A DNA stretch of 64,000 bases from a virus. The notes below the pieces were generated by a model. That model was not told the origin of the DNA and made no database searches. It was given only the letters and a program-made list of their open reading frames with translations. The position numbers and the translations under genes were made by a program. Location of the stretch: the IMG/VR virus record IMGVR_UViG_3300027749_000089, positions 1 through 64,000 of that record, one strand, 5' to 3'. Positions 1 through 64,000 of this stretch are shown here, one piece after another; within the stretch, counting starts at the first letter, position 1; each line of letters opens with the position of its first letter.

Positions 1-1736
1 TATTCAATAATGCTAGACAAGTTATGGGCCATAATATTATTGGATATGACTTAGCTGTATTAAAGAAGCTATTCAACTATGAATTACCTAAGAGCGTAAA
101 AGCTGTAGATACACTTATTCTTTCACAAGTATTAGACTATAGGAGGTTCGGTAATGATGGGCATGGTTTAAAACGTTGGGGTGAATATTTAGAGTTTCCT
201 AAACAAGAGTTTGAAGACTGGTCTGGATATTCTGAACAAATGGGTGAATACTGTAATAACGACGTTTCATTAAATGTCAAGGTATTAGAGATATTAAAGC
301 AGGAATTGATTGAAGTATCTGAGAAGAGTCCTAAAGTCAAAGAGTATATTAAAGTAGAACATGCAGTAAGTAAGTGGTGTGCCGAAGCTAACTTAGGTGG
401 ATGGCCATTTGATTTAGATAAAGCACATATACTTTATGACAGATTACAAGTTGAAATGGATAAGACGTATACTGCACTAAATTCAAAACTTGGCTTAAAG
501 ATAGTAGCTGTAGATAAGAAGCTTGGTATCGTAGAAGTAAAGAAACCTAAATATAGAAAGGATGGATGCTATGATGCGCATACTGCTCGGTGGTTTGATG
601 TGGATCCTTGGAGTGGGTTCGATCCTGATGATCGCATTGTCGATGGTGAGTATTGCCGTATTCAAGTCGAACCTCTTAGTCTGGACTCGGTAACAGATGT
701 AAAGATATTTCTATATAGACATGGTTGGGTTCCTAATGATTGGAATTATAAAGCTGATCCTATTACAGGAAGAAAAGCGAAAACTACACCTAAGATTACA
801 GAAGATAGTTTAGAATTCTTAGGTGGTGATGGTAAGCTCTATAAAGATTTCTTAACTGCAAAGGCTAGGCAAGGCATTTTAACAACATGGTTAAAGAACG
901 TAGATGATCAAGGCAATCTGCACGGTGATTGTATGACAATTGGTACACCAAGTATGCGTGCTAGACACTCTATTATTGTTAACGTACCGTCAGGAGATTC
1001 ACCATGGGGTAGAGAAATGCGGGAATTGTTCTCATGTAAGCCTGGCTGGAAGCTTGTAGGCTGTGATTCATCAGGTAATCAAGCTAGAGGCTTAGCACAT
1101 TATTTGAATGATGCTACATTTATTGATACATTACTTAATGGTGATATTCATCAATTTAATGCTGATATTCTTACTGAGATCTTAAAGAAAGATTTAAAGA
1201 TGAATTATGTAGTACCAAGAGCGAATGCTAAGAGAATTCTATACGCATTCTTATTCGGAGCCAGTGGTGGAAAGCTTTGGTCATATATCTTTGGCTCACA
1301 TGATGATGTTAAAGGTAAGAAATTGAAATCAGGCTTTATTAAAGCTGTTCCAGGATTTAAAGACTTAAGTGAAAAGTTGGAGAAAATATATGGAAACACA
1401 AAGAAAAAGGGAGATGGTTATATCCCTAGCTTGGCTGGTACTCGTGTGTATGTTGACAGCTTCCATAAGCTTCTTGTCTATCTACTGCAATCAGCAGAGA
1501 AAATTACTTGCGGAGCAGCATGTATGCTTGCAATGGAGCGACTCGAATCTGCAGGAATTCCGTACCAACCCTTGATTATGATGCATGATGAGATTGATTT
1601 TATGGTACCTGAAGAGTTTGCTGAACAAGCAGCTGAGATAGGTAAACAAGCGTTTGCAGACGGCCCTAAACTATTTGGTGTGGAGATTATGGATGGAAGC
1701 GGAAAGATCGGTAACGATTGGTACGAGATTCACTAG
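1..1736 (+). CDS. Family A DNA polymerase, T7 gp5-like (5' end outside window)
   Basis: Replicative DNA polymerase with a DnaQ-like 3'-5' proofreading domain. The frame is open to base 1, so the gene starts upstream; the first ATG in view (24) already lies inside the exonuclease domain and the Exo I motif is not visible. Counting from that ATG, Exo II is GHNIIGYD at 2-9 and Exo III is Y76-x3-D80. Polymerase motif A is GCDSSGN with D348. Motif B is R399-x3-K403-x3-Y407, with Tyr at the nucleotide-discriminating position as in T7. Motif C is H521-D522-E523. The order and spacing match T7 gp5. It is followed by exonuclease, primase-helicase and nucleotide-pool genes, so it heads or continues the replication operon. 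Identification is secure; only the N-terminus is unseen. Confidence 0.96.
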   Translation, partial: FNNARQVMGHNIIGYDLAVLKKLFNYELPKSVKAVDTLILSQVLDYRRFGNDGHGLKRWGEYLEFPKQEFEDWSGYSEQMGEYCNNDVSLNVKVLEILKQELIEVSEKSPKVKEYIKVEHAVSKWCAEANLGGWPFDLDKAHILYDRLQVEMDKTYTALNSKLGLKIVAVDKKLGIVEVKKPKYRKDGCYDAHTARWFDVDPWSGFDPDDRIVDGEYCRIQVEPLSLDSVTDVKIFLYRHGWVPNDWNYKADPITGRKAKTTPKITEDSLEFLGGDGKLYKDFLTAKARQGILTTWLKNVDDQGNLHGDCMTIGTPSMRARHSIIVNVPSGDSPWGREMRELFSCKPGWKLVGCDSSGNQARGLAHYLNDATFIDTLLNGDIHQFNADILTEILKKDLKMNYVVPRANAKRILYAFLFGASGGKLWSYIFGSHDDVKGKKLKSGFIKAVPGFKDLSEKLEKIYGNTKKKGDGYIPSLAGTRVYVDSFHKLLVYLLQSAEKITCGAACMLAMERLESAGIPYQPLIMMHDEIDFMVPEEFAEQAAEIGKQAFADGPKLFGVEIMDGSGKIGNDWYEIH

Positions 1737-2286
1737 TATTGATAGTGTATTATCAATGCAGGATTTTCTGCGATTAAGACAATATTGTAGAACATCAAAT
1801 TATAAACGAATGCCTAAAGGTAATGGCACATTTGTTTATTATGCTGACATGCCTAGAGATATTAATGATAATATTAACAAAATTATTAATGAAACACTAG
1901 GAAAGAATTTAAAGGATATCATATCATTTGTTCGTTTGAATACTAGCAAACATGACACAGAATTTAGAATACATGCGGATCAAGACATATTTGGTCGAAC
2001 ACCAACTGTAGCCGCGCTCTTTTACTTAGACAGTAGTGATATAACAGGCACAGCTTTCTTCAGTCATCCTGTGTATGGCAACTATGCTAAAGCTAAAGAG
2101 CATTATATATTTGACGAAGATGATGGACAATGGTCAATAGATGAATTCTTTAACGCAAAGGCAAATACATTGTTGATCTATGATGCAAAGCTATATCACG
2201 GTCGACAGCCATGGTTATCTGAAGGCATCAATCAAAGAAACGGCAGAATTGTAATAGTTAAATTTATGAGAGAAAATGATGAATAA
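1693..2286 (+). CDS. 2OG-Fe(II) oxygenase-like protein
   Basis: Putative Fe(II)/2-oxoglutarate-dependent dioxygenase of about 197 residues. The double-stranded beta-helix signature is visible: iron ligands H94-x-D96 in IHADQD, a GTAFFSHP strand, and a distal H169 in LYHGRQ followed by R171, which could bind 2-oxoglutarate. The family hydroxylates proteins, nucleic acids or small molecules; the substrate here cannot be read from sequence. I chose ATG 1693 because a GGAG lies seven bases upstream and because the helix SIDSVLSMQDFL, typical of such N-termini, would be cut by the later ATG at 1756. This start overlaps the polymerase gene by 44 bases. The next gene overlaps its end, so it belongs to the replication operon; a role in nucleotide or DNA modification is possible but not shown. 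Confidence 0.75.
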   Translation: MEAERSVTIGTRFTSIDSVLSMQDFLRLRQYCRTSNYKRMPKGNGTFVYYADMPRDINDNINKIINETLGKNLKDIISFVRLNTSKHDTEFRIHADQDIFGRTPTVAALFYLDSSDITGTAFFSHPVYGNYAKAKEHYIFDEDDGQWSIDEFFNAKANTLLIYDAKLYHGRQPWLSEGINQRNGRIVIVKFMRENDE

Positions 2287-2584
2287 AGAGCAATATTTAC
2301 TTGTATGTTTAATGGAAGAACTATCAGAAGCTGCACAGGAAGCATCTAAATGTTTAAGGTTTACACTTGATCATAAATACGAGCTGTATGAAAAGACTAA
2401 CAAAGAAAAGCTTAAATCAGAACTTTCTGATGTACAAGCTATCTTAATACTTCTTTCATCAGAATGCAATATTCGATTGAATTGTGAAAGAGTACCTGAC
2501 ATTAGAGACAAAATTGATCGCACATTATTAAGAATGAAATTGTCTCAGGAAATGGGAGTTTTAGATGCTGATAGCATTGATTGA
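2276..2584 (+). CDS. MazG-like nucleotide pyrophosphohydrolase
   Basis: Small all-alpha protein of 102 residues with the MazG-type metal-binding pattern: E15-x2-E18 in the first helix (EELSEAAQEASK) and E49-x2-D52 in the third (ELSDVQAILILL). Family members hydrolyse (d)NTPs or related nucleotides to monophosphates plus pyrophosphate and are common in phage nucleotide-metabolism clusters, where they may clean the dNTP pool or lower (p)ppGpp. It starts inside the end of the oxygenase gene (ATG 2276 or 2279) and its end overlaps the exonuclease gene, indicating translational coupling. Length is typical of phage single-domain MazG proteins. Confidence 0.8.
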   Translation: MMNKEQYLLVCLMEELSEAAQEASKCLRFTLDHKYELYEKTNKEKLKSELSDVQAILILLSSECNIRLNCERVPDIRDKIDRTLLRMKLSQEMGVLDADSID

Positions 2585-3356
2585 TGGTGATATACTTGCC
2601 CACAACTGCTGTTACAACCGTACTGATGGTGTCACATATCTTGATGATGAGGGTAACGTAATACCTCAAGTATTCACTAAAGAAGAAGATACAGAGTATC
2701 GTAAAGCAATATGGCATAACTTTGAAAAAATGCTAGAAGTAATCATGGAAGAAACATTTGCAAGTGATTATTGTATGGCTGTTAAGGGTGAAGGCAACTA
2801 TAGAGACGAAATATTTGTAGATTATAAGAAGCATCGTACAGTTGGTCCGCCTAACTTCTTTGTGCCGTTTGTAAGAAAGATGGCAGTAATGCAAGAGATT
2901 GCTGTAGCTGCAGATGGACGCGAAGCTGATGATCTGTTACGTATATGGGCAAATGAATGCAGGTCTCATAATATAGATTATGTTATATGCTCAATAGATA
3001 AGGATCTATTAATGATTCCTGGAAAGCACTATAATATAAAGCATAAAACAATTACAGAAGTCTCAGAGCTTGATGCTAAAAGAAACTTCTACGAACAAGT
3101 ATTAAAAGGTGATGCCACGGATAATATACCTGGCATTTGGAAAATGGGCCCAGTGAAAGCATCAAAAGCTTTAGCACATTGCACAACAGATGAGGAATTC
3201 CAAGAGGCAGTAATTGAACAATATATAAAAGCTAATGGTGATGAATGGCCTGAATATTTATTAGTTAATGCAAAGCTCATCAACATCCAGAATACATATG
3301 ATGATTATTTCTGTTTTGATAACTGGCCATTAGCACAGGAAATTAGAGATGGCTGA
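2565..3356 (+). CDS. 5'-3' exonuclease / flap endonuclease, T7 gp6 type
   Basis: Structure-specific 5' nuclease of 263 residues, acting in primer removal, recombination and host DNA breakdown. Acidic metal ligands are visible: D7-G-D9 at the N-terminus, the D117-G-R-E120-A-D122-D123 helix, and S-I-D145-K-D147. The helix-three-turn-helix DNA-binding motif follows as GDATDNIPG (182-190) with MGPVKA. The ATG at 2565 has GGGAG six bases upstream and overlaps the MazG gene by 20 bases. Its position just before a small nuclease gene and the primase-helicase parallels T7-like replication clusters. Confidence 0.92.
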   Translation: MLIALIDGDILAHNCCYNRTDGVTYLDDEGNVIPQVFTKEEDTEYRKAIWHNFEKMLEVIMEETFASDYCMAVKGEGNYRDEIFVDYKKHRTVGPPNFFVPFVRKMAVMQEIAVAADGREADDLLRIWANECRSHNIDYVICSIDKDLLMIPGKHYNIKHKTITEVSELDAKRNFYEQVLKGDATDNIPGIWKMGPVKASKALAHCTTDEEFQEAVIEQYIKANGDEWPEYLLVNAKLINIQNTYDDYFCFDNWPLAQEIRDG

Positions 3357-3864
3357 ATTTAAAGGTAAAATAAACCACACCGTGTCCAATTCAGATATTA
3401 GTAAATTTGATAATGGACACTGGTGTTTTAATAGACAGATGAACGTAGGAAATAAACAATATGTGGGATTCATCTACATTATATATGATACGGTCTTGGA
3501 TAGATTCTATCTTGGCAAGAAGAATTACAGATCATATGGTAAAGCTACTTATGGACAAGAATCTGATTGGCGTAGATATAAATCTAGCTCTAACAGTTTG
3601 GCGGCTCATTTCGCTAGCAGACCGAAGAAAGAGTTCAAGTTTATTGTCCTTGATGAATACACTACCAAAGGCTCCTTAGCTTGGGCAGAGACATGGTCAT
3701 TATGCCATGTTGAAACCCCAGTAACACTCAAGTGGTATAATAAACAAATCGAGAAAGTATCATGGGATGTCAAAGAAAATGTATCACACGATCACAGAGT
3801 ACGATTAACTATGATTACTAAAATGTCACCAGAATGTTTAATTCAATGGCCAAAAGATGGGTAA
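3349..3864 (+). CDS. GIY-YIG-type endonuclease
   Basis: Protein of 171 residues with a GIY-YIG-like core: G40-F-I-Y43, ten residues, then Y54-L-G56-K-K, followed by SDWRRYKSSS and a helix AWAETWSL whose Glu could be the catalytic acid. Phage proteins of this kind include free-standing homing endonucleases and structure-specific nucleases. Here it sits within the replication operon, overlapping the exonuclease gene before it and the primase-helicase gene after it by eight bases each, which suits a stable housekeeping role (for example branched-DNA resolution) better than a recent homing insertion. Substrate specificity is unknown. Confidence 0.65.
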   Translation: MAEFKGKINHTVSNSDISKFDNGHWCFNRQMNVGNKQYVGFIYIIYDTVLDRFYLGKKNYRSYGKATYGQESDWRRYKSSSNSLAAHFASRPKKEFKFIVLDEYTTKGSLAWAETWSLCHVETPVTLKWYNKQIEKVSWDVKENVSHDHRVRLTMITKMSPECLIQWPKDG

Positions 3865-5473
3865 AATAGTAATTCACAATCAACCATGTCCAAATCCAGA
3901 TTGCGGTTCTTCAGATGCACTTCAGATCTATGAGAACGGCACAGCTACATGCTTTAGCTGTCAAACTTGGTTTCCCGCTAACAAAAATAAGGAGTTCACT
4001 CACGTGGAAAAACCTAAGAAACCTTTTGTACTAGATGTAGAAAAACTAAGAGTTGCTGGCTTTAAAGATAGAAAGATATCTAAGGAAGTAGCGGAATTCT
4101 TTGATGTTAAATCAGCATTTAATGAAGATGGCGAAGTAGATACACACTATTATCCTTACGGCGAAGGTGTTTATAAAGTTAGAAAGTTACCTAAGATGTT
4201 TTCATGTATAGGTAAACCAACAACTTTATTCGGTATGGATAAGTTTGGCACAGGCGGTAAGAGGTTGATTGTAACTGAGGGTGAATTAGATGCAATGGCA
4301 GTAGCACAAGCATCATTAGATAAGTATGGGAAAATTTATCCTGTAGTCTCAATCCCCTCAGCATCTAATGTTAAGACACTCTTAGCGCATAGAGATTGGG
4401 TAAGATCATTTGACACAGTAGTATTATGTCTTGATACTGATGAAGCTGGTGAAAAAGCTAAAGCAGAAGCTATTAAATATATAGGTGCTGATAAAGTAAG
4501 ATTAGCTAAATTACCTGTTAAAGATCCAAGTCAAATGTTACTTGAGAAAGGCGGCCAACAATTATTAATTGCTATTTGGGACGCGTCTAAATACACGCCT
4601 GTAGGTATCTTAGGTAGAGATGAATTATGGGAAGCTTTAAAAGCTTACAATGATATTGAATCTGTACCATATCCCATGTGTTTAGATGCATTAAATACTA
4701 AGACTAAGGGTATGCGTGAAAATGAGATTGTACTATTTACTTCTGGTACAGGCTCAGGTAAGTCAACTATTCTCAGAGAAATTGTGTGGCATATTATAGA
4801 TACCACCCCTGCAATGGTAGGTATTGTATCATTAGAAGAATCACCTGCTGAGACTACACGTAAACTCTCAGGTATTCCGTTGAATATCAATCCTTCATAT
4901 AGAGAGTTAACAGAGGATGAATTAGAATCAGGCTTTAGATCAGTGTTTGGCGATGATAGAATTATGGTATTAGACCATCAAGGTTCTATGGAAGATTCAA
5001 CTCTGTTTGAAAAGCTAGAGTATATGGCATTATCAGGTTGTAAATATCTATTCATCGATCACATTACAATCCTGGTTTCAGAAGGTGTAGATGGGTTAAC
5101 CGGTAATGAAGCCATAGATAAAACTATGAATGATTTACTTAGGTTATGTAAAAGATATCCCGTATGGATTGGCTTAGTATCACATTTGAGAAAGACACCT
5201 ACAGGTAAGACATCATTTGAAGAAGGTCAATTACCATCTTTAGATGATATTAAGGGTTCAGGCTCAATTAAACAGATTTCAAATGATATCATAGCATTTG
5301 CTCGTGATATGTCACATGATGATGATAGAATAAGAAATCATATTAAGATGAGAGTACTGAAAAGCAGATTCACAGGTCTAACAGGAAACGTACCAGGTGT
5401 TGATTATGACTATCCAACAGGTAGGTTATCAGCTTCAATACTATTACACCCAGATGATTTTATGGAGATTTAA
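3857..5473 (+). CDS. Bifunctional primase-helicase, T7 gp4-like
   Basis: Replicative DnaB-family helicase fused to a DnaG-type primase, 538 residues. The N-terminal zinc ribbon has C11, C16, C32 and C35. The TOPRIM domain shows VTEGELDAM with E141 and LDTDEAG with D193 and D195. The C-terminal RecA-like helicase has Walker A SGTGSGKST with K302, Walker B LFIDH with D401, and a later SGSIKQISND segment. It unwinds DNA 5'-3' ahead of the family A polymerase and lays down primers. The ATG overlaps the GIY-YIG gene by eight bases, and the ribonucleotide reductase gene begins immediately after its stop. Domain order and length match T7 gp4. Confidence 0.95.
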   Translation: MGKIVIHNQPCPNPDCGSSDALQIYENGTATCFSCQTWFPANKNKEFTHVEKPKKPFVLDVEKLRVAGFKDRKISKEVAEFFDVKSAFNEDGEVDTHYYPYGEGVYKVRKLPKMFSCIGKPTTLFGMDKFGTGGKRLIVTEGELDAMAVAQASLDKYGKIYPVVSIPSASNVKTLLAHRDWVRSFDTVVLCLDTDEAGEKAKAEAIKYIGADKVRLAKLPVKDPSQMLLEKGGQQLLIAIWDASKYTPVGILGRDELWEALKAYNDIESVPYPMCLDALNTKTKGMRENEIVLFTSGTGSGKSTILREIVWHIIDTTPAMVGIVSLEESPAETTRKLSGIPLNINPSYRELTEDELESGFRSVFGDDRIMVLDHQGSMEDSTLFEKLEYMALSGCKYLFIDHITILVSEGVDGLTGNEAIDKTMNDLLRLCKRYPVWIGLVSHLRKTPTGKTSFEEGQLPSLDDIKGSGSIKQISNDIIAFARDMSHDDDRIRNHIKMRVLKSRFTGLTGNVPGVDYDYPTGRLSASILLHPDDFMEI

Positions 5474-6472
5474 ATGGCACAAATTCTTGAAGAAAGAGAA
5501 TGCTACGGTACAGACTATCCAGCGTTAATTAACTTCGCTGAAGAACAAACGTCCATACTGTGGACAGCAGATGAAATTGAAGTGGAAAAAGATATCCATG
5601 AATTACGAACAAATTGTACAGCAGCAGAATACCACGGGATTGTCAGTGTTCTTTTGCTTTTTGTACACTATGAAGTTAATGTTGGAAATAACTACTGGCG
5701 TGATTATATATGTAAGCATTTTCCACGTCCAGATGTTCAAAGAATGGCTTCAGTATTTGCAATGTTTGAACTGAACATTCATGCACCATTCTATAATAAA
5801 ATTAATGAATTGCTAGGGTTAGATAACCCTGAGTTTTATCTAGCATACTTAGATGACCCCATTCTTAAAGATAGAATGGAATGGTTAGAGAAAGTAGCTA
5901 CACAATCAGAAACAACCTATGATAAGTTAAAATCAGTAGGTGTGTTTAGTATGATTGAAGGCGCTATCCTTTATTCTAGTTTTGCATTCTTAAAGCACTT
6001 TAATAATAATGGCAAAAATAAATTTCAAAATATTAATGCAGGAATTAATTTCTCCGCTATTGACGAGAACATTCATAGTCAAGCTGGTGCTTATTTGTTT
6101 AACACTCTATATCATGAAGCAATAGAAGCTGAGGAATACTTAGCACATGAAAGACTTGCTAATGAACTAGAGATTACTGCATGGATTTTGTTTGAACATG
6201 AGAAACAAATCATTAAAAAGATCTTTGATAAAGGAGATATCCCTGGTATCAACGCATTAATGCTAGAGAATTTTGTACAATCTAGGTTAGATATATGTCT
6301 AGAAAGATTAGGCTATCCAGCTATATTTGAACCTAAGTATAATCCAATTGCTGATTGGTTTTATTTAGATATTGAATCAAGTACATTACATGACACTTTC
6401 ATTGCGCAAGGCAATGATTATCGTAGGGATTGGGCAGAAGCCAAATTTACATGGACACCAAAAAATGTATAG
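5474..6472 (+). CDS. nrdB: Class I ribonucleotide reductase, beta (radical) subunit
   Basis: Small subunit of class I ribonucleotide reductase, 332 residues, which houses the di-metal centre that generates the radical used by the alpha subunit. Probable metal ligands are E67 (HYEVNVGN), E99 and H103 (FELNIHAPFY), E162 (MIEGAIL), and E198 with H201 (DENIHS). Y107 lies four residues after H103, the position of the E. coli radical Tyr122. Two differences from E. coli NrdB stand out: Glu replaces the first Asp ligand, and the E-H pair is separated by three rather than two residues. It starts directly after the primase-helicase stop and overlaps the alpha gene by eight bases. Confidence 0.93.
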   Translation: MAQILEERECYGTDYPALINFAEEQTSILWTADEIEVEKDIHELRTNCTAAEYHGIVSVLLLFVHYEVNVGNNYWRDYICKHFPRPDVQRMASVFAMFELNIHAPFYNKINELLGLDNPEFYLAYLDDPILKDRMEWLEKVATQSETTYDKLKSVGVFSMIEGAILYSSFAFLKHFNNNGKNKFQNINAGINFSAIDENIHSQAGAYLFNTLYHEAIEAEEYLAHERLANELEITAWILFEHEKQIIKKIFDKGDIPGINALMLENFVQSRLDICLERLGYPAIFEPKYNPIADWFYLDIESSTLHDTFIAQGNDYRRDWAEAKFTWTPKNV

Positions 6473-8165
6473 AGAGTTAAGTTTAGAACGTAAACGATTA
6501 CAAGCGGAGGGTAGATTACCACCTTGGATTATCACAAACAGTTGGCAATTATTAAAAGAAAAGTACGTATCAGAGAAGTATCCTGATTTGTTATCAATAT
6601 ACACACGAATAGCTAGACATGCAGCATCCTATACACCTGATCCAGTCACATGGGAAGATAAGTTCTTTGATATCATGTGGAAAGGTTGGTTAATCCCTAG
6701 TACGCCTGTGATGGCAAATATGGGTACAGGTTTCGGATGCCCTGTCAGTTGTTCAGGTGGCTCAATAGAGGATCAAGTATATGACTTTTATGAAAAACAA
6801 AAAGAAGTTGCAGTACTTAGTCAACAAGGTTACGGAACGTCTAACTACCTTGGAAATATCCGTTCTAGAGGTAGCGCTATCAGTGGTGTTGCTGGTAGTG
6901 CTTCTGGTGTATTGCCTGTATTTAAAGGCTTTGTAAAGGTAGCACAAGATATCTCTCAGGGATCACAAAGACGTGGTGCATGGGCAGGTTACTTAGAAAT
7001 TGGCCATGCTGACTTTGATGAGCTTGTGACACACATCACAAAGCACCCTGATGATGCCAATGTAGGTTGGATTATCAATGATGCGTTTATTGAACGCCTT
7101 AACAACGGTGATGCAGATGCTGTCAGACGTTACCAGCGTGCAATGAAGCTTCGACTGCTTGGTAAAGGTTACTTCTTCTTTATCGATAAAGTAAATCGTG
7201 CTAATCCTCCAATGTATGTAGCTAAAGGGTTAGAAGTTAAAGCTTCAAACTTATGTACTGAAATAGCATTATTCAGTGGTAAATATAAAGAAGAAGAATA
7301 TACATTTGCATGTGTATTATCATCTATGAATGCATTATACTATGATGATTGGAGTAAGACAGATGCTGTATTCATTGCTACAGTGTTCTTAGATTGCGTT
7401 AACCAAGATCAAATTGAAATTGGTAAGAAACGTAAAGGTATGGAGCGTATTGTAAGGTTCTCTGAAAAATCTAGAGCATTAGGGTTAGGCATGCTAGGCT
7501 TCCACAGTTACTTACAAGAAAAGATGCTACCATTTGATTCATTTGAAGCTCACAATCTCAGTCAATCAATGTTCTATCACTTGTATGACAGAGCGCGAGA
7601 TGCATCAAGCTGGATGGCTCGTGAATGGGGTGAACCTGAATGGTGTCGTGGTCATGGAATGCGCAATACACATTTAATAGCTATTGCACCTAACTTATCA
7701 TCAGCATTATTTGCAGGGGGTATGTCACAAGGTATTGAACCAATCTACAAGAATGCATTTGTACAAAACACTGCTGGCGGCAAAATGTTTAGATCTTCAC
7801 CTAAGCTTAGAAAAATCATTAAGTCGCACGGTAAAGATGTAACAGCTGCAATGAAGCGTATTGTAGACGATAATGGTTCAGTTCAGAATGAAGACTATTT
7901 AACTGATGAAGAAAAGACTGTGTTTAAAACAGCATTTGAAATTTCACCTGAAGCAATTATTAGACTTGCATCTGCTCGTCAAAGATATATTGATCAGGCT
8001 CAATCTATTAACCTTTTCTTTAGTGCTGATGAAAGTGAAGCTTATATCTCACAGATTCATCAAATGGCATTTGAAGATGAAGGAATTAAGTCACTTTATT
8101 ATATTAGGACTACTAATGGAATTAAATCTAATGCAGCAGGGGAGTGTCTTGCCTGTCATGCTTAG
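6465..8165 (+). CDS. nrdA: Class I ribonucleotide reductase, alpha (catalytic) subunit
   Basis: Large catalytic subunit, 566 residues, converting ribonucleotides to deoxyribonucleotides for phage DNA synthesis. The active site shows N262-L-C264-T-E266, the Asn, thiyl-radical Cys and Glu of the family. C92 or C96 (CPVSC) and C283 (FACVLSS) are candidates for the reducing pair, and the C-terminus ends with the redox shuttle C561-x2-C564. No N-terminal ATP-cone is present and the chain is shorter than the usual 700-800 residues, so allosteric activity control is probably absent. I chose ATG 6465 (MYRELSLERK) rather than an earlier in-frame codon at 6372, because the extra residues overlap the beta gene and do not resemble the family. 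Confidence 0.94.
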   Translation: MYRELSLERKRLQAEGRLPPWIITNSWQLLKEKYVSEKYPDLLSIYTRIARHAASYTPDPVTWEDKFFDIMWKGWLIPSTPVMANMGTGFGCPVSCSGGSIEDQVYDFYEKQKEVAVLSQQGYGTSNYLGNIRSRGSAISGVAGSASGVLPVFKGFVKVAQDISQGSQRRGAWAGYLEIGHADFDELVTHITKHPDDANVGWIINDAFIERLNNGDADAVRRYQRAMKLRLLGKGYFFFIDKVNRANPPMYVAKGLEVKASNLCTEIALFSGKYKEEEYTFACVLSSMNALYYDDWSKTDAVFIATVFLDCVNQDQIEIGKKRKGMERIVRFSEKSRALGLGMLGFHSYLQEKMLPFDSFEAHNLSQSMFYHLYDRARDASSWMAREWGEPEWCRGHGMRNTHLIAIAPNLSSALFAGGMSQGIEPIYKNAFVQNTAGGKMFRSSPKLRKIIKSHGKDVTAAMKRIVDDNGSVQNEDYLTDEEKTVFKTAFEISPEAIIRLASARQRYIDQAQSINLFFSADESEAYISQIHQMAFEDEGIKSLYYIRTTNGIKSNAAGECLACHA

Positions 8166-8307
8166 CCCAAGTCATTTCGTGCTGAGCGGTAGTAGCAGAG
8201 ATCGCAGAAAACAGTTACGGGCGTTGTATCGTAAGTATAAGTATGTTCAAGCATATCAATGGGGAACTACCGGTTATCGTATTAATGAATATTTAGCGTG
8301 GAATTAG
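8158..8307 (+). CDS. Small basic protein, unknown function
   Basis: Predicted 49-residue protein starting at ATG 8158, overlapping the end of the reductase gene by eight bases. The second half is rich in Lys, Arg and Tyr (RRKQLRALYRKYKYVQAY). A GGGGAG lies upstream but about a dozen bases away, so the start is not certain; an in-frame ATG at 8131 exists further inside the reductase gene. It is kept because it fills the space before the next gene with no gap. No function recognised. Confidence 0.45.
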   Translation: MLSPSHFVLSGSSRDRRKQLRALYRKYKYVQAYQWGTTGYRINEYLAWN

Positions 8308-8309
8308 TT

Positions 8310-8714
8310 ATGACAATTGGACCAAGCAGAAAAACAGATTATCCTAGAATTTTTAAAGATACAAAGTGGGATCGTAATTCGCGAAGTGATGATTTCTTTC
8401 TTTGTGACAACATGAATAAATTTGCAAAAGAATTTGATTTGCAAAAACGTATGCCTTTAACTGGACGCCAAGCTAATATATTACATCGAAAATGGAAATA
8501 TTATGCAGATCATTTAGATAGATTTAGATGTAAAGATGGCCGTATTGTTGTAATTACAAGCCCCTACCCAGGCCGTAGACCTGAACTAGAATCACATGGT
8601 CGAACAAGTAATATTCCGGGTCTTGATAGATATATTGATTTGTATTATGAACAAGCTGAAACATATATTATGGTTTTTGATAATGCTGACGTGTTTAGAA
8701 ACTATTTAAAATAA
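8310..8714 (+). CDS. Conserved-looking hypothetical protein
   Basis: Protein of 134 residues from ATG 8310, two bases after the preceding stop; a GTG at 8298 is an alternative start. It is mixed in charge with no signal peptide or membrane segment. A central helix (LTGRQANILHRKWKYYADHL) is followed by a GRIVVITSPYPGRRPELESHG strand-loop and an acidic aromatic C-terminus ending MVFDNADVFRNYLK. I do not recognise a family. It is the last gene of the replication operon: a rho-independent terminator begins eight bases after its stop. Confidence 0.7.
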   Translation: MTIGPSRKTDYPRIFKDTKWDRNSRSDDFFLCDNMNKFAKEFDLQKRMPLTGRQANILHRKWKYYADHLDRFRCKDGRIVVITSPYPGRRPELESHGRTSNIPGLDRYIDLYYEQAETYIMVFDNADVFRNYLK

Positions 8715-8721
8715 TCTTACT

Positions 8722-8743
8722 GGGGAACTTCGGTTCCCCTTTT
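8722..8743 (+). terminator. Rho-independent terminator ending the replication operon
   Basis: Perfect 7-bp stem GGGGAAC/GTTCCCC closed by a TTCG tetraloop (8722-8739), followed by TTTT. It lies just after the stop at 8714 and before the ribosome binding site at about 8748. Confidence 0.9.
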
Positions 8744-8757
8744 AATCGGAGAAAATT

Positions 8758-8823
8758 ATGTATAAACAATTAGCTGAACTGGCGTGGGATATTATTAAAA
8801 TCTTATTGAGGATTAAGAAATGA
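8758..8823 (+). CDS. 21-residue leader-like peptide before DNA ligase
   Basis: Very short gene, MYKQLAELAWDIIKILLRIKK. It has a clear GGAG six bases before its ATG, and its stop overlaps the ligase ATG as ATGA, so its translation would feed ribosomes to the ligase gene. The peptide forms an amphipathic helix ending in basic residues. It may be a translational-coupling leader or a small membrane-associated peptide. Confidence 0.55.
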   Translation: MYKQLAELAWDIIKILLRIKK

Positions 8824-10175
8824 CAAGTGATAACGTATACGATTTATTACAAGCAATAGCGCAACAGCCATCTAAAAATGAAAAGATTATAATGTTAGCA
8901 TATGGTCTTGAAGATGAGATGTTTGAAGATATTATATGGCATGCATATGACCCATTCATCATGTATGGTATTAGAAATGTAGAAGAGCCTTTCAAAAATG
9001 GTCGGGATATGTTTAATGATTCTACATTTACTTTGTTAGATAACTTAGCTAAGAGAAGGTTAACAGGTAATCATGCAAAGGCAAACATTAACGATCACTT
9101 GCAAACACTAACATCTAAATCTCAAGTTTTATTCTGTCAAATTCTTAATAAAAGTTTAGATGCTGGCTTTGATGTGAAATCTATTAACAAGGCAAAGCAA
9201 TCTGAATTCATACCTATTAAGAAATATATGCGGTTTAGCCTTCCTAAGAATGTTAAGATGGATAAGTTTCCATTTCCTGCATTCTCCCAAGAAAAGGCTA
9301 ATGGCTTGTTTGTAAACATCACTAAGAGTGCTGGTGATATTTCAATGTTATCACGTAATTACCAGCCAATGAATGTCTATGAGTACTATGATCTGATATT
9401 TGAATTAAGTCCTCATATGAAAGATGGATATCAGTATCATGGTGAATTATTAGTAGAAGTGAACGGGGAGATCCTAGAGCGTAAGACCAGTAATGGTATT
9501 ATACGTAGAGTTAATTTAGGCGGTAGTTTTAAAACGGAAGAAAAACCCGTATTCATGGTTTGGGATCGAGTAAAATTGTCAGGTATTGCTAACGGAACAG
9601 ATGATGAGCCTTATTACTCTAGATTGAATAATTTACACTTTGACTTACTACACTTATCTGATGTTAATCTAGGCATTGCATGTAAATGGACTCGAATAAT
9701 TGATACTCGAAATGTAAATAACCTTCAAGAAGCAGAAACGCATTTCATAGAACTTGTTAGACAAGGTAAAGAAGGCAGTATGCTTAAGAAACAAGATATG
9801 CTATGGAGAGATGGCACTACAACTAATGGTGTTAAGTTTAAGAAAGAGTTTGAGTGTGAGTTAAGAGTCATTGAATTTATACCGGGCACTGGTGCTAATA
9901 AAGATACATTTGGCTCATTATTATGTGTAACAGAAGATGGCGATTTAAGTGTTGGTGTGGGTAATTTAACAGACGCATTAACAGCAGAAATTTGTAAAAA
10001 CAGTGGAGACTGGTTATACGCAATTATAGGTGTAACATACTCAGAGGTGATTTGCGATGAGAAAGGAAATTATTCTTTATTTGAGCCTAAGTTCATTGAG
10101 AGACGCTACGATAAAGATGAAGCAGATACTCTAGAACATTTGTTGAACATTCAGGAGGGTATATATGACGTTTAA
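8820..10175 (+). CDS. ATP-dependent DNA ligase
   Basis: DNA ligase of 451 residues that seals nicks between Okazaki fragments. An all-helical N-terminal DNA-binding region (about 1-130) is followed by the nucleotidyltransferase core: adenylation motif K159-A-N161-G162, motif III YHGELLVE with E209, motif IV EGSML with E318, and motif V VKFKKEF with K339 and K341. A C-terminal OB-fold segment starts near 348 (VIEFIPGTGANKDTFG). Motif I normally reads KxDG; here Asp is replaced by Asn, although the other motifs are intact. It is coupled to the 21-residue peptide in front and overlaps a small membrane-protein gene at its end. Confidence 0.9.
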   Translation: MTSDNVYDLLQAIAQQPSKNEKIIMLAYGLEDEMFEDIIWHAYDPFIMYGIRNVEEPFKNGRDMFNDSTFTLLDNLAKRRLTGNHAKANINDHLQTLTSKSQVLFCQILNKSLDAGFDVKSINKAKQSEFIPIKKYMRFSLPKNVKMDKFPFPAFSQEKANGLFVNITKSAGDISMLSRNYQPMNVYEYYDLIFELSPHMKDGYQYHGELLVEVNGEILERKTSNGIIRRVNLGGSFKTEEKPVFMVWDRVKLSGIANGTDDEPYYSRLNNLHFDLLHLSDVNLGIACKWTRIIDTRNVNNLQEAETHFIELVRQGKEGSMLKKQDMLWRDGTTTNGVKFKKEFECELRVIEFIPGTGANKDTFGSLLCVTEDGDLSVGVGNLTDALTAEICKNSGDWLYAIIGVTYSEVICDEKGNYSLFEPKFIERRYDKDEADTLEHLLNIQEGIYDV

Positions 10176-10293
10176 AGAAATTAGTGATATCATTGTGCAA
10201 ACCTCTTACGATATAATAATAGTATCTACAGCAGTATTTATAGTGTGTGGATTAGTGATTGTAGTTAAAATATTATGGAAAGAGAATGATTAG
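10165..10293 (+). CDS. Small single-span membrane protein
   Basis: Protein of 42 residues with one hydrophobic span (IIIVSTAVFIVCGLVIVVKIL) and a charged C-terminus (KEND). The ATG follows a strong AGGAGG ribosome binding site located inside the last codons of the ligase gene, and the next gene overlaps its stop by eight bases. Its function is unknown; small membrane proteins like this can act in superinfection exclusion or lysis control, but nothing in the sequence decides. Confidence 0.7.
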   Translation: MTFKEISDIIVQTSYDIIIVSTAVFIVCGLVIVVKILWKEND

Positions 10294-10447
10294 CCCAATA
10301 GAGCTTTATAAAGGCCATTTAACTATACTAGTAATAGAAAAGAAACAATCTATTAAATTATTAGAACTAGAGCTAGATAATGCAAGAAGACAGTTTCGTA
10401 ATTTAATTAGAATTCAAGAGGAAATCGAAAATGAAAATAAAACTTAA
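10286..10447 (+). CDS. Small coiled-coil-like protein
   Basis: Protein of 53 residues that is almost entirely predicted helix, with leucine and isoleucine spacing suggesting a coiled coil (IKLLELELDNARRQFRNLIRIQEEIENE). It overlaps the membrane-protein gene upstream and the repeat-protein gene downstream by 17 bases. Unknown function; it may partner the preceding membrane peptide. Confidence 0.6.
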   Translation: MISPIELYKGHLTILVIEKKQSIKLLELELDNARRQFRNLIRIQEEIENENKT

Positions 10448-11303
10448 CAAGAAGTATAGAACACGTGGTGGTAAAGTAGTAAAAGTGGATAAGATGGTAA
10501 AAAGTGAAGTATATCCATTTTGTACAGATGCCGGCTACTCAGTTACAGCGGAGGGCAAGAGATTTGGTTTTATGGAATCTGAGTTTGATTTGGTGGAACG
10601 CATATATAAGTTTGAGTTTAAAGCTGGTCGTCAATACTTTACACACGAAGGAAATCCTGTAACATTAACAGATATAGAGCATTATGGTAGATATGTATTT
10701 AGTGGTGATAATGGTTATGACTACACAATAGATGGTAAAATGTATATTGATACAAAGTCTGAGTGCGATTTGCTGAGACCTCCTAAAATTAAAGTAGGGC
10801 GTACGTATATAACACGTAATGGTCAAATAGCTAATATAACAAAAGCAACCAGTGATATAGGCTTTTATAGATATGAGTACCGTACGCCTAATGGTTGTAA
10901 GTTTGGTGTAAGTAAATATGGTGAAATATTTGAAAATGAACAGACTGATTATGACATAGTTGATGTATATAAGCTAGAGGACAAAAAACTTTATGTTGAT
11001 GACAAAGATCATGTATATAGAGCTGAATTAGGGGTTGTAACTAAGTTGACAGGACTTCTCAGAGGCCAACAATTTACTGTTTCAGATATGAATCTTGTAA
11101 AAGAATTCAATGGACTTTGCCTGGAAGTTGGTGGCATTTATGTAAATGAACGTAATGACAAATATGAGATAATACACATTAGGAATGATGAACATGTTGT
11201 CGCAATGGACGTAAATGATGATTCCTTACGTACATATACACGTGGGGGTTATTACAATGACTGTGGCGTTTACAGTAATGAAGACTTAATAATGAGGGTT
11301 TAA
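10431..11303 (+). CDS. KxYxTR-domain protein with four repeats
   Basis: Protein of 290 residues built from copies of a ~57-residue beta-rich domain: about 1-56 (KIKLNKKYRTRGGKVVKV), 59-114 (FEFKAGRQYFTHEGNPVTL), 117-173 (KIKVGRTYITRNGQIANI) and a divergent copy near 232-290. Each starts with a charged strand, a K/R-x-Y-x-T-R turn and G-x-x-V, and ends in an acidic DLV-type strand. Single and double copies of the same domain occur in neighbouring genes at 11814, 12266, 15343, 15628 and 16172. Such small proteins recur in many phage genomes as hypotheticals; the fold looks like a small barrel and no activity is known to me. Confidence 0.8.
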   Translation: MKIKLNKKYRTRGGKVVKVDKMVKSEVYPFCTDAGYSVTAEGKRFGFMESEFDLVERIYKFEFKAGRQYFTHEGNPVTLTDIEHYGRYVFSGDNGYDYTIDGKMYIDTKSECDLLRPPKIKVGRTYITRNGQIANITKATSDIGFYRYEYRTPNGCKFGVSKYGEIFENEQTDYDIVDVYKLEDKKLYVDDKDHVYRAELGVVTKLTGLLRGQQFTVSDMNLVKEFNGLCLEVGGIYVNERNDKYEIIHIRNDEHVVAMDVNDDSLRTYTRGGYYNDCGVYSNEDLIMRV

Positions 11304-11305
11304 TA

Positions 11306-11410
11306 ATGGAACTTGATACAAATTGGGATACATCAAACAGTGAAGATGATGACTGGATTGACGATGATGAAGAAGAACTTGATACAGATTGGGATGAGGA
11401 GGAAGAATGA
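11306..11410 (+). CDS. 34-residue highly acidic protein
   Basis: Tiny protein in which about 20 of 34 residues are Asp or Glu and none is Lys or Arg, with an internal near-repeat ELDTNWD/ELDTDWD. It has a GAGGG ribosome binding site in the end of the preceding gene, and its stop overlaps the next ATG as ATGA. Extreme acidity with spaced Trp is a feature of DNA-mimic proteins such as Ocr, but the sequence is too short to claim homology. Confidence 0.6.
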   Translation: MELDTNWDTSNSEDDDWIDDDEEELDTDWDEEEE

Positions 11411-11664
11411 GTGATTATGTAGAAATGCTTAAAGAAGGCGTACACATTTCAGATTTATTGAACGCCAATTCGGGCAATGTAGGTGATATAGGGGAGCTAC
11501 TGCAATTGGCTGCTATTCATATTGAGAACCTAGAGGCTGATTTAAAAGATACAAAAGAGTATTTTGCAAAGTTTGATAAAATTGCTAAAACTATTAATTA
11601 TAATAGTACTGCACTTGAGGAAACATTAAGTATAGCCAAAACATTTCGGAGAGTTAAATTATGA
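11407..11664 (+). CDS. Small helical protein, unknown function
   Basis: Protein of 85 residues, helical with a coiled-coil-like stretch in the middle (LLQLAAIHIENLEADLKDTKEYFAKF) and a basic end. The ATG has a strong GAGGAGGAAGA upstream inside the acidic-protein gene and overlaps that gene's stop by four bases; its own stop overlaps the next ATG in the same way. No family recognised. Confidence 0.7.
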   Translation: MSDYVEMLKEGVHISDLLNANSGNVGDIGELLQLAAIHIENLEADLKDTKEYFAKFDKIAKTINYNSTALEETLSIAKTFRRVKL

Positions 11665-11810
11665 TTTTAGGCAGATTAACTGAAGCACAAGAATTAGACT
11701 ATTCACCCGAACCAGAAGAAGAAAACTGGGAAGAAGACGGTGATCGTATCTTAGGGGCGCATGGCTATAATAGAAACTGCATGTGCTATTCATGCAATCC
11801 ACCGGGGTAG
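11661..11810 (+). CDS. Small acidic protein with C-terminal Cys cluster
   Basis: Protein of 49 residues. The first half is acidic (SPEPEEENWEEDGD); the end carries a C-x-C-x2-C cluster in NCMCYSCNPPG, which may bind zinc. Coupled to the preceding gene by ATGA. Short Cys-rich tails of this type recur in phage genomes without an assigned role. Confidence 0.6.
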   Translation: MILGRLTEAQELDYSPEPEEENWEEDGDRILGAHGYNRNCMCYSCNPPG

Positions 11811-11813
11811 GTT

Positions 11814-12023
11814 ATGAAAGTCGAAATTCAAAAAAAGTACAAAACGCGATGTGGCTTCAAAACTGAAGTACATCAAATCATCACATCAGTTAAGACCGAT
11901 TATCCAGTGTTAGGGCGTTATTATGACACCGATTATGCAGAATGGATTGATGAAAGATGGATGTTAGATGGGCGATGCGATGAAAGTATTGTAGATAATG
12001 ATTTAGATTTAGTTGCGCAATAA
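11814..12023 (+). CDS. Single-copy KxYxTR-domain protein
   Basis: Protein of 69 residues consisting of one copy of the domain seen four times at 10431: KKYKTRCGFKTEV, then DYPVLGRYY, a tryptophan strand ending in W-M-L-D-G-R, and DLDLVAQ at the C-terminus. It starts three bases after the preceding stop with a TAGG-type binding site. This copy is the cleanest view of the domain boundaries. Function unknown. Confidence 0.75.
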   Translation: MKVEIQKKYKTRCGFKTEVHQIITSVKTDYPVLGRYYDTDYAEWIDERWMLDGRCDESIVDNDLDLVAQ

Positions 12024-12035
12024 GGGATATCTTAT

Positions 12036-12269
12036 ATGAAATCGTTAACAAACCAAGAGGTTAAGAACATGTTACACAAATTTGATTTAATATCTGCTAT
12101 TATTGGAATGATGATAGCAATAGCTGTATCGGTAGTGGTAGTTGATATGAAGTACGAAGACTATCGTCAAGTCCACCAAACTAATATTGGTGGTGTTGTA
12201 ATTGAAGGCAAGCACATTTATGAGCTTGTTGAATTAAGTGATCCAAGCCAAGGGGTAGTAAGAAAATGA
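12036..12269 (+). CDS. Single-span membrane protein
   Basis: Protein of 77 residues with a helix of polar and basic residues (1-18), one transmembrane segment (about 19-37, ISAIIGMMIAIAVSVVVV) and an outer or inner 40-residue tail with two short strands (GGVVIEGKHIYELVEL). Overlaps the next gene by four bases. Unknown function. Confidence 0.7.
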   Translation: MKSLTNQEVKNMLHKFDLISAIIGMMIAIAVSVVVVDMKYEDYRQVHQTNIGGVVIEGKHIYELVELSDPSQGVVRK

Positions 12270-12610
12270 TAAATATCAATAAGCAATATAAAACCTGTTG
12301 TGGATTCCCTGTCGTGCTATTAGCAATGGTAGACAAGCAGTATACGGTAAGTCCGTATACTGTAATTGGTCTCTACAAGGATGAAGATAGAGGTTGGGAG
12401 CTTGGGACGTGGTCTGATAAAGGATATTTCAATATTGATGATGCAGATATTGGCAGCCCGCTGAATTTGGTTGAAATCAGCGATGAATCGCCTGTCGTGC
12501 CAGCAGGCGTGCAGGTGCCCAAATTTGGGCCAGAAACTGGGGCAGAGCTGGCAACCGCGTCTGAGGCATGCCTGCAGGGATGGGCCAGATTTATCGTGCC
12601 ACCTGCGTAG
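12266..12610 (+). CDS. KxYxTR-domain protein with a compositionally foreign C-terminus
   Basis: Protein of 114 residues. Residues 1-71 are one copy of the domain (NKQYKTCCGFPVVLL, YTVIGLYKDED, GTWSDKGYF, LNLVEIS). The last ~43 residues (from about SDESPVVPAG to IVPPA) have no counterpart in the paralogues and are encoded by a GC-rich, palindrome-rich stretch unlike any other part of the window. In the paralogues the protein ends right after the DLV strand, so the tail probably comes from an insertion that displaced the original stop codon. Confidence 0.7.
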   Translation: MININKQYKTCCGFPVVLLAMVDKQYTVSPYTVIGLYKDEDRGWELGTWSDKGYFNIDDADIGSPLNLVEISDESPVVPAGVQVPKFGPETGAELATASEACLQGWARFIVPPA

Positions 12611-12660
12611 CAAAAGCAGGCCATTAACGGGTTCGGGTTGTAATGCGAGTGTGCCAACCC
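12470..12660 (+). other. GC-rich, palindrome-rich island; possible structured RNA or insertion
   Basis: About 190 bases that are visibly richer in G and C (more than half, against roughly a third around them). Dyads include GCCTG/CAGGC (12490-12508), the perfect 14-bp palindrome GCCCAAATTTGGGC (12517-12530), GGCATGCC (12565-12572), CCTGCAGG (12571-12578), CCTGC/GCAGG (12602-12620, spanning the stop codon) and GGGTTG/CAACCC (12635-12660), which runs into the first 19-bp repeat. It covers the foreign tail of the upstream gene and the first part of the intergenic region. Confidence 0.6.
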
Positions 12661-12675
12661 CGTTAAATTAACCCT
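12657..12675 (+). repeat. 19-bp intergenic repeat, copy 1
   Basis: ACCCCGTTAAATTAACCCT, identical to four other copies. It contains the dyad GTTA-AAT-TAAC. Here it stands alone, 123 bases before the gene at 12798. Confidence 0.95.
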
Positions 12676-12695
12676 AATTTCAAAAAATAAAAAAG

Positions 12696-12724
12696 TTGAA
12701 GTTAGAAATCCCATCTCGTATTAT
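12696..12724 (+). promoter_or_regulatory. Candidate sigma-70-type promoter
   Basis: TTGAAG (12696) and TATTAT (12719) separated by exactly 17 bases, 73 bases before the start codon at 12798. Four of six and five of six matches to consensus. AT-rich DNA yields such matches by chance, but position and spacing fit a promoter for the single gene that follows. Confidence 0.5.
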
Positions 12725-12797
12725 TAATGGCAAAAGCGCACCATAATGGAACCGCACGATACATACTTTATATTAATTTATTATTAAGGAATTTATC

Positions 12798-13412
12798 ATG
12801 TCAGTTCAAATCCAACAAGCATTCGTAGTAAACGGTCAAACATTTGCAACTAAAGCAGAAGCATTAAACTTTGTTAGACGTCCATTGATTTTAGCAGCTA
12901 TGTTAACAGCTGTAAGTAATCAAACAGACGTTGCAGAATGGTTAGTTGATAACCAAGACACAGTTGAATCTGCTTTCGAAAGTGGTACTATTCGTCGTGT
13001 GACTAAATCTGATTATAACAAATTGGAAAAAGCACTTGCAGAAATCACTTCAGGTTTCTTATTTGACAATGCAAAATCTGTCTTAGATTCGTTCAGATGG
13101 CCTGCTGTAAAACGTTTAACTGCTGAAGAAAAAGTAGAAGCCGCTAAAACAGAAATCTTACAAGCATCAGGTAATCCTGAACTTGCTGATTATGTTGTTA
13201 GTAACTCTACTGCTATCTTGGAAGCTTATAGCGCTGGTGTTGAAAAACGCGAAGTGTCACCTAAAGCTGCTGCTGGTTTAGCAGAATACCAAGCTAAGAA
13301 ACGTGCTGAAGAAGATGCAGAAGCTGAGTCTAAAGGCCCAGAAGCTGTAGCTGAATTGGCTGCAAAACGTGAAGCTAATCGTTTAAAACGTGAAGCAAAA
13401 GCTGGTAAGTAA
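12798..13412 (+). CDS. Abundant-type hypothetical protein in its own transcription unit
   Basis: Protein of 204 residues, helical, with a very charged Ala/Glu/Lys-rich C-terminus (about 150-204). No family recognised. It has its own upstream regulatory region (19-bp repeat, sigma-70-like promoter) and its own terminator right after the stop, and it uses CGT for Arg and GGT for Gly much as the capsid gene does, while neighbours favour AGA. These signs point to high expression of a protein needed in quantity, for example a DNA-binding or takeover protein. That role is inference; no DNA-binding motif is obvious. Confidence 0.8.
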   Translation: MSVQIQQAFVVNGQTFATKAEALNFVRRPLILAAMLTAVSNQTDVAEWLVDNQDTVESAFESGTIRRVTKSDYNKLEKALAEITSGFLFDNAKSVLDSFRWPAVKRLTAEEKVEAAKTEILQASGNPELADYVVSNSTAILEAYSAGVEKREVSPKAAAGLAEYQAKKRAEEDAEAESKGPEAVAELAAKREANRLKREAKAGK

Positions 13413-13425
13413 TTTTTAACAAACA

Positions 13426-13454
13426 CCCCTTGACCTTAATGGTTGAGGGGTTTT
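13426..13454 (+). terminator. Rho-independent terminator
   Basis: Ten-pair stem CCCCTTGACC/GGTTGAGGGG with two G-U pairs and a TTAAT loop (13426-13450), followed by TTTT. It closes the single-gene unit at 12798. Confidence 0.85.
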
Positions 13455-13477
13455 AATCAAAAACTGGAGATAAAGAA

Positions 13478-14155
13478 ATGATGAGATATTTAACAGCATA
13501 TACAAACAACAGCGTGCGTCTTCAAGTTGAAGATATTGCTCGTAAGGAATTTAAAACATTAGTACAAGTAGCGAATGAACTGATAATCCAGGGCATTGAA
13601 CTAGTCACTATTCAAGACCTTATGGTAACATCTCGTGAAGCAACAATACGTGGTCAAATGCCATTAAAAACTTACATTGAATTAGTTGATAAAATACCTT
13701 TTGTTTCTTATAAACAAAAAGGAAAATGCAACGAGTATCTTGGCTTGGCAATAGAAAAAGCTTTAAAAGCACGCCCTAGAAATGCTATTGTAGATCTTGA
13801 ATATAAAACTTTAAAATGTTCTCTTAACTCTCACATAGACCTGCTAAAGCTTTTATACCCTAATTGTAAAGTCGATGGGATGGAAGTTAAAGTTTCTATT
13901 GGTAGTGATCAAGCATTCTTGCGTTTAAAAGAAATTATCTCTACTCAACCAGGTATTAAACTTAACACTGATCCTACATCTGGTACATTTAGTATTATAA
14001 GTTCAGAAGGTAGGGTTGCTAAGTTTAGAAGAAATGATTATGAATTCTTATTAGAGATTAAAGAGGGGTCTATATTGATTCTAGCTGATAACATCTCTGA
14101 AAATGAGTTAATTGCATTAGGACGCGATGTGTTGGACTTTATTAATCGAGGTTAA
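13478..14155 (+). CDS. Hypothetical protein
   Basis: Protein of 225 residues starting at ATG 13478 with GGAG upstream. The N-terminal half is helical (LQVEDIARKEFKTLVQVANELIIQGIELV); the C-terminal half alternates strands and helices. No membrane segment, signal peptide or recognised motif. It is the first gene after the terminator at 13454 and is followed by two HNH-like genes; no promoter stands out between them and the terminator, so it may depend on read-through. Confidence 0.7.
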   Translation: MMRYLTAYTNNSVRLQVEDIARKEFKTLVQVANELIIQGIELVTIQDLMVTSREATIRGQMPLKTYIELVDKIPFVSYKQKGKCNEYLGLAIEKALKARPRNAIVDLEYKTLKCSLNSHIDLLKLLYPNCKVDGMEVKVSIGSDQAFLRLKEIISTQPGIKLNTDPTSGTFSIISSEGRVAKFRRNDYEFLLEIKEGSILILADNISENELIALGRDVLDFINRG

Positions 14156-14157
14156 TT

Positions 14158-14511
14158 ATGAAAGAATTTGAAGTTTTGATTAAAGAAAGGTATTTTATTT
14201 ATAATGCTATTAATGGCACAATTACAAGGCATAATGGCGCTAATGCATGTCTTACACAAAGCGTTGGTAAAAATAGAGGTGTGCGCCATGTAGTTCGTGT
14301 ACCAGGTTCTGCGAAAAAACAAACATCTGCAGCGCGTGTTGCGTGGAGATTGTATTACGGGGAATGGCCTAATGAGCCTATAGCGTTTAAAGACAAAGAC
14401 TCATTTAACATCAGAATCACTAACATGTATACTTTAAACAGCCCATTACCAATCATGGGCAAATTTTCAACACTACTAAATGGTATTTCAAATGAATCAA
14501 AAAGAAGCTAG
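14158..14511 (+). CDS. HNH-like protein lacking the catalytic His (copy 1)
   Basis: Protein of 117 residues with the outline of phage HNH homing endonucleases: a YNAINGTI opening, then AARVAWRLYYGEWPNEPI, an N-I-R-I-x-N-M strand and a short tail. In active enzymes the segment after the YGEWP turn reads I-D/E-H; here it is IAFKDKD, so the metal-binding His is absent and nuclease activity is doubtful. It starts three bases after the preceding stop and overlaps the next, related gene. It may survive as a DNA-binding protein. Confidence 0.6.
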   Translation: MKEFEVLIKERYFIYNAINGTITRHNGANACLTQSVGKNRGVRHVVRVPGSAKKQTSAARVAWRLYYGEWPNEPIAFKDKDSFNIRITNMYTLNSPLPIMGKFSTLLNGISNESKRS

Positions 14512-14953
14512 AAAATTATTCGATTATGACGCGATAACAGGTTGTTTATATTGGAGAGATTCAAAATTTAAGCAAAGCCATAATGCTGTAAGATTCGATC
14601 CTGATAGAAATCGAATCATTCAGGTAAACCATAGGATGTATGTTGCGGCACGACTTGTGTGGACATATCATCATGGCGATGAACTTACACAATTAGATTA
14701 TCTGGGCTATGTTGACAATAATAAACAAAACACTAGAATTGAAAATCTATATCTGAAAGATGGCACAAGCTTTAAAAGTGTTTATAGAAATATTAAACCA
14801 ACAGTATCAGCTGAGAGGGTTGTGTATGATGTCGCTATCAATCACAAAGGTAAAGTTATTTCAAAAAGATGTAGAACACTAACAGAGGCATTAGAGTATA
14901 GAAATGCCCAACGAAGTGAACTTGGTATGAAATTTATTGGGATGGACGTATGA
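14492..14953 (+). CDS. HNH-like protein lacking the catalytic His, with AP2-like tail (copy 2)
   Basis: Protein of 153 residues. The front half follows the HNH homing-endonuclease plan (LFDYDAITGCLYWRD, VAARLVWTYHHGDE, N-T-R-I-E-N-L), but the expected I-D-H is L-D-Y, so the catalytic His is Tyr. The back half (YDVAINHKGKVISKR, then RTLTEALEYRNAQRSELG) resembles the AP2-type DNA-binding domain often attached to HNH nucleases. ATG 14492 overlaps the preceding gene by 20 bases; ATG 14480 is an alternative, and neither has a strong ribosome binding site. Probably a DNA-binding derivative of a homing nuclease. Confidence 0.62.
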   Translation: MNQKEARKLFDYDAITGCLYWRDSKFKQSHNAVRFDPDRNRIIQVNHRMYVAARLVWTYHHGDELTQLDYLGYVDNNKQNTRIENLYLKDGTSFKSVYRNIKPTVSAERVVYDVAINHKGKVISKRCRTLTEALEYRNAQRSELGMKFIGMDV

Positions 14954-15162
14954 ACATTATAGTAATTAAGAGTACAGAAGATGAGTTAGTTGTACTCAAT
15001 ATTGACCATATAGAGAGTATACGGCTGTATGTTGAAGATACGACTCATCTTTTAAAGGTTAAAGAGGCAGGCTCAATAAGTTTCAAAACCTACACGATAA
15101 GTTACGAAACATGGCATGAGGTAGCACGTATGCTACGATTCCAATGGTCAAAGTTACAGTAA
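14950..15162 (+). CDS. Small beta-rich protein, unknown function
   Basis: Protein of 70 residues in an ATGA overlap with the preceding gene. The pattern LNIDHIESIRLY, then a hydrophobic strand, then ISYETWHEVARML is like the 60-residue protein at 15993 (LINLDRISEV ... FLNEEELAKI), and both recall the FlbD-like plan of N-x-D-x-I followed by strands and a helix. Function unknown. Confidence 0.6.
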   Translation: MNIIVIKSTEDELVVLNIDHIESIRLYVEDTTHLLKVKEAGSISFKTYTISYETWHEVARMLRFQWSKLQ

Positions 15163-15416
15163 TAACGCTCTTATTACTGTCTAATAGTGTTAACGCCTTC
15201 ACGGGCGTTGACATTGATGGTGATAAGTTTGAGTACAAACACAATATGATGTATTCTGAGAAACCTATTGTCATGGCATGGGTTGGAGATATACTTGGTG
15301 GACATCATATTCATACATTTATTGCAAAAGTGGAGAAGCACAATGTTAAAATTAGAAGTGGGCAAAAAGTACAAAAGCATAGACGGACAGATTTGGGAAG
15401 TCGTGTACATCGGTGA
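15144..15416 (+). CDS. Exported small protein with signal peptide
   Basis: Protein of 90 residues beginning with a clear signal peptide (MVKVTVITLLLLSNSVNA, cleavage expected after VNA). The mature part has GVDIDGDKFEYKHNMMYSEKPIVMAWVGD and a His-rich turn (GGHHIHTF). The last 24 residues are strongly basic and overlap the next gene by 74 bases in another frame, so this tail may be a run-through of an ancestral stop. It starts inside the end of the preceding gene. A periplasmic product could act on the host envelope or in superinfection exclusion; no family recognised. Confidence 0.6.
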   Translation: MVKVTVITLLLLSNSVNAFTGVDIDGDKFEYKHNMMYSEKPIVMAWVGDILGGHHIHTFIAKVEKHNVKIRSGQKVQKHRRTDLGSRVHR

Positions 15417-15462
15417 TAAAGATATTACGTATCCTGTTATTTTAGTAGAGGAAGTGAAATGA
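15343..15462 (+). CDS. Minimal KxYxTR-domain protein
   Basis: Protein of 39 residues matching the first part of the repeated domain (LEVGKKYKSIDGQIWEVVYI, ITYPVILVEEV) but lacking the middle strands. The ATG has GGAG eight bases upstream and lies inside the preceding gene in a different frame. Its stop overlaps the next ATG. It may be a shortened paralogue of 15628 and 16172. Confidence 0.6.
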   Translation: MLKLEVGKKYKSIDGQIWEVVYIGDKDITYPVILVEEVK

Positions 15463-15626
15463 GTTACTGTGCATTATATTTTATTAGCTTAATTGGTACA
15501 CCATATGTTATCTATGATAACGCTGTGTACTCAAATCAACCAATTCCAGGTATGACAACTATTGTTGCCACCCAAGAGATTCTGGATCACTTCATTGAAC
15601 AAAATGAAGCGACCTGTGGAGAATAA
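15459..15626 (+). CDS. Small hypothetical protein
   Basis: Protein of 55 residues, ATGA-coupled to the previous gene with GAGGAAG upstream. The first 20 residues are moderately hydrophobic (CALYFISLIGTPYVIYD) but not a convincing signal or membrane anchor; the rest is a strand and a helix (TQEILDHFIEQNEATCGE). Unknown function. Confidence 0.55.
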   Translation: MSYCALYFISLIGTPYVIYDNAVYSNQPIPGMTTIVATQEILDHFIEQNEATCGE

Positions 15627-15627
15627 G

Positions 15628-15996
15628 ATGCTTGAAGTAGATAAAGAGTATAACAATCTTAATGGTCAACGTATTCGGATATTATTTAAAGAATACGATC
15701 AGTTTGTAGGCGAGAACATGTTTAATGAAGATCTTGAATGGTACAGTAAAGAAGGTCATGGATATGTTGATTTAGTCTTAGAACAACCACTAGATCTTAA
15801 AGTAGGAGATACATGGTTAGATCACTGGAATAACCACGTGTTTATCGCTAGTATTAGCCCTACAGCACAAAGTGGAAGCTATCCTGTTATCGGCATCATG
15901 TACCCTAACACCATCGGGCACAAAGCAGCATGCTATGCTATAGATGGTAAAGCAGCATGCGCTAGTCACTATCCTTTAAAGGAGAAAATAAAATGA
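15628..15996 (+). CDS. Two-copy KxYxTR-domain protein
   Basis: Protein of 122 residues starting one base after the preceding stop, with GGAG six bases before ATG 15628. It has two domain copies: residues 1-56 (LEVDKEYNNLNGQRIRILF, DLEWYSKEGHGYVDLV) and 57-122 (LKVGDTWLDHWNNHVFIA, SYPVIGIMY). It is a close paralogue of the protein at 16172: both share the F-V-G-x-x-x-F-N-E-D-L-x-W-Y segment. Duplication within this operon is evident. Function unknown. Confidence 0.72.
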   Translation: MLEVDKEYNNLNGQRIRILFKEYDQFVGENMFNEDLEWYSKEGHGYVDLVLEQPLDLKVGDTWLDHWNNHVFIASISPTAQSGSYPVIGIMYPNTIGHKAACYAIDGKAACASHYPLKEKIK

Positions 15997-16175
15997 ATTT
16001 TGTAAAAGTCACAGGTGTATTGATTAACCTTGATAGGATCTCAGAAGTGTGCATATCAAAGGTTGGAGAAAACTTTGATGTACGGATATCATATGGTGAT
16101 GTTAATGACTGGTCGAGATATTTTTTAAATGAAGAAGAGCTAGCTAAAATTGAAATTGCAATGGGAGTAAGATGA
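15993..16175 (+). CDS. Small FlbD-like-pattern protein
   Basis: Protein of 60 residues in an ATGA overlap with the preceding gene and a strong AAAGGAG site. Strand-rich N-terminal half with LINLDRISEV and a C-terminal helix (NEEELAKIEIAMGVR). Similar in plan to the protein at 14950. It sits between two paralogous two-domain proteins, so the trio may have been assembled by duplication. Function unknown. Confidence 0.6.
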   Translation: MNFVKVTGVLINLDRISEVCISKVGENFDVRISYGDVNDWSRYFLNEEELAKIEIAMGVR

Positions 16176-16540
16176 TGATAGAAGTTGGCAAAGAGTATAG
16201 AAATGGGGACAATCATCGTATTTATATAGTATTTGAAAAAGATGATAAATTTGTTGGTGTTGATTTATTCAATGAAGATCTTGATTGGTATTTTGGGAAT
16301 GGTGTATGTACATCTGTTAATGAATCTAGGTTTAATCTAGTGATGCCTATGAAACTAGAAATCGATCACATATATAGTAACACAGACGATGATCGGTATA
16401 TTGTTAAACATTATGATGGTTATGGTAATTATTGGGCCGCTAGACTTGGTCAAGCGTGTAATGGTTCTTGGTTCTATGAGGATGGTAGATATTATAAACA
16501 CGAAGAAACAAGTCATGATTTAATTAAAGAGGTATTCTGA
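16172..16540 (+). CDS. Two-copy KxYxTR-domain protein (paralogue of 15628)
   Basis: Protein of 122 residues, starting at ATG 16172 or 16175, in ATGA overlap with the preceding gene. Copy 1 is IEVGKEYRNGDNHRIYIVF with FNEDLDWYFGNG; copy 2 is LEIDHIYSNTDDDRYIV with NYWAARLG and FYEDGRYY. It matches the 15628 protein in length and internal order. It ends the accessory operon: a strong terminator follows 13 bases after its stop. Confidence 0.72.
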   Translation: MMIEVGKEYRNGDNHRIYIVFEKDDKFVGVDLFNEDLDWYFGNGVCTSVNESRFNLVMPMKLEIDHIYSNTDDDRYIVKHYDGYGNYWAARLGQACNGSWFYEDGRYYKHEETSHDLIKEVF

Positions 16541-16553
16541 ATTAACCTTTCCC

Positions 16554-16601
16554 CCTCCTACTGCCCTTCGGGGTGGTAGGAGGCCCCTTATTTTTTTTTT
16601 T
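16554..16601 (+). terminator. Strong rho-independent terminator
   Basis: Thirteen-pair stem CCTCCTACTGCCC/GGGTGGTAGGAGG with a TTCG loop (16554-16583), then CCCC and a T-run with one A (16588-16601). It ends the accessory operon. The next ATG (16605) is only four bases past the T-run. Confidence 0.93.
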
Positions 16602-16604
16602 CTT

Positions 16605-16799
16605 ATGAATGATATAATAATAGGCTCCACAATAACAGATACTATCGGTAGAACATTACAGGTAGCATATAAATCACCAACAGTAGTAATAACAGGGCAA
16701 GATACTACAATACAACCATTAGAAACAGAATTTAATTGGTATATGAGTGATGGTTCATATTGTCGATCTTCACGATCAACTTTCTATATTGTCGTATAG
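16605..16799 (+). CDS. Small KxYxTR-like protein after the terminator
   Basis: Protein of 64 residues (IIIGSTITDTIGRTLQVAY, LETEFNWYMSDGSYC) that loosely follows the repeated domain. It has no visible ribosome binding site, because the T-run of the terminator occupies that position. It may therefore be a remnant or be poorly translated. The first copy of a repeat pair begins five bases after its stop. Confidence 0.4.
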   Translation: MNDIIIGSTITDTIGRTLQVAYKSPTVVITGQDTTIQPLETEFNWYMSDGSYCRSSRSTFYIVV

Positions 16800-16804
16800 A
16801 CTTA

Positions 16805-16823
16805 ACCCCGTTAAATTAACCCT
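16805..16823 (+). repeat. 19-bp intergenic repeat, copy 2
   Basis: ACCCCGTTAAATTAACCCT, followed by AAAGCCGCTCCCCCT; first of the pair in module A. Confidence 0.95.
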
Positions 16824-16960
16824 AAAGCCGCTCCCCCTGAATTGTAATCCATTAGTTGTTAATCCTTAGTTATTAATTAATAATAATTAATCTAATAAAT
16901 ATATCCTTTAGGGGATCCCTGACTTTTTCCTAAAGGGCAGAGCGCTGAGACATATAGAAA

Positions 16961-16979
16961 ACCCCGTTAAATTAACCCT
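16961..16979 (+). repeat. 19-bp intergenic repeat, copy 3
   Basis: ACCCCGTTAAATTAACCCT, second of the pair in module A, 88 bases before the start codon at 17068. Confidence 0.95.
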
Positions 16980-17067
16980 AAGATTAATAATAAATAATTG
17001 TTAATTTTTAAAATAGAGGGCTACGGAGACGTAACTCATTGAATGCAAACTGAAATGTGAGTAAACT

Positions 17068-17505
17068 ATGGACACACAGACAAAGCCACTAAAGAGAGAA
17101 GATGGTGTCAAGATACAACGTCTGAGTAATTTAAGTGCTGGTGGACGTTTGAGTGTAGCTAAGCTTAAAGATTTAGGGTTTGACCCTATTGAAGCATTAG
17201 TACATCAGTATAGATTCTTAGAAGAACAATTACAATACTATAATGATTGGCGTGATAACAAAATAGTACCATTAACATCTACAGGTAAGACTAAATGGTA
17301 TAATGAACAGACACATATGAATCTAATAGATAAGATGACAGCTGTATCAGATAAATTGTTGCGTTATAAATATGGACGTGTTCCAGAGACTAATATTATA
17401 GAAGATAAAATGAGATCCCCATTAGTTATTAACTTAACTAGAGAAGGTGATACACACATCATAGGAGAATACAATGATAGTGACGACAATATTGACTACG
17501 ATTAA
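17068..17505 (+). CDS. Putative small terminase subunit
   Basis: Protein of 145 residues, helical, with a basic N-terminal segment (KPLKREDGVKIQRLSN), a central helix pair (EALVHQYRFLEEQLQYYNDWRD, LIDKMTAVSDKLLRYKYG) and an acidic tail (EYNDSDDNIDYD). It is the first gene after module A and lies upstream of the large terminase, with only three tiny membrane genes between. The assignment rests on position and on general resemblance to DNA-recognition subunits; no helix-turn-helix is certain. Confidence 0.55.
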   Translation: MDTQTKPLKREDGVKIQRLSNLSAGGRLSVAKLKDLGFDPIEALVHQYRFLEEQLQYYNDWRDNKIVPLTSTGKTKWYNEQTHMNLIDKMTAVSDKLLRYKYGRVPETNIIEDKMRSPLVINLTREGDTHIIGEYNDSDDNIDYD

Positions 17506-17647
17506 CATATGTGCTTATTTCATGTTAGCATTAACAATGATTGTAGCTATAGTTAAAAAGAAAGTTCCCCAAATGATTATTGATGTATTATTATTTATAT
17601 CATTATGTAATATTTTAACGTTCCTAACAGGACTCTATTATGAGTGA
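17474..17647 (+). CDS. Tiny two-span membrane protein (holin-like)
   Basis: Protein of 57 residues starting inside the end of the preceding gene with AGGAG seven bases upstream. Two hydrophobic spans (TTINICAYFMLALTMIVAIV and IIDVLLFISLCNILTFLTGLYY) are separated by KKKVPQ, a basic turn, giving a hairpin topology. This is the size and shape of small holins, but antiholins and exclusion proteins look alike. Confidence 0.62.
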   Translation: MIVTTILTTINICAYFMLALTMIVAIVKKKVPQMIIDVLLFISLCNILTFLTGLYYE

Positions 17648-17795
17648 TTATCAACAATTATTATTTGTATTTAGTCAATTAACGTTAATGATGATTACAA
17701 TTTATTTCATTTGTAAAAACGAACAACTAGCATTTAAGGCCCTACTATGTCAGACAGCAGTAGCGATATTATTATTGATTTGGATTACATCATAA
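17640..17795 (+). CDS. Tiny two-span membrane protein
   Basis: Protein of 51 residues overlapping the preceding gene by eight bases, with CAGGA upstream. Two hydrophobic spans (LLFVFSQLTLMMITIYFI and LLCQTAVAILLLIWITS) flank a short KNEQLAFK loop. Similar hairpin plan to the gene before it without clear sequence identity. Holin or antiholin partner is possible. Confidence 0.6.
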   Translation: MSDYQQLLFVFSQLTLMMITIYFICKNEQLAFKALLCQTAVAILLLIWITS

Positions 17796-17923
17796 TGTTT
17801 ACTAATTTAATTATGTTTGCATCGTATGCTTTTTTAGAAACATCAACATGGGTTATTGTTGTATTGGTGTATTTAGGTATATGCGTTTTAAATGACCTCA
17901 TTGACTTAGTATTATATGATTAG
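17747..17923 (+). CDS. Tiny membrane protein
   Basis: Protein of 58 residues from ATG 17747 (AAGG upstream), or 42 residues from ATG 17795. The acidic start MSDSSSDIIIDLDY is followed by two hydrophobic stretches (IMFTNLIMFASYAFL and WVIVVLVYLGICVLNDLIDLVL). The first start overlaps the preceding gene by 49 bases, the second by one base; I cannot decide between them. It overlaps the terminase start by eight bases. Confidence 0.5.
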   Translation: MSDSSSDIIIDLDYIIMFTNLIMFASYAFLETSTWVIVVLVYLGICVLNDLIDLVLYD

Positions 17924-19241
17924 CCTTCATCCAGCACAATCTCAAATATATAAAGATTTATTTGTAGATCAAAAATTAAGATATGCTGTAGTATGTTGTG
18001 CTAGGGGTTGGGGTAAATCATATATGGCCGCTGTATGTGCAGTTACAGCTGTATTTGAATTACTCGAACTAGCAGCTAAGGTGCCTAATAAGACAGTGTA
18101 CATCATTGCTCCTACTTATGATCAAGTAAAGGATATTTATTTTCCATTAATTAATTATGATTTAGGAATGGAAGATTATGCTTTAAAATCATCTCGTGAT
18201 CTAGGGCGTTTCTGGTTCGCTAATAATGTTGAATTAAGATTATTATCATATGAATCAGTAGAACGTATGCGTGGCAAGGGTTCTTATTTTGTCGTATGGG
18301 ATGAGATATCATCATGTACCAAAGGTCTTGGTGCTGAAGATGCATGGATGTCTGTAATACAGCCTACTATTGCCACTAGATGGTCTAATAAAAGAGCATT
18401 AAGTTATGGCGCTAGAAGTCCTGGACGTTCATTAGTTATTAGTACACCCAAAGGATATAATTTCTTTCATACACTATCTACATATCATGAATCAGACTCT
18501 GATTGGGGATTTTATCAATATGATTATTTACAATCGCCATTCTTAGATCAACAAGAAATAGAAAAGATTAAAGATAAGATTGACCCAGTAACATGGGCAT
18601 CAGAATACTTAGCACAATTTGCTGAATCAGGCAACAGTGTATTCTACTGTTTTGATCGTAAGAAACATGTTGATGCTACATTAGAAGACCTTATGGAAGG
18701 TGAAGATGTTCATATATGTATTGACTTTAACGTCATGCGTCAGTGTTCTAGTGTCTTCACACTTAGAGGGCATCAAATGCAATTTATTGATGAGTTCCAA
18801 GGGCATCCTGATACAGAATCACTGGCTATTGCTATTAAAGAAAAATATAAAGGCCATAAGATATATGCATATCCAGATCCTTCTGGTCGTGCTAGAAAGA
18901 CTTCAGCTCCAATAGGTCGTACTGACTTTAGTATACTAGAGACATATGGCATTATATGTAGAGCGCACAGGGCTGCACCACCTATTATCGATAGTGTAGC
19001 TGCAGTAAATCGTAAACTATTAACAGCTTCAGGTAAAATAGACCTGTATGTACATCCTAGATGTTCCGGTACTATTTTATCTCTTGAAAGAACAAAATGG
19101 ACAGACCGCAACTTAGATATCGCGACTATTGATAAGTCCGAAAATATAGAGCATTTTTCTGATGGTATTAGATATGCCACAGAATATCTCTATCCAATAC
19201 AAACGGGCGGGAAACGGGTTTCTCGTGGTTTCAACTTTTAA
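17916..19241 (+). CDS. terL: Terminase large subunit
   Basis: Packaging motor and headful/cos nuclease, 441 residues. The ATPase domain has Walker A ARGWGKSY with K34, Walker B VVWDE with D129-E130, and a coupling segment LVISTPKGYN. The C-terminal RNase H-like nuclease shows D270 (ICIDFN) and D321 (YPDPSG), followed by a helix with aspartates near the end. It translocates DNA into the prohead through the portal at 32119. Unusually, almost 13 kb of fibre and lysis genes lies between it and the portal gene. Confidence 0.95.
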   Translation: MISLHPAQSQIYKDLFVDQKLRYAVVCCARGWGKSYMAAVCAVTAVFELLELAAKVPNKTVYIIAPTYDQVKDIYFPLINYDLGMEDYALKSSRDLGRFWFANNVELRLLSYESVERMRGKGSYFVVWDEISSCTKGLGAEDAWMSVIQPTIATRWSNKRALSYGARSPGRSLVISTPKGYNFFHTLSTYHESDSDWGFYQYDYLQSPFLDQQEIEKIKDKIDPVTWASEYLAQFAESGNSVFYCFDRKKHVDATLEDLMEGEDVHICIDFNVMRQCSSVFTLRGHQMQFIDEFQGHPDTESLAIAIKEKYKGHKIYAYPDPSGRARKTSAPIGRTDFSILETYGIICRAHRAAPPIIDSVAAVNRKLLTASGKIDLYVHPRCSGTILSLERTKWTDRNLDIATIDKSENIEHFSDGIRYATEYLYPIQTGGKRVSRGFNF

Positions 19242-19251
19242 GGATAATAAA

Positions 19252-19620
19252 ATGGAAGCACAAGATTGGGTAAATATCGTATTGAGTGCTGGAGGCACGA
19301 TTGCCACAGCCGCATTGGGACTACTCATGTCTAAGTTTAATAAGTTAGAAGCAGATAATGATTCTGTTGCAAAGGCTATTAGTGATGTTAAAATCCTTAT
19401 TGCTAACGATTATGTGAAGAAAGTCGAACTTAATCAACAGCTACAAGATATCTCTAGAAAGTTAGATAAGTTAGAAGATTTAGAAACTCAAATGGCTACG
19501 CAATATGCTCGTAAAGAAGATCTTAAAACTCTAGGTGAAAGCCTGGGAAAGAAATTAGATCAAATACTCGATAAACTAGAAAGAAAAGCTGATAAGACAG
19601 ATTGGAGGGGCAATGGCTAG
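19252..19620 (+). CDS. Membrane-anchored coiled-coil protein (holin- or spanin-like)
   Basis: Protein of 122 residues from ATG 19252 with AAGGA upstream. One N-terminal hydrophobic segment (VNIVLSAGGTIATAALGLLM) is followed by a long charged coiled coil with KLDKLEDLETQ and LDQILDKLERK heptads. Phage proteins with this plan are usually annotated as holin-like or XhlA-like and lie near the lysis or terminase genes. It could anchor or time lysis together with the small membrane proteins before the terminase. Confidence 0.6.
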   Translation: MEAQDWVNIVLSAGGTIATAALGLLMSKFNKLEADNDSVAKAISDVKILIANDYVKKVELNQQLQDISRKLDKLEDLETQMATQYARKEDLKTLGESLGKKLDQILDKLERKADKTDWRGNG

Positions 19621-20194
19621 AAGCAAAATTAATGCACCAACAACTGATTTAGTTACAGATACAGGTAGTGTATTATGGTCATTTATTAAGGGTGAGCAAT
19701 TAGAATTTCCTATTACACTTAAATTTTTAGATGATGCTACTGCTGGTTATACATATGAAGCTGTAGTAATTGAAGCAGATAATGCTAATAATAAAGGATT
19801 ACCTACAGCAGCATTAACTAGTGGTGTACAAACAACAATCGCTACTAGAATACCTACTAATCGCGGTACATGGGGTGCAGCACAAGCTTATAACAGAGAA
19901 GATGTAGTGTTATACAATGGTGTATATTATCGATTATATGATGGCTTGATTCGTGTTAGCGCATTAACGCCTGATTTAGATGCTACGTGGATTACTACTC
20001 AATTAAATAAAATATATATTAGATTTCCTAGTACATTAGGCTATACATGGGTTACACAGCCGATAGTTGCTAAGTCGTCTTATGGATTCTTTGAGTTAAG
20101 AGTCACTGAGAACAGTGCTACATTTCCTCGTACATGGAAACCTGTTCGTGGCTTAGTTGAAATTCAATTCAGTCCAACGGATCTAGTGCCATGA
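19613..20194 (+). CDS. Virion-associated protein with carbohydrate-binding-like motif
   Basis: Protein of 193 residues starting after GGAGGGG and overlapping the preceding gene by eight bases. Beta-rich. Residues about 84-108 (GTWGAAQAYNREDVVLYNG, then VYYRLYDG) match the W-x-x-x-x-x-Y-x-x-G/E-D-x-V-x-Y-x-G-x-x-Y pattern of small chitin/carbohydrate-binding modules. It opens the fibre cassette, so a tail-tip or fibre-attachment role with weak sugar binding is plausible. Confidence 0.6.
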   Translation: MARSKINAPTTDLVTDTGSVLWSFIKGEQLEFPITLKFLDDATAGYTYEAVVIEADNANNKGLPTAALTSGVQTTIATRIPTNRGTWGAAQAYNREDVVLYNGVYYRLYDGLIRVSALTPDLDATWITTQLNKIYIRFPSTLGYTWVTQPIVAKSSYGFFELRVTENSATFPRTWKPVRGLVEIQFSPTDLVP

Positions 20195-21093
20195 GTGAAC
20201 AACTAGATACTGATTTAGTATTCAGTGAAATAATTACTGATGCTATAATAAATGAAATAACTGCTAATGATGTAGTGACAGATATTGTTACAGATACATC
20301 ATCAATAGAGTTAGAGGCTCTATATGCTACTTTAGAATTACTTTCTACAGTTATTACTCCAGAATTAGTATCTAGTGTGTCCACTAATGAAATAACTGCT
20401 ATAGAAGTTATAAATGAAAGTATAGCCAATTTAGTTGATAAAGACATTATTGGCAATAAAGCTAACTTAGCTGAAAACACAGCAATGTTAGTAGGTGCCT
20501 TTCAATATTTTCCAGAAAAATTATCATCAACTGAATCATTAGTAAAAATACTGCAATACAATAGAGAGTTATTTGAAGAATTCCAAATACCTGAAGAAAT
20601 ATCTTTACAGCTTACTTCTAAGACACTTGATGAATTTTTTAAACGTGAAGAAATAACTTTAAATCCTACCGCCAATAAAGAAGATATTGTAATGATATCG
20701 GAACTGGTCACTGAAGAACTAATTAAAACATTAGTAAAATTCTTTAATGATGAAGTTCGTGCTATTGAATTTATCGATTATTATGCAGGTAATTCTCGTG
20801 GCGGTCACGATGGTAAAAGAAGTGTAGATGATGTTTCTATGCAACCTGTACTTAATCGTGCAGATTCTAAAAATAGTGTAGACTCATTTCTAAAGACTAT
20901 TTATAAAAATATACAAGAATCTATACATGTGCTTGATAATATAATAGCTATTGGCGATGTTTCCGAAATCACCTCTGGAGTGGACGACTCTAAACAAATT
21001 AGGGGTACATTGCAAATATTCCTACAAAATTACTTTGCTGAAGATTATGTCAGTTTTGACTATGTTGCAAGCGACTACACAATTCAAGGATAA
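20191..21093 (+). CDS. Fibre-cassette structural protein, unknown
   Basis: Protein of 300 residues, very acidic and Thr/Ile/Val-rich in the first 120 residues with short recurring units (EITANDVVTDIVTD, NEITAIEVINES), then helical, ending in aromatic-acidic repeats (AEDYVSFDYVASDYTIQG). The gene at 22029 shares the D-Y-G/V-rich ending and lies in the same cassette, so the two may do related jobs. It overlaps the preceding gene by four bases. Probably a virion component linking fibres; no family recognised. Confidence 0.55.
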   Translation: MSEQLDTDLVFSEIITDAIINEITANDVVTDIVTDTSSIELEALYATLELLSTVITPELVSSVSTNEITAIEVINESIANLVDKDIIGNKANLAENTAMLVGAFQYFPEKLSSTESLVKILQYNRELFEEFQIPEEISLQLTSKTLDEFFKREEITLNPTANKEDIVMISELVTEELIKTLVKFFNDEVRAIEFIDYYAGNSRGGHDGKRSVDDVSMQPVLNRADSKNSVDSFLKTIYKNIQESIHVLDNIIAIGDVSEITSGVDDSKQIRGTLQIFLQNYFAEDYVSFDYVASDYTIQG

Positions 21094-21095
21094 AA

Positions 21096-21551
21096 ATGTT
21101 AACTGAAGAAATTAAGGCTTTAGGGACAGTGTCCTTTGAGCTTACAGATGAATTCGGTAATGTGAAAGACTCTGGTTCTAATAACTTAATTGTTAACACA
21201 GGCCTTAGTTATATTACTAATCGAATTTTACAAAATAGCACAGCACCCGTTGCTTATATGGCTTTGGGCACAGGCACAACAGCTGCACAATTAACTAATA
21301 CAGGATTGGAAATACCACTAGGCGCTCGTATGCCAATTACAGCAAATACACAAGTTACTACTAATGTATTAAATGATTCTGTACAATATACATGTGCATT
21401 TCCTGCTGGTATTGCTACAGGTGGTATTACAGAAGCAGCTTTATTTAATGCTGAAGCAGGAGGCATAATGGTAGCTAGAACAGTATTCCCTGTCATCAAC
21501 AAAGGCCCGCTAGATGTATTAGCGATTGTTTGGAAAATTACAATTTACTAA
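21096..21551 (+). CDS. Tail-fibre-associated protein, tandem copy 1
   Basis: Protein of 151 residues of a common phage tail family. Recognisable elements are an N-terminal strand with EFGNVKDSGSNNLIVNTGL, a GTGTT turn followed by an L-x-x-P-L-G-A-R segment, and the C-terminal ITEAALFNAEAGGIMVART with ...VFPVINKGPLDVLAIVWKI. Homologues lie next to tail fibres in many phages. It is 2-3 codons from the preceding gene and is followed by a clear paralogue at 21561; nearly every motif recurs in order. Confidence 0.75.
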   Translation: MLTEEIKALGTVSFELTDEFGNVKDSGSNNLIVNTGLSYITNRILQNSTAPVAYMALGTGTTAAQLTNTGLEIPLGARMPITANTQVTTNVLNDSVQYTCAFPAGIATGGITEAALFNAEAGGIMVARTVFPVINKGPLDVLAIVWKITIY

Positions 21552-21560
21552 GGATTAAAA

Positions 21561-22019
21561 ATGATTAATGATTCGTTAGAGGCCAAAGGATATGTGGAGC
21601 TTGTTGTTACAGACCCTAATGGCAATGTTAAAGAAAAGAAAGTTTCAAATACTGTCGTCAATACTGGTAAGCTATTTATGGTAAATAGATTATTACCAAT
21701 AACATCTGACACTGTTGCATATAGTATTGGTGTAGGTAGTGATGACACAGCTGTGGCACCAAATCAAGTAGGTTTAATAGCCGCGTTAGGTGCTAGAATC
21801 GCTTCTGTAACCCCTGTCTTGGCCATGACTACAATAGCTAATGATAGTGTTCAATTAGAAGCCAATATCGGAGTAGGCGCAACGACTCTTCTTATTAAAG
21901 AAGCGGGTCTATTCTCTGCGTTAACAGGTGGTGTAATGTTAGCTCGTACCACATTTGGGTTAATAACAAAAGGGCCTGAAGATACATTGACTATTACTTG
22001 GAAACTCCAACAAGCCTAA
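21561..22019 (+). CDS. Tail-fibre-associated protein, tandem copy 2
   Basis: Protein of 152 residues, paralogue of the gene at 21096: DPNGNVKEKKVSNTVVNTG, GVGSDDTAV with AALGARI, LIKEAGLFSALTGGVMLART and TFGLITKGPEDTLTITWKL. The two copies have diverged considerably, so the duplication is old. AAGGA-type sites precede both. The pair may form a heteromeric collar or ring at the fibre base. Confidence 0.75.
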   Translation: MINDSLEAKGYVELVVTDPNGNVKEKKVSNTVVNTGKLFMVNRLLPITSDTVAYSIGVGSDDTAVAPNQVGLIAALGARIASVTPVLAMTTIANDSVQLEANIGVGATTLLIKEAGLFSALTGGVMLARTTFGLITKGPEDTLTITWKLQQA

Positions 22020-22028
22020 GGAATAGCT

Positions 22029-22796
22029 ATGTCTTCACTCATCACAAGAGCTGGCAAAGGCAGTCCCTTAACCAATGATGAGATGGACGCCAATCTTACA
22101 TATCTTGAGAATAAATCAGCTAAAGCTAATTTAGGGTTTAAATCAGAACGCCTTATTGTCATTGACGGTAAAATAAAGCCTTTCTCAAAACCTAAAAATA
22201 ATATATCATGGAATTGGCTTTTAACTGATACAATGACACCATTATTACCTGGTGAATATCAAAATACTTATCTATTAACTAATAGTAGTTATAATGGTAG
22301 AGAAATCCTCATTACCTATGCGTATGATTTTACTCCGATTAATATTAAAGATACTATAACATGTTATGACAATATTGCAGTTGAAGTCCGAACTCAAAGA
22401 CCTCTCTATGATTCGAGTACTTTATCTGAAAAATCAACTTTCAATTTAAATAAAAGACTATTAAGTACTTATTCGATTGTTGATAATTCTTTTAGAGATA
22501 TACAGTCTAACGTAAAAGATACTGCACTGAGTTCAGACTCTGTCAATAAAGATATAAGCCTTATTTCGAAATCGCAAGGCATCGCCTATGACATTATGCA
22601 AAGTCAATCTGCAGATCATACTTTACCTCAAGATATTGCATATTTAAGTGATACAATTACATACGTATTAGTTGCAGGCGAGTTTGCTATTATAACAGAT
22701 TTAGGTTATGTATATTTAACTCCAGATATCACACGAGATTATGGCTTTATTACTGAAGCCTCTACAAAAACATTTGACTATGGTACCCTATTATGA
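22029..22796 (+). CDS. Fibre-cassette structural protein, unknown
   Basis: Protein of 255 residues. The N-terminus (ITRAGKGSPLTNDEMDANL) is a widespread opening of phage tail-fibre proteins that attach to the tail. The middle has repeating short strands with D/S/T (SVNKDISLISKSQG), and the end is YVYLTPDITRDYGFITEA. It overlaps the tail fibre gene at 22793 by four bases. Probably a fibre adaptor or a short fibre. Confidence 0.6.
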   Translation: MSSLITRAGKGSPLTNDEMDANLTYLENKSAKANLGFKSERLIVIDGKIKPFSKPKNNISWNWLLTDTMTPLLPGEYQNTYLLTNSSYNGREILITYAYDFTPINIKDTITCYDNIAVEVRTQRPLYDSSTLSEKSTFNLNKRLLSTYSIVDNSFRDIQSNVKDTALSSDSVNKDISLISKSQGIAYDIMQSQSADHTLPQDIAYLSDTITYVLVAGEFAIITDLGYVYLTPDITRDYGFITEASTKTFDYGTLL

Positions 22797-24319
22797 CAAC
22801 CGTCGCAGTTCAATCTAGACGCGGTACTACAACTGAACATACAACATTTACAGGTCTTATAGGTGAGTCTACCATAGACACAACAAAGCACACAGTTGTG
22901 GTACACGATGGCAGTACACCGGGTGGTTTCCCTTTACAAAAAGAGTTATCATCTGGACAAAATATAAAAACAATTAACGGAACAACCATCCTTGGTTCTG
23001 GAAATATCACCTTACTTGCAGCAATCCCTGCAGCGACAACTTCTATTCTTGGTGGTGTTAAGGTTGATGGTACAACCATTACAATAAATGGAGCTGGTAC
23101 TATAACAGCTATTGGTGGTGGTGGAGGTCTTTCACCTACAGGCATTAAGACTGCTGCATATACAGCGGCTAAAAACGAATTAGTTAGATGTAATACTACA
23201 GCTGGAGCTTTTTCAGTTAGTATGCCATCGACACCAACAGACGGAGATATTGTAGGTGTTGTGGATATTTATAACACTTTTACAGCTAATAAACTTACTG
23301 TATTGCCAAATGGCGGTACTATTGAAGGCGATGCAACTTCATTAATTTTAGACATTAGCGGTGCTTCTGTTTCTTTTGTGTATAATCAAGCAACAACTAA
23401 TTGGAGATTGTTAGAAACACCAACAGCTGCCGTAAGTCCTCCTGCTGCGGTTACGTCTGTTGCGGCACCAACTATTACTGCAACAGGGACCGATATTACA
23501 ACTTCGGTAGTTACAAGTACATCGACTCCAGTAATTACGATTAATATACCTAGCGCTAGCGCAACGGCTAGAGGTGTCTTAACAGCCGCTGATTGGAGTA
23601 CTTTTAATAGCAAACAGGTTGCTTTAGTTAGCGGCACTAATGTAAAAACAGTCAATGGTAGTTCTATACTAGGCTCAGGTGATTTAACAATTGCTGGTGT
23701 AACTTCAGTAGCTGCATTAACAATCGGTAATACAGGTACGGATATAACATCTAGTGTAGCCACAAGCACATCGACTCCAGTAATTACGATTAATATACCT
23801 AGCGCTAGCGCAACGGCTAGAGGTCTTTTAACTTCTACTGATTGGGGTACTTTTAACTCTAAACAAGCAGCTATTACTTTTGGCACTAATGTTTTAACCT
23901 TTATTGGAACTCCATCTAGTGCTAATTTATCAGCCGCTATTACGGATGAAACTGGTTCTGGCTCTTTAGTATTTGCCACAAGTCCATCTTTAACAACGCC
24001 AACAACTATAGGATTGAAAGGTACTAAAATAGCTATGCCAGCTAATGATATTAATTTAGCTACTGGTGATTATTTTACTAAAACTATTTCCTCAGCCGTT
24101 ACACTTACAGTATCTAATGTTCCTACTGCCGGAACTGTAGCTAGTTTTATCTTAGATTTAATAAATGGTGGAGCAGCAACTATTACTTGGTGGACTACTA
24201 AATGGGCTGGGGGGATAGCTCCTACATTGACTGCTGCGGGTAGAGATAGTTTAGGGTTCTTTACCCATGATGGTGGAACTACTTGGACAGGGTTAGTTCT
24301 TGGAAAGGATATTAAGTAA
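22793..24319 (+). CDS. Tail fibre protein
   Basis: Protein of 508 residues. The N-terminal domain (RRGTTTEHTTFTGLIGE, DTTKHTVVVHDGS) is the attachment module seen in phage tropism-determinant and fibre proteins. Then come three versions of the unit KTINGTTILGSGNIT, and two copies of a TPVITINIPSASATARG segment whose DNA is identical over 57 bases. The C-terminus is a beta-rich tip (TITWWTTKWAGG, HDGGTTWTGLVLG). Trimeric fibre geometry is likely. It overlaps the propeller protein gene by one base. Confidence 0.82.
   Translation: MTTVAVQSRRGTTTEHTTFTGLIGESTIDTTKHTVVVHDGSTPGGFPLQKELSSGQNIKTINGTTILGSGNITLLAAIPAATTSILGGVKVDGTTITINGAGTITAIGGGGGLSPTGIKTAAYTAAKNELVRCNTTAGAFSVSMPSTPTDGDIVGVVDIYNTFTANKLTVLPNGGTIEGDATSLILDISGASVSFVYNQATTNWRLLETPTAAVSPPAAVTSVAAPTITATGTDITTSVVTSTSTPVITINIPSASATARGVLTAADWSTFNSKQVALVSGTNVKTVNGSSILGSGDLTIAGVTSVAALTIGNTGTDITSSVATSTSTPVITINIPSASATARGLLTSTDWGTFNSKQAAITFGTNVLTFIGTPSSANLSAAITDETGSGSLVFATSPSLTTPTTIGLKGTKIAMPANDINLATGDYFTKTISSAVTLTVSNVPTAGTVASFILDLINGGAATITWWTTKWAGGIAPTLTAAGRDSLGFFTHDGGTTWTGLVLGKDIK
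23519..23575 (+). repeat. 57-bp direct repeat within tail fibre gene, copy 1
   Basis: Exactly repeated at 23768-23824, 249 bases apart, in the same frame. It encodes part of the STSTPVITINIPSASATARG unit. Confidence 0.95.
23768..23824 (+). repeat. 57-bp direct repeat within tail fibre gene, copy 2
   Basis: Identical to 23519-23575, in frame; a likely product of module duplication and a site for recombination that adds or removes an 83-codon unit. Confidence 0.95.
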
Positions 24320-26853
24320 TGAGTGCTACTAAAGATATAATCATGGCGGGATATACACCATTATCTGATAATTTTTGGCACACTACTTTAGATACAGCTA
24401 GTGTAAATGATGTTATTTATGCTAGTGCGTATGATAGTAGCGGTAATGTCTATATTACAGGACAAGCTGGAACTGCTGATACTACTACACCTGCTTTTAT
24501 AGCTAAAGTAAACTCTTTAGGGATTCTACAATGGCAAAGAAAATTAGATTGGTCTCCTTATGTAGATACAGGAACCTCTATTAATTTAGATAGCTCTGGT
24601 AATATTTATATAATCGGTAATACAGCTAATGTAGGAGCTTTTATTGCTAAATATAGCAATAGTGGTACTATCCAATGGCAGCGTACAATTACTAAGGCTC
24701 CTGGAGTATATACAGTATATGATATTATTATTACAAATACAGATATTTATATTGCAGGGCAAGGTTACAACACTGTAACTTCTAAAAATTCAGCAGTTTT
24801 AATCAAATATAATACTAGCGGTACTTTACAATGGTCTAAAGGTCTTTCAGGGTTTTCTGATGTGTCAATAGGAAGGTCAATATCTATAGATACTACTGGA
24901 AATATTTACCTAGCTGGCGACTATTTTATGAGTAGTTCTGTGTATGGGGTATTTTTAAGTAAATTTAACGCAGAAGGAACTTTATTAGCTCTTATTAAAT
25001 TTTCAGTACCTACTTCAGATTGTGTTGTAGGTAAAATACAAGTTAATAGTATTGATAACTCTATTTATCTAGTTATGACCGAATCACTAGTATCAGGGTA
25101 CTCTTCAACTTATATAATTAAAACAGATTCTTCATTAATTTTACAATGGCAACGTAAATTAACTAAAACAAATTCTACGTTTAATTTAAAAAGTGTTTCT
25201 ACCGATTCTGCAGGTAATGTCTATGCTGCTGGAAATTTGAGTAGTAATTCTTTAGGTTATATTTATAAGTACTCGCCTAGTGGTACTATAATTTGGGTTA
25301 GAAATTGGTATTGGTCTGGAGATTATCAACCAGAACTTTACGATATAAATTGTGCTAATGATACCGCTATGTATATAACGGGTTCTATGAAAGTAGGAAC
25401 TATAGCAGTTATTTCTAAATTACCCCAAGATGGTTCACTACAAGGAGTTGCAACTGTAGGTACTTTACCTATTACTTATAATAGCACGGTAACTTTAACT
25501 GATAGTGCTGGCAATGCTAGCGTAAGCAATAATATCAGTGCGTGGTTAGCTAAATCATTAACACCTTCTGGGCTAGCAACTCCTAATAAATTTAAAATAA
25601 TTGGGGATACTGGATGTATTCTTGGAGGTTATAGCCCTACGTATGCCACTAGTGCCTGCTCTCGTTTTAATTCAAATGGTAGCATTTTAAATTCTTTTAC
25701 AATGGCAAGTCCTCCTTCTGTATTTACAGAATCTACAACAGATAGTTCTGGTAATATTTATATTAGTGGTACTGGGACTGCAAAATTTATAGCTAAATAT
25801 ACTTCTGCTGGTATAGTTGTATTTATTAGAAATATGACAGCTATAGGTACTGTCAGATGTATGGGAATGGTTACAGATTCGTCTAATAATGTATATTCTT
25901 TAATTTCTTCTGCTTATGGTGCTAGCACAGCAGATACAACTATTTTAATTAAATATGATTCTACAGGAACTATTTTATGGAAACGTACCTTATACCTAAC
26001 AGATAGAAACGTATCCTCTTTAAAACTTTGTATTGCAAATAATAATTTATATATTGGTAGCAATATTTATACAACTGGTACTCAGGCACCATCTATAGGC
26101 TTACTTACTAAATATAATAGTAGTGGGGTACTGCAATGGAAAGTTAACTTTACTACAGTCATGATTTTATCTGATATTATAGTAGATTCTTTTGAAAATA
26201 TTTATGTTGCAGGTTCAAGTAGTGGTTATTTGCAATCCTATCTTATAAAATTTGATAATACAGGAGCAATTATATCTACTGTTACAACCGTTAGTTATAA
26301 TAATTATCTTACTATAGATTCTTTAGGTAATATCTATATTACTGGGGTGGATTTAAATAATTATAATTATATAGCTATTTCTAAATTTAACTCTACAGGA
26401 ACTTTACAATTTGTTAGAAATTTATATGTACCATCTAAAACTTGTACGTCTCTTGGAATTGGTATGACTTCTACGAATGATATTATGATAGGAGGTACTT
26501 TAAATAATGATTTTCCTGGGCAAGTTGGTTTTGTAGCTAAATTGCCTTCCGATGGTAGTTTAATGGGAACACTATCAGCGGGCACACCTAATATTATATA
26601 TGCGTCAGAAACTGCAACATCTACAGCTGTTGCAGGATTAGCTACTACTAGTTCTTCCGTTTTAGAAGCTGCTGATACAAGTTACTCTGAATCAACTTAT
26701 ACCGGAGGTGCTATAACCTATGCTTCTTCTGGAACTTTTAGTGTAATTTCAGTAAATGATAATATAACAGTATCAACATTAACCACCACAGAAGCTGCAG
26801 GTTCCTTAACTGAGTCTGCTGGAAATATGACAACCGCTAATTTAAAACTTTAA
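24319..26853 (+). CDS. Large beta-propeller tail protein (SBBP-like repeats)
   Basis: Protein of 844 residues made almost entirely of repeats of the form D-S-S/A-G-N-I/V-Y-I/A-x-G followed by F-I-A-K-Y-x-S-x-G-T-x-x-W-Q-R. This is the signature of SBBP/delta-60 type propeller blades; roughly two propellers with a linker near 370-420 are suggested by a repeated VISKLPQDGSL / FVAKLPSDGSL segment. The C-terminal ~80 residues are Thr/Ser/Ala-rich. It follows the fibre gene directly and precedes a tail-fibre chaperone, so it is probably the receptor-binding distal fibre. Confidence 0.75.
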   Translation: MSATKDIIMAGYTPLSDNFWHTTLDTASVNDVIYASAYDSSGNVYITGQAGTADTTTPAFIAKVNSLGILQWQRKLDWSPYVDTGTSINLDSSGNIYIIGNTANVGAFIAKYSNSGTIQWQRTITKAPGVYTVYDIIITNTDIYIAGQGYNTVTSKNSAVLIKYNTSGTLQWSKGLSGFSDVSIGRSISIDTTGNIYLAGDYFMSSSVYGVFLSKFNAEGTLLALIKFSVPTSDCVVGKIQVNSIDNSIYLVMTESLVSGYSSTYIIKTDSSLILQWQRKLTKTNSTFNLKSVSTDSAGNVYAAGNLSSNSLGYIYKYSPSGTIIWVRNWYWSGDYQPELYDINCANDTAMYITGSMKVGTIAVISKLPQDGSLQGVATVGTLPITYNSTVTLTDSAGNASVSNNISAWLAKSLTPSGLATPNKFKIIGDTGCILGGYSPTYATSACSRFNSNGSILNSFTMASPPSVFTESTTDSSGNIYISGTGTAKFIAKYTSAGIVVFIRNMTAIGTVRCMGMVTDSSNNVYSLISSAYGASTADTTILIKYDSTGTILWKRTLYLTDRNVSSLKLCIANNNLYIGSNIYTTGTQAPSIGLLTKYNSSGVLQWKVNFTTVMILSDIIVDSFENIYVAGSSSGYLQSYLIKFDNTGAIISTVTTVSYNNYLTIDSLGNIYITGVDLNNYNYIAISKFNSTGTLQFVRNLYVPSKTCTSLGIGMTSTNDIMIGGTLNNDFPGQVGFVAKLPSDGSLMGTLSAGTPNIIYASETATSTAVAGLATTSSSVLEAADTSYSESTYTGGAITYASSGTFSVISVNDNITVSTLTTTEAAGSLTESAGNMTTANLKL

Positions 26854-26862
26854 GGCAATAAA

Positions 26863-27315
26863 ATGCAAGTAGCTATTGTAAATAATAATGAAATATCTAG
26901 TATAGATTCAATTTATACTTTATTCCCAAATGTATCTTTTCCGGTAACAGGAGTTGATAATGCTTTTTTAACTGACCATTCTTTATTACCTCTTCAAGTT
27001 TGGGAAGTTTTTGATAGTACTACTGAAAAATTAGTAAATTGTCAACCCTATATTAAGGATGGTAAAGTTTTTACTTATATAAAAGAGACAAAAACTCAAG
27101 AAGAACTTATAGCTGATTTAGAGCTTACTAGTCTAAGAACTGTAGATGATATTAGATTTAAACGTAACCAATTACTTAAAGATTCAGACTGGACTCAAGT
27201 AGCTGACGCTCCTGTGGATAAAGAAGCATGGGCTACTTATAGACAAGAACTTAGAGATATAACATCTCAAACAGGATTTCCTGACAACATTATATTTCCT
27301 TCACCACCTAACTAG
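26863..27315 (+). CDS. Tail fibre assembly chaperone
   Basis: Protein of 150 residues. The C-terminal half has the conserved phage tail-assembly signature: R[14 protein letters not shown], then [11 protein letters not shown], and [12 protein letters not shown] at the end. Such proteins help fold or attach the fibre encoded next to them. It lies ten bases after the propeller gene and nine before another fibre gene. Confidence 0.85.
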
Positions 27316-27323
27316 GAGAAATC

Positions 27324-28055
27324 ATGGCTAAAAATTTATCAGATATTCTCCGTGGTGCTAATTATGGGACATTGCCTATAATTAATGGGGGTACAGGGGT
27401 AACTACTTCTACTGGTAGTGGAAATCTAGTATTTTCTATATCACCAACTTTAGTAACTCCTATTTTAGGAACACCTGCAAGTGGGATTTTAACTAGTTGT
27501 ACAGGATTACCTTTAACTACAGGTATAACTGGTATATTACCTATAGCTAATGGAGGTACAGGGGCAACAACTTTAGCTGGTGCAAACTTACCAGTAACAA
27601 ATGTAGCAAATACCTTTACAGGTACACAGACTTTTAGTGGAACATCAACTACACTAGCGGCTATATTAACTAATGCGGCTGAAACTACTACGGTGTCTGC
27701 TACTGCGGCTACTGGAACGATTGCATACTATACTGCGTCACAGTCTGTAATGTACTATACAACTAATGCTTCGGCTAACTGGACTTTAAATATTAGGCAT
27801 TCAGTAGGAACTACTTTAAATACTGTAATGGCTATAGGTCAAACTGTTACAGCTACTTTTATGGTAACTCAAGGCACTACAGCATTTTATAATAACGTAG
27901 TACAAGTAGATGGAACAACGGTAACACCTAAATGGCAAGGGGGTTCAGCACCAACAACCGGCAATGGAAGTTCTATTGATGTTTATACCTATGCTATTAC
28001 AAAAACTGCTGCTGCGACATTTACTGTCTTAGCTGCTGTTACTAAATTTGCTTAA
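27324..28055 (+). CDS. Short tail fibre protein
   Basis: Protein of 243 residues. N-terminal [18 protein letters not shown] and [16 protein letters not shown] are repeats typical of phage fibres, followed by an adhesin-like beta-rich part with aromatic repeats ([20 protein letters not shown]) and a compact C-terminal domain. Starts after AGGAG. Probably a second fibre or a fibre tip acting with the propeller protein that follows. Confidence 0.7.
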
Positions 28056-28064
28056 GGATTATTT

Positions 28065-29129
28065 ATGCCTTTAATTTCAAGTTTAGGTTTAATGAATGCT
28101 ATAGGATTTTGGTTTAGTAGTTTAAAATACCCACCGTCGATAGCGATGAGTTCTATGAATGCACCATACCAAGATATTTACCCTTGGGTAACAGGCGTAG
28201 GTTTTGGTGTAAGGTTTACAAATCCAACAACCACAATGGCTATAGGTGCTAAAGGGTTTTCATTTAACACTAACTCATCTGTTGTTTCGTTTGGTATGAA
28301 TGGTTCTCCTTTTATAACTACTTATAAGTGGAGTCCTTTAGGGTATGGGACAAAATATATTGACCCGTCACCTTCTTTTACTGGAGGGTCAAATGGTCCT
28401 GTATTTAACCCTGTAGGTGATACTATTGCTATAGGGCAAACAGCAACACCTTTTATTGGCGCATACCCTTGGAATGATACTACAGGTTATGGTACAAAAT
28501 ATGCTGACCCTTCTATATTGCCAGCCAGCACAGGGAACGCCATTGCTTTTTCTCCCAATGGAAATGATATATTTCTTGGGCATACTACTACCCCAAATAT
28601 GACTGCTTATGCTTGGAGTTCTGGGTTTGGTACAAAATACGCTAACCCCGCATCTGCGCTTTCCGGAAGAGGTCTTGCAGTAGCTATTAACACAGCAGAG
28701 AATGTATTAACAGTTGGTACAAATGGTACACCGTATGTTAATGCCTATATTTGGACAAGTGGAGTAGGGTTTGGAACTAAATATGCTGACCCTTCAACAT
28801 TACCTACAGGAAATATCAATTCCGCAACATTTAATCCTACAGGGACGGTAGTTTCTTACGCATCAAATGCGTCTCCATATGTAATATCGTACCCTTGGAG
28901 CGCAGGTTATGGGACAAAATATACTGACCCTAGCGTATTGCCGGTAATTAGCACAGGAGCAAGCGGTGTAAGTTTTAATTCAACAGGGTCAGATATAGCA
29001 GTAGCTTCAGATGGGACAACTGCTTTAACGGTCTATCCTTGGAGCGCAGGATATGGGACTAAATATACTGACCCAACTACACTTCCAACAGGCAGCAACG
29101 CATCCAAAGTAAGTTTTTCATCAAAGTAA
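28065..29129 (+). CDS. Seven-repeat beta-propeller fibre protein
   Basis: Protein of 354 residues with seven repeats of about 45 residues, each ending in the motif Y-x-W-x-x-G-x-G-T-K-Y-x-D-P (for example YPWSAGYGTKYTDP twice, YAWSSGFGTKYANP, YIWTSGVGFGTKYADP). Between them are F-N/S-x-x-G-x-x-I/V-A/S-x-G/A-x strands, the classic spacing of WD-like blades. Seven repeats fit one closed propeller. Probably a receptor-binding tip; it is preceded by a fibre gene and followed by a chaperone-like gene. Confidence 0.75.
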   Translation: MPLISSLGLMNAIGFWFSSLKYPPSIAMSSMNAPYQDIYPWVTGVGFGVRFTNPTTTMAIGAKGFSFNTNSSVVSFGMNGSPFITTYKWSPLGYGTKYIDPSPSFTGGSNGPVFNPVGDTIAIGQTATPFIGAYPWNDTTGYGTKYADPSILPASTGNAIAFSPNGNDIFLGHTTTPNMTAYAWSSGFGTKYANPASALSGRGLAVAINTAENVLTVGTNGTPYVNAYIWTSGVGFGTKYADPSTLPTGNINSATFNPTGTVVSYASNASPYVISYPWSAGYGTKYTDPSVLPVISTGASGVSFNSTGSDIAVASDGTTALTVYPWSAGYGTKYTDPTTLPTGSNASKVSFSSK

Positions 29130-29142
29130 TTAGGAATATAAA

Positions 29143-29559
29143 ATGTATTTAACAATAACAAACCAAGACACACTTAATATGCTTGCATTTAACATCGTGC
29201 ATAGAGAAAGAGAAGTAAACGGATACCAAATTAACATTGATAATTTTACTCAAATGTTAACGGTACTTCCACAAGGTGATGTCCCTTCTGATATTGCACA
29301 ATATGTAGGCGCAAAACCGGATAATCATACAAAAATAGACGATTTACCTTTATCTTTTAGTGACGAACAAATTGATTTAATCAGTAAGTATCAATATAGA
29401 GTTGATTTAACGTTAAGGGTACGAACTGAAAAAGCCGAGCAAAATAAAGCTAAAGCGGTTTTAAATGCTTTGAAAGCTCAAATCCCTACTGACCAACTAG
29501 ATGCTTTAGTTGCTGATGCTTTAGTTAAAGTTAATGCTCAATCTGCCCCTTCAGCTTAG
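29143..29559 (+). CDS. Probable tail fibre chaperone or fibre-associated protein
   Basis: Protein of 138 residues. The N-terminus is strand-rich (YLTITNQDTLNMLAFNIVHRE); the middle has HTKIDDLPLSFSDEQIDLISKYQ; the C-terminus is a helical Ala/Lys/Gln-rich segment (EKAEQNKAKAVLNALKAQIP). Its position after a fibre gene and its length suit an assembly chaperone, but the motif set of the gene at 26863 is absent. A perfect 8-bp inverted repeat overlaps its stop codon. Confidence 0.5.
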   Translation: MYLTITNQDTLNMLAFNIVHREREVNGYQINIDNFTQMLTVLPQGDVPSDIAQYVGAKPDNHTKIDDLPLSFSDEQIDLISKYQYRVDLTLRVRTEKAEQNKAKAVLNALKAQIPTDQLDALVADALVKVNAQSAPSA

Positions 29560-29580
29560 CTTATAGCTGAAGTAAGATTT
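29549..29580 (+). terminator. Weak terminator-like hairpin
   Basis: CTTCAGCT/AGCTGAAG (29549-29556 and 29565-29572) with an 8-base loop containing the stop codon, followed by TAAGATTTT. The T-run is short and displaced, so partial termination at best. The rest of the gap to 29651 shows only a ribosome binding site. Confidence 0.45.
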
Positions 29581-29651
29581 TAATGGAAGTATTACGCAAG
29601 GACTTTGTAAAGCCAAAGAAAACCAACTTTTAATTAATTAAGGAGTACAGT

Positions 29652-30554
29652 ATGGCTGACATGACAACACCAAATATTTTTACAATGCCACAAACTGGTG
29701 GTAACAGCGACATGGGTATGGGCGCAATTACACCTTTAATCTTAGGTGCGGCTCTTTTCGGTGGGAAAGGCGGATTGTTCGGTAACAACAGTGGCGTGGA
29801 TGCAGCGGCAGCTGCAGCAGTTCATGGCGCCACCACAACAGAAGTCCAAGGTATCATAAACGGTATTAATACTATTCAAGATATTGGTTCAGTAAGACGC
29901 GAAATCGGTGAAGTTCAAAGAGAAATCTGGAAAGCTGAAGGCGATGTACAAAATGCAGTTACGGCAAGTGCTGGAAATCTTAATAATACGATTTTACAAT
30001 CGCAAATTGCATCAATGCAAGGTCAAGCAGCTATTATGGCTTCTGTTGATATGCATGCAAGTGATTTGTCAGGTGAAATTAGCACTTCATTAGCAGCAAC
30101 TAATGCAGCTTTCGCAGTGACCAATGCAGCTATTGCGGCGGGTACAGCAGCGGCAGCATTAGCAGCTAAAGATGGTGAGATTGCAGGTTTACGTAATACA
30201 CAAATTATTACAGCAACTATTTCTGCTGATGGTAGTTTAACACGTGCCGCTATTGCAGATCTTAAAGATCAATTACCGAATGCTCGCGAATTACAATTAC
30301 AACGTGAAGTTGGTGTGTTAGAAGTTCAATTATCACGTCAATTAGCAGCTGAAAATGTTCGTTCAGGTAATGTTGATGTTATCACTAATGTTAACCAAAC
30401 AGCTACCCAAACTAACCAACAAGTCCAGATTCAAGCAATCTTGGGTGCGATTCAAGGATTGAGTCATAATCAAAGTGCAATGGCTACAAACTTGAATATC
30501 GGAGGCTACCAACGTGGTGTTAATCAAACACCAACTAACGTTGCCGGGTTTTAA
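29652..30554 (+). CDS. Ala-rich virion protein candidate
   Basis: Protein of 300 residues with a Gly/Met-rich start (MGMGAITPLILGAALFGGKGGLFG), a long Ala-rich helical centre with coiled-coil character (AATNAAFAVTNAAIAAGTAAAALAA) and a Gln/Asn-rich end. It uses CGT for Arg like the capsid gene, and has AAGGAG ahead of its ATG, both signs of strong expression. A structural or internal virion protein is likely. No family recognised. Confidence 0.6.
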   Translation: MADMTTPNIFTMPQTGGNSDMGMGAITPLILGAALFGGKGGLFGNNSGVDAAAAAAVHGATTTEVQGIINGINTIQDIGSVRREIGEVQREIWKAEGDVQNAVTASAGNLNNTILQSQIASMQGQAAIMASVDMHASDLSGEISTSLAATNAAFAVTNAAIAAGTAAAALAAKDGEIAGLRNTQIITATISADGSLTRAAIADLKDQLPNARELQLQREVGVLEVQLSRQLAAENVRSGNVDVITNVNQTATQTNQQVQIQAILGAIQGLSHNQSAMATNLNIGGYQRGVNQTPTNVAGF

Positions 30555-30568
30555 AGAGAAATCAAAAT

Positions 30569-30916
30569 ATGGACTCGTCAGTAATCCAAAGACAGATCGA
30601 GCTTCTCCAAGCACAAATGATACCCGTGAGAGCACAAGCGATGAAACGAGTAGAATCGGTGGAAGAGACGGTGAAGAGAGTTCTTCAGACAGAGATGGCG
30701 AAGTTACAACCACCTAGTTTACAAGCAGAACCTATAGTAAGTGAAGAAGGCGTTAATATGCTTTCTGCTATAGGCTCTGCCTTGACTGAAGAACAACAAC
30801 AATGGTTATCATTGCCAGAAAATCAATCCTGTATTATCGAATTCTTTTCTACAATGGAAGGGCAAGCTATAACAAGACGATTCTTTACGGCATATAAGGA
30901 ATACAAATGCAAGTAG
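30569..30916 (+). CDS. Small helical protein, unknown function
   Basis: Protein of 115 residues, helical, Gln/Glu-rich (IQRQIELLQAQMIPVRAQAMKR), with a second helical part beginning EEGVNMLSAIGSALTEEQQQW and ending in a basic YKEYKCK. It overlaps the next gene by ten bases. Position between a virion protein candidate and the lysis genes gives no clear role. Confidence 0.6.
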   Translation: MDSSVIQRQIELLQAQMIPVRAQAMKRVESVEETVKRVLQTEMAKLQPPSLQAEPIVSEEGVNMLSAIGSALTEEQQQWLSLPENQSCIIEFFSTMEGQAITRRFFTAYKEYKCK

Positions 30917-31161
30917 TACACACAGTAAAACTCTCTACTGAAGAGAAGGATGAATTGCTAAAGTTAGCAGTTAAGGTTGGTACGGTTCAAGAAAGTACAG
31001 CTTATACACCTGAAGAAAAGACTAAGTTAATTAAAGATAATATGGATTGGTTTAATTCATTATTATGTGATTACATTCATGATGCTTTCACATACGGTTA
31101 TAATGAAGGTAAAAATTTAGCCGATATTAAAGATACAGAAATGTATAAACCTACAGTTTAA
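30907..31161 (+). CDS. Small hypothetical protein
   Basis: Protein of 84 residues with two charged helices (STEEKDELLKLAVKVG and PEEKTKLIKDNMDWFNSLL) and a C-terminal GYNEGKNLADIKD. No signal or membrane segment. Overlaps the preceding gene. Unknown function. Confidence 0.6.
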   Translation: MQVVHTVKLSTEEKDELLKLAVKVGTVQESTAYTPEEKTKLIKDNMDWFNSLLCDYIHDAFTYGYNEGKNLADIKDTEMYKPTV

Positions 31162-31173
31162 TTGGAGACAATT

Positions 31174-31305
31174 ATGTCATTTATAGATGATTTGAAAGAC
31201 GCAGTAGAAACAGTTGTAGAAGTAGCAGTACCTGTATTACCTCATGAAGTAGTAGAAACAGTTGTTGATGTAACAATCGACACTATTGCGGATGCTGTAT
31301 CATGA
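31174..31305 (+). CDS. 43-residue amphipathic peptide upstream of endolysin
   Basis: Very small acidic protein with two near-repeats (DAVETVVEVAVPVL and EVVETVVDVTIDTIADAVS) forming amphipathic helices. GGAG precedes the ATG and the stop overlaps the next ATG as ATGA. Conserved position directly before lysozyme suggests a lysis-related or membrane-surface role, not proven. Confidence 0.55.
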   Translation: MSFIDDLKDAVETVVEVAVPVLPHEVVETVVDVTIDTIADAVS

Positions 31306-31460
31306 AGAATACTTTAGAAAAAGCGTTTAAAGATGCAGGAAAAGCTATTAATCACACTGTACACGAAGCAGCGGATGTTGCAGAAAAAGTTGTGATTAAT
31401 CCTGATGTACAAGAAGTAGCAAAAGAAGTTGCTATTGGCGTTATTGTTGCAGCGGTATAA
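31302..31460 (+). CDS. 52-residue helical peptide upstream of endolysin
   Basis: Small protein, ATGA-coupled to the previous gene. Helical with a hydrophobic end (EVAIGVIVAAV) that could insert in a membrane, and the segment HEAADVAEKVVINPDVQEVAKE resembling the preceding peptide. The two may form a pair made by duplication. The endolysin starts two bases after its stop. Confidence 0.55.
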   Translation: MKNTLEKAFKDAGKAINHTVHEAADVAEKVVINPDVQEVAKEVAIGVIVAAV

Positions 31461-31462
31461 TT

Positions 31463-31912
31463 ATGGAACTTAGCGATAAAGGCGCAGAAGACTTAAAAGG
31501 TTCTGAAGGGTTTAGATCGCAACCGTATCCAGATGGTGAGGGCGTCCCTACTATTGGCTTTGGTAGTACTCTCTATGAGAATGGTACTAGAGTCACATTA
31601 AAGGACGCTCCCATTACTAAGGAGCGAGCGTTACAAATCTTCAAAGTTACCCTTAAGCAATACACAAGTGCAGTTGATAAAAACGTAACTGTACCGTTAA
31701 CACAAAACGAATTTGATGCATTAGTAGAGTTTACATATAACGTAGGTGTAGCCGCTTTTAAAGGTTCTACATTATTGAAACTACTTAATGCAGGGGCGCC
31801 TAAAGATCAAGTGGCTGCTCAATTCCTTAGATGGAATAAAGATGAAGGTAAAGTCGTTCCAGGCTTAACCAATAGACGTAAACATGAATCAACTAAATTT
31901 TTAGGAAAATAA
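31463..31912 (+). CDS. Endolysin, GH24 lysozyme
   Basis: T4-lysozyme-type muramidase of 149 residues that cleaves the N-acetylmuramic acid to N-acetylglucosamine bond of peptidoglycan at lysis. The catalytic triad has the exact family spacing: E15, eight residues, D24, five residues, T30 (SEGFRSQPYPDGEGVPTIGFG). Further family elements are ALVEFTYNVG and GLTNRRKHE. It has no signal peptide or membrane anchor, so release must depend on a holin; candidates are the small membrane proteins at 17474-17923, 19252 or 31302. Confidence 0.95.
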   Translation: MELSDKGAEDLKGSEGFRSQPYPDGEGVPTIGFGSTLYENGTRVTLKDAPITKERALQIFKVTLKQYTSAVDKNVTVPLTQNEFDALVEFTYNVGVAAFKGSTLLKLLNAGAPKDQVAAQFLRWNKDEGKVVPGLTNRRKHESTKFLGK

Positions 31913-31913
31913 A

Positions 31914-32117
31914 ATGGCAGACCAGCAAGAAACACCAGTCGTAGTGGCACCTAAAGTTATGGCTAAGGTACAACCAAAAGAATTTGTAAATAAAATTACA
32001 TCTAACTGGAATATTACATCTACTGAAGTTGAAGAAGAAATCACAGCTTTGAATAGCGTGACAAATGAATATTTTGAAGGCACTATTGTTGAATTTAATA
32101 GACTATTAGAGGCTTAG
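31914..32117 (+). CDS. Small hypothetical protein before portal
   Basis: Protein of 67 residues. A Val/Pro-rich start (ETPVVVAPKVMAKVQPKE) is followed by a helix pair (STEVEEEITALNSVTNEYFEGTIVEFNRLLEA). One base separates it from the endolysin stop, and one from the portal start. Unknown function; perhaps a head or packaging accessory. Confidence 0.6.
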   Translation: MADQQETPVVVAPKVMAKVQPKEFVNKITSNWNITSTEVEEEITALNSVTNEYFEGTIVEFNRLLEA

Positions 32118-32118
32118 T

Positions 32119-33702
32119 ATGACATACGGCCCTACTAAGACAGTTGCGGATCCTTGTCAAGCGTATGAGTATCTTAAACCTTCGTGGAATAAGGCACGTG
32201 CTGTATGCAATGGGGAACGTACTGTAAAAGAGCTGGATCAGTATATTGATCTAATTAGATTTAGCAATTTGCTGATACCCTTCTCTACAACAATGAGCCA
32301 AGCTCAATATGACTTTTATAAGTCAGAAGCTGAATTACCAGGCATTACTGCACAATTTGCTAAGATGCTTGTTGGGGGTTTATTAAGAAAAGCTCCTATA
32401 TTAACATTACCGGATGAAGTTCCTGAAGAAGCTAAGGATTGGCTTATCAATAATATCGGACGTGATGACTCTACACTAGTAGCATTTCTTGATGAATTAT
32501 TGTGGGAAGAGATCAATACATCCCGTGCATGGGTATTTGTAGACCACCCATCCGTTAATAATGTTGAAAACTTAGATAAAGAAACTAGAGATATGATTAA
32601 ACCATATCCTATTTTGCAAAAAGCTGAAACAATTGTTAACTGGGCAACAGCTGTAGATATATTTGGTAAAACAGTTTTAAAATATGTAATTGTTAAAGGT
32701 TACTCAGACGATTATACTATTAATGAATTCCATGCTATGAGAGTCCCTACGGTCTGGGTACATGAATTAAACGAAGAAGGTAATTACCAAATTCGTAAGT
32801 TCATGGGCACAACTAAAGACAATGGCGATCAAACTCTTAAAATAGGAGGTATTGGTGAGAAAGCTCAGCAATTACTACCTTCAGGCCATTTCGAGTTAAT
32901 AGAAACATTTGACAATATACTTAATAGCGGGGAACCACTAAGGCATATTCCTGCATGGCCTGTTAATGGTAGTATAGAACCTATTATGCCATTATTAATG
33001 CCTATCGTAGATAAAGAGATTAGCCTATATAATAAAATTAGTAGACGAAATCATTTACTATACGGTGCAGCTACTTATACACCTGTTATTATGTCAGATA
33101 TGCCTGATGAACAATTTGATGAAATTGTAGACGCTGGATTAGGGTCTTGGATAAGATTACGCCAAGATGATAAAGCAGATGTCTTAAAAACACCCACAGA
33201 CGCATTACAAGACATGCAAAAAGCTATTGAAGCATCTATCGATGAAATGGCTAAACTTGGCATTAGAATGCTTACAACTGAAAATGAACAATCAGGTATT
33301 GCATTAGAAATTCGTAATGCTGCTCAAACGGCACAATTAAGTGTGTTGAGTACAAAAATCTCCAGTACATTAAAGCAAGTAATATGCTTAATGGTTAATT
33401 GGAGATATGGATTAAAAATTAATGCATGTGATATTGTGTTTAATTTATCCGCAGATTTTGATCCAGTGCCTTTAGGTGCTGAGTGGTTGAATCTTGTTAC
33501 TCAATGGTATCAATCAGGGTTATTACCTAGAACTGTGTGGCTGCAGATGCTAAAGGCAAATGATATTCTTAATTCTGAATATGATGATGAAGCCGCATTA
33601 CAAGAAGTAAACGCAGATCCTCAGATCATACCTGCAGCAACTAAATATAATGATCAGTATGCAATGCAAACATCATCACAACAAGGAGTTAATAATGGCT
33701 AA
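32119..33702 (+). CDS. Portal protein (DUF4055-like)
   Basis: Protein of 527 residues forming the vertex through which DNA is packaged and ejected. It follows the DUF4055/portal plan: N-terminal W-x-x-A-R-A-V-C-N-G-E-R-T-V-K, an FAKMLVGGLLRKAP helix, a central SRAWVFVDHP strand, then PIVDKEISLYNKISRRNHLLYG and a C-terminal crown with EQSGIALEIRNAAQTAQLS. Its gene is followed by the MuF-domain protein, the usual neighbour of portals, and overlaps the small gene at 33695 by eight bases. Confidence 0.88.
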   Translation: MTYGPTKTVADPCQAYEYLKPSWNKARAVCNGERTVKELDQYIDLIRFSNLLIPFSTTMSQAQYDFYKSEAELPGITAQFAKMLVGGLLRKAPILTLPDEVPEEAKDWLINNIGRDDSTLVAFLDELLWEEINTSRAWVFVDHPSVNNVENLDKETRDMIKPYPILQKAETIVNWATAVDIFGKTVLKYVIVKGYSDDYTINEFHAMRVPTVWVHELNEEGNYQIRKFMGTTKDNGDQTLKIGGIGEKAQQLLPSGHFELIETFDNILNSGEPLRHIPAWPVNGSIEPIMPLLMPIVDKEISLYNKISRRNHLLYGAATYTPVIMSDMPDEQFDEIVDAGLGSWIRLRQDDKADVLKTPTDALQDMQKAIEASIDEMAKLGIRMLTTENEQSGIALEIRNAAQTAQLSVLSTKISSTLKQVICLMVNWRYGLKINACDIVFNLSADFDPVPLGAEWLNLVTQWYQSGLLPRTVWLQMLKANDILNSEYDDEAALQEVNADPQIIPAATKYNDQYAMQTSSQQGVNNG

Positions 33703-34003
33703 GAGTGTAAAAAGAAGTATGGCGTTAAAAGGCAATAATAATGCGGCTAAACATGGATTAGGTGCAGGATTTGGTGCAACAATGGGTGCAGGCTTAGCAA
33801 TGCCTTTTGCAAAACCTGCTGCAATGTTTATGGCTAAAAGTGCTGGTCCAATGGTAATTGCACATGCTGCAGGATTAGGTGCATCTAAAGGATTATTGTT
33901 TGGCGGTACTGGGGCGTTAGTGGGGGCAGCTATTGGTGGCGGCTTAAGTTATTTAGCGTATAGTAAATTGCCAATTCAAAATCATGCAAGACACACTAAT
34001 TAA
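33695..34003 (+). CDS. Gly/Ala-rich membrane-active small protein
   Basis: Protein of 102 residues from ATG 33695 with AAGGAG upstream. A basic head (AKSVKRSMALKGNNN) is followed by about 70 residues of Gly/Ala-rich hydrophobic sequence with GxxxG-type spacing (GAGFGATMGAGLAMPFA; GGTGALVGAAIGGGLSYLAY), able to form two or three membrane helices. It lies between the portal and the head protein-RNA polymerase fusion. A virion protein that inserts in the host membrane during DNA entry is an attractive but unproven idea. Confidence 0.6.
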   Translation: MAKSVKRSMALKGNNNAAKHGLGAGFGATMGAGLAMPFAKPAAMFMAKSAGPMVIAHAAGLGASKGLLFGGTGALVGAAIGGGLSYLAYSKLPIQNHARHTN

Positions 34004-34016
34004 TTAAAGGCTACAC

Positions 34017-37000
34017 ATGATTATTAATAGTAATACACAAATTTATGACAAAACGCTAGATCGCGCAGCGATGATCCGTCTATATGAGAGAAGAGTCTCT
34101 GGTAAAGTTGATTTAGTAATTGATGGTCATGTTGTTAGACTAGATAAATTAATTAAAGATGCAGAATTATCAGGACGAGGTTTCGAAAAATTTAGAGAAG
34201 CTATTGACCAAGAATTAAGAAAGACATATAAATCAATTAATAATTCTGTTCAAAAAGATCTATCATCTCTTGTATCTGATCAACTCTCATATGCTTATCA
34301 AAAAGTAGAAGTGGCAATGGGTAAAATATGGCGTACTGAAAGACCTAAGAATAGAATCTCTGAAGAAATTGTACTTAAAAACCCATTAAGTGAAAACGGT
34401 ACAATGGAGCAGGGATGGTCAGGTATTGCCAAGAATGAAAAAATTAGATTAGAAGCAGTTATACGCAAAGGTATAGCTGACGGAAAAAGCGTAGATGAAA
34501 TAGCTCTACAAATACGTTCAGGAAACGTACATAATATAACTCGCATGCAGTCGAAAGGTCTGGTAATAACAGCCATTACAGCTGTATCCTCTCAGGCTGA
34601 TCATGCTATTTATAAAGCAAATGAAAAAGCGTTACAAGGATGGCAATATGTTGCTGTCCTTGACGCACGAACAACTCCGCTATGTGCTCATAGAGATGGT
34701 GAAATTTATCCGATAAGCGATACAATACATCTTCCACCGGCACACTGGCATTGCAGATCTACTACAGTTCCTGTATTTAAATCATGGAGCGATATAGCAG
34801 ATCTGGAAAGTGTAGCACAAGTAAGACGTAGGAATATTGAGAACTTAACTGATGCTCAAAAAGCTTTTTATGACGGTAACACACCTCTTAGAGAGTCATA
34901 CAACGATTGGCTAAAGCGGCAACCACAAGATGTACAATTAAGGCATCTTGGTGATTATAAAAAAGTTAACATGTTTCAATCAGGACAACTTACTGTTGAT
35001 CAATTTACTAACCCAGAAGGTAACACTATTGGAATTAAAGAATTGAGACGTATGACTGATCCTACATATACACTTCCTAATGATACACAGAAATTTGCTA
35101 ATGCAAAAGCTAAATTAGATGCGATGCAATTACCTATTATGACACCAGATGATTTAATAGGAGATCCTAAATTAATTCAAACATTAAAAGATTATTATTT
35201 ATTACAGGCAGGTGAATTAGATGGTACCTTATCTCTTACCAATTATCGAGGCGCACTTATCCATACAAAGAAAGCTGCCAAGACAAGAGTGCTTAACAGT
35301 CTTCCAACGGAGGACCAACTCATCTTTAACCCCGTTACCGGTAGGTACGAAGATACAAGATTATATCAACCTAATCCATCCGTACTCAATAATAACTTAA
35401 GACTTGCAAAACAAAGTGATGTTTTGAAACCAAAAGATAAAGAGTTTATTAATTCATTTAATACTGCGCTTAGTGAAAAGATGAGTGTTAATGAGCGTGC
35501 CGTTGTGGTAGATAACCTTCGTATTCTATTTACCAGATTTAGAAATAATGGTGAACAGTGGAATAACTTTAAAGCTGTGGTACAGGGTCAAATTAAATTT
35601 GATGTAATGAATGTTTCTGATGCTATTGAAACTCAGATACGTAGTGATATCAACGTATTGAAGAAACTCAAACAAGATAATTATATTGATCCAGTATTAG
35701 GTCCAACTCAATTACAAGACTTGCATGATAATTTCATTGATAATATTCGTGCTAAGAATAACTGGGAAGATACTATATCTCCTAAGATAGCTAGAGAGTT
35801 ACGTAATACATTTGATTACAAGATACCCTTAGTATTAAAAAGAATGCCTAATGGTAAAGAGCGTTTAACTGAATCTGCATTACAACAATTTTATCTAAAG
35901 TTTGCGCACAGATTAAGCATGGCAGATATGCCTGATAGAGATCAATTTGCTATTGCATTAGGAAGAGATTTATACAATCTTGCTAATATGAACGGCACTA
36001 GACGTAAATGGTACGAAACAGGTATGAAGCTTCTTGAAGCTAAAAATGTTAGTAACTTCTTTGAAGTTGAAACATATGGTGTTCAAAAGCGAAGAATGAA
36101 AAGTAGACTTAGTGGTTCCTTGTTTGGCCCTTATTATGACACTCTGTCATATAATATAAGAGTTGTAGACCCTCGAATACAAGAATATTCACAGCTCACA
36201 CGGAAAGTGGACGTTGGCCTACGTGTTGGCGTAACAACAGAAAAGAACAAACTGGTTTTTCGCGAGGGATATAAAACTTATTTTATTGACAGAGGTCTCC
36301 TAGGTTTAGAAGATACAAGAATACCTATTACGTCAACAAATAGTTTTTCAGATTTTCCTGAAGAACTTGTTGATAAAAATATGGCAGATGCGTTAAATTG
36401 GGCATCTAAGTCTAAGTATAAAATTGATAATGACTTTTACGACTTTACACAAAAATTATTATACTTTGAAGATGATCGAGGTAACGCTAAAAAGTATAAT
36501 GATCTAAATGAATACAAACACTATATTTCATCTCGTGGTGATGCATATGAACGATTTAAATCTATGGATTGGCTTAGAAATAATGATTACGCTTTCAGTA
36601 ATCATGCTTTTGTCGATCATCGGGCTAGGATCTATGATCGTGGCCTTATTAGTCCGCAATCGGGAGAATCATTTAGACCTTTCTTAAATACTGAAGTAGA
36701 AAAAGTTCTTGGCGAAGATGGATATAGAAACTTCAGAGATCAGATAGGTGCCTTTATGGGTGGTCTAAATGATGTATTTGAAGGTAGATATAATTCATTG
36801 TCATTTACTGGACGCCAAAAGATTGCTGATAAATTGTGGCCAGATATGGTAGACCTTGGTAATAAAATGTTAAGAGCCAAACCTGCAGATTTACGTGCTA
36901 TTCTGGAATCAGATACGGTGCAATTAATTGAAGGTGAGGAACTTGGTAAGTTCATGAGATTTGCCATGGAAGCTGCTAAGATAGATAATCATCTTAAAGC

Positions 37001-38654
37001 CGGTGGCTCTATGAATGCATACAAAACAGCCTTAGCCTTGGAACAAGATGCATCGTCTTCAGGTGCTCAGATTATTGCATTAACTACAAAGAATAAGCAA
37101 TTAGCTTCATTATCTAATGTTATACCAACAAATCAGAAACGCAGACTATATGATGAAATTGCTGCTGCAACATTTAATGATCCTCGGTTTAAGGTGCTTA
37201 ACGAAAGATTATGCCTCAATGAAAAAGATTTACGTAAAGCTGCAAAAGCTCAAAATATGGTTACGTTTTATGGTGCTGGTGAGAGAACGGGAATTTTAAA
37301 TGTAGAAGGAAAGTTAGCTAAAGTACTTGGGAAGGACTCTTCTACACTAGTAGTAAAAGCTAGTGATCGTGATAAAGTATTAAATGAAATTTCAGCTCGT
37401 GCGGCTAGATATGAAAAGTTTGATCCAGAGACAACTGCAGAGCTTAAACAGCTTAGAGAAAACGTTAAAGATATATTTAACAAAGGCTTAGATCCTGGTG
37501 ATGACATTATGGAACAGTTATATTTCCTGGATCCTGCTACTAAAGACTTAGTAGAAAAAATGACACACACCTATGATATGGTGGTTACACCTAAAGACTT
37601 CCAAGCTATTGCTAAATTAATGTCTGAACATTTAGGTGAGCAGGTTCCTATTCTTAAAGATTTTACTAAATTCTTTGGTAGACTAGCTGAAGATTATTTA
37701 ACTAATGCTAAGCCTTCACAAGCTGCATTAGATTGGAGATCTATAGGCGCTACTAGTATATTAGGTGCCCGTAAAAAAGGTTATGTATTACCTGATAGAG
37801 TTAGTGAAATATTAGGATTGAAGCCTGGAGAAGCTTTGTCTGAAAAGTTTTTAAAGAGATTTGATGGTTGGAAACCTGACGGAACCTTGGCTGATCTTAT
37901 TTATGGTGTAAAAGGCCCAAAAGATCGTAGAACTGGATTTAAAGTATTTAAAGTAGAGCCTATAGAAAAATTAAATATCTCTAAAGGTTTTGAAATATTT
38001 TATGCTAATAAGCTGCCCAAGTCTTGGACTAATGTCCCATGGGTTAATTTTGATGGAAAAGTTATTGAGCAAAACTTTACCCAGTCATTTGAAGAAAGAT
38101 TAGTCTATAAAGACAAAGATGGTAATTGGGTTAATAATTTGGTTCAGGTGCAGCAGAAAACAGAAGCCACTTGGTGGGAACAGGTAGTTAATGCAGACGG
38201 TAAAATAAATGACATTGCAGACGCAACTAAAGCACGAACAGCATATGCAGTTAACGGCAATCACTCAAATGATGCCACGTTGGTTAAGAATTTCCATATC
38301 TGGGGACGAGACAATAAGATTGCCACAAGCACCATTCACGATGCGTTTTTCGCCAATGCAGCCGATATGCTGGAGGCCCGGAAGGGTATAAGAAAACTAT
38401 ATGCTAACGTACTAGATAAGAACCCTGTCAAGGTTACTTTAGATGAAATGTTAGCTAGAGGTTTTCCAAAAGAATTATATGATAAATATTTAGAAGAAGC
38501 TATTGACAAAGGATTAATTCCAGTTGCTGGTAAATCAGTTGTCGGTGGTAAAACATTAACAGAAGCTGACATCTTAACAAAGAAAGATGTAATGAGCGAT
38601 ATCCCCGATCCTACTAAATTTGAGGATGATTGGGGTTTTTACGGCATAGGCTGA
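34017..38654 (+). CDS. MuF-type head protein fused to single-subunit RNA polymerase
   Basis: Protein of 1545 residues. Residues 1 to about 345 are a Mu gpF/SPP1 gp7-like minor head protein: VLDARTTPLC with C223, AHWHC with H243, H245 and C246, then DWLKRQPQDVQLRHLG and the closing FTNPEGNTIGIKELRR. The rest matches single-subunit RNA polymerases of the T7/N4-virion class: D867-H-R-A-R871-I-Y (T7 DWRGRVY), motif A EQD1011ASSSGAQ, motif B R1073-x3-K1077-x3-M1081-x3-Y1085-G1086, H1416-S-N-D, and motif C TIH1441-D1442-AFF. The ~1100-residue enzyme part is close to the size of N4 mini-vRNAP; an insertion of about 180 residues relative to T7 lies between motifs B and C. I infer head packaging through the MuF part and injection at infection. 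The start is clear (AAAGG upstream) and the frame is unbroken. Confidence 0.93.
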   Translation: MIINSNTQIYDKTLDRAAMIRLYERRVSGKVDLVIDGHVVRLDKLIKDAELSGRGFEKFREAIDQELRKTYKSINNSVQKDLSSLVSDQLSYAYQKVEVAMGKIWRTERPKNRISEEIVLKNPLSENGTMEQGWSGIAKNEKIRLEAVIRKGIADGKSVDEIALQIRSGNVHNITRMQSKGLVITAITAVSSQADHAIYKANEKALQGWQYVAVLDARTTPLCAHRDGEIYPISDTIHLPPAHWHCRSTTVPVFKSWSDIADLESVAQVRRRNIENLTDAQKAFYDGNTPLRESYNDWLKRQPQDVQLRHLGDYKKVNMFQSGQLTVDQFTNPEGNTIGIKELRRMTDPTYTLPNDTQKFANAKAKLDAMQLPIMTPDDLIGDPKLIQTLKDYYLLQAGELDGTLSLTNYRGALIHTKKAAKTRVLNSLPTEDQLIFNPVTGRYEDTRLYQPNPSVLNNNLRLAKQSDVLKPKDKEFINSFNTALSEKMSVNERAVVVDNLRILFTRFRNNGEQWNNFKAVVQGQIKFDVMNVSDAIETQIRSDINVLKKLKQDNYIDPVLGPTQLQDLHDNFIDNIRAKNNWEDTISPKIARELRNTFDYKIPLVLKRMPNGKERLTESALQQFYLKFAHRLSMADMPDRDQFAIALGRDLYNLANMNGTRRKWYETGMKLLEAKNVSNFFEVETYGVQKRRMKSRLSGSLFGPYYDTLSYNIRVVDPRIQEYSQLTRKVDVGLRVGVTTEKNKLVFREGYKTYFIDRGLLGLEDTRIPITSTNSFSDFPEELVDKNMADALNWASKSKYKIDNDFYDFTQKLLYFEDDRGNAKKYNDLNEYKHYISSRGDAYERFKSMDWLRNNDYAFSNHAFVDHRARIYDRGLISPQSGESFRPFLNTEVEKVLGEDGYRNFRDQIGAFMGGLNDVFEGRYNSLSFTGRQKIADKLWPDMVDLGNKMLRAKPADLRAILESDTVQLIEGEELGKFMRFAMEAAKIDNHLKAGGSMNAYKTALALEQDASSSGAQIIALTTKNKQLASLSNVIPTNQKRRLYDEIAAATFNDPRFKVLNERLCLNEKDLRKAAKAQNMVTFYGAGERTGILNVEGKLAKVLGKDSSTLVVKASDRDKVLNEISARAARYEKFDPETTAELKQLRENVKDIFNKGLDPGDDIMEQLYFLDPATKDLVEKMTHTYDMVVTPKDFQAIAKLMSEHLGEQVPILKDFTKFFGRLAEDYLTNAKPSQAALDWRSIGATSILGARKKGYVLPDRVSEILGLKPGEALSEKFLKRFDGWKPDGTLADLIYGVKGPKDRRTGFKVFKVEPIEKLNISKGFEIFYANKLPKSWTNVPWVNFDGKVIEQNFTQSFEERLVYKDKDGNWVNNLVQVQQKTEATWWEQVVNADGKINDIADATKARTAYAVNGNHSNDATLVKNFHIWGRDNKIATSTIHDAFFANAADMLEARKGIRKLYANVLDKNPVKVTLDEMLARGFPKELYDKYLEEAIDKGLIPVAGKSVVGGKTLTEADILTKKDVMSDIPDPTKFEDDWGFYGIG

Positions 38655-38657
38655 AAT

Positions 38658-38792
38658 ATGAACGCAGAAATTAAAAGATGTACATGTCAACATCCTAATC
38701 AGGATAAACTCCATGGCAATGGAATGAGAGTGATGAATCCAGATCAGAAGAAAGGGTTCACATGCACTGTATGTGGAGCAAAACACAAATGA
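38658..38792 (+). CDS. Small zinc-ribbon protein
   Basis: Protein of 44 residues with C8-x-C10-x-H12, then QDKLHGNGMRVMN, and a closing C-T-V-C-G. The C-x-C-x-H ... C-x2-C arrangement and the RVMN segment match a small zinc-ribbon family found in many phages. It starts three bases after the polymerase fusion gene and overlaps the next gene by four bases. Confidence 0.75.
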   Translation: MNAEIKRCTCQHPNQDKLHGNGMRVMNPDQKKGFTCTVCGAKHK

Positions 38793-39010
38793 GATTTAGT
38801 CACGCATTAGATTTAATAATTGCAAACCACAAACTAGCACGTACAGGTTGGAACGGTAAAAACATGTATGTCAGTATTGTTAGAAATTTTGGTTCAGTTG
38901 AGCCATTTTTCATATTAACACAACCTACTAAGACGAACACATGGGTTCCTTCAATGTCTGATTTATTATCGGATGATTGGGTTATCTTTCCAGAGACCCC
39001 GTTAAATTAA
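38789..39010 (+). CDS. DUF2829 / Tad2-like protein, possible anti-Thoeris factor
   Basis: Protein of 73 residues matching the DUF2829 plan: F-S-H-A-L-D-L-I at 3-10, L-A-R-T-G20-W21-N22-G23-K24-N-M26, a beta-rich middle with EPFFIL, and VPSMSDLLSDDWVIF. Tad2, an anti-defence protein that binds the Thoeris signal molecule gcADPR, belongs to DUF2829, so sponge activity against nucleotide signals is possible; many DUF2829 members are untested. The last four residues (TPLN) and the stop codon are provided by copy 4 of the 19-bp repeat. Confidence 0.72.
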   Translation: MRFSHALDLIIANHKLARTGWNGKNMYVSIVRNFGSVEPFFILTQPTKTNTWVPSMSDLLSDDWVIFPETPLN

Positions 39011-39014
39011 CCCT
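38996..39014 (+). repeat. 19-bp intergenic repeat, copy 4
   Basis: ACCCCGTTAAATTAACCCT, first of the pair in module B. It overlaps the end of the Tad2-like gene and supplies its TAA stop. Confidence 0.95.
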
Positions 39015-39109
39015 TAAGCGGTCCCCCCTTTAATGAGTCTATTAGTTAATTAGTCCTTTATTTATTCTTTAATAAAATAATAATAAATAAATATATTAAT
39101 GATTAATAG

Positions 39110-39128
39110 ACCCCGTTAAATTAACCCT
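39110..39128 (+). repeat. 19-bp intergenic repeat, copy 5
   Basis: ACCCCGTTAAATTAACCCT, second of the pair in module B, 78 bases before the scaffold start codon. Confidence 0.95.
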
Positions 39129-39155
39129 AAATACTAAAAACAAATATCCTATAGG

Positions 39156-39193
39156 GTGAATTGTATTCACTTTATAACACTGAGTTGTACTCA
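39156..39193 (+). promoter_or_regulatory. Two tandem dyads with TGT centres
   Basis: GTGAAT-TGT-ATTCAC (39156-39170) and TGAGT-TGT-ACTCA (39181-39193) share the 13-base consensus TGARTTGTAYTCA, with centres 24 bases apart. They lie between repeat copy 5 and the scaffold ribosome binding site. They could be operators, small RNA hairpins, or N4-type hairpin promoter elements (five-pair stem, three-base loop). Confidence 0.6.
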
Positions 39194-39206
39194 AAGGAAA
39201 CATAAA

Positions 39207-39845
39207 ATGACCGAAAATGTCGAAGAAAAAGAAACTGATAATATTACTCCGGATACTACTGCTACCAATTCTCCTGTGGATGATATGGACACGAAGATCC
39301 AAGAAGCTCTTAAACCAATCAAAGAAAAACTCGATAAAGCGTACAGCGAAAGAGACAATGCGTTAAAGAAAGCTGCTGAGTATGAACAAAAAGAGAAAGA
39401 AGCTGAAATAAAAAGACTTCAAGAAGAAGGAAAACATAAAGAAGTTTATGAACTTCAGTTAGCGGAAGCCAATGCTAAATTGGAAACGATAACAAAACGT
39501 AACATAGAACTCGCTAGAGATTTAGAAGTAAAATCTGCTCTTAGTGGATATACGTTTAGAAGTGATAAAGCTGCGGATATGGCATATATGGATGTGGCAT
39601 CGCAACTTGTACAAAATGAAAATGGAGTATGGGTGCATAAATCAGGAACTGATCTAAGAACCTTTATAAAACAATTTTCTGAAGACGATAACAATTCTTT
39701 CTTATTCAAACCAAAAGTTTCGACAGGGGCCGGTCAGACAAGTTCTAGCAGTACTTCTCAAGATACTTCGAATAAATCTTTATTCCAGTTATCACAAGAT
39801 GAAGTGCTTAAACGTGCTGCTGAAGGATCACTTCGCAGGAAATAA
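39207..39845 (+). CDS. Scaffolding protein
   Basis: Protein of 212 residues located directly before the major capsid gene. Acidic N-terminus, a long coiled coil (about 28-110, rich in KEK/EAE heptads), then a segment resembling gp20-like scaffolds (LEVKSALSGYTFRSDKAADMAY) and a low-complexity Ser/Thr stretch (about 180-195) before a basic C-terminus (LKRAAEGSLRRK), the usual capsid-binding end. It templates prohead assembly. Start ATG 39207 has AAAGGA upstream. Confidence 0.85.
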   Translation: MTENVEEKETDNITPDTTATNSPVDDMDTKIQEALKPIKEKLDKAYSERDNALKKAAEYEQKEKEAEIKRLQEEGKHKEVYELQLAEANAKLETITKRNIELARDLEVKSALSGYTFRSDKAADMAYMDVASQLVQNENGVWVHKSGTDLRTFIKQFSEDDNNSFLFKPKVSTGAGQTSSSSTSQDTSNKSLFQLSQDEVLKRAAEGSLRRK

Positions 39846-39867
39846 ATACTTTAAGGAAAAATGAAAA

Positions 39868-41106
39868 ATGGGCGCTACAACTTTAAGCCTTACTAATGGG
39901 CCATCGGGATTATCTACTAATTATGTATTACAAGAAGCTATTGGCGCATACAGCGACGAAGCTTACACTAATGCTAGAAAATTATCAGGTACAGGAATTA
40001 CTTCTTCTAACCCACAAATTGATACCAGCACAGAAACCTTTATTGGCCAAATGCGTTGGATGAAACCGTTAAACCCAACTATTAACGTTGCGTCATTAAC
40101 TGATTCTACAGATGGTACTAAAACCAGTTACGACACTGACTACAGCACATATATTAAAACTGTGCGTACACACGGTGCCGAAAAAGTTAACATGCAACAA
40201 ATTGTTACACAACAAGACGGTCTAGCTAAAATTGGTCGTGACTTCGGTGAAACTCGTGCTCAAGACGAACACAATGCTATTCTTTCTGTATTGAAAGGTG
40301 TTGCTGTAGCTGAAGCATTAAACGGTGCTGCTACAGGCTCTGGTTCAACTGGTCTTGGTGGTCAAACATTCTCTAACGATCCTACAGATAAGAAATATGG
40401 TTTCTACGTAGATCTTGGTTCTGAGAAAATCGTTACTGCTAATGGTGTTGCTCCTGGTGCCGTTGTTAACTATGCATATCAAGGTGCTTCACGTGCTGAA
40501 GGTTTCTTAAATGCATTCGGCATGGCATTTAAAGATTATGAACCAGAATGGGCATACTTAGTTGTATCTCCTGAAACTATGGCTTCATTCCGTTCAGCTA
40601 ATTTTGTTGATGAAACAACTATTGTTGATGGTAACATTAATTTTAACACAATCTTCAATGGTAAATTCCGTTTAATCACTACACGTGCTGCTCAGTCGCT
40701 TTCTGCTGCTGAATTAACAATGTTACGTACTGGTGCTGGCGTTGGTGCTACAACTACTTTTGCTGCTAATAAGAAAACTTCATTCATTGTATTGCCAGGT
40801 GCAATTGCAATGGAACAGTTGATGGTTCCTGATTCAGTTGAAGTTTACCGTGACGCTAACAAATACAAAGGTGGCGGTACAACTTCTATTTGGAATCGTT
40901 GGGGTTATGTATTATCTCCTGCTGGTTACGATTGGAATGGTGCTAAAACTGCATTCCCATCTGACGCTGATTACATGGGTGTTGTTGAAAGCGGTACTTC
41001 TAAAGCTCTTACAGCTACAACTACTATTGCTAGCGCACGTGGTACATGGACACGTAAAACACAATCAGCATTATCATTAGGTATCTTACCTGTATTCCAT
41101 TCTTAA
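39868..41106 (+). CDS. Major capsid protein
   Basis: Protein of 412 residues immediately after the scaffold, with strongly selected codons (CGT, GGT, GCT), expected for the most abundant virion protein. The sequence has an N-terminal arm, VNMQQIVTQQDGLAKIGRDFGETRAQDEHNA helix (in part), a Gly-rich loop (NGAATGSGSTGLGGQTF), EPEWAYLVVSPETMASF and a C-terminal YVLSPAGYDWNGA segment, consistent with an HK97-fold capsid protein of the kind paired with MuF and gp20-like scaffolds. Fold assignment is by context and pattern. Confidence 0.88.
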   Translation: MGATTLSLTNGPSGLSTNYVLQEAIGAYSDEAYTNARKLSGTGITSSNPQIDTSTETFIGQMRWMKPLNPTINVASLTDSTDGTKTSYDTDYSTYIKTVRTHGAEKVNMQQIVTQQDGLAKIGRDFGETRAQDEHNAILSVLKGVAVAEALNGAATGSGSTGLGGQTFSNDPTDKKYGFYVDLGSEKIVTANGVAPGAVVNYAYQGASRAEGFLNAFGMAFKDYEPEWAYLVVSPETMASFRSANFVDETTIVDGNINFNTIFNGKFRLITTRAAQSLSAAELTMLRTGAGVGATTTFAANKKTSFIVLPGAIAMEQLMVPDSVEVYRDANKYKGGGTTSIWNRWGYVLSPAGYDWNGAKTAFPSDADYMGVVESGTSKALTATTTIASARGTWTRKTQSALSLGILPVFHS

Positions 41107-41116
41107 GGAGTAAGTT

Positions 41117-41599
41117 ATGGCACTAGTTAAAGGTGTTAATTCAAATGCTACCGTAACTGAGGCCGATACTTATTTTGAGAACAGACTAGATGTAGCGGCA
41201 TGGACTGACGCTTCCGATACTCAGAAAGAACAATCTCTATGTACTGCTACATTTATGTTGGATGAATTGGATTGGATCGGAGTAGCTACAGATTCAACTC
41301 AGTCACTTGCTCATCCTCGTAAAGATGGTGAATATTTTGATCCTAAGCTTGGCATACTTGTTCCATTAGTTTCCACTGTTGTTGATATAAGAGTCACTAA
41401 AGCTACTTATGAGTTAGCTTATCATTTATTAAATAATGATGGACTTTTAGACAACACAGGCTTAATCAAAGATTTAGAACTTAGTGGCATTAAACTTAGT
41501 GTTATTAGACCTGCGGATAAAATCCCTATGGTTGCAAAAACACTTATCAAACCATTACTCCGGAATAGTGGTAAGAGAACATGGTGGAGGGCTAATTAA
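41117..41599 (+). CDS. Head-tail connector (DnaT-like/gp6-type)
   Basis: Protein of 160 residues with the pattern of a common phage head-completion family: VTEADTYFENRLDVAAW, DTQKEQSLCTATFMLDELDWIG, then HPRKDG, VPLVSTVVDIRVTKATYELAYHLL. These proteins bind the portal and close the filled head. One base overlaps the next gene. Strong AAGGAG site before ATG. Confidence 0.8.
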   Translation: MALVKGVNSNATVTEADTYFENRLDVAAWTDASDTQKEQSLCTATFMLDELDWIGVATDSTQSLAHPRKDGEYFDPKLGILVPLVSTVVDIRVTKATYELAYHLLNNDGLLDNTGLIKDLELSGIKLSVIRPADKIPMVAKTLIKPLLRNSGKRTWWRAN

Positions 41600-41943
41600 T
41601 GGCATATAATTCATTAATTGGTAATTCATTAAATAAAGCATTTAATGCAGCTAAAGACTTAGCTATTGATGCAGTGTTTACAAAGACAACTAATTCTGAG
41701 TTTGATTTTAGCACTGGTGAAGTTAACGATACAACTATACCTTCGATAACGACAAAAATAATTATTACAAAAACGTCTAAAACTTCAGAAGCGAAAACTA
41801 TGACTATTATGTTTAAAACAAAAGAAGTCGGAGCGTTTTCAATGACAGACCATGTGTATATAGATAGTGCTAAATGGCATATTGGTAATGTGATTACTTC
41901 AAACAATCATATTTCAGTTGTTGAACTCTATCATGAGGTATAA
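41599..41943 (+). CDS. Head-tail joining protein, putative
   Basis: Protein of 114 residues; helical N-terminus (SLNKAFNAAKDLAIDAVF) and a beta-rich body with KIIITKTSK and KAMTI-like strands, ending VVELYHEV. The place between the connector and the tail terminator is that of head-closure or stopper proteins. Assignment is mainly by gene order. Confidence 0.6.
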   Translation: MAYNSLIGNSLNKAFNAAKDLAIDAVFTKTTNSEFDFSTGEVNDTTIPSITTKIIITKTSKTSEAKTMTIMFKTKEVGAFSMTDHVYIDSAKWHIGNVITSNNHISVVELYHEV

Positions 41944-41945
41944 CT

Positions 41946-42356
41946 ATGGGTAAGTATACTGATTTAGAAAAAGACGTTTATTCAGTATTTTCATCTAATG
42001 AATGGAAAGCTGAAGAAATAAAAACATTCCCGACAAATTTTGTAGTGATGAATACTACTAATGACGAATTTATACGCGTATCAGTGATACCTAGTGGAAA
42101 CCCTATAGATAGATACTCATTAGCAGGAATTCTCATAATTGATATTTTTACAGCTGCAGGTTCAGGTACTAGACGTGCCTCAATAATAGCAGATACTTTA
42201 GATAGTTATTTAACTAACAAATCTAAAAATACAGGCTCTGGAATGACTCAATTCGGTATAAGTAGTCTAGCACATTTAGGTGCAGATAAAGCTTTGCCTG
42301 TGATTCATAAAAGTACCTATACAATCTCTTTCAACTTCTTCGGAAGTTCTACTTAA
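41946..42356 (+). CDS. Tail terminator protein, putative
   Basis: Protein of 136 residues with the plan of tail terminators: an N-terminal helix (LEKDVYSVFSSNEW), a strand with FIRVSVIPSGNP, GILIIDIFTAAGSGTRRASIIADTLDSYL, and a C-terminal strand YTISFNFFGS. Such proteins cap the tail tube and join it to the head. Gene order (connector, this gene, tail tube) supports it. Confidence 0.7.
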   Translation: MGKYTDLEKDVYSVFSSNEWKAEEIKTFPTNFVVMNTTNDEFIRVSVIPSGNPIDRYSLAGILIIDIFTAAGSGTRRASIIADTLDSYLTNKSKNTGSGMTQFGISSLAHLGADKALPVIHKSTYTISFNFFGSST

Positions 42357-42372
42357 ATTTAAAGGAATAAAA

Positions 42373-43068
42373 ATGGCTCACATTTCTTCTATTGCTGCGG
42401 CAATGTTTTCAGATTTATCTGTCTGCACTAAAGCACATGACTTGACAACATATAATTTAGAAACACTTATTAAAGAAATTCAGTCAGGTCAATTAACATC
42501 AACAGGTGATGGCTTGTCAACTGCGGGTAAAGCAGTTGCGACACAAGGTTTGTTTCAAACATTAGATTCTGCTACTGATACAGGCGGTTTCTTACGTATT
42601 ACAAACATCAAAGAATTTCCTGCAGTTGGTACGCCTGCAAACGTTGTTAAAGTTCCTGAATATGGTGCTAAAACATCTAAACAAATCCAAGGACAAGCTG
42701 ACTCACCAACGATGGAACTTACTCTGAACTTTGTTCCAGATAAATGGAAAGAAAACAAAGTTGCATACAGTACTGGCTCTTCATCTCCTATTGTTATTGG
42801 TGATGGTAATGTTTATTTGTTTAGATTCACATTATTAGCGCAAGAACCAGAAGGCTATAAAGCTATTACCGATACTGCATCAGTAGATACTGATGCGATT
42901 GGCGGTTCAGGCACAACTTCTTCTGTAATTGGTGCTGTTAAAAACTCTTCTTATTACTTCTTAGGTAAATTTGAAGCGTTAGAAGTAACACCCAGCTTGA
43001 CAGATGCTATGTCAGCGAAATTAACTATTACTGTACAATCAGATATTCGTGGTGCATTCACTGTGTAA
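42373..43068 (+). CDS. Major tail tube protein
   Basis: Protein of 231 residues after the terminator gene and before the tail chaperones, the standard tube position. Beta-rich (ELTLNFVPDKWKEN, VYLFRFTLLAQEPEG, LEVTPSLTDAMSAKLTITVQSD) with high-expression codons. It polymerises around the tape measure. A strong terminator follows 11 bases after the stop, which would let this gene be transcribed more than the chaperone and tape-measure genes. Confidence 0.85.
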   Translation: MAHISSIAAAMFSDLSVCTKAHDLTTYNLETLIKEIQSGQLTSTGDGLSTAGKAVATQGLFQTLDSATDTGGFLRITNIKEFPAVGTPANVVKVPEYGAKTSKQIQGQADSPTMELTLNFVPDKWKENKVAYSTGSSSPIVIGDGNVYLFRFTLLAQEPEGYKAITDTASVDTDAIGGSGTTSSVIGAVKNSSYYFLGKFEALEVTPSLTDAMSAKLTITVQSDIRGAFTV

Positions 43069-43079
43069 ATGATGTACTT

Positions 43080-43107
43080 GGAGGGGATTCGTCCCCTCCT
43101 TCTTATT
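43080..43107 (+). terminator. Rho-independent terminator after tail tube
   Basis: Perfect 8-bp stem GGAGGGGA/TCCCCTCC with TTCG loop (43080-43099), then TTCTTATT. Confidence 0.88.
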
Positions 43108-43118
43108 ATGGATAGTAT

Positions 43119-43334
43119 ATGTCTCAAAATAAACCATTTAGCTTAGAGTATGTTGTTGGCATTACTGTTAAACATATGCTTAAAAGTATTGATATTAGTA
43201 TTAATAAAACATTCGAACGAACGAAAGATGACACATTGACTCCAGATAAAAAATCTGAAGCTTTCGAAACACTCTCAATTTTACATCAAATGCGAGCACA
43301 ACTAGATGAACGCAAGATTAATCAAGGTAAGTAA
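43119..43334 (+). CDS. Small tail-region protein, unknown
   Basis: Protein of 71 residues, helical, highly charged (KMLKSIDISINKTFERTKDD in part; DKKSEAFETLSILHQMRAQLDERK). It sits between the tail tube terminator and the tail chaperone gene, one base before the next ATG. Unknown function, perhaps part of the chaperone set. Confidence 0.6.
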   Translation: MSQNKPFSLEYVVGITVKHMLKSIDISINKTFERTKDDTLTPDKKSEAFETLSILHQMRAQLDERKINQGK

Positions 43335-43335
43335 C

Positions 43336-43653
43336 ATGTCAGAAGCAAAAGGTATTAAAGCTCTAGTCGGCCAACGTATGACTAAAACAGTTAAATTCTT
43401 AACAGGTGATGTTAAGATTTCTAAGTTAACTGTATCTGAAGTTTTAGAAATTCAAAACAAAGCAAAAGACGCTGATAAAGACGAAAATGCAGGTTTAGAA
43501 TTACTTAAAACGGTTATTCGTATGGGTGTTGAAGGTGGTCAAGAATTAGATGATACAGATTTTGATAACTTCCCTATGGAAGAATTATCTAAACTATCAA
43601 ATGAAATTATGAAATATTCAGGCTTAGGTCAAGATTCGGGAAAGTCTGCTTAG
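43336..43653 (+). CDS. Tail assembly chaperone, G-like
   Basis: Protein of 105 residues from ATG 43336, with the pattern of lambda G-type tail chaperones: KTVKFLTGDVKISKLTVSEVLEIQ, a helical centre, and NFPMEELSKLSNEIMKYSGL near the end. It carries the frameshift site GGGAAAG at 43638 near its 3' end. A fraction of ribosomes moves to the -1 frame to make a G-T fusion of about 218 residues. Both products help load the tube protein on the tape measure. Confidence 0.85.
   Translation: MSEAKGIKALVGQRMTKTVKFLTGDVKISKLTVSEVLEIQNKAKDADKDENAGLELLKTVIRMGVEGGQELDDTDFDNFPMEELSKLSNEIMKYSGLGQDSGKSA
43638..43644 (+). promoter_or_regulatory. -1 programmed frameshift slippery site
   Basis: G-GGA-AAG in the zero frame, the same heptamer as in lambda G/T. 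The -1 frame is open from here through 43991. Confidence 0.88.
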
Positions 43654-43991
43654 ACTCGGAGACACTTCCAATATTTGAATTAGCATTTCATCTTAAGATG
43701 CCTGTGTATAAAATATACGAAGAGATGACTTATGAGGAATTGCTAGGTTGGTTTAGTTATTTAGAACAAAGACCAATCGAATGGCGTTCCGATGATCGCG
43801 CAGCTAAATTAATTCAAGTACAGGGTGTCAAAGAGAAGCCTTGGCAACTTTTTACTTCATTAGATGCTATTTACAATCCAAAATCTAATAATAATAATGA
43901 TGGTCTTTTTGATCAAAGTAATTTTAAACGCTCAGGCTTCTTCCTAAAATTAGCTGGAGCCAAAGACGGTGACAACATTTTTGGAGAATAA
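43644..43991 (+). CDS. Tail assembly chaperone, T-like extension (made by -1 frameshift)
   Basis: The -1 frame runs from the slip site through VCLDSETLPIFELAFHL and MPVYKIYEEMTYEELLGWFSY to the stop at 43991, adding about 115 residues to the G-like protein. An internal ATG at 43698 has no clear binding site, and the reading frame and residues upstream of it fit well as part of the fusion. The extension ends FLKLAGAKDGDNIFGE. In lambda the T part binds the tape measure. It ends exactly where the next gene begins. Confidence 0.82.
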   Translation, partial: VCLDSETLPIFELAFHLKMPVYKIYEEMTYEELLGWFSYLEQRPIEWRSDDRAAKLIQVQGVKEKPWQLFTSLDAIYNPKSNNNNDGLFDQSNFKRSGFFLKLAGAKDGDNIFGE

Positions 43992-44297
43992 ATGTCTGTT
44001 AAAATAAATATAGATATTAATGCTGAATTTAAAAAACGTGTTGATAGAATAAAAGACAATAAACTCGAAAACATTTTAACTGCACTAAAAGAAGCAACAC
44101 CAGTTGACACGGGTAGAGCGCGAGACGGTTGGGAATTAAAACCTGGCAAAATAATTAATAATGTCGAATATATCGATGACTTAAATGCCGGTCACAGTAA
44201 ACAAGCACCATCGCATTTTATTGAAAAAACTTTACTATCATTTAAAGATGTAAAGTCAAATGGTGTTATTGTAACACATACCCCTGAAGAATCTTAA
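43992..44297 (+). CDS. HK97 gp10-like tail completion protein
   Basis: Protein of 101 residues with the family signature: TPVDTGRARDGWELK, INNVEYIDDLNAGHSKQAP and HFIEKTLLSF. In related phages the gene lies among head-tail joining genes; here it is between the chaperones and the tape measure. A hairpin terminator overlaps its last codons, which limits read-through into the tape measure gene. Confidence 0.75.
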   Translation: MSVKINIDINAEFKKRVDRIKDNKLENILTALKEATPVDTGRARDGWELKPGKIINNVEYIDDLNAGHSKQAPSHFIEKTLLSFKDVKSNGVIVTHTPEES

Positions 44298-44317
44298 AGA
44301 TTCCTTAGGGGTTTTTT
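44281..44317 (+). terminator. Terminator overlapping the end of the gp10-like gene
   Basis: Stem CCCCTGAAGAATCTT/AAGATTCCTTAGGGG with one mismatch and one G-T pair (44281-44311), then TTTTTT. It lies 17 bases before the tape-measure start and contains its predecessor's stop codon. Confidence 0.85.
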
Positions 44318-44333
44318 ATAGGAGAGTAAAAAG

Positions 44334-47300
44334 ATGTCAGGCATTGTCATTGATGTCGAAGCTAAGATTGATAAAGCGCAGCGTGATCTAAATACATTAA
44401 ATAATTCAGTTAAAAATATTGAAAAAAGTACTAGCTCGGTGGCTAATGCCTTTGATGGTCTTATAGCTTCAGTCGGTAGTTTAACAGCGTTAGGTAGTTC
44501 GTTATATTTTATGCAAGATATAGCCACTTCTTATCGCAATATGGAAAACCAAATAAAATTGGTTACAAATAGTACAGAGGCTTTCACTAAAACGCAAGAA
44601 GAGCTCTACAACATAACCAAAGAAACACATAGCGAATTGAAAAATAGTGTTTCTATTTACTCAACATTAGGCAAGTCGCTAAGCCAAGCTGGAATTTCAT
44701 CTGAAAGATTAGTCAGTGCTACTAAAACTATACAACAGTCTATGAGTATTTCAGGTGCATCTGCTGAGTCGGCTAATGCAGCTATTATGCAGTTAGGCCA
44801 AGGGCTGTCTTCAGGTGCATTACGTGGTGAAGAATTAAACTCAGTGATGGAACAAGCTCCACGATTAGCACAAGCGTTGGCTGACGAATTACACGCCAGC
44901 TTAGGGGAAATGCGTACTCTTGCTGCAGAAGGCAAGCTCACTACCAATGTTGTATTTAAAGCATTAGAAAACCAAGCAGGAAAAATTAATGATCAATTTT
45001 CTAAATTAAAACCTACATTAGCGCAAGGCACACAAGCTTTGAGTCAGAGCCTTAAAAATTATTTTTATGAATTTGACAAAGGATTAGGCTTAACAGATCT
45101 AATGGGTGTGAGAAATGCCAAACTTGCTGATAAAATTGATGAAGCTGCTAAAAAAGCCTTTATATTAGGTAATAATATCGCTATAGTTGCATTAAAGTAT
45201 AAGAATATTTTTGATTATGCACAGAGACCTCTTAGATTACAAGCTGAAATAAATTTTGAAAAATTTAAAATAAGCTTAGAGCAATTAGGCATAACAGCCG
45301 CATTTGAGCATCTTGGAAAAAATCTTGAAGTTTTATTAAATAATATTTTCAATGGGCTACTTGATAGATTTCAAGCACGTAATAAGGGGATAGGCAGTAT
45401 AATTAGTGCATCCGTTTTAGATACTTTTCATGATGCAATGAATTTACAAGCATTAGAAATGGATAGTATCCTTAATAAGCTAACTAGAAGTATTTTTAAT
45501 TTTGTTAGAAATATTAATGCTACCGTCACTGAGTTGAAGTTAAAACCTCTTTTATTTATTGATGACCTTTTTAATAATATCCTTCGAGGTTCACAAAATT
45601 TAGATTTTGCATTAACAGCTATAACTCGATTCGGTAAAGATGTTATTCATGTATTCTTTAATATTTACGATAAAGTGATTGGAAATTCGTGGTGGACAGA
45701 CACTATTAATACAGTTATAAATACGTCTGATTCATTATGGTCTAATGCTAAAAATGGCTTAACTAAGTTTTCAAAAGGCGTCCAAAATATTTTTGAAGGT
45801 TTATATAATGATGTAGTAGACATTGTTGACAGCTTTGGTAGTTTTGATATTAAAACAATAAAAATAGCTATAGTAGTAAGCCGTGTTGAAGAGTTTGGAA
45901 GAGATATTTATACAAGTTTAGTTTCAGGCATTACTAAATTTAGTAAAGAATCGCCTATGCTATTTCAATCAATAGCAGCAGGGTTAGGCGCAATTCTAGT
46001 TAGTATGATGTTTCCTGTATCACGTATCACCCTTGCATTAGAAGCTGCTTTAACAACTTCTGCTTTAAAATCAGGTGCCATTTTTAGTGAATCAATAGGA
46101 AAAGATTTTTTAGATGAAAGTTTATTTTTATCAATAGGTAAGAAACTTGGAGAACTTACTGGCAAGCTAGTTGATAACTTTATAAAACAAATACCAAACT
46201 TGATATCAGCTCTCTTAGGTGTAATAAGCGGGTTTACACGAGGTTTTTTAGAACAAATACCAATAATTGGATTAGCTTTTAAAGCATTATTTAAAATTGG
46301 TGATTTAACTGAAACCAGCGGGCCATTAGGCCTAGTTGGGGGTTTGTTACTAGGGACTATGGGCCTGAAACTTCTTTCCTCTATAGGTATATTTAGCGAC
46401 CAAATTGAAGGTATTTTTGTAGTTGCTAGAAGAGTAGCTATGTTCTTTGCCGGGCGCGGTGGCCTAATGTCGATGTTGCTCTTTGGAGGTAATAGAGCAT
46501 TCTTTACAATTGGTTGGGCAGGTCTTATATTAGATCAGATGGGCGCATTTGACAGTCTTTTTGAAAATTCAGGGCTAATGCACTTAGCCATAAAAGGTGG
46601 ATTGCTTGCAATGGCTTTGTTTGGAATTAATGGTCTTCGCGCTATTCGTGCTGAAATCATTATTCCAATATTACAAAGTTTTCGTGCGTTAATAACAAGC
46701 TTTAGTTGGGGCACATCATTACTTTCTGGCCTAGAAGCGGCTATTGCGGGGAGTGGCAGAGGGTTATTAATGCGATTTGTTGGAATGTTAGCAGCTATGC
46801 GTCGAGGTATGACTGATAGACTATTTGCTATGACATCTGGACAATCTATTATTGAAGCATTAATTTTTGGATCAGCTGGGCCAATAGGTCTTATTGGAAG
46901 TTGGTATTCAAGTATTGTAGGTTTCTTTTCGCGTATAGGCGGCTTAAGTATATTTAACGGAATTGGACCGGCACTTGCTTCAGTTAGCGCATCTATGGCA
47001 ACATTACGCGCATCTGCAGGCGCTACAGGAATCCTCAGTAGATTTCTATTTGGCCCAGCAGGTATTGCAGTCGTATTAGCCGCTATTAGTATGTTTGTAA
47101 GCTCTGTTAATGCAGCTGAAATTGAACTTGGTGGTGATAAACGACAAAAGAAATCCTGGTTTGAAGAATTAAAAGATTCTATATCTTCATTCAATATTTC
47201 TAAATTATTCACTGGAAATCCTTTTCAACCATTAGTTGATTTTTGGAATGATATAGATATTGTAAACACCATATCACAGAATGTTGGGACAGTGATAAGC

Positions 47301-50300
47301 ACTACAACTGCTTCTGTAGGCTTCTTCCTATTTGTATTTAAATCGCAAGTAGCTCAGCTGCTTTCTGTACTATTTTCAGCTGTCAATTTGTCAAGGGTAG
47401 CTATAGCAACTTCACAAGCCGTATCTCTTATTGGAATTGCTGCTTCACAAATTAAAGGTTTTATATATTCCATTGGCGCTGCAATTACCAGTCTTAATTA
47501 TGTAGCAATGTTTTCTTCTTTATCAGGAGGACTAGCTACATTTATTCTTAGCATGCGAGGTATTCTTCTTAGCGGCATGGGAGCTATGGCAGGCGCAATG
47601 GCTGCAAATCTTGTAGGCGGCTCTGATTGGGCAGCTTTAGGTGCAATGATCGGTGCGATGATTGGCTTGAAAATTTCAGAAGCAATTGGAAGAGCAATAT
47701 TAACACAAGCCGGCTTAATAATTGCAAGAGCAATTGCAGTAGTTATAGGTGGCTTGATTGCACTTGCTATTCCTATAGGTCTTATAGGTCTTTGGTTGTT
47801 TGGCGATAAACAGGATTTGGGCAAAGATTTAGATGATGTAATTGACAAAGTTAAAGAACTGATGGGCATGGGTTCGCCCACTAAGAATCTAACTACAGGC
47901 TTATCTAAAGAAGCGCAAGCAACAGCAGAAAAAATCGGTTTAAGCATTACGTATGATTTAAAAAAGATAAATCCTGATTTATTAAGTAAAACTGATAAAG
48001 ATCGATTAGATGAGTCTATTAAGAGTTTAGATGAAGTTTTAGTAAATGGTGGAAAAGATCTTGAAGCGGGGATAGCATTAAGTGGTTCTCAACTTGGTGA
48101 AATACAATTAAAACAATTACGTACATCCAACATTGCTAATAAAGATGCTGCCAAAACAACATTTGAATTAAAGGATTTTGCTGACAGCGTATTAAGCGCT
48201 AATACAAGTAAGCCGCAAGATCGTTTTGATGTTGGGTTAAATTGGATTAAACAAGCTAGTTTAGATCTTAAATATAATATTGAGCATGCAATCCTTTCGG
48301 CTAAGGTGAAGTATCCTGTGTTCAAATCAGAGGATCCACTTAAAAATAGATTAATGCTAAATAATCTAGAAGAATCTAGAAAATATAAGTATACTGCAGG
48401 CGCTAAAGAACTGACAGATAGAGAGTTTTATATGGGGCGAGGCATTCAAAGCCTTGCATTGAATGGACCAGAAGGCCCAAAAATTAAAGAGCAGATGACT
48501 CTTGAAGCAGCAAAGTATACTGAAATTATTAAAAAGTTAAATGACGAGTCTTCAGCTTATACTGCAGCTGACCGTACAATGATGGAAGAGTATAGAAATT
48601 CATCAATGACACGTATGGAAACTTTATTAAAACAACAACAATACTTTCAAAAAGAATCTGCATCTATTGCTAAGTTTAATGCAGAATTAGGAAATCTTGC
48701 AAGTAACTTTAATACTAAAAACTTTGAATTCAAATTAGATACAAATAAATTATTTGCGCAAGATCAAGAAGCATACGATAGACTATTTTCTTTGAGCAAA
48801 GAAGCTAAGAAGCTGGGTGAAGAGTTAGAGAAAACTTCTGATATAAGCAAACGTAATTCTATTATATTGCGTATTGAAGAAATTAGAACAGTCACTACAC
48901 GTCAAGTAGAACAAGCAAATAACCTTAGAAACAGAGCACAATTTGAATTAAAATCGATTGGTGAAAAAGCTGGTGTTAAAGTCCCTAGCGCGTCTGAATA
49001 CTTGCCGACCACTGCTGCAGAAGAATTTAGAACTCGTCTGCAATCCTTACAAGCTAGACGTGAAAATATTAAGACCAAGCCTGCTGCTCCAGCAATGTAT
49101 GCCTTGGGAGATATTCCTAAAGATAGTAAGGAATACACTGCATACATAGACGATTTCAATAAACGTAATGAAGCGTTTAAGAAAGCGGAAATAAATTTTA
49201 AAACAGAATCTGATGCAATTAATACCGAAAGTATTAAAATTCAAAATGATATTATTGAATCTTTAAAGACAAATTCAGATACTAAAGCACAATTCTTAAA
49301 AGATGCTGCTGAATCAGTTAATATAGACTTATTGCAATCTATTTCAGATTTCGGACTAGAGCAGGCTACTGATGCTATTATAAAGATTGCTGCTAAATCA
49401 AATGAAGTATCCGATGCATTAGCTAATAAAGATTGGGGACTGGCGGCTAAGCTTAATGAAGAAATGAAATCAATGAAGTTAAGTATTGATCATATCGATC
49501 CTAAACCTCTTGAAGATCTTTTATCCGTTCTTAATGTTACGGCTTCTAAGCGTGATATTTTAGGCTTTAGTAAAACATCTTTTGATCTATTCAAAGAAGC
49601 TGGAAAGAGCGTTCAAGAATTTGATAGAGCAATTAAAGCAGGTCAAGATACATTATCTCAAGATAGTCTTAATGATTTATTGTCAAAAAGGTTAATGGCT
49701 ACTGAAGCGGCATTTAATGAAATGCTTAAGTATGCTAATACTACTGGCGAAAAAATGTCTCAATCATTTGCTGATATCGGTGTACAAGATGTCGGAGGTT
49801 TAAGTAATGTTTCAGAAGGCGCTTTAAAACGCTTATTAAGTTTACAAACTATGTTGGCTAAATTAAAGCATGATGCTGAAAAACCAATGAATTTATCTGA
49901 GTATAAGGAATATCTTAAAAACCTTAATTTAGTAAATGCTGCATTAATAAAAGCTAAGAGTGTTTTGGCAACGTTTAGTGAAAAAGCTAATACATTTAGA
50001 GAAATATTTAAAGTTGATTTAACAGATTTAGATATTGCGTCAATGGCTGATGGATTAGGCATGCGTCTTGTTGAAGTTGCACAAACTGCAAAAGCAGCAT
50101 TAGAATCAGCAATGAAATCAGATGGTGGAATATTTAGTGATTCTACAAAACAATTAGCGGAAAATTTAAAAGATATTTCTGATATTGGTCCATATATAAA
50201 GTTTTTTAATGATTTTAAAAACAATACTGAAGACTCTTTAACAGACGGCATTAAAACATCATTTGAAAAAGTAAAAGCTGCATTACCTAATTTTGGATTG

Positions 50301-53300
50301 GACTTTAAACAATTTGGAATGTTAAATAAAGCTGATCGTACAACATACACTAAGCAAGCATTAGAGTCGAGTACATTAGATGCTATTTTTACACTTAATA
50401 ATTTAACACAAGATCAAGCTGATATTATTAATAAGCTAGGTTCTGGAATGCCTTTTGACGCTATGATGACCGATTTAGAAAAGTCATTTAGTGAAACTCA
50501 AACAAAAGCTTTTGATAAATTTAAATCTACGCCAATTGATAGTTTAAACACCAATCTTGTAGATTTAAAAGATACTATTATAGCGGATATTGCTTCTAGA
50601 ACAATTAAAACAAATGAGGTTGTTAAAACAGTTGAAGAATCTAAACCTAATACTAATTCGGTATTACGGACAGATTATAAACCGTTGGCTAGTTTTTCAA
50701 AAGATACTCCTGATCTGTTAAATACATTAGTTAGCCAAACAGTGGCTAAATATCCTACAATTAATCCTAATTTGATTAAAGGAGTTATTGCGCATGAGTC
50801 AGCAGGCAGAAATGTTCCTACAGGTATCTTAAATAAAGAAGGTAAACCGGCTAGTACAGCATTCGGTGTAGGTCAGTTCTTAAAAGGTACAGCTGCAGAC
50901 TTAGGTATTGACAGAACCAATATAGAGTCTTCTATAATGGGAATTGGTAAATATTTATCTATATTAGGAAAAGCTTTTGGTGGTAACGAATTCAAAATGC
51001 TAGCAGGATATGCAGCAGGAGAAGGTGGTGCTAAGAAAGGCAAAGGGCAACAATCAGCTAAAGAAGTATTGGCATTAGTTGAAAAGATCAAACAAGACCC
51101 TAATATTGAAAAACAAATTAATGCCAACTTATTAGGCACTAGAGATGTTAGCGATACTATAAAGGCAGCTGCGGCTAACAATGCAAAGATAATTGTTGAT
51201 GCTGTTGCAGCGCCTGTAACATATGAAAAACCTAAGAGCGGTGAAATAGATCCAAGAGCGAAAGCTGAAGCGTTTTATACTCAGAAAATAAGAGGCATAG
51301 ATAAGCCATTTGATACTTATAAGCAAATCTTAGAAGGTAATCAATATGGCAGAATGCTTAGTACTCCTAAAGAGATGTTAGGTAAAAGTCTATCACCTGA
51401 AACTTTAGGAATGCTATCTGATATTCAGACTAAATTTGCTACGGGGATTAATGAAGCATTATTACAAGCACAGCAAGAGTTTAATATTGCGCTAGCTACT
51501 GGCACTGATACAACAACTGCACAAGAGAATATTACTAAGTATTCTGAAGCGTTAAAATCATTTTCAGATGGTGTAGCAGCTGATGCTAAATCTATTGAAT
51601 TGTCAAATATGCAGGCATTTAGTTCAGCTAACCAAAATGATATTACAGCATTTGCTGAAAAGTTTGGTGGGTTAGGTAGTGATGTATCTGCAGCAATGAC
51701 TGAAATGGAAAAGAAAACATTCAATTCTATGCTTATTATGAAAGCTTCTTTGAATGCTGAATTAATAGAAAAGAAAAAGAATAGCGAAACTACTACAGAA
51801 GTTGCTAGGAAAATAGCAGATCTTACTGATGCTGAAAATGAACTTAAAGATAAAACTGTAGAAATGGCAAATGCCGCACGAGAAGCTGGTAAAACTTTTG
51901 CATCAAGCATTACATCATCATTTAAAGATGCATTTAAAGGTTTATTAAATCAGAATAAAGATCAACGTAAATCTGTACTTGGTACCTTTGGTAGCAAATT
52001 AATGGTTGATATTAAAGACCAAGTAGTTAATATGTTTACTGATTCATTTACTAATACTATTGGTCTAGGCAAGGGTGGTGTATTATCTAAAGTATTTAAT
52101 AATGCAGGTAAAGGTATCTCATCTATGTTTAGCGGTATCGGTTCTGGTGTTAAAAATATCTTCACAGGTAATATGACTTGGGATAAAATGACTACTGGCA
52201 TTAGTAGTTGGTGGAATGGTATGACCAGTTCTACTGATATTTCTAATATGTCACCTGAAGAAATTCAAATGTCTGCCGCTGAGAAGTTCTCTGCAGCTGT
52301 TGATAAATTTGCTGGTGGCGGTGGTGTTGTAGGCAATGTGGCAAAAGCAGCTACCAGTGGAGGCATTGGTGATATGATATCAAGCGCTCTACCGTGGCTA
52401 GCAGGCGGTGCAGGCGTAGTTGGTCTTGGTGCGTTATTATCAGGTAGCGGAAAAGGCAGCTGGACAGAAGGCATATCAAGTCTTGGCTCTAACTTTGGAG
52501 CTAAATTTGGAGGAGGGACTTCTGATAATGGCAACCCTACTGAATTATTAAATCCAGTTACGGGAGCATTTGACAAAGTAGGCTCATCTATAGCAGATGC
52601 AACAGCTGGCATCAGACAAATGACTTCTCCAGATACTACTACAGCGCTAGGAGATGTCTCTACAAAATCTATTACTCAATTAGGACAGTCTATGCAAAAT
52701 AGTTTGCCTGCAGCTGAAGTAACTGGATTATGGAATATATTATTATTACCAATCACAGGCCTTTTTAAATTGATTTCCGCTGGAATAACGGGCCTTATGA
52801 GTTTATTTGGAGGTAATCCAGGTGATTCGGGAGCAGCCAATGGAACTAATGTAAGTTCAAATAACGATTTTGTTGGTCCAGTAAAGGCCGCTACTGGCGG
52901 TAAGATTACAGGTGCAGGTACTGGTACATCTGATTCTATACCAACTATGTTATCTAATGGTGAATTCATTATTAATGCCAAAGATGCTAAAGAAAATATG
53001 GCGTTATTAGAATCAGTTAATAATGGAAAAGTTATCAGAAGAGCTGCCGGTGGTATTATTGGCGGTGCAATAGGTGTTGGATCTTCTGTCAACTCTATGA
53101 TGGGCGGTTCGCCTGATCTTTCTAAAGCTATGAATATTGCGGGCGCATTAGGTAATTTATTAAACTTATTTAAAACAGATCCCAATGATAAACTATTAGC
53201 TGCAGCAGAACACTTAGAAGCGGCTGCAACAGCATTAGAAGCTGCAGTAGCCGCAGGAGGATTAGGCGGTGGTGTAGGCGGTGGTGCAAATGCAATTAAT

Positions 53301-54446
53301 TCTAATTTAACGGGCGGTATACCTGAAGGTATGACTAATTTCTCTAGACAAATAGGAATGGATAATGCAACTACTCAAGGTATTGCTGATACGAGTGGTT
53401 ATGGTGCTACACCTGGGTTAACACCATTACCAGGTGCAGGCACTATGGGTGGCGGTCCAGCTCCTTTAGCTGATAAGATAGGTCTTCCAGGTGAAGGTGG
53501 CGGATTCTTTGGTGGTATAATGGATTGGTTTAAGAACCTTGACTTCTCTAAAATGTTCGGATCTCTTGGCTTCGCTACGGGCGGTCAAATCACAGGTACA
53601 GGATCAGCAACTTCAGATTCTATTCCAGCAATGTTATCTAATGGTGAATTCATTGTTAACGCTGCGGCCACCGCAAAGAACTTACCTATGTTACATGGAA
53701 TTAATAATGGCAAAGTTGAGCATCACTTCTTAGGCGAATTAGCAGGTATTATATCTATTGCAAGCTCAGGTATGAGCGTTGGGCAACAAGCTGCGTCTCT
53801 GGCAGACGGTGGCGGAGGTGGCGGTGCAGGTGGCATTATGGGTATACTTTCAAAGATACTTGGTCCACTGTTCAAAATGATTGGACCATTAGCTAAAATA
53901 TTCCCCGCAATCGGAAACTTATTCGGTAATGGCGGTATGCTTGGAAGTCTATTTAGTAGTAGTGGAGCGAGTCCATTAGGTGCCGCAGGTGATGCATCAA
54001 TGGGCAGTATGTTCTCAGGTTCAAACCTTGGATTATCATTCGCTAAAAATGGTGGGTTATTCTTAGCAGGCGGTGGACATGTAAGTGGTCCAGGGACTAG
54101 TACATCTGATTCTATTCCAGCTATGTTATCTAGCGGTGAATTCGTAGTACGTGCATCAGCTGTAAGCCAACATCGTGATTTGCTACATCAAATCAATAGT
54201 GGACAAGTGCCAACATTTGCCACAGGCGGTGTAGTAGATGCAGCTGCTCCAGTGATGTCAACGCCAACAGCCAGTAATTTTAAATCAGTAACAACTAAAC
54301 CAGGCGCTAATAAAGGTCAACAAGTAATAAATCTCAATATAACTGGAGATATCTCTAGACAAACTAAATCAGAGATTTATAAAATGATGCCTTCTATTGC
54401 AGATGGTGTTAATTCTCAAAATAAAGAAACAGGATATAAAAGATAA
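44334..54446 (+). CDS. Tape measure protein with lytic transglycosylase domain
   Basis: Protein of 3370 residues setting tail length and entering the host envelope during DNA delivery. The N-terminus (VEAKIDKAQRDLNTLNNSVKNIEK; ALRGEELNSVMEQAPRLAQAL) is the conserved tape-measure domain. Several hydrophobic segments lie roughly between 540 and 1150. A lysozyme-like SLT domain at about 2120-2260 has the catalytic Glu2155 in AHESAGRN, then AFGVGQFLKGTAADLGID. The C-terminus holds three copies of GG-x-I-x-G-x-G-x-x-T-S-D-S-I-P-x-M-L-S-x-G-E-F (near 2853, 3081 and 3244). By lambda's ratio the length would allow a tail of several hundred nanometres, less the enzymatic parts. Start has AGGAG upstream. 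Confidence 0.93.
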   Translation: MSGIVIDVEAKIDKAQRDLNTLNNSVKNIEKSTSSVANAFDGLIASVGSLTALGSSLYFMQDIATSYRNMENQIKLVTNSTEAFTKTQEELYNITKETHSELKNSVSIYSTLGKSLSQAGISSERLVSATKTIQQSMSISGASAESANAAIMQLGQGLSSGALRGEELNSVMEQAPRLAQALADELHASLGEMRTLAAEGKLTTNVVFKALENQAGKINDQFSKLKPTLAQGTQALSQSLKNYFYEFDKGLGLTDLMGVRNAKLADKIDEAAKKAFILGNNIAIVALKYKNIFDYAQRPLRLQAEINFEKFKISLEQLGITAAFEHLGKNLEVLLNNIFNGLLDRFQARNKGIGSIISASVLDTFHDAMNLQALEMDSILNKLTRSIFNFVRNINATVTELKLKPLLFIDDLFNNILRGSQNLDFALTAITRFGKDVIHVFFNIYDKVIGNSWWTDTINTVINTSDSLWSNAKNGLTKFSKGVQNIFEGLYNDVVDIVDSFGSFDIKTIKIAIVVSRVEEFGRDIYTSLVSGITKFSKESPMLFQSIAAGLGAILVSMMFPVSRITLALEAALTTSALKSGAIFSESIGKDFLDESLFLSIGKKLGELTGKLVDNFIKQIPNLISALLGVISGFTRGFLEQIPIIGLAFKALFKIGDLTETSGPLGLVGGLLLGTMGLKLLSSIGIFSDQIEGIFVVARRVAMFFAGRGGLMSMLLFGGNRAFFTIGWAGLILDQMGAFDSLFENSGLMHLAIKGGLLAMALFGINGLRAIRAEIIIPILQSFRALITSFSWGTSLLSGLEAAIAGSGRGLLMRFVGMLAAMRRGMTDRLFAMTSGQSIIEALIFGSAGPIGLIGSWYSSIVGFFSRIGGLSIFNGIGPALASVSASMATLRASAGATGILSRFLFGPAGIAVVLAAISMFVSSVNAAEIELGGDKRQKKSWFEELKDSISSFNISKLFTGNPFQPLVDFWNDIDIVNTISQNVGTVISTTTASVGFFLFVFKSQVAQLLSVLFSAVNLSRVAIATSQAVSLIGIAASQIKGFIYSIGAAITSLNYVAMFSSLSGGLATFILSMRGILLSGMGAMAGAMAANLVGGSDWAALGAMIGAMIGLKISEAIGRAILTQAGLIIARAIAVVIGGLIALAIPIGLIGLWLFGDKQDLGKDLDDVIDKVKELMGMGSPTKNLTTGLSKEAQATAEKIGLSITYDLKKINPDLLSKTDKDRLDESIKSLDEVLVNGGKDLEAGIALSGSQLGEIQLKQLRTSNIANKDAAKTTFELKDFADSVLSANTSKPQDRFDVGLNWIKQASLDLKYNIEHAILSAKVKYPVFKSEDPLKNRLMLNNLEESRKYKYTAGAKELTDREFYMGRGIQSLALNGPEGPKIKEQMTLEAAKYTEIIKKLNDESSAYTAADRTMMEEYRNSSMTRMETLLKQQQYFQKESASIAKFNAELGNLASNFNTKNFEFKLDTNKLFAQDQEAYDRLFSLSKEAKKLGEELEKTSDISKRNSIILRIEEIRTVTTRQVEQANNLRNRAQFELKSIGEKAGVKVPSASEYLPTTAAEEFRTRLQSLQARRENIKTKPAAPAMYALGDIPKDSKEYTAYIDDFNKRNEAFKKAEINFKTESDAINTESIKIQNDIIESLKTNSDTKAQFLKDAAESVNIDLLQSISDFGLEQATDAIIKIAAKSNEVSDALANKDWGLAAKLNEEMKSMKLSIDHIDPKPLEDLLSVLNVTASKRDILGFSKTSFDLFKEAGKSVQEFDRAIKAGQDTLSQDSLNDLLSKRLMATEAAFNEMLKYANTTGEKMSQSFADIGVQDVGGLSNVSEGALKRLLSLQTMLAKLKHDAEKPMNLSEYKEYLKNLNLVNAALIKAKSVLATFSEKANTFREIFKVDLTDLDIASMADGLGMRLVEVAQTAKAALESAMKSDGGIFSDSTKQLAENLKDISDIGPYIKFFNDFKNNTEDSLTDGIKTSFEKVKAALPNFGLDFKQFGMLNKADRTTYTKQALESSTLDAIFTLNNLTQDQADIINKLGSGMPFDAMMTDLEKSFSETQTKAFDKFKSTPIDSLNTNLVDLKDTIIADIASRTIKTNEVVKTVEESKPNTNSVLRTDYKPLASFSKDTPDLLNTLVSQTVAKYPTINPNLIKGVIAHESAGRNVPTGILNKEGKPASTAFGVGQFLKGTAADLGIDRTNIESSIMGIGKYLSILGKAFGGNEFKMLAGYAAGEGGAKKGKGQQSAKEVLALVEKIKQDPNIEKQINANLLGTRDVSDTIKAAAANNAKIIVDAVAAPVTYEKPKSGEIDPRAKAEAFYTQKIRGIDKPFDTYKQILEGNQYGRMLSTPKEMLGKSLSPETLGMLSDIQTKFATGINEALLQAQQEFNIALATGTDTTTAQENITKYSEALKSFSDGVAADAKSIELSNMQAFSSANQNDITAFAEKFGGLGSDVSAAMTEMEKKTFNSMLIMKASLNAELIEKKKNSETTTEVARKIADLTDAENELKDKTVEMANAAREAGKTFASSITSSFKDAFKGLLNQNKDQRKSVLGTFGSKLMVDIKDQVVNMFTDSFTNTIGLGKGGVLSKVFNNAGKGISSMFSGIGSGVKNIFTGNMTWDKMTTGISSWWNGMTSSTDISNMSPEEIQMSAAEKFSAAVDKFAGGGGVVGNVAKAATSGGIGDMISSALPWLAGGAGVVGLGALLSGSGKGSWTEGISSLGSNFGAKFGGGTSDNGNPTELLNPVTGAFDKVGSSIADATAGIRQMTSPDTTTALGDVSTKSITQLGQSMQNSLPAAEVTGLWNILLLPITGLFKLISAGITGLMSLFGGNPGDSGAANGTNVSSNNDFVGPVKAATGGKITGAGTGTSDSIPTMLSNGEFIINAKDAKENMALLESVNNGKVIRRAAGGIIGGAIGVGSSVNSMMGGSPDLSKAMNIAGALGNLLNLFKTDPNDKLLAAAEHLEAAATALEAAVAAGGLGGGVGGGANAINSNLTGGIPEGMTNFSRQIGMDNATTQGIADTSGYGATPGLTPLPGAGTMGGGPAPLADKIGLPGEGGGFFGGIMDWFKNLDFSKMFGSLGFATGGQITGTGSATSDSIPAMLSNGEFIVNAAATAKNLPMLHGINNGKVEHHFLGELAGIISIASSGMSVGQQAASLADGGGGGGAGGIMGILSKILGPLFKMIGPLAKIFPAIGNLFGNGGMLGSLFSSSGASPLGAAGDASMGSMFSGSNLGLSFAKNGGLFLAGGGHVSGPGTSTSDSIPAMLSSGEFVVRASAVSQHRDLLHQINSGQVPTFATGGVVDAAAPVMSTPTASNFKSVTTKPGANKGQQVINLNITGDISRQTKSEIYKMMPSIADGVNSQNKETGYKR

Positions 54447-55078
54447 TGATATATGGTATCTGGGACGGGACTAAAGTTATTGCTTCTTTTGTTGTACCAA
54501 CGATAGTAAGAAGTAATCAACCAACGTTTTCATCAGATACCCTTTCATTAAAAAGAGTAACCTATAGACGCACAGCACAGAGATGGGAAATAGACTCGAA
54601 GCTATTTCCCCTTCATATGACCGCGCAAGACTTAATGGTTAGTTTTATAGTGAACGGGCACGGTGAAATAGTTCAAGCGGTAATGCCGCAAAATGTAGGT
54701 GCAAAAGCAGCAAAGACAATGACATTTCAAATAGGGACATCGTCAGCTGCTAGTGCATATGATTCAACAGTAACAATTGGAGCTGTAAGTAGCGGTAACG
54801 GAAAAGTAATACCTAAAGGTACATTTATTAGGTTTGCAGATCCATTACATACTAAGGTGTATATGTTGACTGCTAATGCTATTATTTCAGGCACGGCACC
54901 GACTACATTATATGTGTATCCACAATTAAGAAAAGCTGTACCTTCAGGTACAATTATAAACTATCAAGATGATGTTATCATCAATTTAAAATATGATACA
55001 GATACGGTTATTGGAATGGTATATGAAAATGGTATACTAATGGATAACGGTACAATTAAACTTATAGAGGCAGTATAA
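54446..55078 (+). CDS. Distal tail protein, putative
   Basis: Protein of 210 residues overlapping the tape-measure stop (TAATG) and the next start by one base. N-terminal YGIWDGTKVIASFVVPTIVRSNQPTFSSD with RWEIDSKLF, then a beta-rich insert (about 85-180) and GMVYENGILMDNGTIKLIEAV. The plan fits tail proteins that form the ring below the tube (Dit-like). Assignment by position and beta-rich pattern. Confidence 0.65.
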   Translation: MIYGIWDGTKVIASFVVPTIVRSNQPTFSSDTLSLKRVTYRRTAQRWEIDSKLFPLHMTAQDLMVSFIVNGHGEIVQAVMPQNVGAKAAKTMTFQIGTSSAASAYDSTVTIGAVSSGNGKVIPKGTFIRFADPLHTKVYMLTANAIISGTAPTTLYVYPQLRKAVPSGTIINYQDDVIINLKYDTDTVIGMVYENGILMDNGTIKLIEAV

Positions 55079-55716
55079 TGATCTCATTCACCCCTAATAT
55101 AACAAAAGCATTAAATAGTGATGCAATCGAGTTTTTCTCATTAGTGCGAATAGAAAGAACCGCAAATGAAGTAGACCCAATACCTATCAATTTATATGCA
55201 ACTACTAGCCATTACAATGATATTCAATTATTAGTAAATGGAAGTCCTTCAAGTAAATATAACTATATTGCTGATGGTACATTATATGCAGTAGATCCTC
55301 CTCAAAACTCTTCAGTAGTTGACAGAGAGCAATATAAGATTGCATTTGCAGACCCTGACTTTTCAAAGCGAGGTGCAACAGAAGATAGCCTTATAGGTAG
55401 AGTTGTTGAGTGTAGATTAGGCTTTGTTGATTCAGACCCTAGTTCTCCTACTCACGGTAAACCTTTTTTAAATATAGACGACACTATTGTAGTGTACAGA
55501 GGAAGAGTAGATGGCGTCTCAGCTAGTATAAAGGTGGGAAGCTTAGGTGAAAGCATATTACAAATAACAGGCTCAAGCCCAATGCGTAATTTAGACATGA
55601 AAAAGCCATTCTTCTTGAGCCGTGAAAAGACTAAACAAAGGGAACCTCTTGATACTTCATGCGATCAAATTTATGAAGGTTCTACCGGTATCATTGTCAA
55701 GTGGGGGAGAAAATAA
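55078..55716 (+). CDS. Tail hub-associated protein
   Basis: Protein of 212 residues between the distal tail protein and the J-like tip. Beta-rich, with FFSLVRIERTANEVDPIPINLYATTS at the front (in part), a central VVYRGRVDGVSASIKVG and the conserved-looking ending DTSCDQIYEGSTGIIVKWGRK. Cys-containing ends of this type occur in phage minor tail proteins adjacent to J (lambda L-like position). It overlaps the next gene by one base. Confidence 0.65.
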   Translation: MISFTPNITKALNSDAIEFFSLVRIERTANEVDPIPINLYATTSHYNDIQLLVNGSPSSKYNYIADGTLYAVDPPQNSSVVDREQYKIAFADPDFSKRGATEDSLIGRVVECRLGFVDSDPSSPTHGKPFLNIDDTIVVYRGRVDGVSASIKVGSLGESILQITGSSPMRNLDMKKPFFLSREKTKQREPLDTSCDQIYEGSTGIIVKWGRK

Positions 55717-58700
55717 TGGGACTTGCATTAGCAGCCGTAATAATAGGCGCAATTTCCTTGATCTTGTCTGTTGTACAGATGATCATGGTTAAGAAGCCAA
55801 AAGGCCCAGATATGTCCGGAGTAGAAGCTCGTAAGGGTTACGAAATGGTTGTAGAGGGTAAACCAGATAATTTAGCGGTAGTATACGGCAGGGCAAAAGT
55901 AGGCGGAGTTAGAACTTATCATGCTACATCTGCGGTGTTCGAATATGTACCGTCTAACGCTGATAAATCATTTGTATCAGGTGTAGAAGGTAATTATAGT
56001 GGTAGTATAACAGAAGAAGTTTATAGCCCCCTCACAGGAGGTAAGGTAACTGTACTCAAAAGTTGGGAATCAGTAATTAATACACAACTAGATGAAACGC
56101 TTGAAGGTCAAAGAAATGAATTTTTATTCTTTGAACAAGCTATTTGTGTTGGTGAAATTAATGAAATTTATGATGTAATTGTAGATGAGTCTAAATACTT
56201 AACAGATCCAAGTCTAGGAACATACGGCAAACCTCAATATAGCTCTACCTATGACGATAACAATTCGCCTGAAGCATATAAATGGCATGATGTGACAAAA
56301 CCACGAGCAGCCTTTAGAATAGACTTGCATTACAGTTCAGATTTTCATCAAGAGCGAAGTGGCGGCTATGGCCAAGCAAATTCTATATTTACAGCCAATT
56401 TTGCTGATAGAAGAACAGCTACATTTACAGGAATGACATATGCAGCGTGCGTAATTAGAGTTGATAAAGATAATCCACAATTTAATCAAACTCCTAATTT
56501 GCAATTCTTAATAGAAGGTAGAAAAGTATACACTATAGATAAAGTCAATGATACGTATTCGCTATCAACTATTAGAACATACAAAAATAATCCATCATAT
56601 TGTTTATTAGATTATTTAATGAATGAAACTTTTGGTGGAAAGATACCTATAGATGAACTGGATTTAGAATCTTTTTATCAATCTGCCCAAATATGTGATA
56701 CTGTTGTATTCCCTAATGCAATTGCTGGTGGACGTATTTGGAATCCTTCAGAACCTGGTTCTCGTAATGGTGAAGATGGTAATGGTAAACGTAATGTACG
56801 ACTATACGAGTGTAATATTCTTATTGATACAAATAAAGCACTTCGTGATAATGTTGAAGAAATATTAGCAACAATGTCTGATGCTCGTCTTGTTTGGTCT
56901 CGAGGTCAATATAGACTATTATTGCAATACACAAATACAGCTGATGACCTTTTGACTGTTGCTGCTACTTTAACAGATGAAGACCTTGTATTAGACCAAG
57001 ATATTGAGATAACATATCCTTCAGCAAGCGATAGATATAATTGTTGTACAATTAAATTCCATAATGAAGCTAATGATTTTAAAGAAGATGCTGTAAACTG
57101 GCCTCATAAAGTTGTTGATAATACATTAAGAGGTTTTAGCGGAATTAAATATCCTTTAGCAGATTTCACATGGAAAGATGAAGGCAGTGGCCGTAGACTT
57201 TTAAATAAATATGGTGTATGGAATAGTACTACTAATCAACTTAATCAAGCAAATGGTTACGGACTCGTATATCATTTAATTGTTAACCCACATAATGATG
57301 GTGATGATTGGACATTAAAGTGCTATGGCGATGATATTATAGAAGTAAGAATTTACAATGTTGATGAAGTTACTGGAGTTAAAGAATTAATAAATGGCTT
57401 TCCAAAAACTGCAACATATGGACATTCAATGGGTATAGTAGAAAATGTACATTTACCTTCTTGGCACTGGTCTGGACCTAATTTAGATGTTAGAATAGAT
57501 AATGGTAGATATTATCGAATTGAAATAGATGGCGGAAGTATCAAAAGTGAAAAAGGTGTGGCAGCAGTAATTTATAATAGTACACGAATACTTTGGTCTA
57601 CGCGAGAAATAGCTTATCAAGGTGTGCAAAGACTTGATTATACAACTGCTATATACAATCAAATGAAAGAAGAAGATAATGGTCTTGAATTAGACTTAGA
57701 AACATCTTTTGCAGGTATTGTAGACTATTATCACGCTATATCTAAAGCAGAGGAATTAGTCAAGACTAGTCGAACAGCATATACAATTAAATTTAAATAT
57801 GTTATTAGAAATAAATATTTAGAACCTGGTGACTATATTATATTGGATAGTGAAACGTTAAATATTCGTTCATTAGCTAATAATGTTGCAAGCGAAGAGC
57901 GTCATACTTATTTTAGAATTAACTCTGTAAAAATATCTGAAGGCAATACGTGTGAAGTTGTAGCGCAACGATTCCATTGGACACAATTAGCATGGACTGC
58001 TAAAGACGGTGAGTATATTAGACCAACTAATAATTACTTAACAAAAATAGCAGCACCATCTGAGGTAGCTTTATTTAGAGACGCTTATAGTCAAAATACA
58101 TCAGGTACTTTACGATGGTCAGATGCTAATGAACCTGATTTTCTTAATTATATTATTTACATGTATGAGGGGGGTTCAGTAAGTGGCGTAGGTGTACCAG
58201 AATTCCATGAGATTGGAAGATCGACTATAAATGAATTTAAATTACCTAAGCTAAGTGTTAGTAGTGCTATCTTTGCTGTTCGTACTCAATCAAGAACAGG
58301 TTTTTCTAATTATGCTTATACTAGTACAACAGAAGCTGAAGTATTTACTACAGATACTTATGGATTTCTTGGATTGTTGCTTTCTAATATTTCTAATCAA
58401 CTTTCTTGGACTGCATTTAGTGTTTATAAAAATGGTGCTAAAGTTATTGATATTAGCGCAGGTTCATATACAGCCGAGATAAACTATAATAAGACACTTT
58501 ATATATATTTTGATACAGACCTAAGATTTTCATATGATATTAACAGCTTTAGAAATAAGCAATTATTAGGTACGTATGTATTTGGTTTAGTTGTACAAAT
58601 GCAATTAAGTTCTGTATATGCCCCTACTTCTATAAATATCTTAGGAAGAACAGATACAACTTTTAATACAAGAGATGCTGAAATTGTATGGAGCAACAAA

Positions 58701-61700
58701 GCTGAAGAGCCTATTCAACCTAGCCGTTATTTAGTTCAAATTTCAAATATTGATAATGTAACTAAAAAGTCTTATACAGTAGATACGCCTTCATTTAAAT
58801 TTACATATGACATGAATAAGGAACTGTTTGTAACAGCTTCCAGAATATTCAAAGTGAGAGTTTATAGTATTGATGCGTTAGGTAATATGACTCAAGGTTA
58901 TATTGAAGCTACTGTTGAGAATGCTGCACCATCTGTTACACAATTTAGTGTATCACCTAGCTTCAGAACAGCATTGGCTAAGGCAACCTTGGTATCAGAC
59001 AGTGATATTACAAAGTATGTATTTAAAAAATTCAGTGAAGCTAACCCTGGTGGAACGGCTGTAATTGTAGAGACACTAAACAACTATGCTAATATTGAAG
59101 CAACAGAAGGTATTGATTATTGGTATACGGTTACTGTGCATGATGAATATGGCGCAGGCACAGAGAGTGCTCGTGTAACAACACAATCAGTTAGTTTCTC
59201 TGGAACAATGAACACTGGTTCTATCTTTATCTATACACGTTCAGCTACTACACCATCTGTACCTAGTGTAAATGTTACATATACATTTTCTACTAAAGCT
59301 GTAACAGGGTTAAATAATAATTGGGCATTAACAGCTCCTACTGGTACTGATCAATTATATATGAGCATGGCGTCTGCATTATCTTCAGAGCTTACAGATA
59401 CTATTTTACCTACAGAATGGTCTGTTCCAGTTAAATATGAAATTAATGCTGTCAATTACCGTAGTGCAATGGTATATGCGTATCAAAGATCAGCTACAGT
59501 ATTGACAACCAACCCTGGAGATGTTACATATGATTTTACTAGTAATGCTATTACTACAGCTAATCTTTCTAATGGATGGTTGAAAGCTATTCCTAGTGGT
59601 TCAGATCCGTTATATATTATAACAGCTATTGCTAATAGTCAAACCAATACAGACACCATATCTGCAAATGAATGGTCTACACCGGTAATATTGGCTAAAG
59701 ATGGTGCTAAAGGTGAAAGTGGTTTAAACGCTGCTGTATTTGGTATTAATAATGCATCTTCTACATTTAATAAAAATGCTGCAGGAGTTCTTAATCCAGC
59801 AACTGGTATCGTATTAACTACTAGTTATCAAAACATAACTGGAACTATTACATATCAATGGCAAAAGAATGGTACAAATATTAGTGGTGCTACAAGTAGT
59901 TCATATACTGTACCTACAACCGATTATGCTAGTGTAACAACTAATGCGTACAAATGTATAATTACAGGAACTATAAATGGTATAGCTAGTTCATTAAATG
60001 ACACAATAACAATCCCACTATTAGTTGATGGTTCATCTTCACCTGTAGTTGTTTTGTCTAATGATAATATTACAGTACCTGCCCCTAATACTGGCTATGC
60101 CGGAATTAACTTTAGCAGTGCTGGATGTTCTGTACAAGCGTATATTGGTACTAATGCATTGGCTTATAGCGCAACAGGTGGTGCAAATACATTTAAAGTA
60201 ACATTGGCTACAACTGGTGTTACAGTTGCCGCTAATACAAATGCAAGCATCCCTGCTCCAACAGCTATGTCGGCTGATGTAGCATACACAGATGTCACTG
60301 TAACAATATATGATTCAAGCAATACTGCTCTGACGCCAATAGTGCAGAGAATTACGTATTCCGTTAGTAGAACAGGCAATACTGGTTCAGCTGGCGATGC
60401 CGTTGATATCATATTCATTCGCAGTGCTTCACAGCCGTTAGTTCCAACAGCGTCTACAAGTACTCCAACTAATTGGTATTCTGACGTAGCGTCTGTACCA
60501 GCTAGTGCAAATGCTTTATGGTCAAGTGTAGGGATTAAATCAACAGGCTCTACTACATACACATGGGATACTCCATCAAGAATCGAAGGAGCAAGTGTAG
60601 CAGAGGTTACAGTATACACTCGTGGTGTGCCAACTACAACACCTACAGGTGGTAGTTATACATTTGGTGCTGCAAGTCCTTTGACAACTGTACCTACTTC
60701 AACAGGTGCTACATGGTCAGCTTCAATACCGACAGGTACTGCCGCTGTGTATACATCTCGTGCTGTGGTAAACACTGCTGCAGGAAATACGAGTGCTGTA
60801 ACAATTACTGGATGGTCAATACCTGTTATTAGTTTACAGAATGGTGTAGATGCTATTATTGTTGATTTATTATCTGAGTCGGATATAACTCCAGCTAATA
60901 ATGATGGAACAGATTACAACTTACCTCCTAGCAATAATTTAAAGCTCTATTCAGGCGGTACAGTTGTCACAAGCGGTGTTACATACTCTGGTGGTGGTGC
61001 TAAAAACGGATTGACAGCTTCTATTGATACTGCTGGCGTAATTACATTCACGGGAGCCTCTTGGACAACTGATAGTGAATCCTTTACATTTACAGCTACA
61101 TATAATAGTGTTGCGTATTCAGCTATTTATACATATGTTAAATCTAAAAAGGGTGCTGCAGGTGTTGTAATAGATCTTAAATCAGAAACAGATGCTGTAT
61201 TTGCAGCCAATGACGGAACAGTTTCTACGTTACCAAGTGGCAATGCTGTATTAGTATATGAAGGTGGTACATTAGTAACTACTGGAATTACTTATGGTGT
61301 AACTGCTGCAACTCTTAATGGATTAACTTTAAGTGTAAATACATCTGGTATAATATCATTAACTCAGACAACTTGGACAAGTGATAGAGAAGTATTTAAC
61401 ATTACTGTTACATATAAAAGTACTACTTATAATGCTTTATATAGTATTGTTAAATCTAAAACAGGTGCAAAAGGTGCTGATGCTGTACGCGCAGATTTAT
61501 TATCAGAATCAGATGTAACTCCAGCAGATAGCGATGGGAAAAATTATTCATTACCTCCTGCAAATAATTTGAAATTATATGTAGGTGCTGCTGTTCAAAC
61601 TACTGGTGTCACGTATTCAGTTAGTGCGGCAGTATCAGGATTAACTGCAGCTATTGATACAAGTGGCACTATAACATTCAGTGGTACATCTTGGGCTAGT

Positions 61701-63905
61701 GACTTAGCTACATTTGTATTTAGCGCTGTATATAATAGTATCACATATCAAGCTACTTACACATATGCTAAATCTAAGAAAGGCGTTAGTACAGTATTAG
61801 TAGATATTAAATCTGATGCTGATGTTGTAGCTGCAACTAATTCGGGTAGTGTAACAACACTTCCTAGTGGAAATGCTATTGCAGTATATGAAGCAGGAGC
61901 ATTAGTTACAACAGGTATTACATATGCCGGTGGAGTTACTAAAAGTGGTCTTACATTAGCTATTGACGCAAGTGGAAATATTTCCTTAAATCAATCATTA
62001 GGACCATGGTCTAGTGATGCCGAATCGTTTACAATTACTACTACATATAAAGGTGTATCATATACTAATATTTATAGTATTGCAAAAGCTAAAGCAGGTG
62101 CTGAAGGTAAGAGTACATTTGCTGCTAAAATATATTCTCAAACTAATAGCACAGCCCCAACGGGCGGTAGTTATAATTTTAGTAATAAAACATTAACAGC
62201 ACCTGCTGGATGGTCTGCAACTCAGCCTGCATCAAGCACAAGCGCAACATATGCATGTGATTTTATTTTTGAAGCAACTAATTCAACAGCAAATATTACA
62301 GCAACAACGTGGTCTGCTCCGTATATATTTACTAAGAATGGTATTGATGGTAATCCAGGTGGACCAGGGGCTTCAGGCACATCTGTATATACAGCTACTG
62401 TATATGCACAGCAAACAAGCACCCCGTCAGCGCCAACAGGTGGTAGCTATAATTTTAATAATAGTACATTAACAGCGCCTTCTGGTTGGACTATAACTCA
62501 GCCTGCAACAACAACTACTCCGACATGGAGTTGTAATTATTTATTTAATACAACAACACCTACTACAGCTGTACCAGCTGGAACATGGGCAAATGTTAAA
62601 ATAGAAGCTCAAAAAGGTGCAGATGGTGTTAGTGTACAAGGAACTGCAGGTAAATCGGCAACACGTGCATTTACTGTGAAAAATATTGGTACTACACCTA
62701 CTATTTCTAATTATACCACTACTAATTCTGTACAGACAGTTCCATCATCTATTGATAGTACTTGGTATACTACAACACAAACAGTAGGTAATGGACAAGC
62801 TCAATGGCAAACAGATGGAATTATTGATGCTACAACAACTACATGGAGTGCTCCATACCTAACTGTATTCAAAGCCGATACATTAGAGGCATTTACTACC
62901 AACACAGGCAATTTATTTGCTACAGGTGATATTGTATTAAATACTAATAATAAGGCAGTTAAGTCTTCAGGTACTGCATTTGGTGGTAGTGGTTTTTATC
63001 TAGGATTGAATGCTAGTGGACAGGGCATATTTTCAGTAGGAAGCTCTACAACAGGTATTTCATGGAATGGTTCTGTGTTTACTATAACAGGCCCCGTTAT
63101 ACAAACTTCTAACTTTACTACAACAACAGCAAATGCTATTACTAATTCAAAAGTAACTTGGACAGACGTAAAAGGTAATGTAGTAACAGGCCTGCCTGAA
63201 GATGGTGCTAATAAAGTGACTACATATCGTCAAAGTACTGCTCCCACAGGCAAGGATAACGATTTATGGATTGATACAACAACTGCTGCATATCCTGTAA
63301 CGAAAACGTGGACCGGTAGTGCATGGGAAGTGGCAACAGGCTTTACAGCTACTCAAGGAAGTAAACTCACAAATATACAAGATGGCGCTACTGTCGGAGC
63401 TACGTGGGGGACTAATATTGCTAATGTAGATACAGCTTATATCAATGCTGAAGCAGTTACAGCCCTTCCTAAGCAAGGCTATATGCTTGCACAATCTCAG
63501 CAATTGGGCACTCAAACAAAAGTAACTAAATCTTTTACAGCGTTTACAGCACCTGCCGCTGGAAAATATCAAATATTTATAACGGCTATATTTCATAATG
63601 TTAGTACAGGAACTAATACGAGAGTACAATGTAGAAGTAGAGTAAATGATGTAGATACTCAAGATTTTTACCCAAGTTACTATGTAAATACAGGAAGTGG
63701 TGGTACACCAATAGACCCTTTTAATCAGTCGGGTATTGGGAATAGTACAACTGCTGGGTCTTCTGTTAAAGTAGATATGCGACAAGATGTATCAGTTACG
63801 CTTGGACAATCAGTTACAGTATCTATAGAAATGACAGCATGGGCAACTAATTCAAGTTTATTCTTCTTAGCTGCTTATTATACAGCTATTCTTTTTAAGA
63901 GATAA
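55716..63905 (+). CDS. Tail tip/central fibre protein, J-like
   Basis: Protein of 2729 residues from ATG 55716 (GGGGGAG upstream; an earlier in-frame GTG at 55701 is less likely). An N-terminal hydrophobic helix (LALAAVIIGAISLILSVVQMI) is followed by the hub domain of J-type proteins (VVYGRAKVGGVRTYHAT, EQAICVGEINEIYDV, NCCTIKFHNEANDFKEDA), then fibronectin-III-like domains around 780-1150. After that come many small beta-rich repeats, including four ~105-residue units (60841-62102), and APTGGSYNF-type repeats. The C-terminal domain (YQIFITAIFHNVS ... FLAAYYTAILFKR) is probably the receptor-binding tip. Confidence 0.88.
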   Translation: MGLALAAVIIGAISLILSVVQMIMVKKPKGPDMSGVEARKGYEMVVEGKPDNLAVVYGRAKVGGVRTYHATSAVFEYVPSNADKSFVSGVEGNYSGSITEEVYSPLTGGKVTVLKSWESVINTQLDETLEGQRNEFLFFEQAICVGEINEIYDVIVDESKYLTDPSLGTYGKPQYSSTYDDNNSPEAYKWHDVTKPRAAFRIDLHYSSDFHQERSGGYGQANSIFTANFADRRTATFTGMTYAACVIRVDKDNPQFNQTPNLQFLIEGRKVYTIDKVNDTYSLSTIRTYKNNPSYCLLDYLMNETFGGKIPIDELDLESFYQSAQICDTVVFPNAIAGGRIWNPSEPGSRNGEDGNGKRNVRLYECNILIDTNKALRDNVEEILATMSDARLVWSRGQYRLLLQYTNTADDLLTVAATLTDEDLVLDQDIEITYPSASDRYNCCTIKFHNEANDFKEDAVNWPHKVVDNTLRGFSGIKYPLADFTWKDEGSGRRLLNKYGVWNSTTNQLNQANGYGLVYHLIVNPHNDGDDWTLKCYGDDIIEVRIYNVDEVTGVKELINGFPKTATYGHSMGIVENVHLPSWHWSGPNLDVRIDNGRYYRIEIDGGSIKSEKGVAAVIYNSTRILWSTREIAYQGVQRLDYTTAIYNQMKEEDNGLELDLETSFAGIVDYYHAISKAEELVKTSRTAYTIKFKYVIRNKYLEPGDYIILDSETLNIRSLANNVASEERHTYFRINSVKISEGNTCEVVAQRFHWTQLAWTAKDGEYIRPTNNYLTKIAAPSEVALFRDAYSQNTSGTLRWSDANEPDFLNYIIYMYEGGSVSGVGVPEFHEIGRSTINEFKLPKLSVSSAIFAVRTQSRTGFSNYAYTSTTEAEVFTTDTYGFLGLLLSNISNQLSWTAFSVYKNGAKVIDISAGSYTAEINYNKTLYIYFDTDLRFSYDINSFRNKQLLGTYVFGLVVQMQLSSVYAPTSINILGRTDTTFNTRDAEIVWSNKAEEPIQPSRYLVQISNIDNVTKKSYTVDTPSFKFTYDMNKELFVTASRIFKVRVYSIDALGNMTQGYIEATVENAAPSVTQFSVSPSFRTALAKATLVSDSDITKYVFKKFSEANPGGTAVIVETLNNYANIEATEGIDYWYTVTVHDEYGAGTESARVTTQSVSFSGTMNTGSIFIYTRSATTPSVPSVNVTYTFSTKAVTGLNNNWALTAPTGTDQLYMSMASALSSELTDTILPTEWSVPVKYEINAVNYRSAMVYAYQRSATVLTTNPGDVTYDFTSNAITTANLSNGWLKAIPSGSDPLYIITAIANSQTNTDTISANEWSTPVILAKDGAKGESGLNAAVFGINNASSTFNKNAAGVLNPATGIVLTTSYQNITGTITYQWQKNGTNISGATSSSYTVPTTDYASVTTNAYKCIITGTINGIASSLNDTITIPLLVDGSSSPVVVLSNDNITVPAPNTGYAGINFSSAGCSVQAYIGTNALAYSATGGANTFKVTLATTGVTVAANTNASIPAPTAMSADVAYTDVTVTIYDSSNTALTPIVQRITYSVSRTGNTGSAGDAVDIIFIRSASQPLVPTASTSTPTNWYSDVASVPASANALWSSVGIKSTGSTTYTWDTPSRIEGASVAEVTVYTRGVPTTTPTGGSYTFGAASPLTTVPTSTGATWSASIPTGTAAVYTSRAVVNTAAGNTSAVTITGWSIPVISLQNGVDAIIVDLLSESDITPANNDGTDYNLPPSNNLKLYSGGTVVTSGVTYSGGGAKNGLTASIDTAGVITFTGASWTTDSESFTFTATYNSVAYSAIYTYVKSKKGAAGVVIDLKSETDAVFAANDGTVSTLPSGNAVLVYEGGTLVTTGITYGVTAATLNGLTLSVNTSGIISLTQTTWTSDREVFNITVTYKSTTYNALYSIVKSKTGAKGADAVRADLLSESDVTPADSDGKNYSLPPANNLKLYVGAAVQTTGVTYSVSAAVSGLTAAIDTSGTITFSGTSWASDLATFVFSAVYNSITYQATYTYAKSKKGVSTVLVDIKSDADVVAATNSGSVTTLPSGNAIAVYEAGALVTTGITYAGGVTKSGLTLAIDASGNISLNQSLGPWSSDAESFTITTTYKGVSYTNIYSIAKAKAGAEGKSTFAAKIYSQTNSTAPTGGSYNFSNKTLTAPAGWSATQPASSTSATYACDFIFEATNSTANITATTWSAPYIFTKNGIDGNPGGPGASGTSVYTATVYAQQTSTPSAPTGGSYNFNNSTLTAPSGWTITQPATTTTPTWSCNYLFNTTTPTTAVPAGTWANVKIEAQKGADGVSVQGTAGKSATRAFTVKNIGTTPTISNYTTTNSVQTVPSSIDSTWYTTTQTVGNGQAQWQTDGIIDATTTTWSAPYLTVFKADTLEAFTTNTGNLFATGDIVLNTNNKAVKSSGTAFGGSGFYLGLNASGQGIFSVGSSTTGISWNGSVFTITGPVIQTSNFTTTTANAITNSKVTWTDVKGNVVTGLPEDGANKVTTYRQSTAPTGKDNDLWIDTTTAAYPVTKTWTGSAWEVATGFTATQGSKLTNIQDGATVGATWGTNIANVDTAYINAEAVTALPKQGYMLAQSQQLGTQTKVTKSFTAFTAPAAGKYQIFITAIFHNVSTGTNTRVQCRSRVNDVDTQDFYPSYYVNTGSGGTPIDPFNQSGIGNSTTAGSSVKVDMRQDVSVTLGQSVTVSIEMTAWATNSSLFFLAAYYTAILFKR
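60841..62102 (+). repeat. Four tandem ~310-bp units within the J-like gene
   Basis: Units begin near 60850, 61160, 61480 and 61790, each encoding about 105 residues with V-D-L/I-x-S-E/D-x-D, L-P-x-x-N, TTGxTY, A/S-I-D-x-x-G-x-I and Y-x-x-x-Y-x-x-x-K-S/A-K. Units 1 and 3 are more alike, as are 2 and 4, so a two-unit block was duplicated. Confidence 0.85.
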
Positions 63906-63908
63906 TTT

Positions 63909-64000
63909 ATGTACTATATTAAAGTTAATACTATTGGCAAAATTGAAGAAGCTATGATTTCTTCGTCCTCAGAAGTTTTAGTAACCGATGACTATACTTT
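63909..64000 (+). CDS. Start of a further tail-region gene (cut by window end)
   Basis: Open frame from ATG 63909 to the window edge, beginning MYYIKVNTIGKIEEAM and containing VLVTDDYT. Three bases separate it from the J-like stop. A fibre chaperone or minor tail protein is likely from position; too little is visible to decide. Confidence 0.5.
   Translation, partial: MYYIKVNTIGKIEEAMISSSSEVLVTDDYT

Follow-up and report, generated by a model that had tools for sequence, protein, structure and literature searches.

A GC-rich island upstream of one promoter-like motif copy appears to be an old element of an uncultured phage family

Introduction

Early promoters of the virion RNA polymerase of phage N4 are marked by a GC-rich heptamer centred at -11 and by inverted repeats that flank it (Lenneman and Rothman-Denes 2015, PMC4496689). 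We describe here a viral locus at which a GC-rich island is followed directly by a repeated 17-mer, in a 64,000-nucleotide stretch of DNA (positions 1 to 64,000 of IMG/VR record IMGVR_UViG_3300027749_000089; hereafter the window). Like N4, this phage encodes a virion-type single-subunit RNA polymerase together with a second phage polymerase, and it would have few early start sites, set in a special DNA context. Unlike in N4, the GC-rich part is ~150 nt long and lies outside the 17-mer, and there is no conserved small hairpin with a 3-nt loop. The window phage also differs from N4 in encoding a long tape-measure protein, which makes it a long-tailed phage, and in having its polymerase fused to a Mu-F head domain.

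The 17-mer is in several respects similar to the promoters of T7 and T3. The motif is ~17-20 bp long and nearly invariant, it lies on the same strand as the genes, several copies are present per genome just upstream of gene starts, and a T7-like polymerase is encoded in the genome. The AATTAACCCT stretch of the motif is presumably also part of the T3 promoter, which we treat as a lead only. The T7/T3 start region, however, is absent from the motif, and we know of no T7 or T3 promoter that has a GC island. At the primary replication origin of T7, AT-rich DNA comes after a phage promoter, close to where one gene class gives way to another. With its putative promoter, the present locus is arranged in the same way; the T7 primary origin is not known to have a GC-rich block upstream.

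The nearest annotated relative is EBPR siphovirus 1 (JF412302), whose gp9 is 41% identical to the product of gene 12798-13412 and which has the same head-protein/polymerase fusion. Its version of the motif, CCGTTGAATTAACCC, is located at the same place, upstream of gp9 and behind a GC-rich hairpin. It differs in having a weaker GC excess (+8 points over 150 nt), and the record, which is partial, leaves the island unannotated.

Results and Discussion

Extent and composition of the island

The first-pass annotation of the window had reported an abrupt rise in GC at 12470-12660, and this was confirmed by our analysis. Between 12450 and 12650 the GC content goes up from ~36-45% to 57-62%, in a genome of 36% GC, and the 150 nt at 12491-12640 are the most GC-rich of the entire 64 kb (0.607, with 0.547 for the runner-up and a mean of 0.360, sd 0.050). 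As had been described, the island takes in the last portion of ORF 12266-12610 and some of the gap that follows, and it ends exactly on the 17-mer CCCCGTTAAATTAACCC. The site lies where the replication-gene operon meets the operon of gene 12798-13412. GC skew is ~0 in the islands and +0.09 to +0.13 in the flanks. The features of the locus are collected in Table 1.

Table 1. Coordinates of the features discussed in the text
Feature	Coordinates	Strand	Remarks
Small ORF, 114 aa	12266..12610	+	last ~45 codons (12473-12610) extend into the island
GC-rich island 1, ~150-nt conserved element	12511..12657	+	left edge approximate; top GC and conservation in relatives
Hairpin, TTAACGGG (12624-12631) with CCCGTTAA (12659-12666)	12624..12666	+	inverted half motif copy pairing with the motif
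"Repeat copy 1" of the 17-mer, CCCCGTTAAATTAACCC, a putative promoter for a phage RNA polymerase	12658..12674	+	exact copy
Gene of 204-aa protein downstream of island and motif	12798..13412	+	comparison anchor; homologue gp9 in EBPR siphovirus 1
17-mer copy without island	16806..16822	+	upstream GC 0.33
17-mer copy without island	16962..16978	+	upstream GC 0.34
1545-aa fusion, Mu-F-type head morphogenesis domain and single-subunit RNA polymerase	34017..38654	+	candidate reader of the motif
17-mer copy lacking an island, behind the gene of the RNA-polymerase fusion	38997..39013	+	upstream GC 0.36
17-mer copy without island, before scaffold and capsid genes	39111..39127	+	upstream GC 0.28

Conservation of the island in relatives

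Ten close relatives were obtained by a protein search with the product of gene 12798-13412, in which they are 97-100% identical. All of them have the island and the 17-mer, and the block from GTGCCCAAATTTGGGC to the 17-mer is conserved. Across relatives L008-L016, similarity in the island stretch exceeds that in much of the DNA around it.

With a profile search, the comparison was extended to 47 loci. More distant relatives, again metagenomic contigs, were studied in three successive and overlapping sets, which are refinements of one another and not independent; several of the test sets share sequences. The first non-redundant set consisted of 24 loci, filtered on having the motif, whose gene products are mostly 36-50% identical to that of the window. 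A GC island was observed in 24/24 of these, with the 150 nt before the motif exceeding the phage's own DNA by +16 to +22 points on average. The islands lie upstream of the same gene and have sharp edges at ~-150 and 0, at loci whose GC content ranges from 33 to 63%. In the enlarged set, again filtered on the motif, all 31 sites upstream of a 12798-type gene were GC-enriched (mean +16.8 points, lowest +7.9), while upstream of the 80 other non-redundant motif copies the excess was only +0.9 points on average.

The widest set was anchored on the protein and comprised 52 non-redundant loci, of which 43 have the motif no more than 300 nt away (as an exact match in 24, with a single mismatch in 14 and with two in 5). 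A GC excess of more than 5 points was found at 39 of the 43 and of more than 10 points at 36, and at 28 no other 150-nt window of the locus was as GC-rich. The four motif loci without a clear island are L206, L222, L241 and L243, the last of which has GC-rich DNA further upstream. Some loci that lack the motif have the variant GTTAAATTAATGA instead, and several of those retain the GC island.

We are highly confident that a conserved non-coding element is present at the site of gene 12798. As judged by these comparisons, the GC patch is an old element of an uncultured phage family, located ahead of one promoter-like copy of the motif. A sharply bounded island that stays beside one putative promoter despite sequence turnover, in phages of 33-63% GC, points to a strong constraint.

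The contrast in GC with the rest of the genome fits the earlier suggestion of a recent insertion, perhaps of host-derived DNA or of a small mobile repeat. We reject this reading, to which we attach almost no probability, because the relatives carry the island at the same place: all of the close ones do, as do nearly all of the distant ones, which are mostly 36-50% identical in the adjacent protein. The contrast is similar across loci of 33 to 63% GC. Relatives with an empty site, a comparison that had been proposed along with the insertion, were sought among both close and distant relatives and none was found. A DNA search of sequenced phages yielded no close match to the island and one 59-bp match elsewhere, and a scan of the genome collection with the adjacent protein matched one contig.

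The island and the upstream reading frame

Since ORF 12266-12610 reads into the island, its product has an odd, GC-rich tail. If the island were an ordinary coding C-terminal extension of this ORF, one would expect what is in fact seen in the window clade, namely that the reading frame of the tail is kept, with the upstream ORF extending to ~-50; the tail was also found once in each of eight other records searched. In most relatives, however, the island is located between genes. The upstream ORF there stops near -150 to -190 or farther away and often encodes a DHH-type protein (judged by eye, from a GGGGH motif). Upstream genes that are unrelated to one another finish inside this same island or ahead of it, and a homologous second island, described below, sits elsewhere in the genome. 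The variable columns of the tail are moreover distributed over the three codon positions as 5/7/8, as compared with 4/3/29 in gene 12798, which shows no strong third-position bias in the tail. The first-pass annotation had named relatives with the same C-terminal protein but different codons as a sign of ordinary coding constraint that would speak against its reading; this pattern was not encountered, and the differences that we observed fall on all three codon positions. It is therefore very improbable that the island is a coding extension.

It had also been noticed that the paralogues of the 12266 protein stop where the island begins. This holds for the 69-aa neighbour, ORF 11814-12023, which ends approximately where the 12266 tail starts. 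ORFs 12266-12610, 11814-12023 and 10431-11303 make up a series that encodes small proteins, which appear to be paralogues and begin in a KxYKTxxG-like manner. Pfam gave no match above the cut-off for any of the three, and the two larger ones, which were also compared with PHROG, fell into none of its families.

Palindromes and RNA folding

The 14-bp palindrome to which the first-pass annotation drew attention is present at 12517-12530, but it is not unusual: perfect palindromes of 14 bp or more number 5 in the window, where ~4 are expected by chance (64000/4^7), and this one is broken already in relative L016. Six dyads had likewise been listed as a special feature; the island has one six-bp dyad (loop 3-12) against 0.63 in shuffles, which is at chance level.

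A structured non-coding RNA had been among the earlier suggestions, with folding against shuffled controls as the proposed check. For 12470-12690 this gave only z = -1.94, with 9/200 shuffles as low. When the islands of relatives were folded and compared with shuffles, the sense strand gave a z of -1.10 +/- 0.21 and the other strand -0.27 +/- 0.17 (n=42); the corresponding values in the first island set were -1.22 and -0.33, and control regions gave -0.56 and -0.37. The folding excess of the islands is thus modest and limited to the gene-sense strand.

Within the window clade, the 8-bp hairpin formed by TTAACGGG and CCCGTTAA is paired in 14/14 sequences. The changes in it are few and all compatible with pairing; they are A-U to G-U, together with one G-C to A-U in a short inner helix, and amount to weak covariation. 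The hairpin was not found family-wide, and RNAalifold on divergent island sets detected no family-wide secondary structure. Covariance models of Rfam 15 left the island unmatched in the window (E up to 5) and in 19 relatives (E up to 1). Degenerate sequence blocks are common to the islands at a level well above shuffles, with scores that are inflated by the kinship by descent of some islands. The island may thus be a structured RNA, being mostly non-coding in relatives, conserved at the level of nucleotides and not of codons, and folding in excess on the sense strand; a common fold and strong covariation did not emerge.

Several structural candidates were examined and rejected. A common long outer RNA helix, spotted by eye in several folds, had a mean z of 0.03 over 42 islands and is at the level of shuffles. 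An AT-rich stem-loop at the left edge of the island gave p = 0.053 in an arm-swap test and was not accepted. An intrinsic terminator does not fit, since no T-run follows the island, in the window or in the relatives listed, and CCCCGTTAAATTAACCC is found there instead. An integron attC site, suggested by a GTTAAAT core, has a misfit in the partner box as judged by eye.

The 17-mer and the phage RNA polymerases

Exact copies of the 17-mer number 5 in the window and 7 in the contig, on the same strand; those in the window are all on the + strand, and 0.11 copies would be expected there by shuffling. The consensus of the motif is A[AC]CCCGTTAAATTAACCCT, and in 95/104 copies an ORF starts no more than 400 nt downstream on the same strand. 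As many of the 104 copies were fetched by motif search, this consensus is partly circular; the protein-anchored counts agree with it. Some traits of T7-type promoters are thus found in the 17-mer, which is short, nearly invariant and present in several coding-strand copies upstream of gene starts, and a single-subunit RNA polymerase is encoded in the same genomes.

A candidate reader of the motif is the product of ORF 34017-38654, which matches phrog_241 (2e-62), phrog_414 (2e-22), PF04233 and PF00940, and in which the catalytic-motif-like stretches DASSSG, KAQNMVTFYG and HDAFF can be read. A relative of this fusion polymerase was present in 21/21 phages tested; others are encoded by EBPR siphovirus 1, with 58% identity, and by the roseophages DSS3_VP1 and DSS3_PM1, with 28%. 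A second, free T7-like RNA polymerase is encoded at 68275-70494 of the contig (G000) and was present in 10/10 genomes tested, the window phage included. Because both polymerases accompany it in this way, the 17-mer is probably a phage promoter. The analysis flags an uncultured siphovirus family that combines a single-subunit RNA polymerase fused to a Mu-F head protein with a second, T7-like polymerase. This would amount to a transcription plan like that of N4 in phages that are not N4-like, and its candidate promoter is open to direct test. The product of gene 12798-13412 itself has no PHROG or Pfam match.

Two side observations concern the fusion polymerase gene. In EBPR siphovirus 1 it is interrupted by an HNH gene (gp47-gp49), and in G009, G017 and G027 the polymerase frames are longer (1778-1879 aa) and show gaps in the match. 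These long gapped frames are perhaps inteins.

At 12698-12726, behind the motif, TTGAAG and TATTAT with a spacer of 17 nt were considered as a host sigma-70 promoter; this was rejected, as most relatives do not retain the -35 element.

A second island, and possible roles at the level of DNA

In the whole 74.8-kb contig, the 150 nt with the highest GC are at 65831, outside the window, and they too end on a 17-mer, at 65.98 kb. No other site of the contig is as GC-rich as this island 2 and island 1, which are homologous to each other (local score 44 vs 22.5 +/- 3.5 in shuffles). Island 2 lies ahead of a set of small genes and of the gene for the free T7-like polymerase, and has a counterpart in G003, G009 and G017. 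Elsewhere among the sampled genomes the island is usually confined to the gene-12798 site, and all but one or two motif copies per genome are bare.

The island may also be considered as a DNA element of an early promoter, in which island and motif would together form a special promoter class for the head-fused polymerase, which is probably injected with the DNA, and bare copies would serve late genes. Such promoters would resemble the structured early promoters of phage N4 without being of that type. The island directly adjoins the motif, the fusion polymerase and the second polymerase were found in every genome tested for them, island 2 stands ahead of the gene set that includes the second polymerase, and bare copies are located before the scaffold and capsid genes; all of this is consistent with such a role. 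Against it, only the gene-12798 site has an island in most relatives, the strand asymmetry in folding is unexpected for a DNA element, and GTTGAATTAAC variants disrupt the palindrome inside the motif, GTTAAATTAAC. No conserved small hairpin of the N4 type was found in the island either, and a candidate for one, CCAG-AAA-CTGG (4-bp stem, 3-nt loop), is not preserved in L008, L013 and L016. We consider this role unlikely.

The layout of the locus also brings to mind the mark of a replication origin or packaging site, somewhat like the T7 primary origin. There is one universal site per genome, with a GC-rich block, then a promoter and then AT-rich DNA, and the replication genes are T7-like. In addition, of 75 contigs (loci L198-L272), 30 have an end in the 3 kb downstream of the 12798-type gene, and the 4 kb upstream of it contain none. 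This cluster of contig ends may reflect a terminus, hypervariable sequence or a trap for the assembler. The ends are, however, scattered over 0-4 kb downstream and none is at the island. No switch in GC skew occurs at the site, the window clade has two islands, and the related phage DSS3_VP1 is without a comparable GC peak, its ends included. An origin or packaging mark hence appears distinctly improbable.

A sense-strand RNA element as the favoured reading

Tentatively, we favour the reading that the island is a sense-strand RNA element, read in the direction of the genes, and put its chances at somewhat below even. It is favoured because the island has the same place and size in relatives, is specific to its site and is mostly intergenic; because it has no strong third-position bias, folds in excess on the sense strand and has a GC skew of ~0 unlike its flanks; and because islands share sequence blocks and islands 1 and 2 are homologous. 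The RNA would form a structured 3' terminus on the transcript from upstream, or be a short non-coding RNA by itself, and it would separate the upstream transcript from the promoter behind it. Transcription of the island, and an insulating or RNA role for it, are what we infer from these features. We count against an RNA element that there is no family-wide fold, that covariation in the window clade is weak, that no Rfam match or T-run was found, and that 4/43 loci have no clear island.

It is possible, although we think it rather doubtful, that an undescribed non-coding element, found at one or two sites per genome in this family of long-tailed phages with a head-fused RNA polymerase, and a new phage promoter together constitute the first transcription start after injection. 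If true, this would represent either an early non-coding RNA not described before or a novel means of marking early promoters for an injected polymerase.

Variant and accessory elements near the motif

Some loci show further elements at or near the motif. In L244, L245, L258 and L260 the variant GTTAAATTAATGATA is present in place of ...TTAACCC, as if the promoter specificity of this subclade had changed. At several sites, namely the copies at 16806, 38997 and contig position 65977 and also in relatives, the motif is followed ~20-28 nt downstream by a degenerate version of itself or by a run of C, which suggests tandem sites. Between motif and gene start there is another conserved element, GGTATCTTATATG, in many cases with a short hairpin behind it. 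It was observed in relatives such as L067, L069, L079 and L285, and at 66063 and 66601 of the contig, and may serve the other polymerase as promoter or leader.
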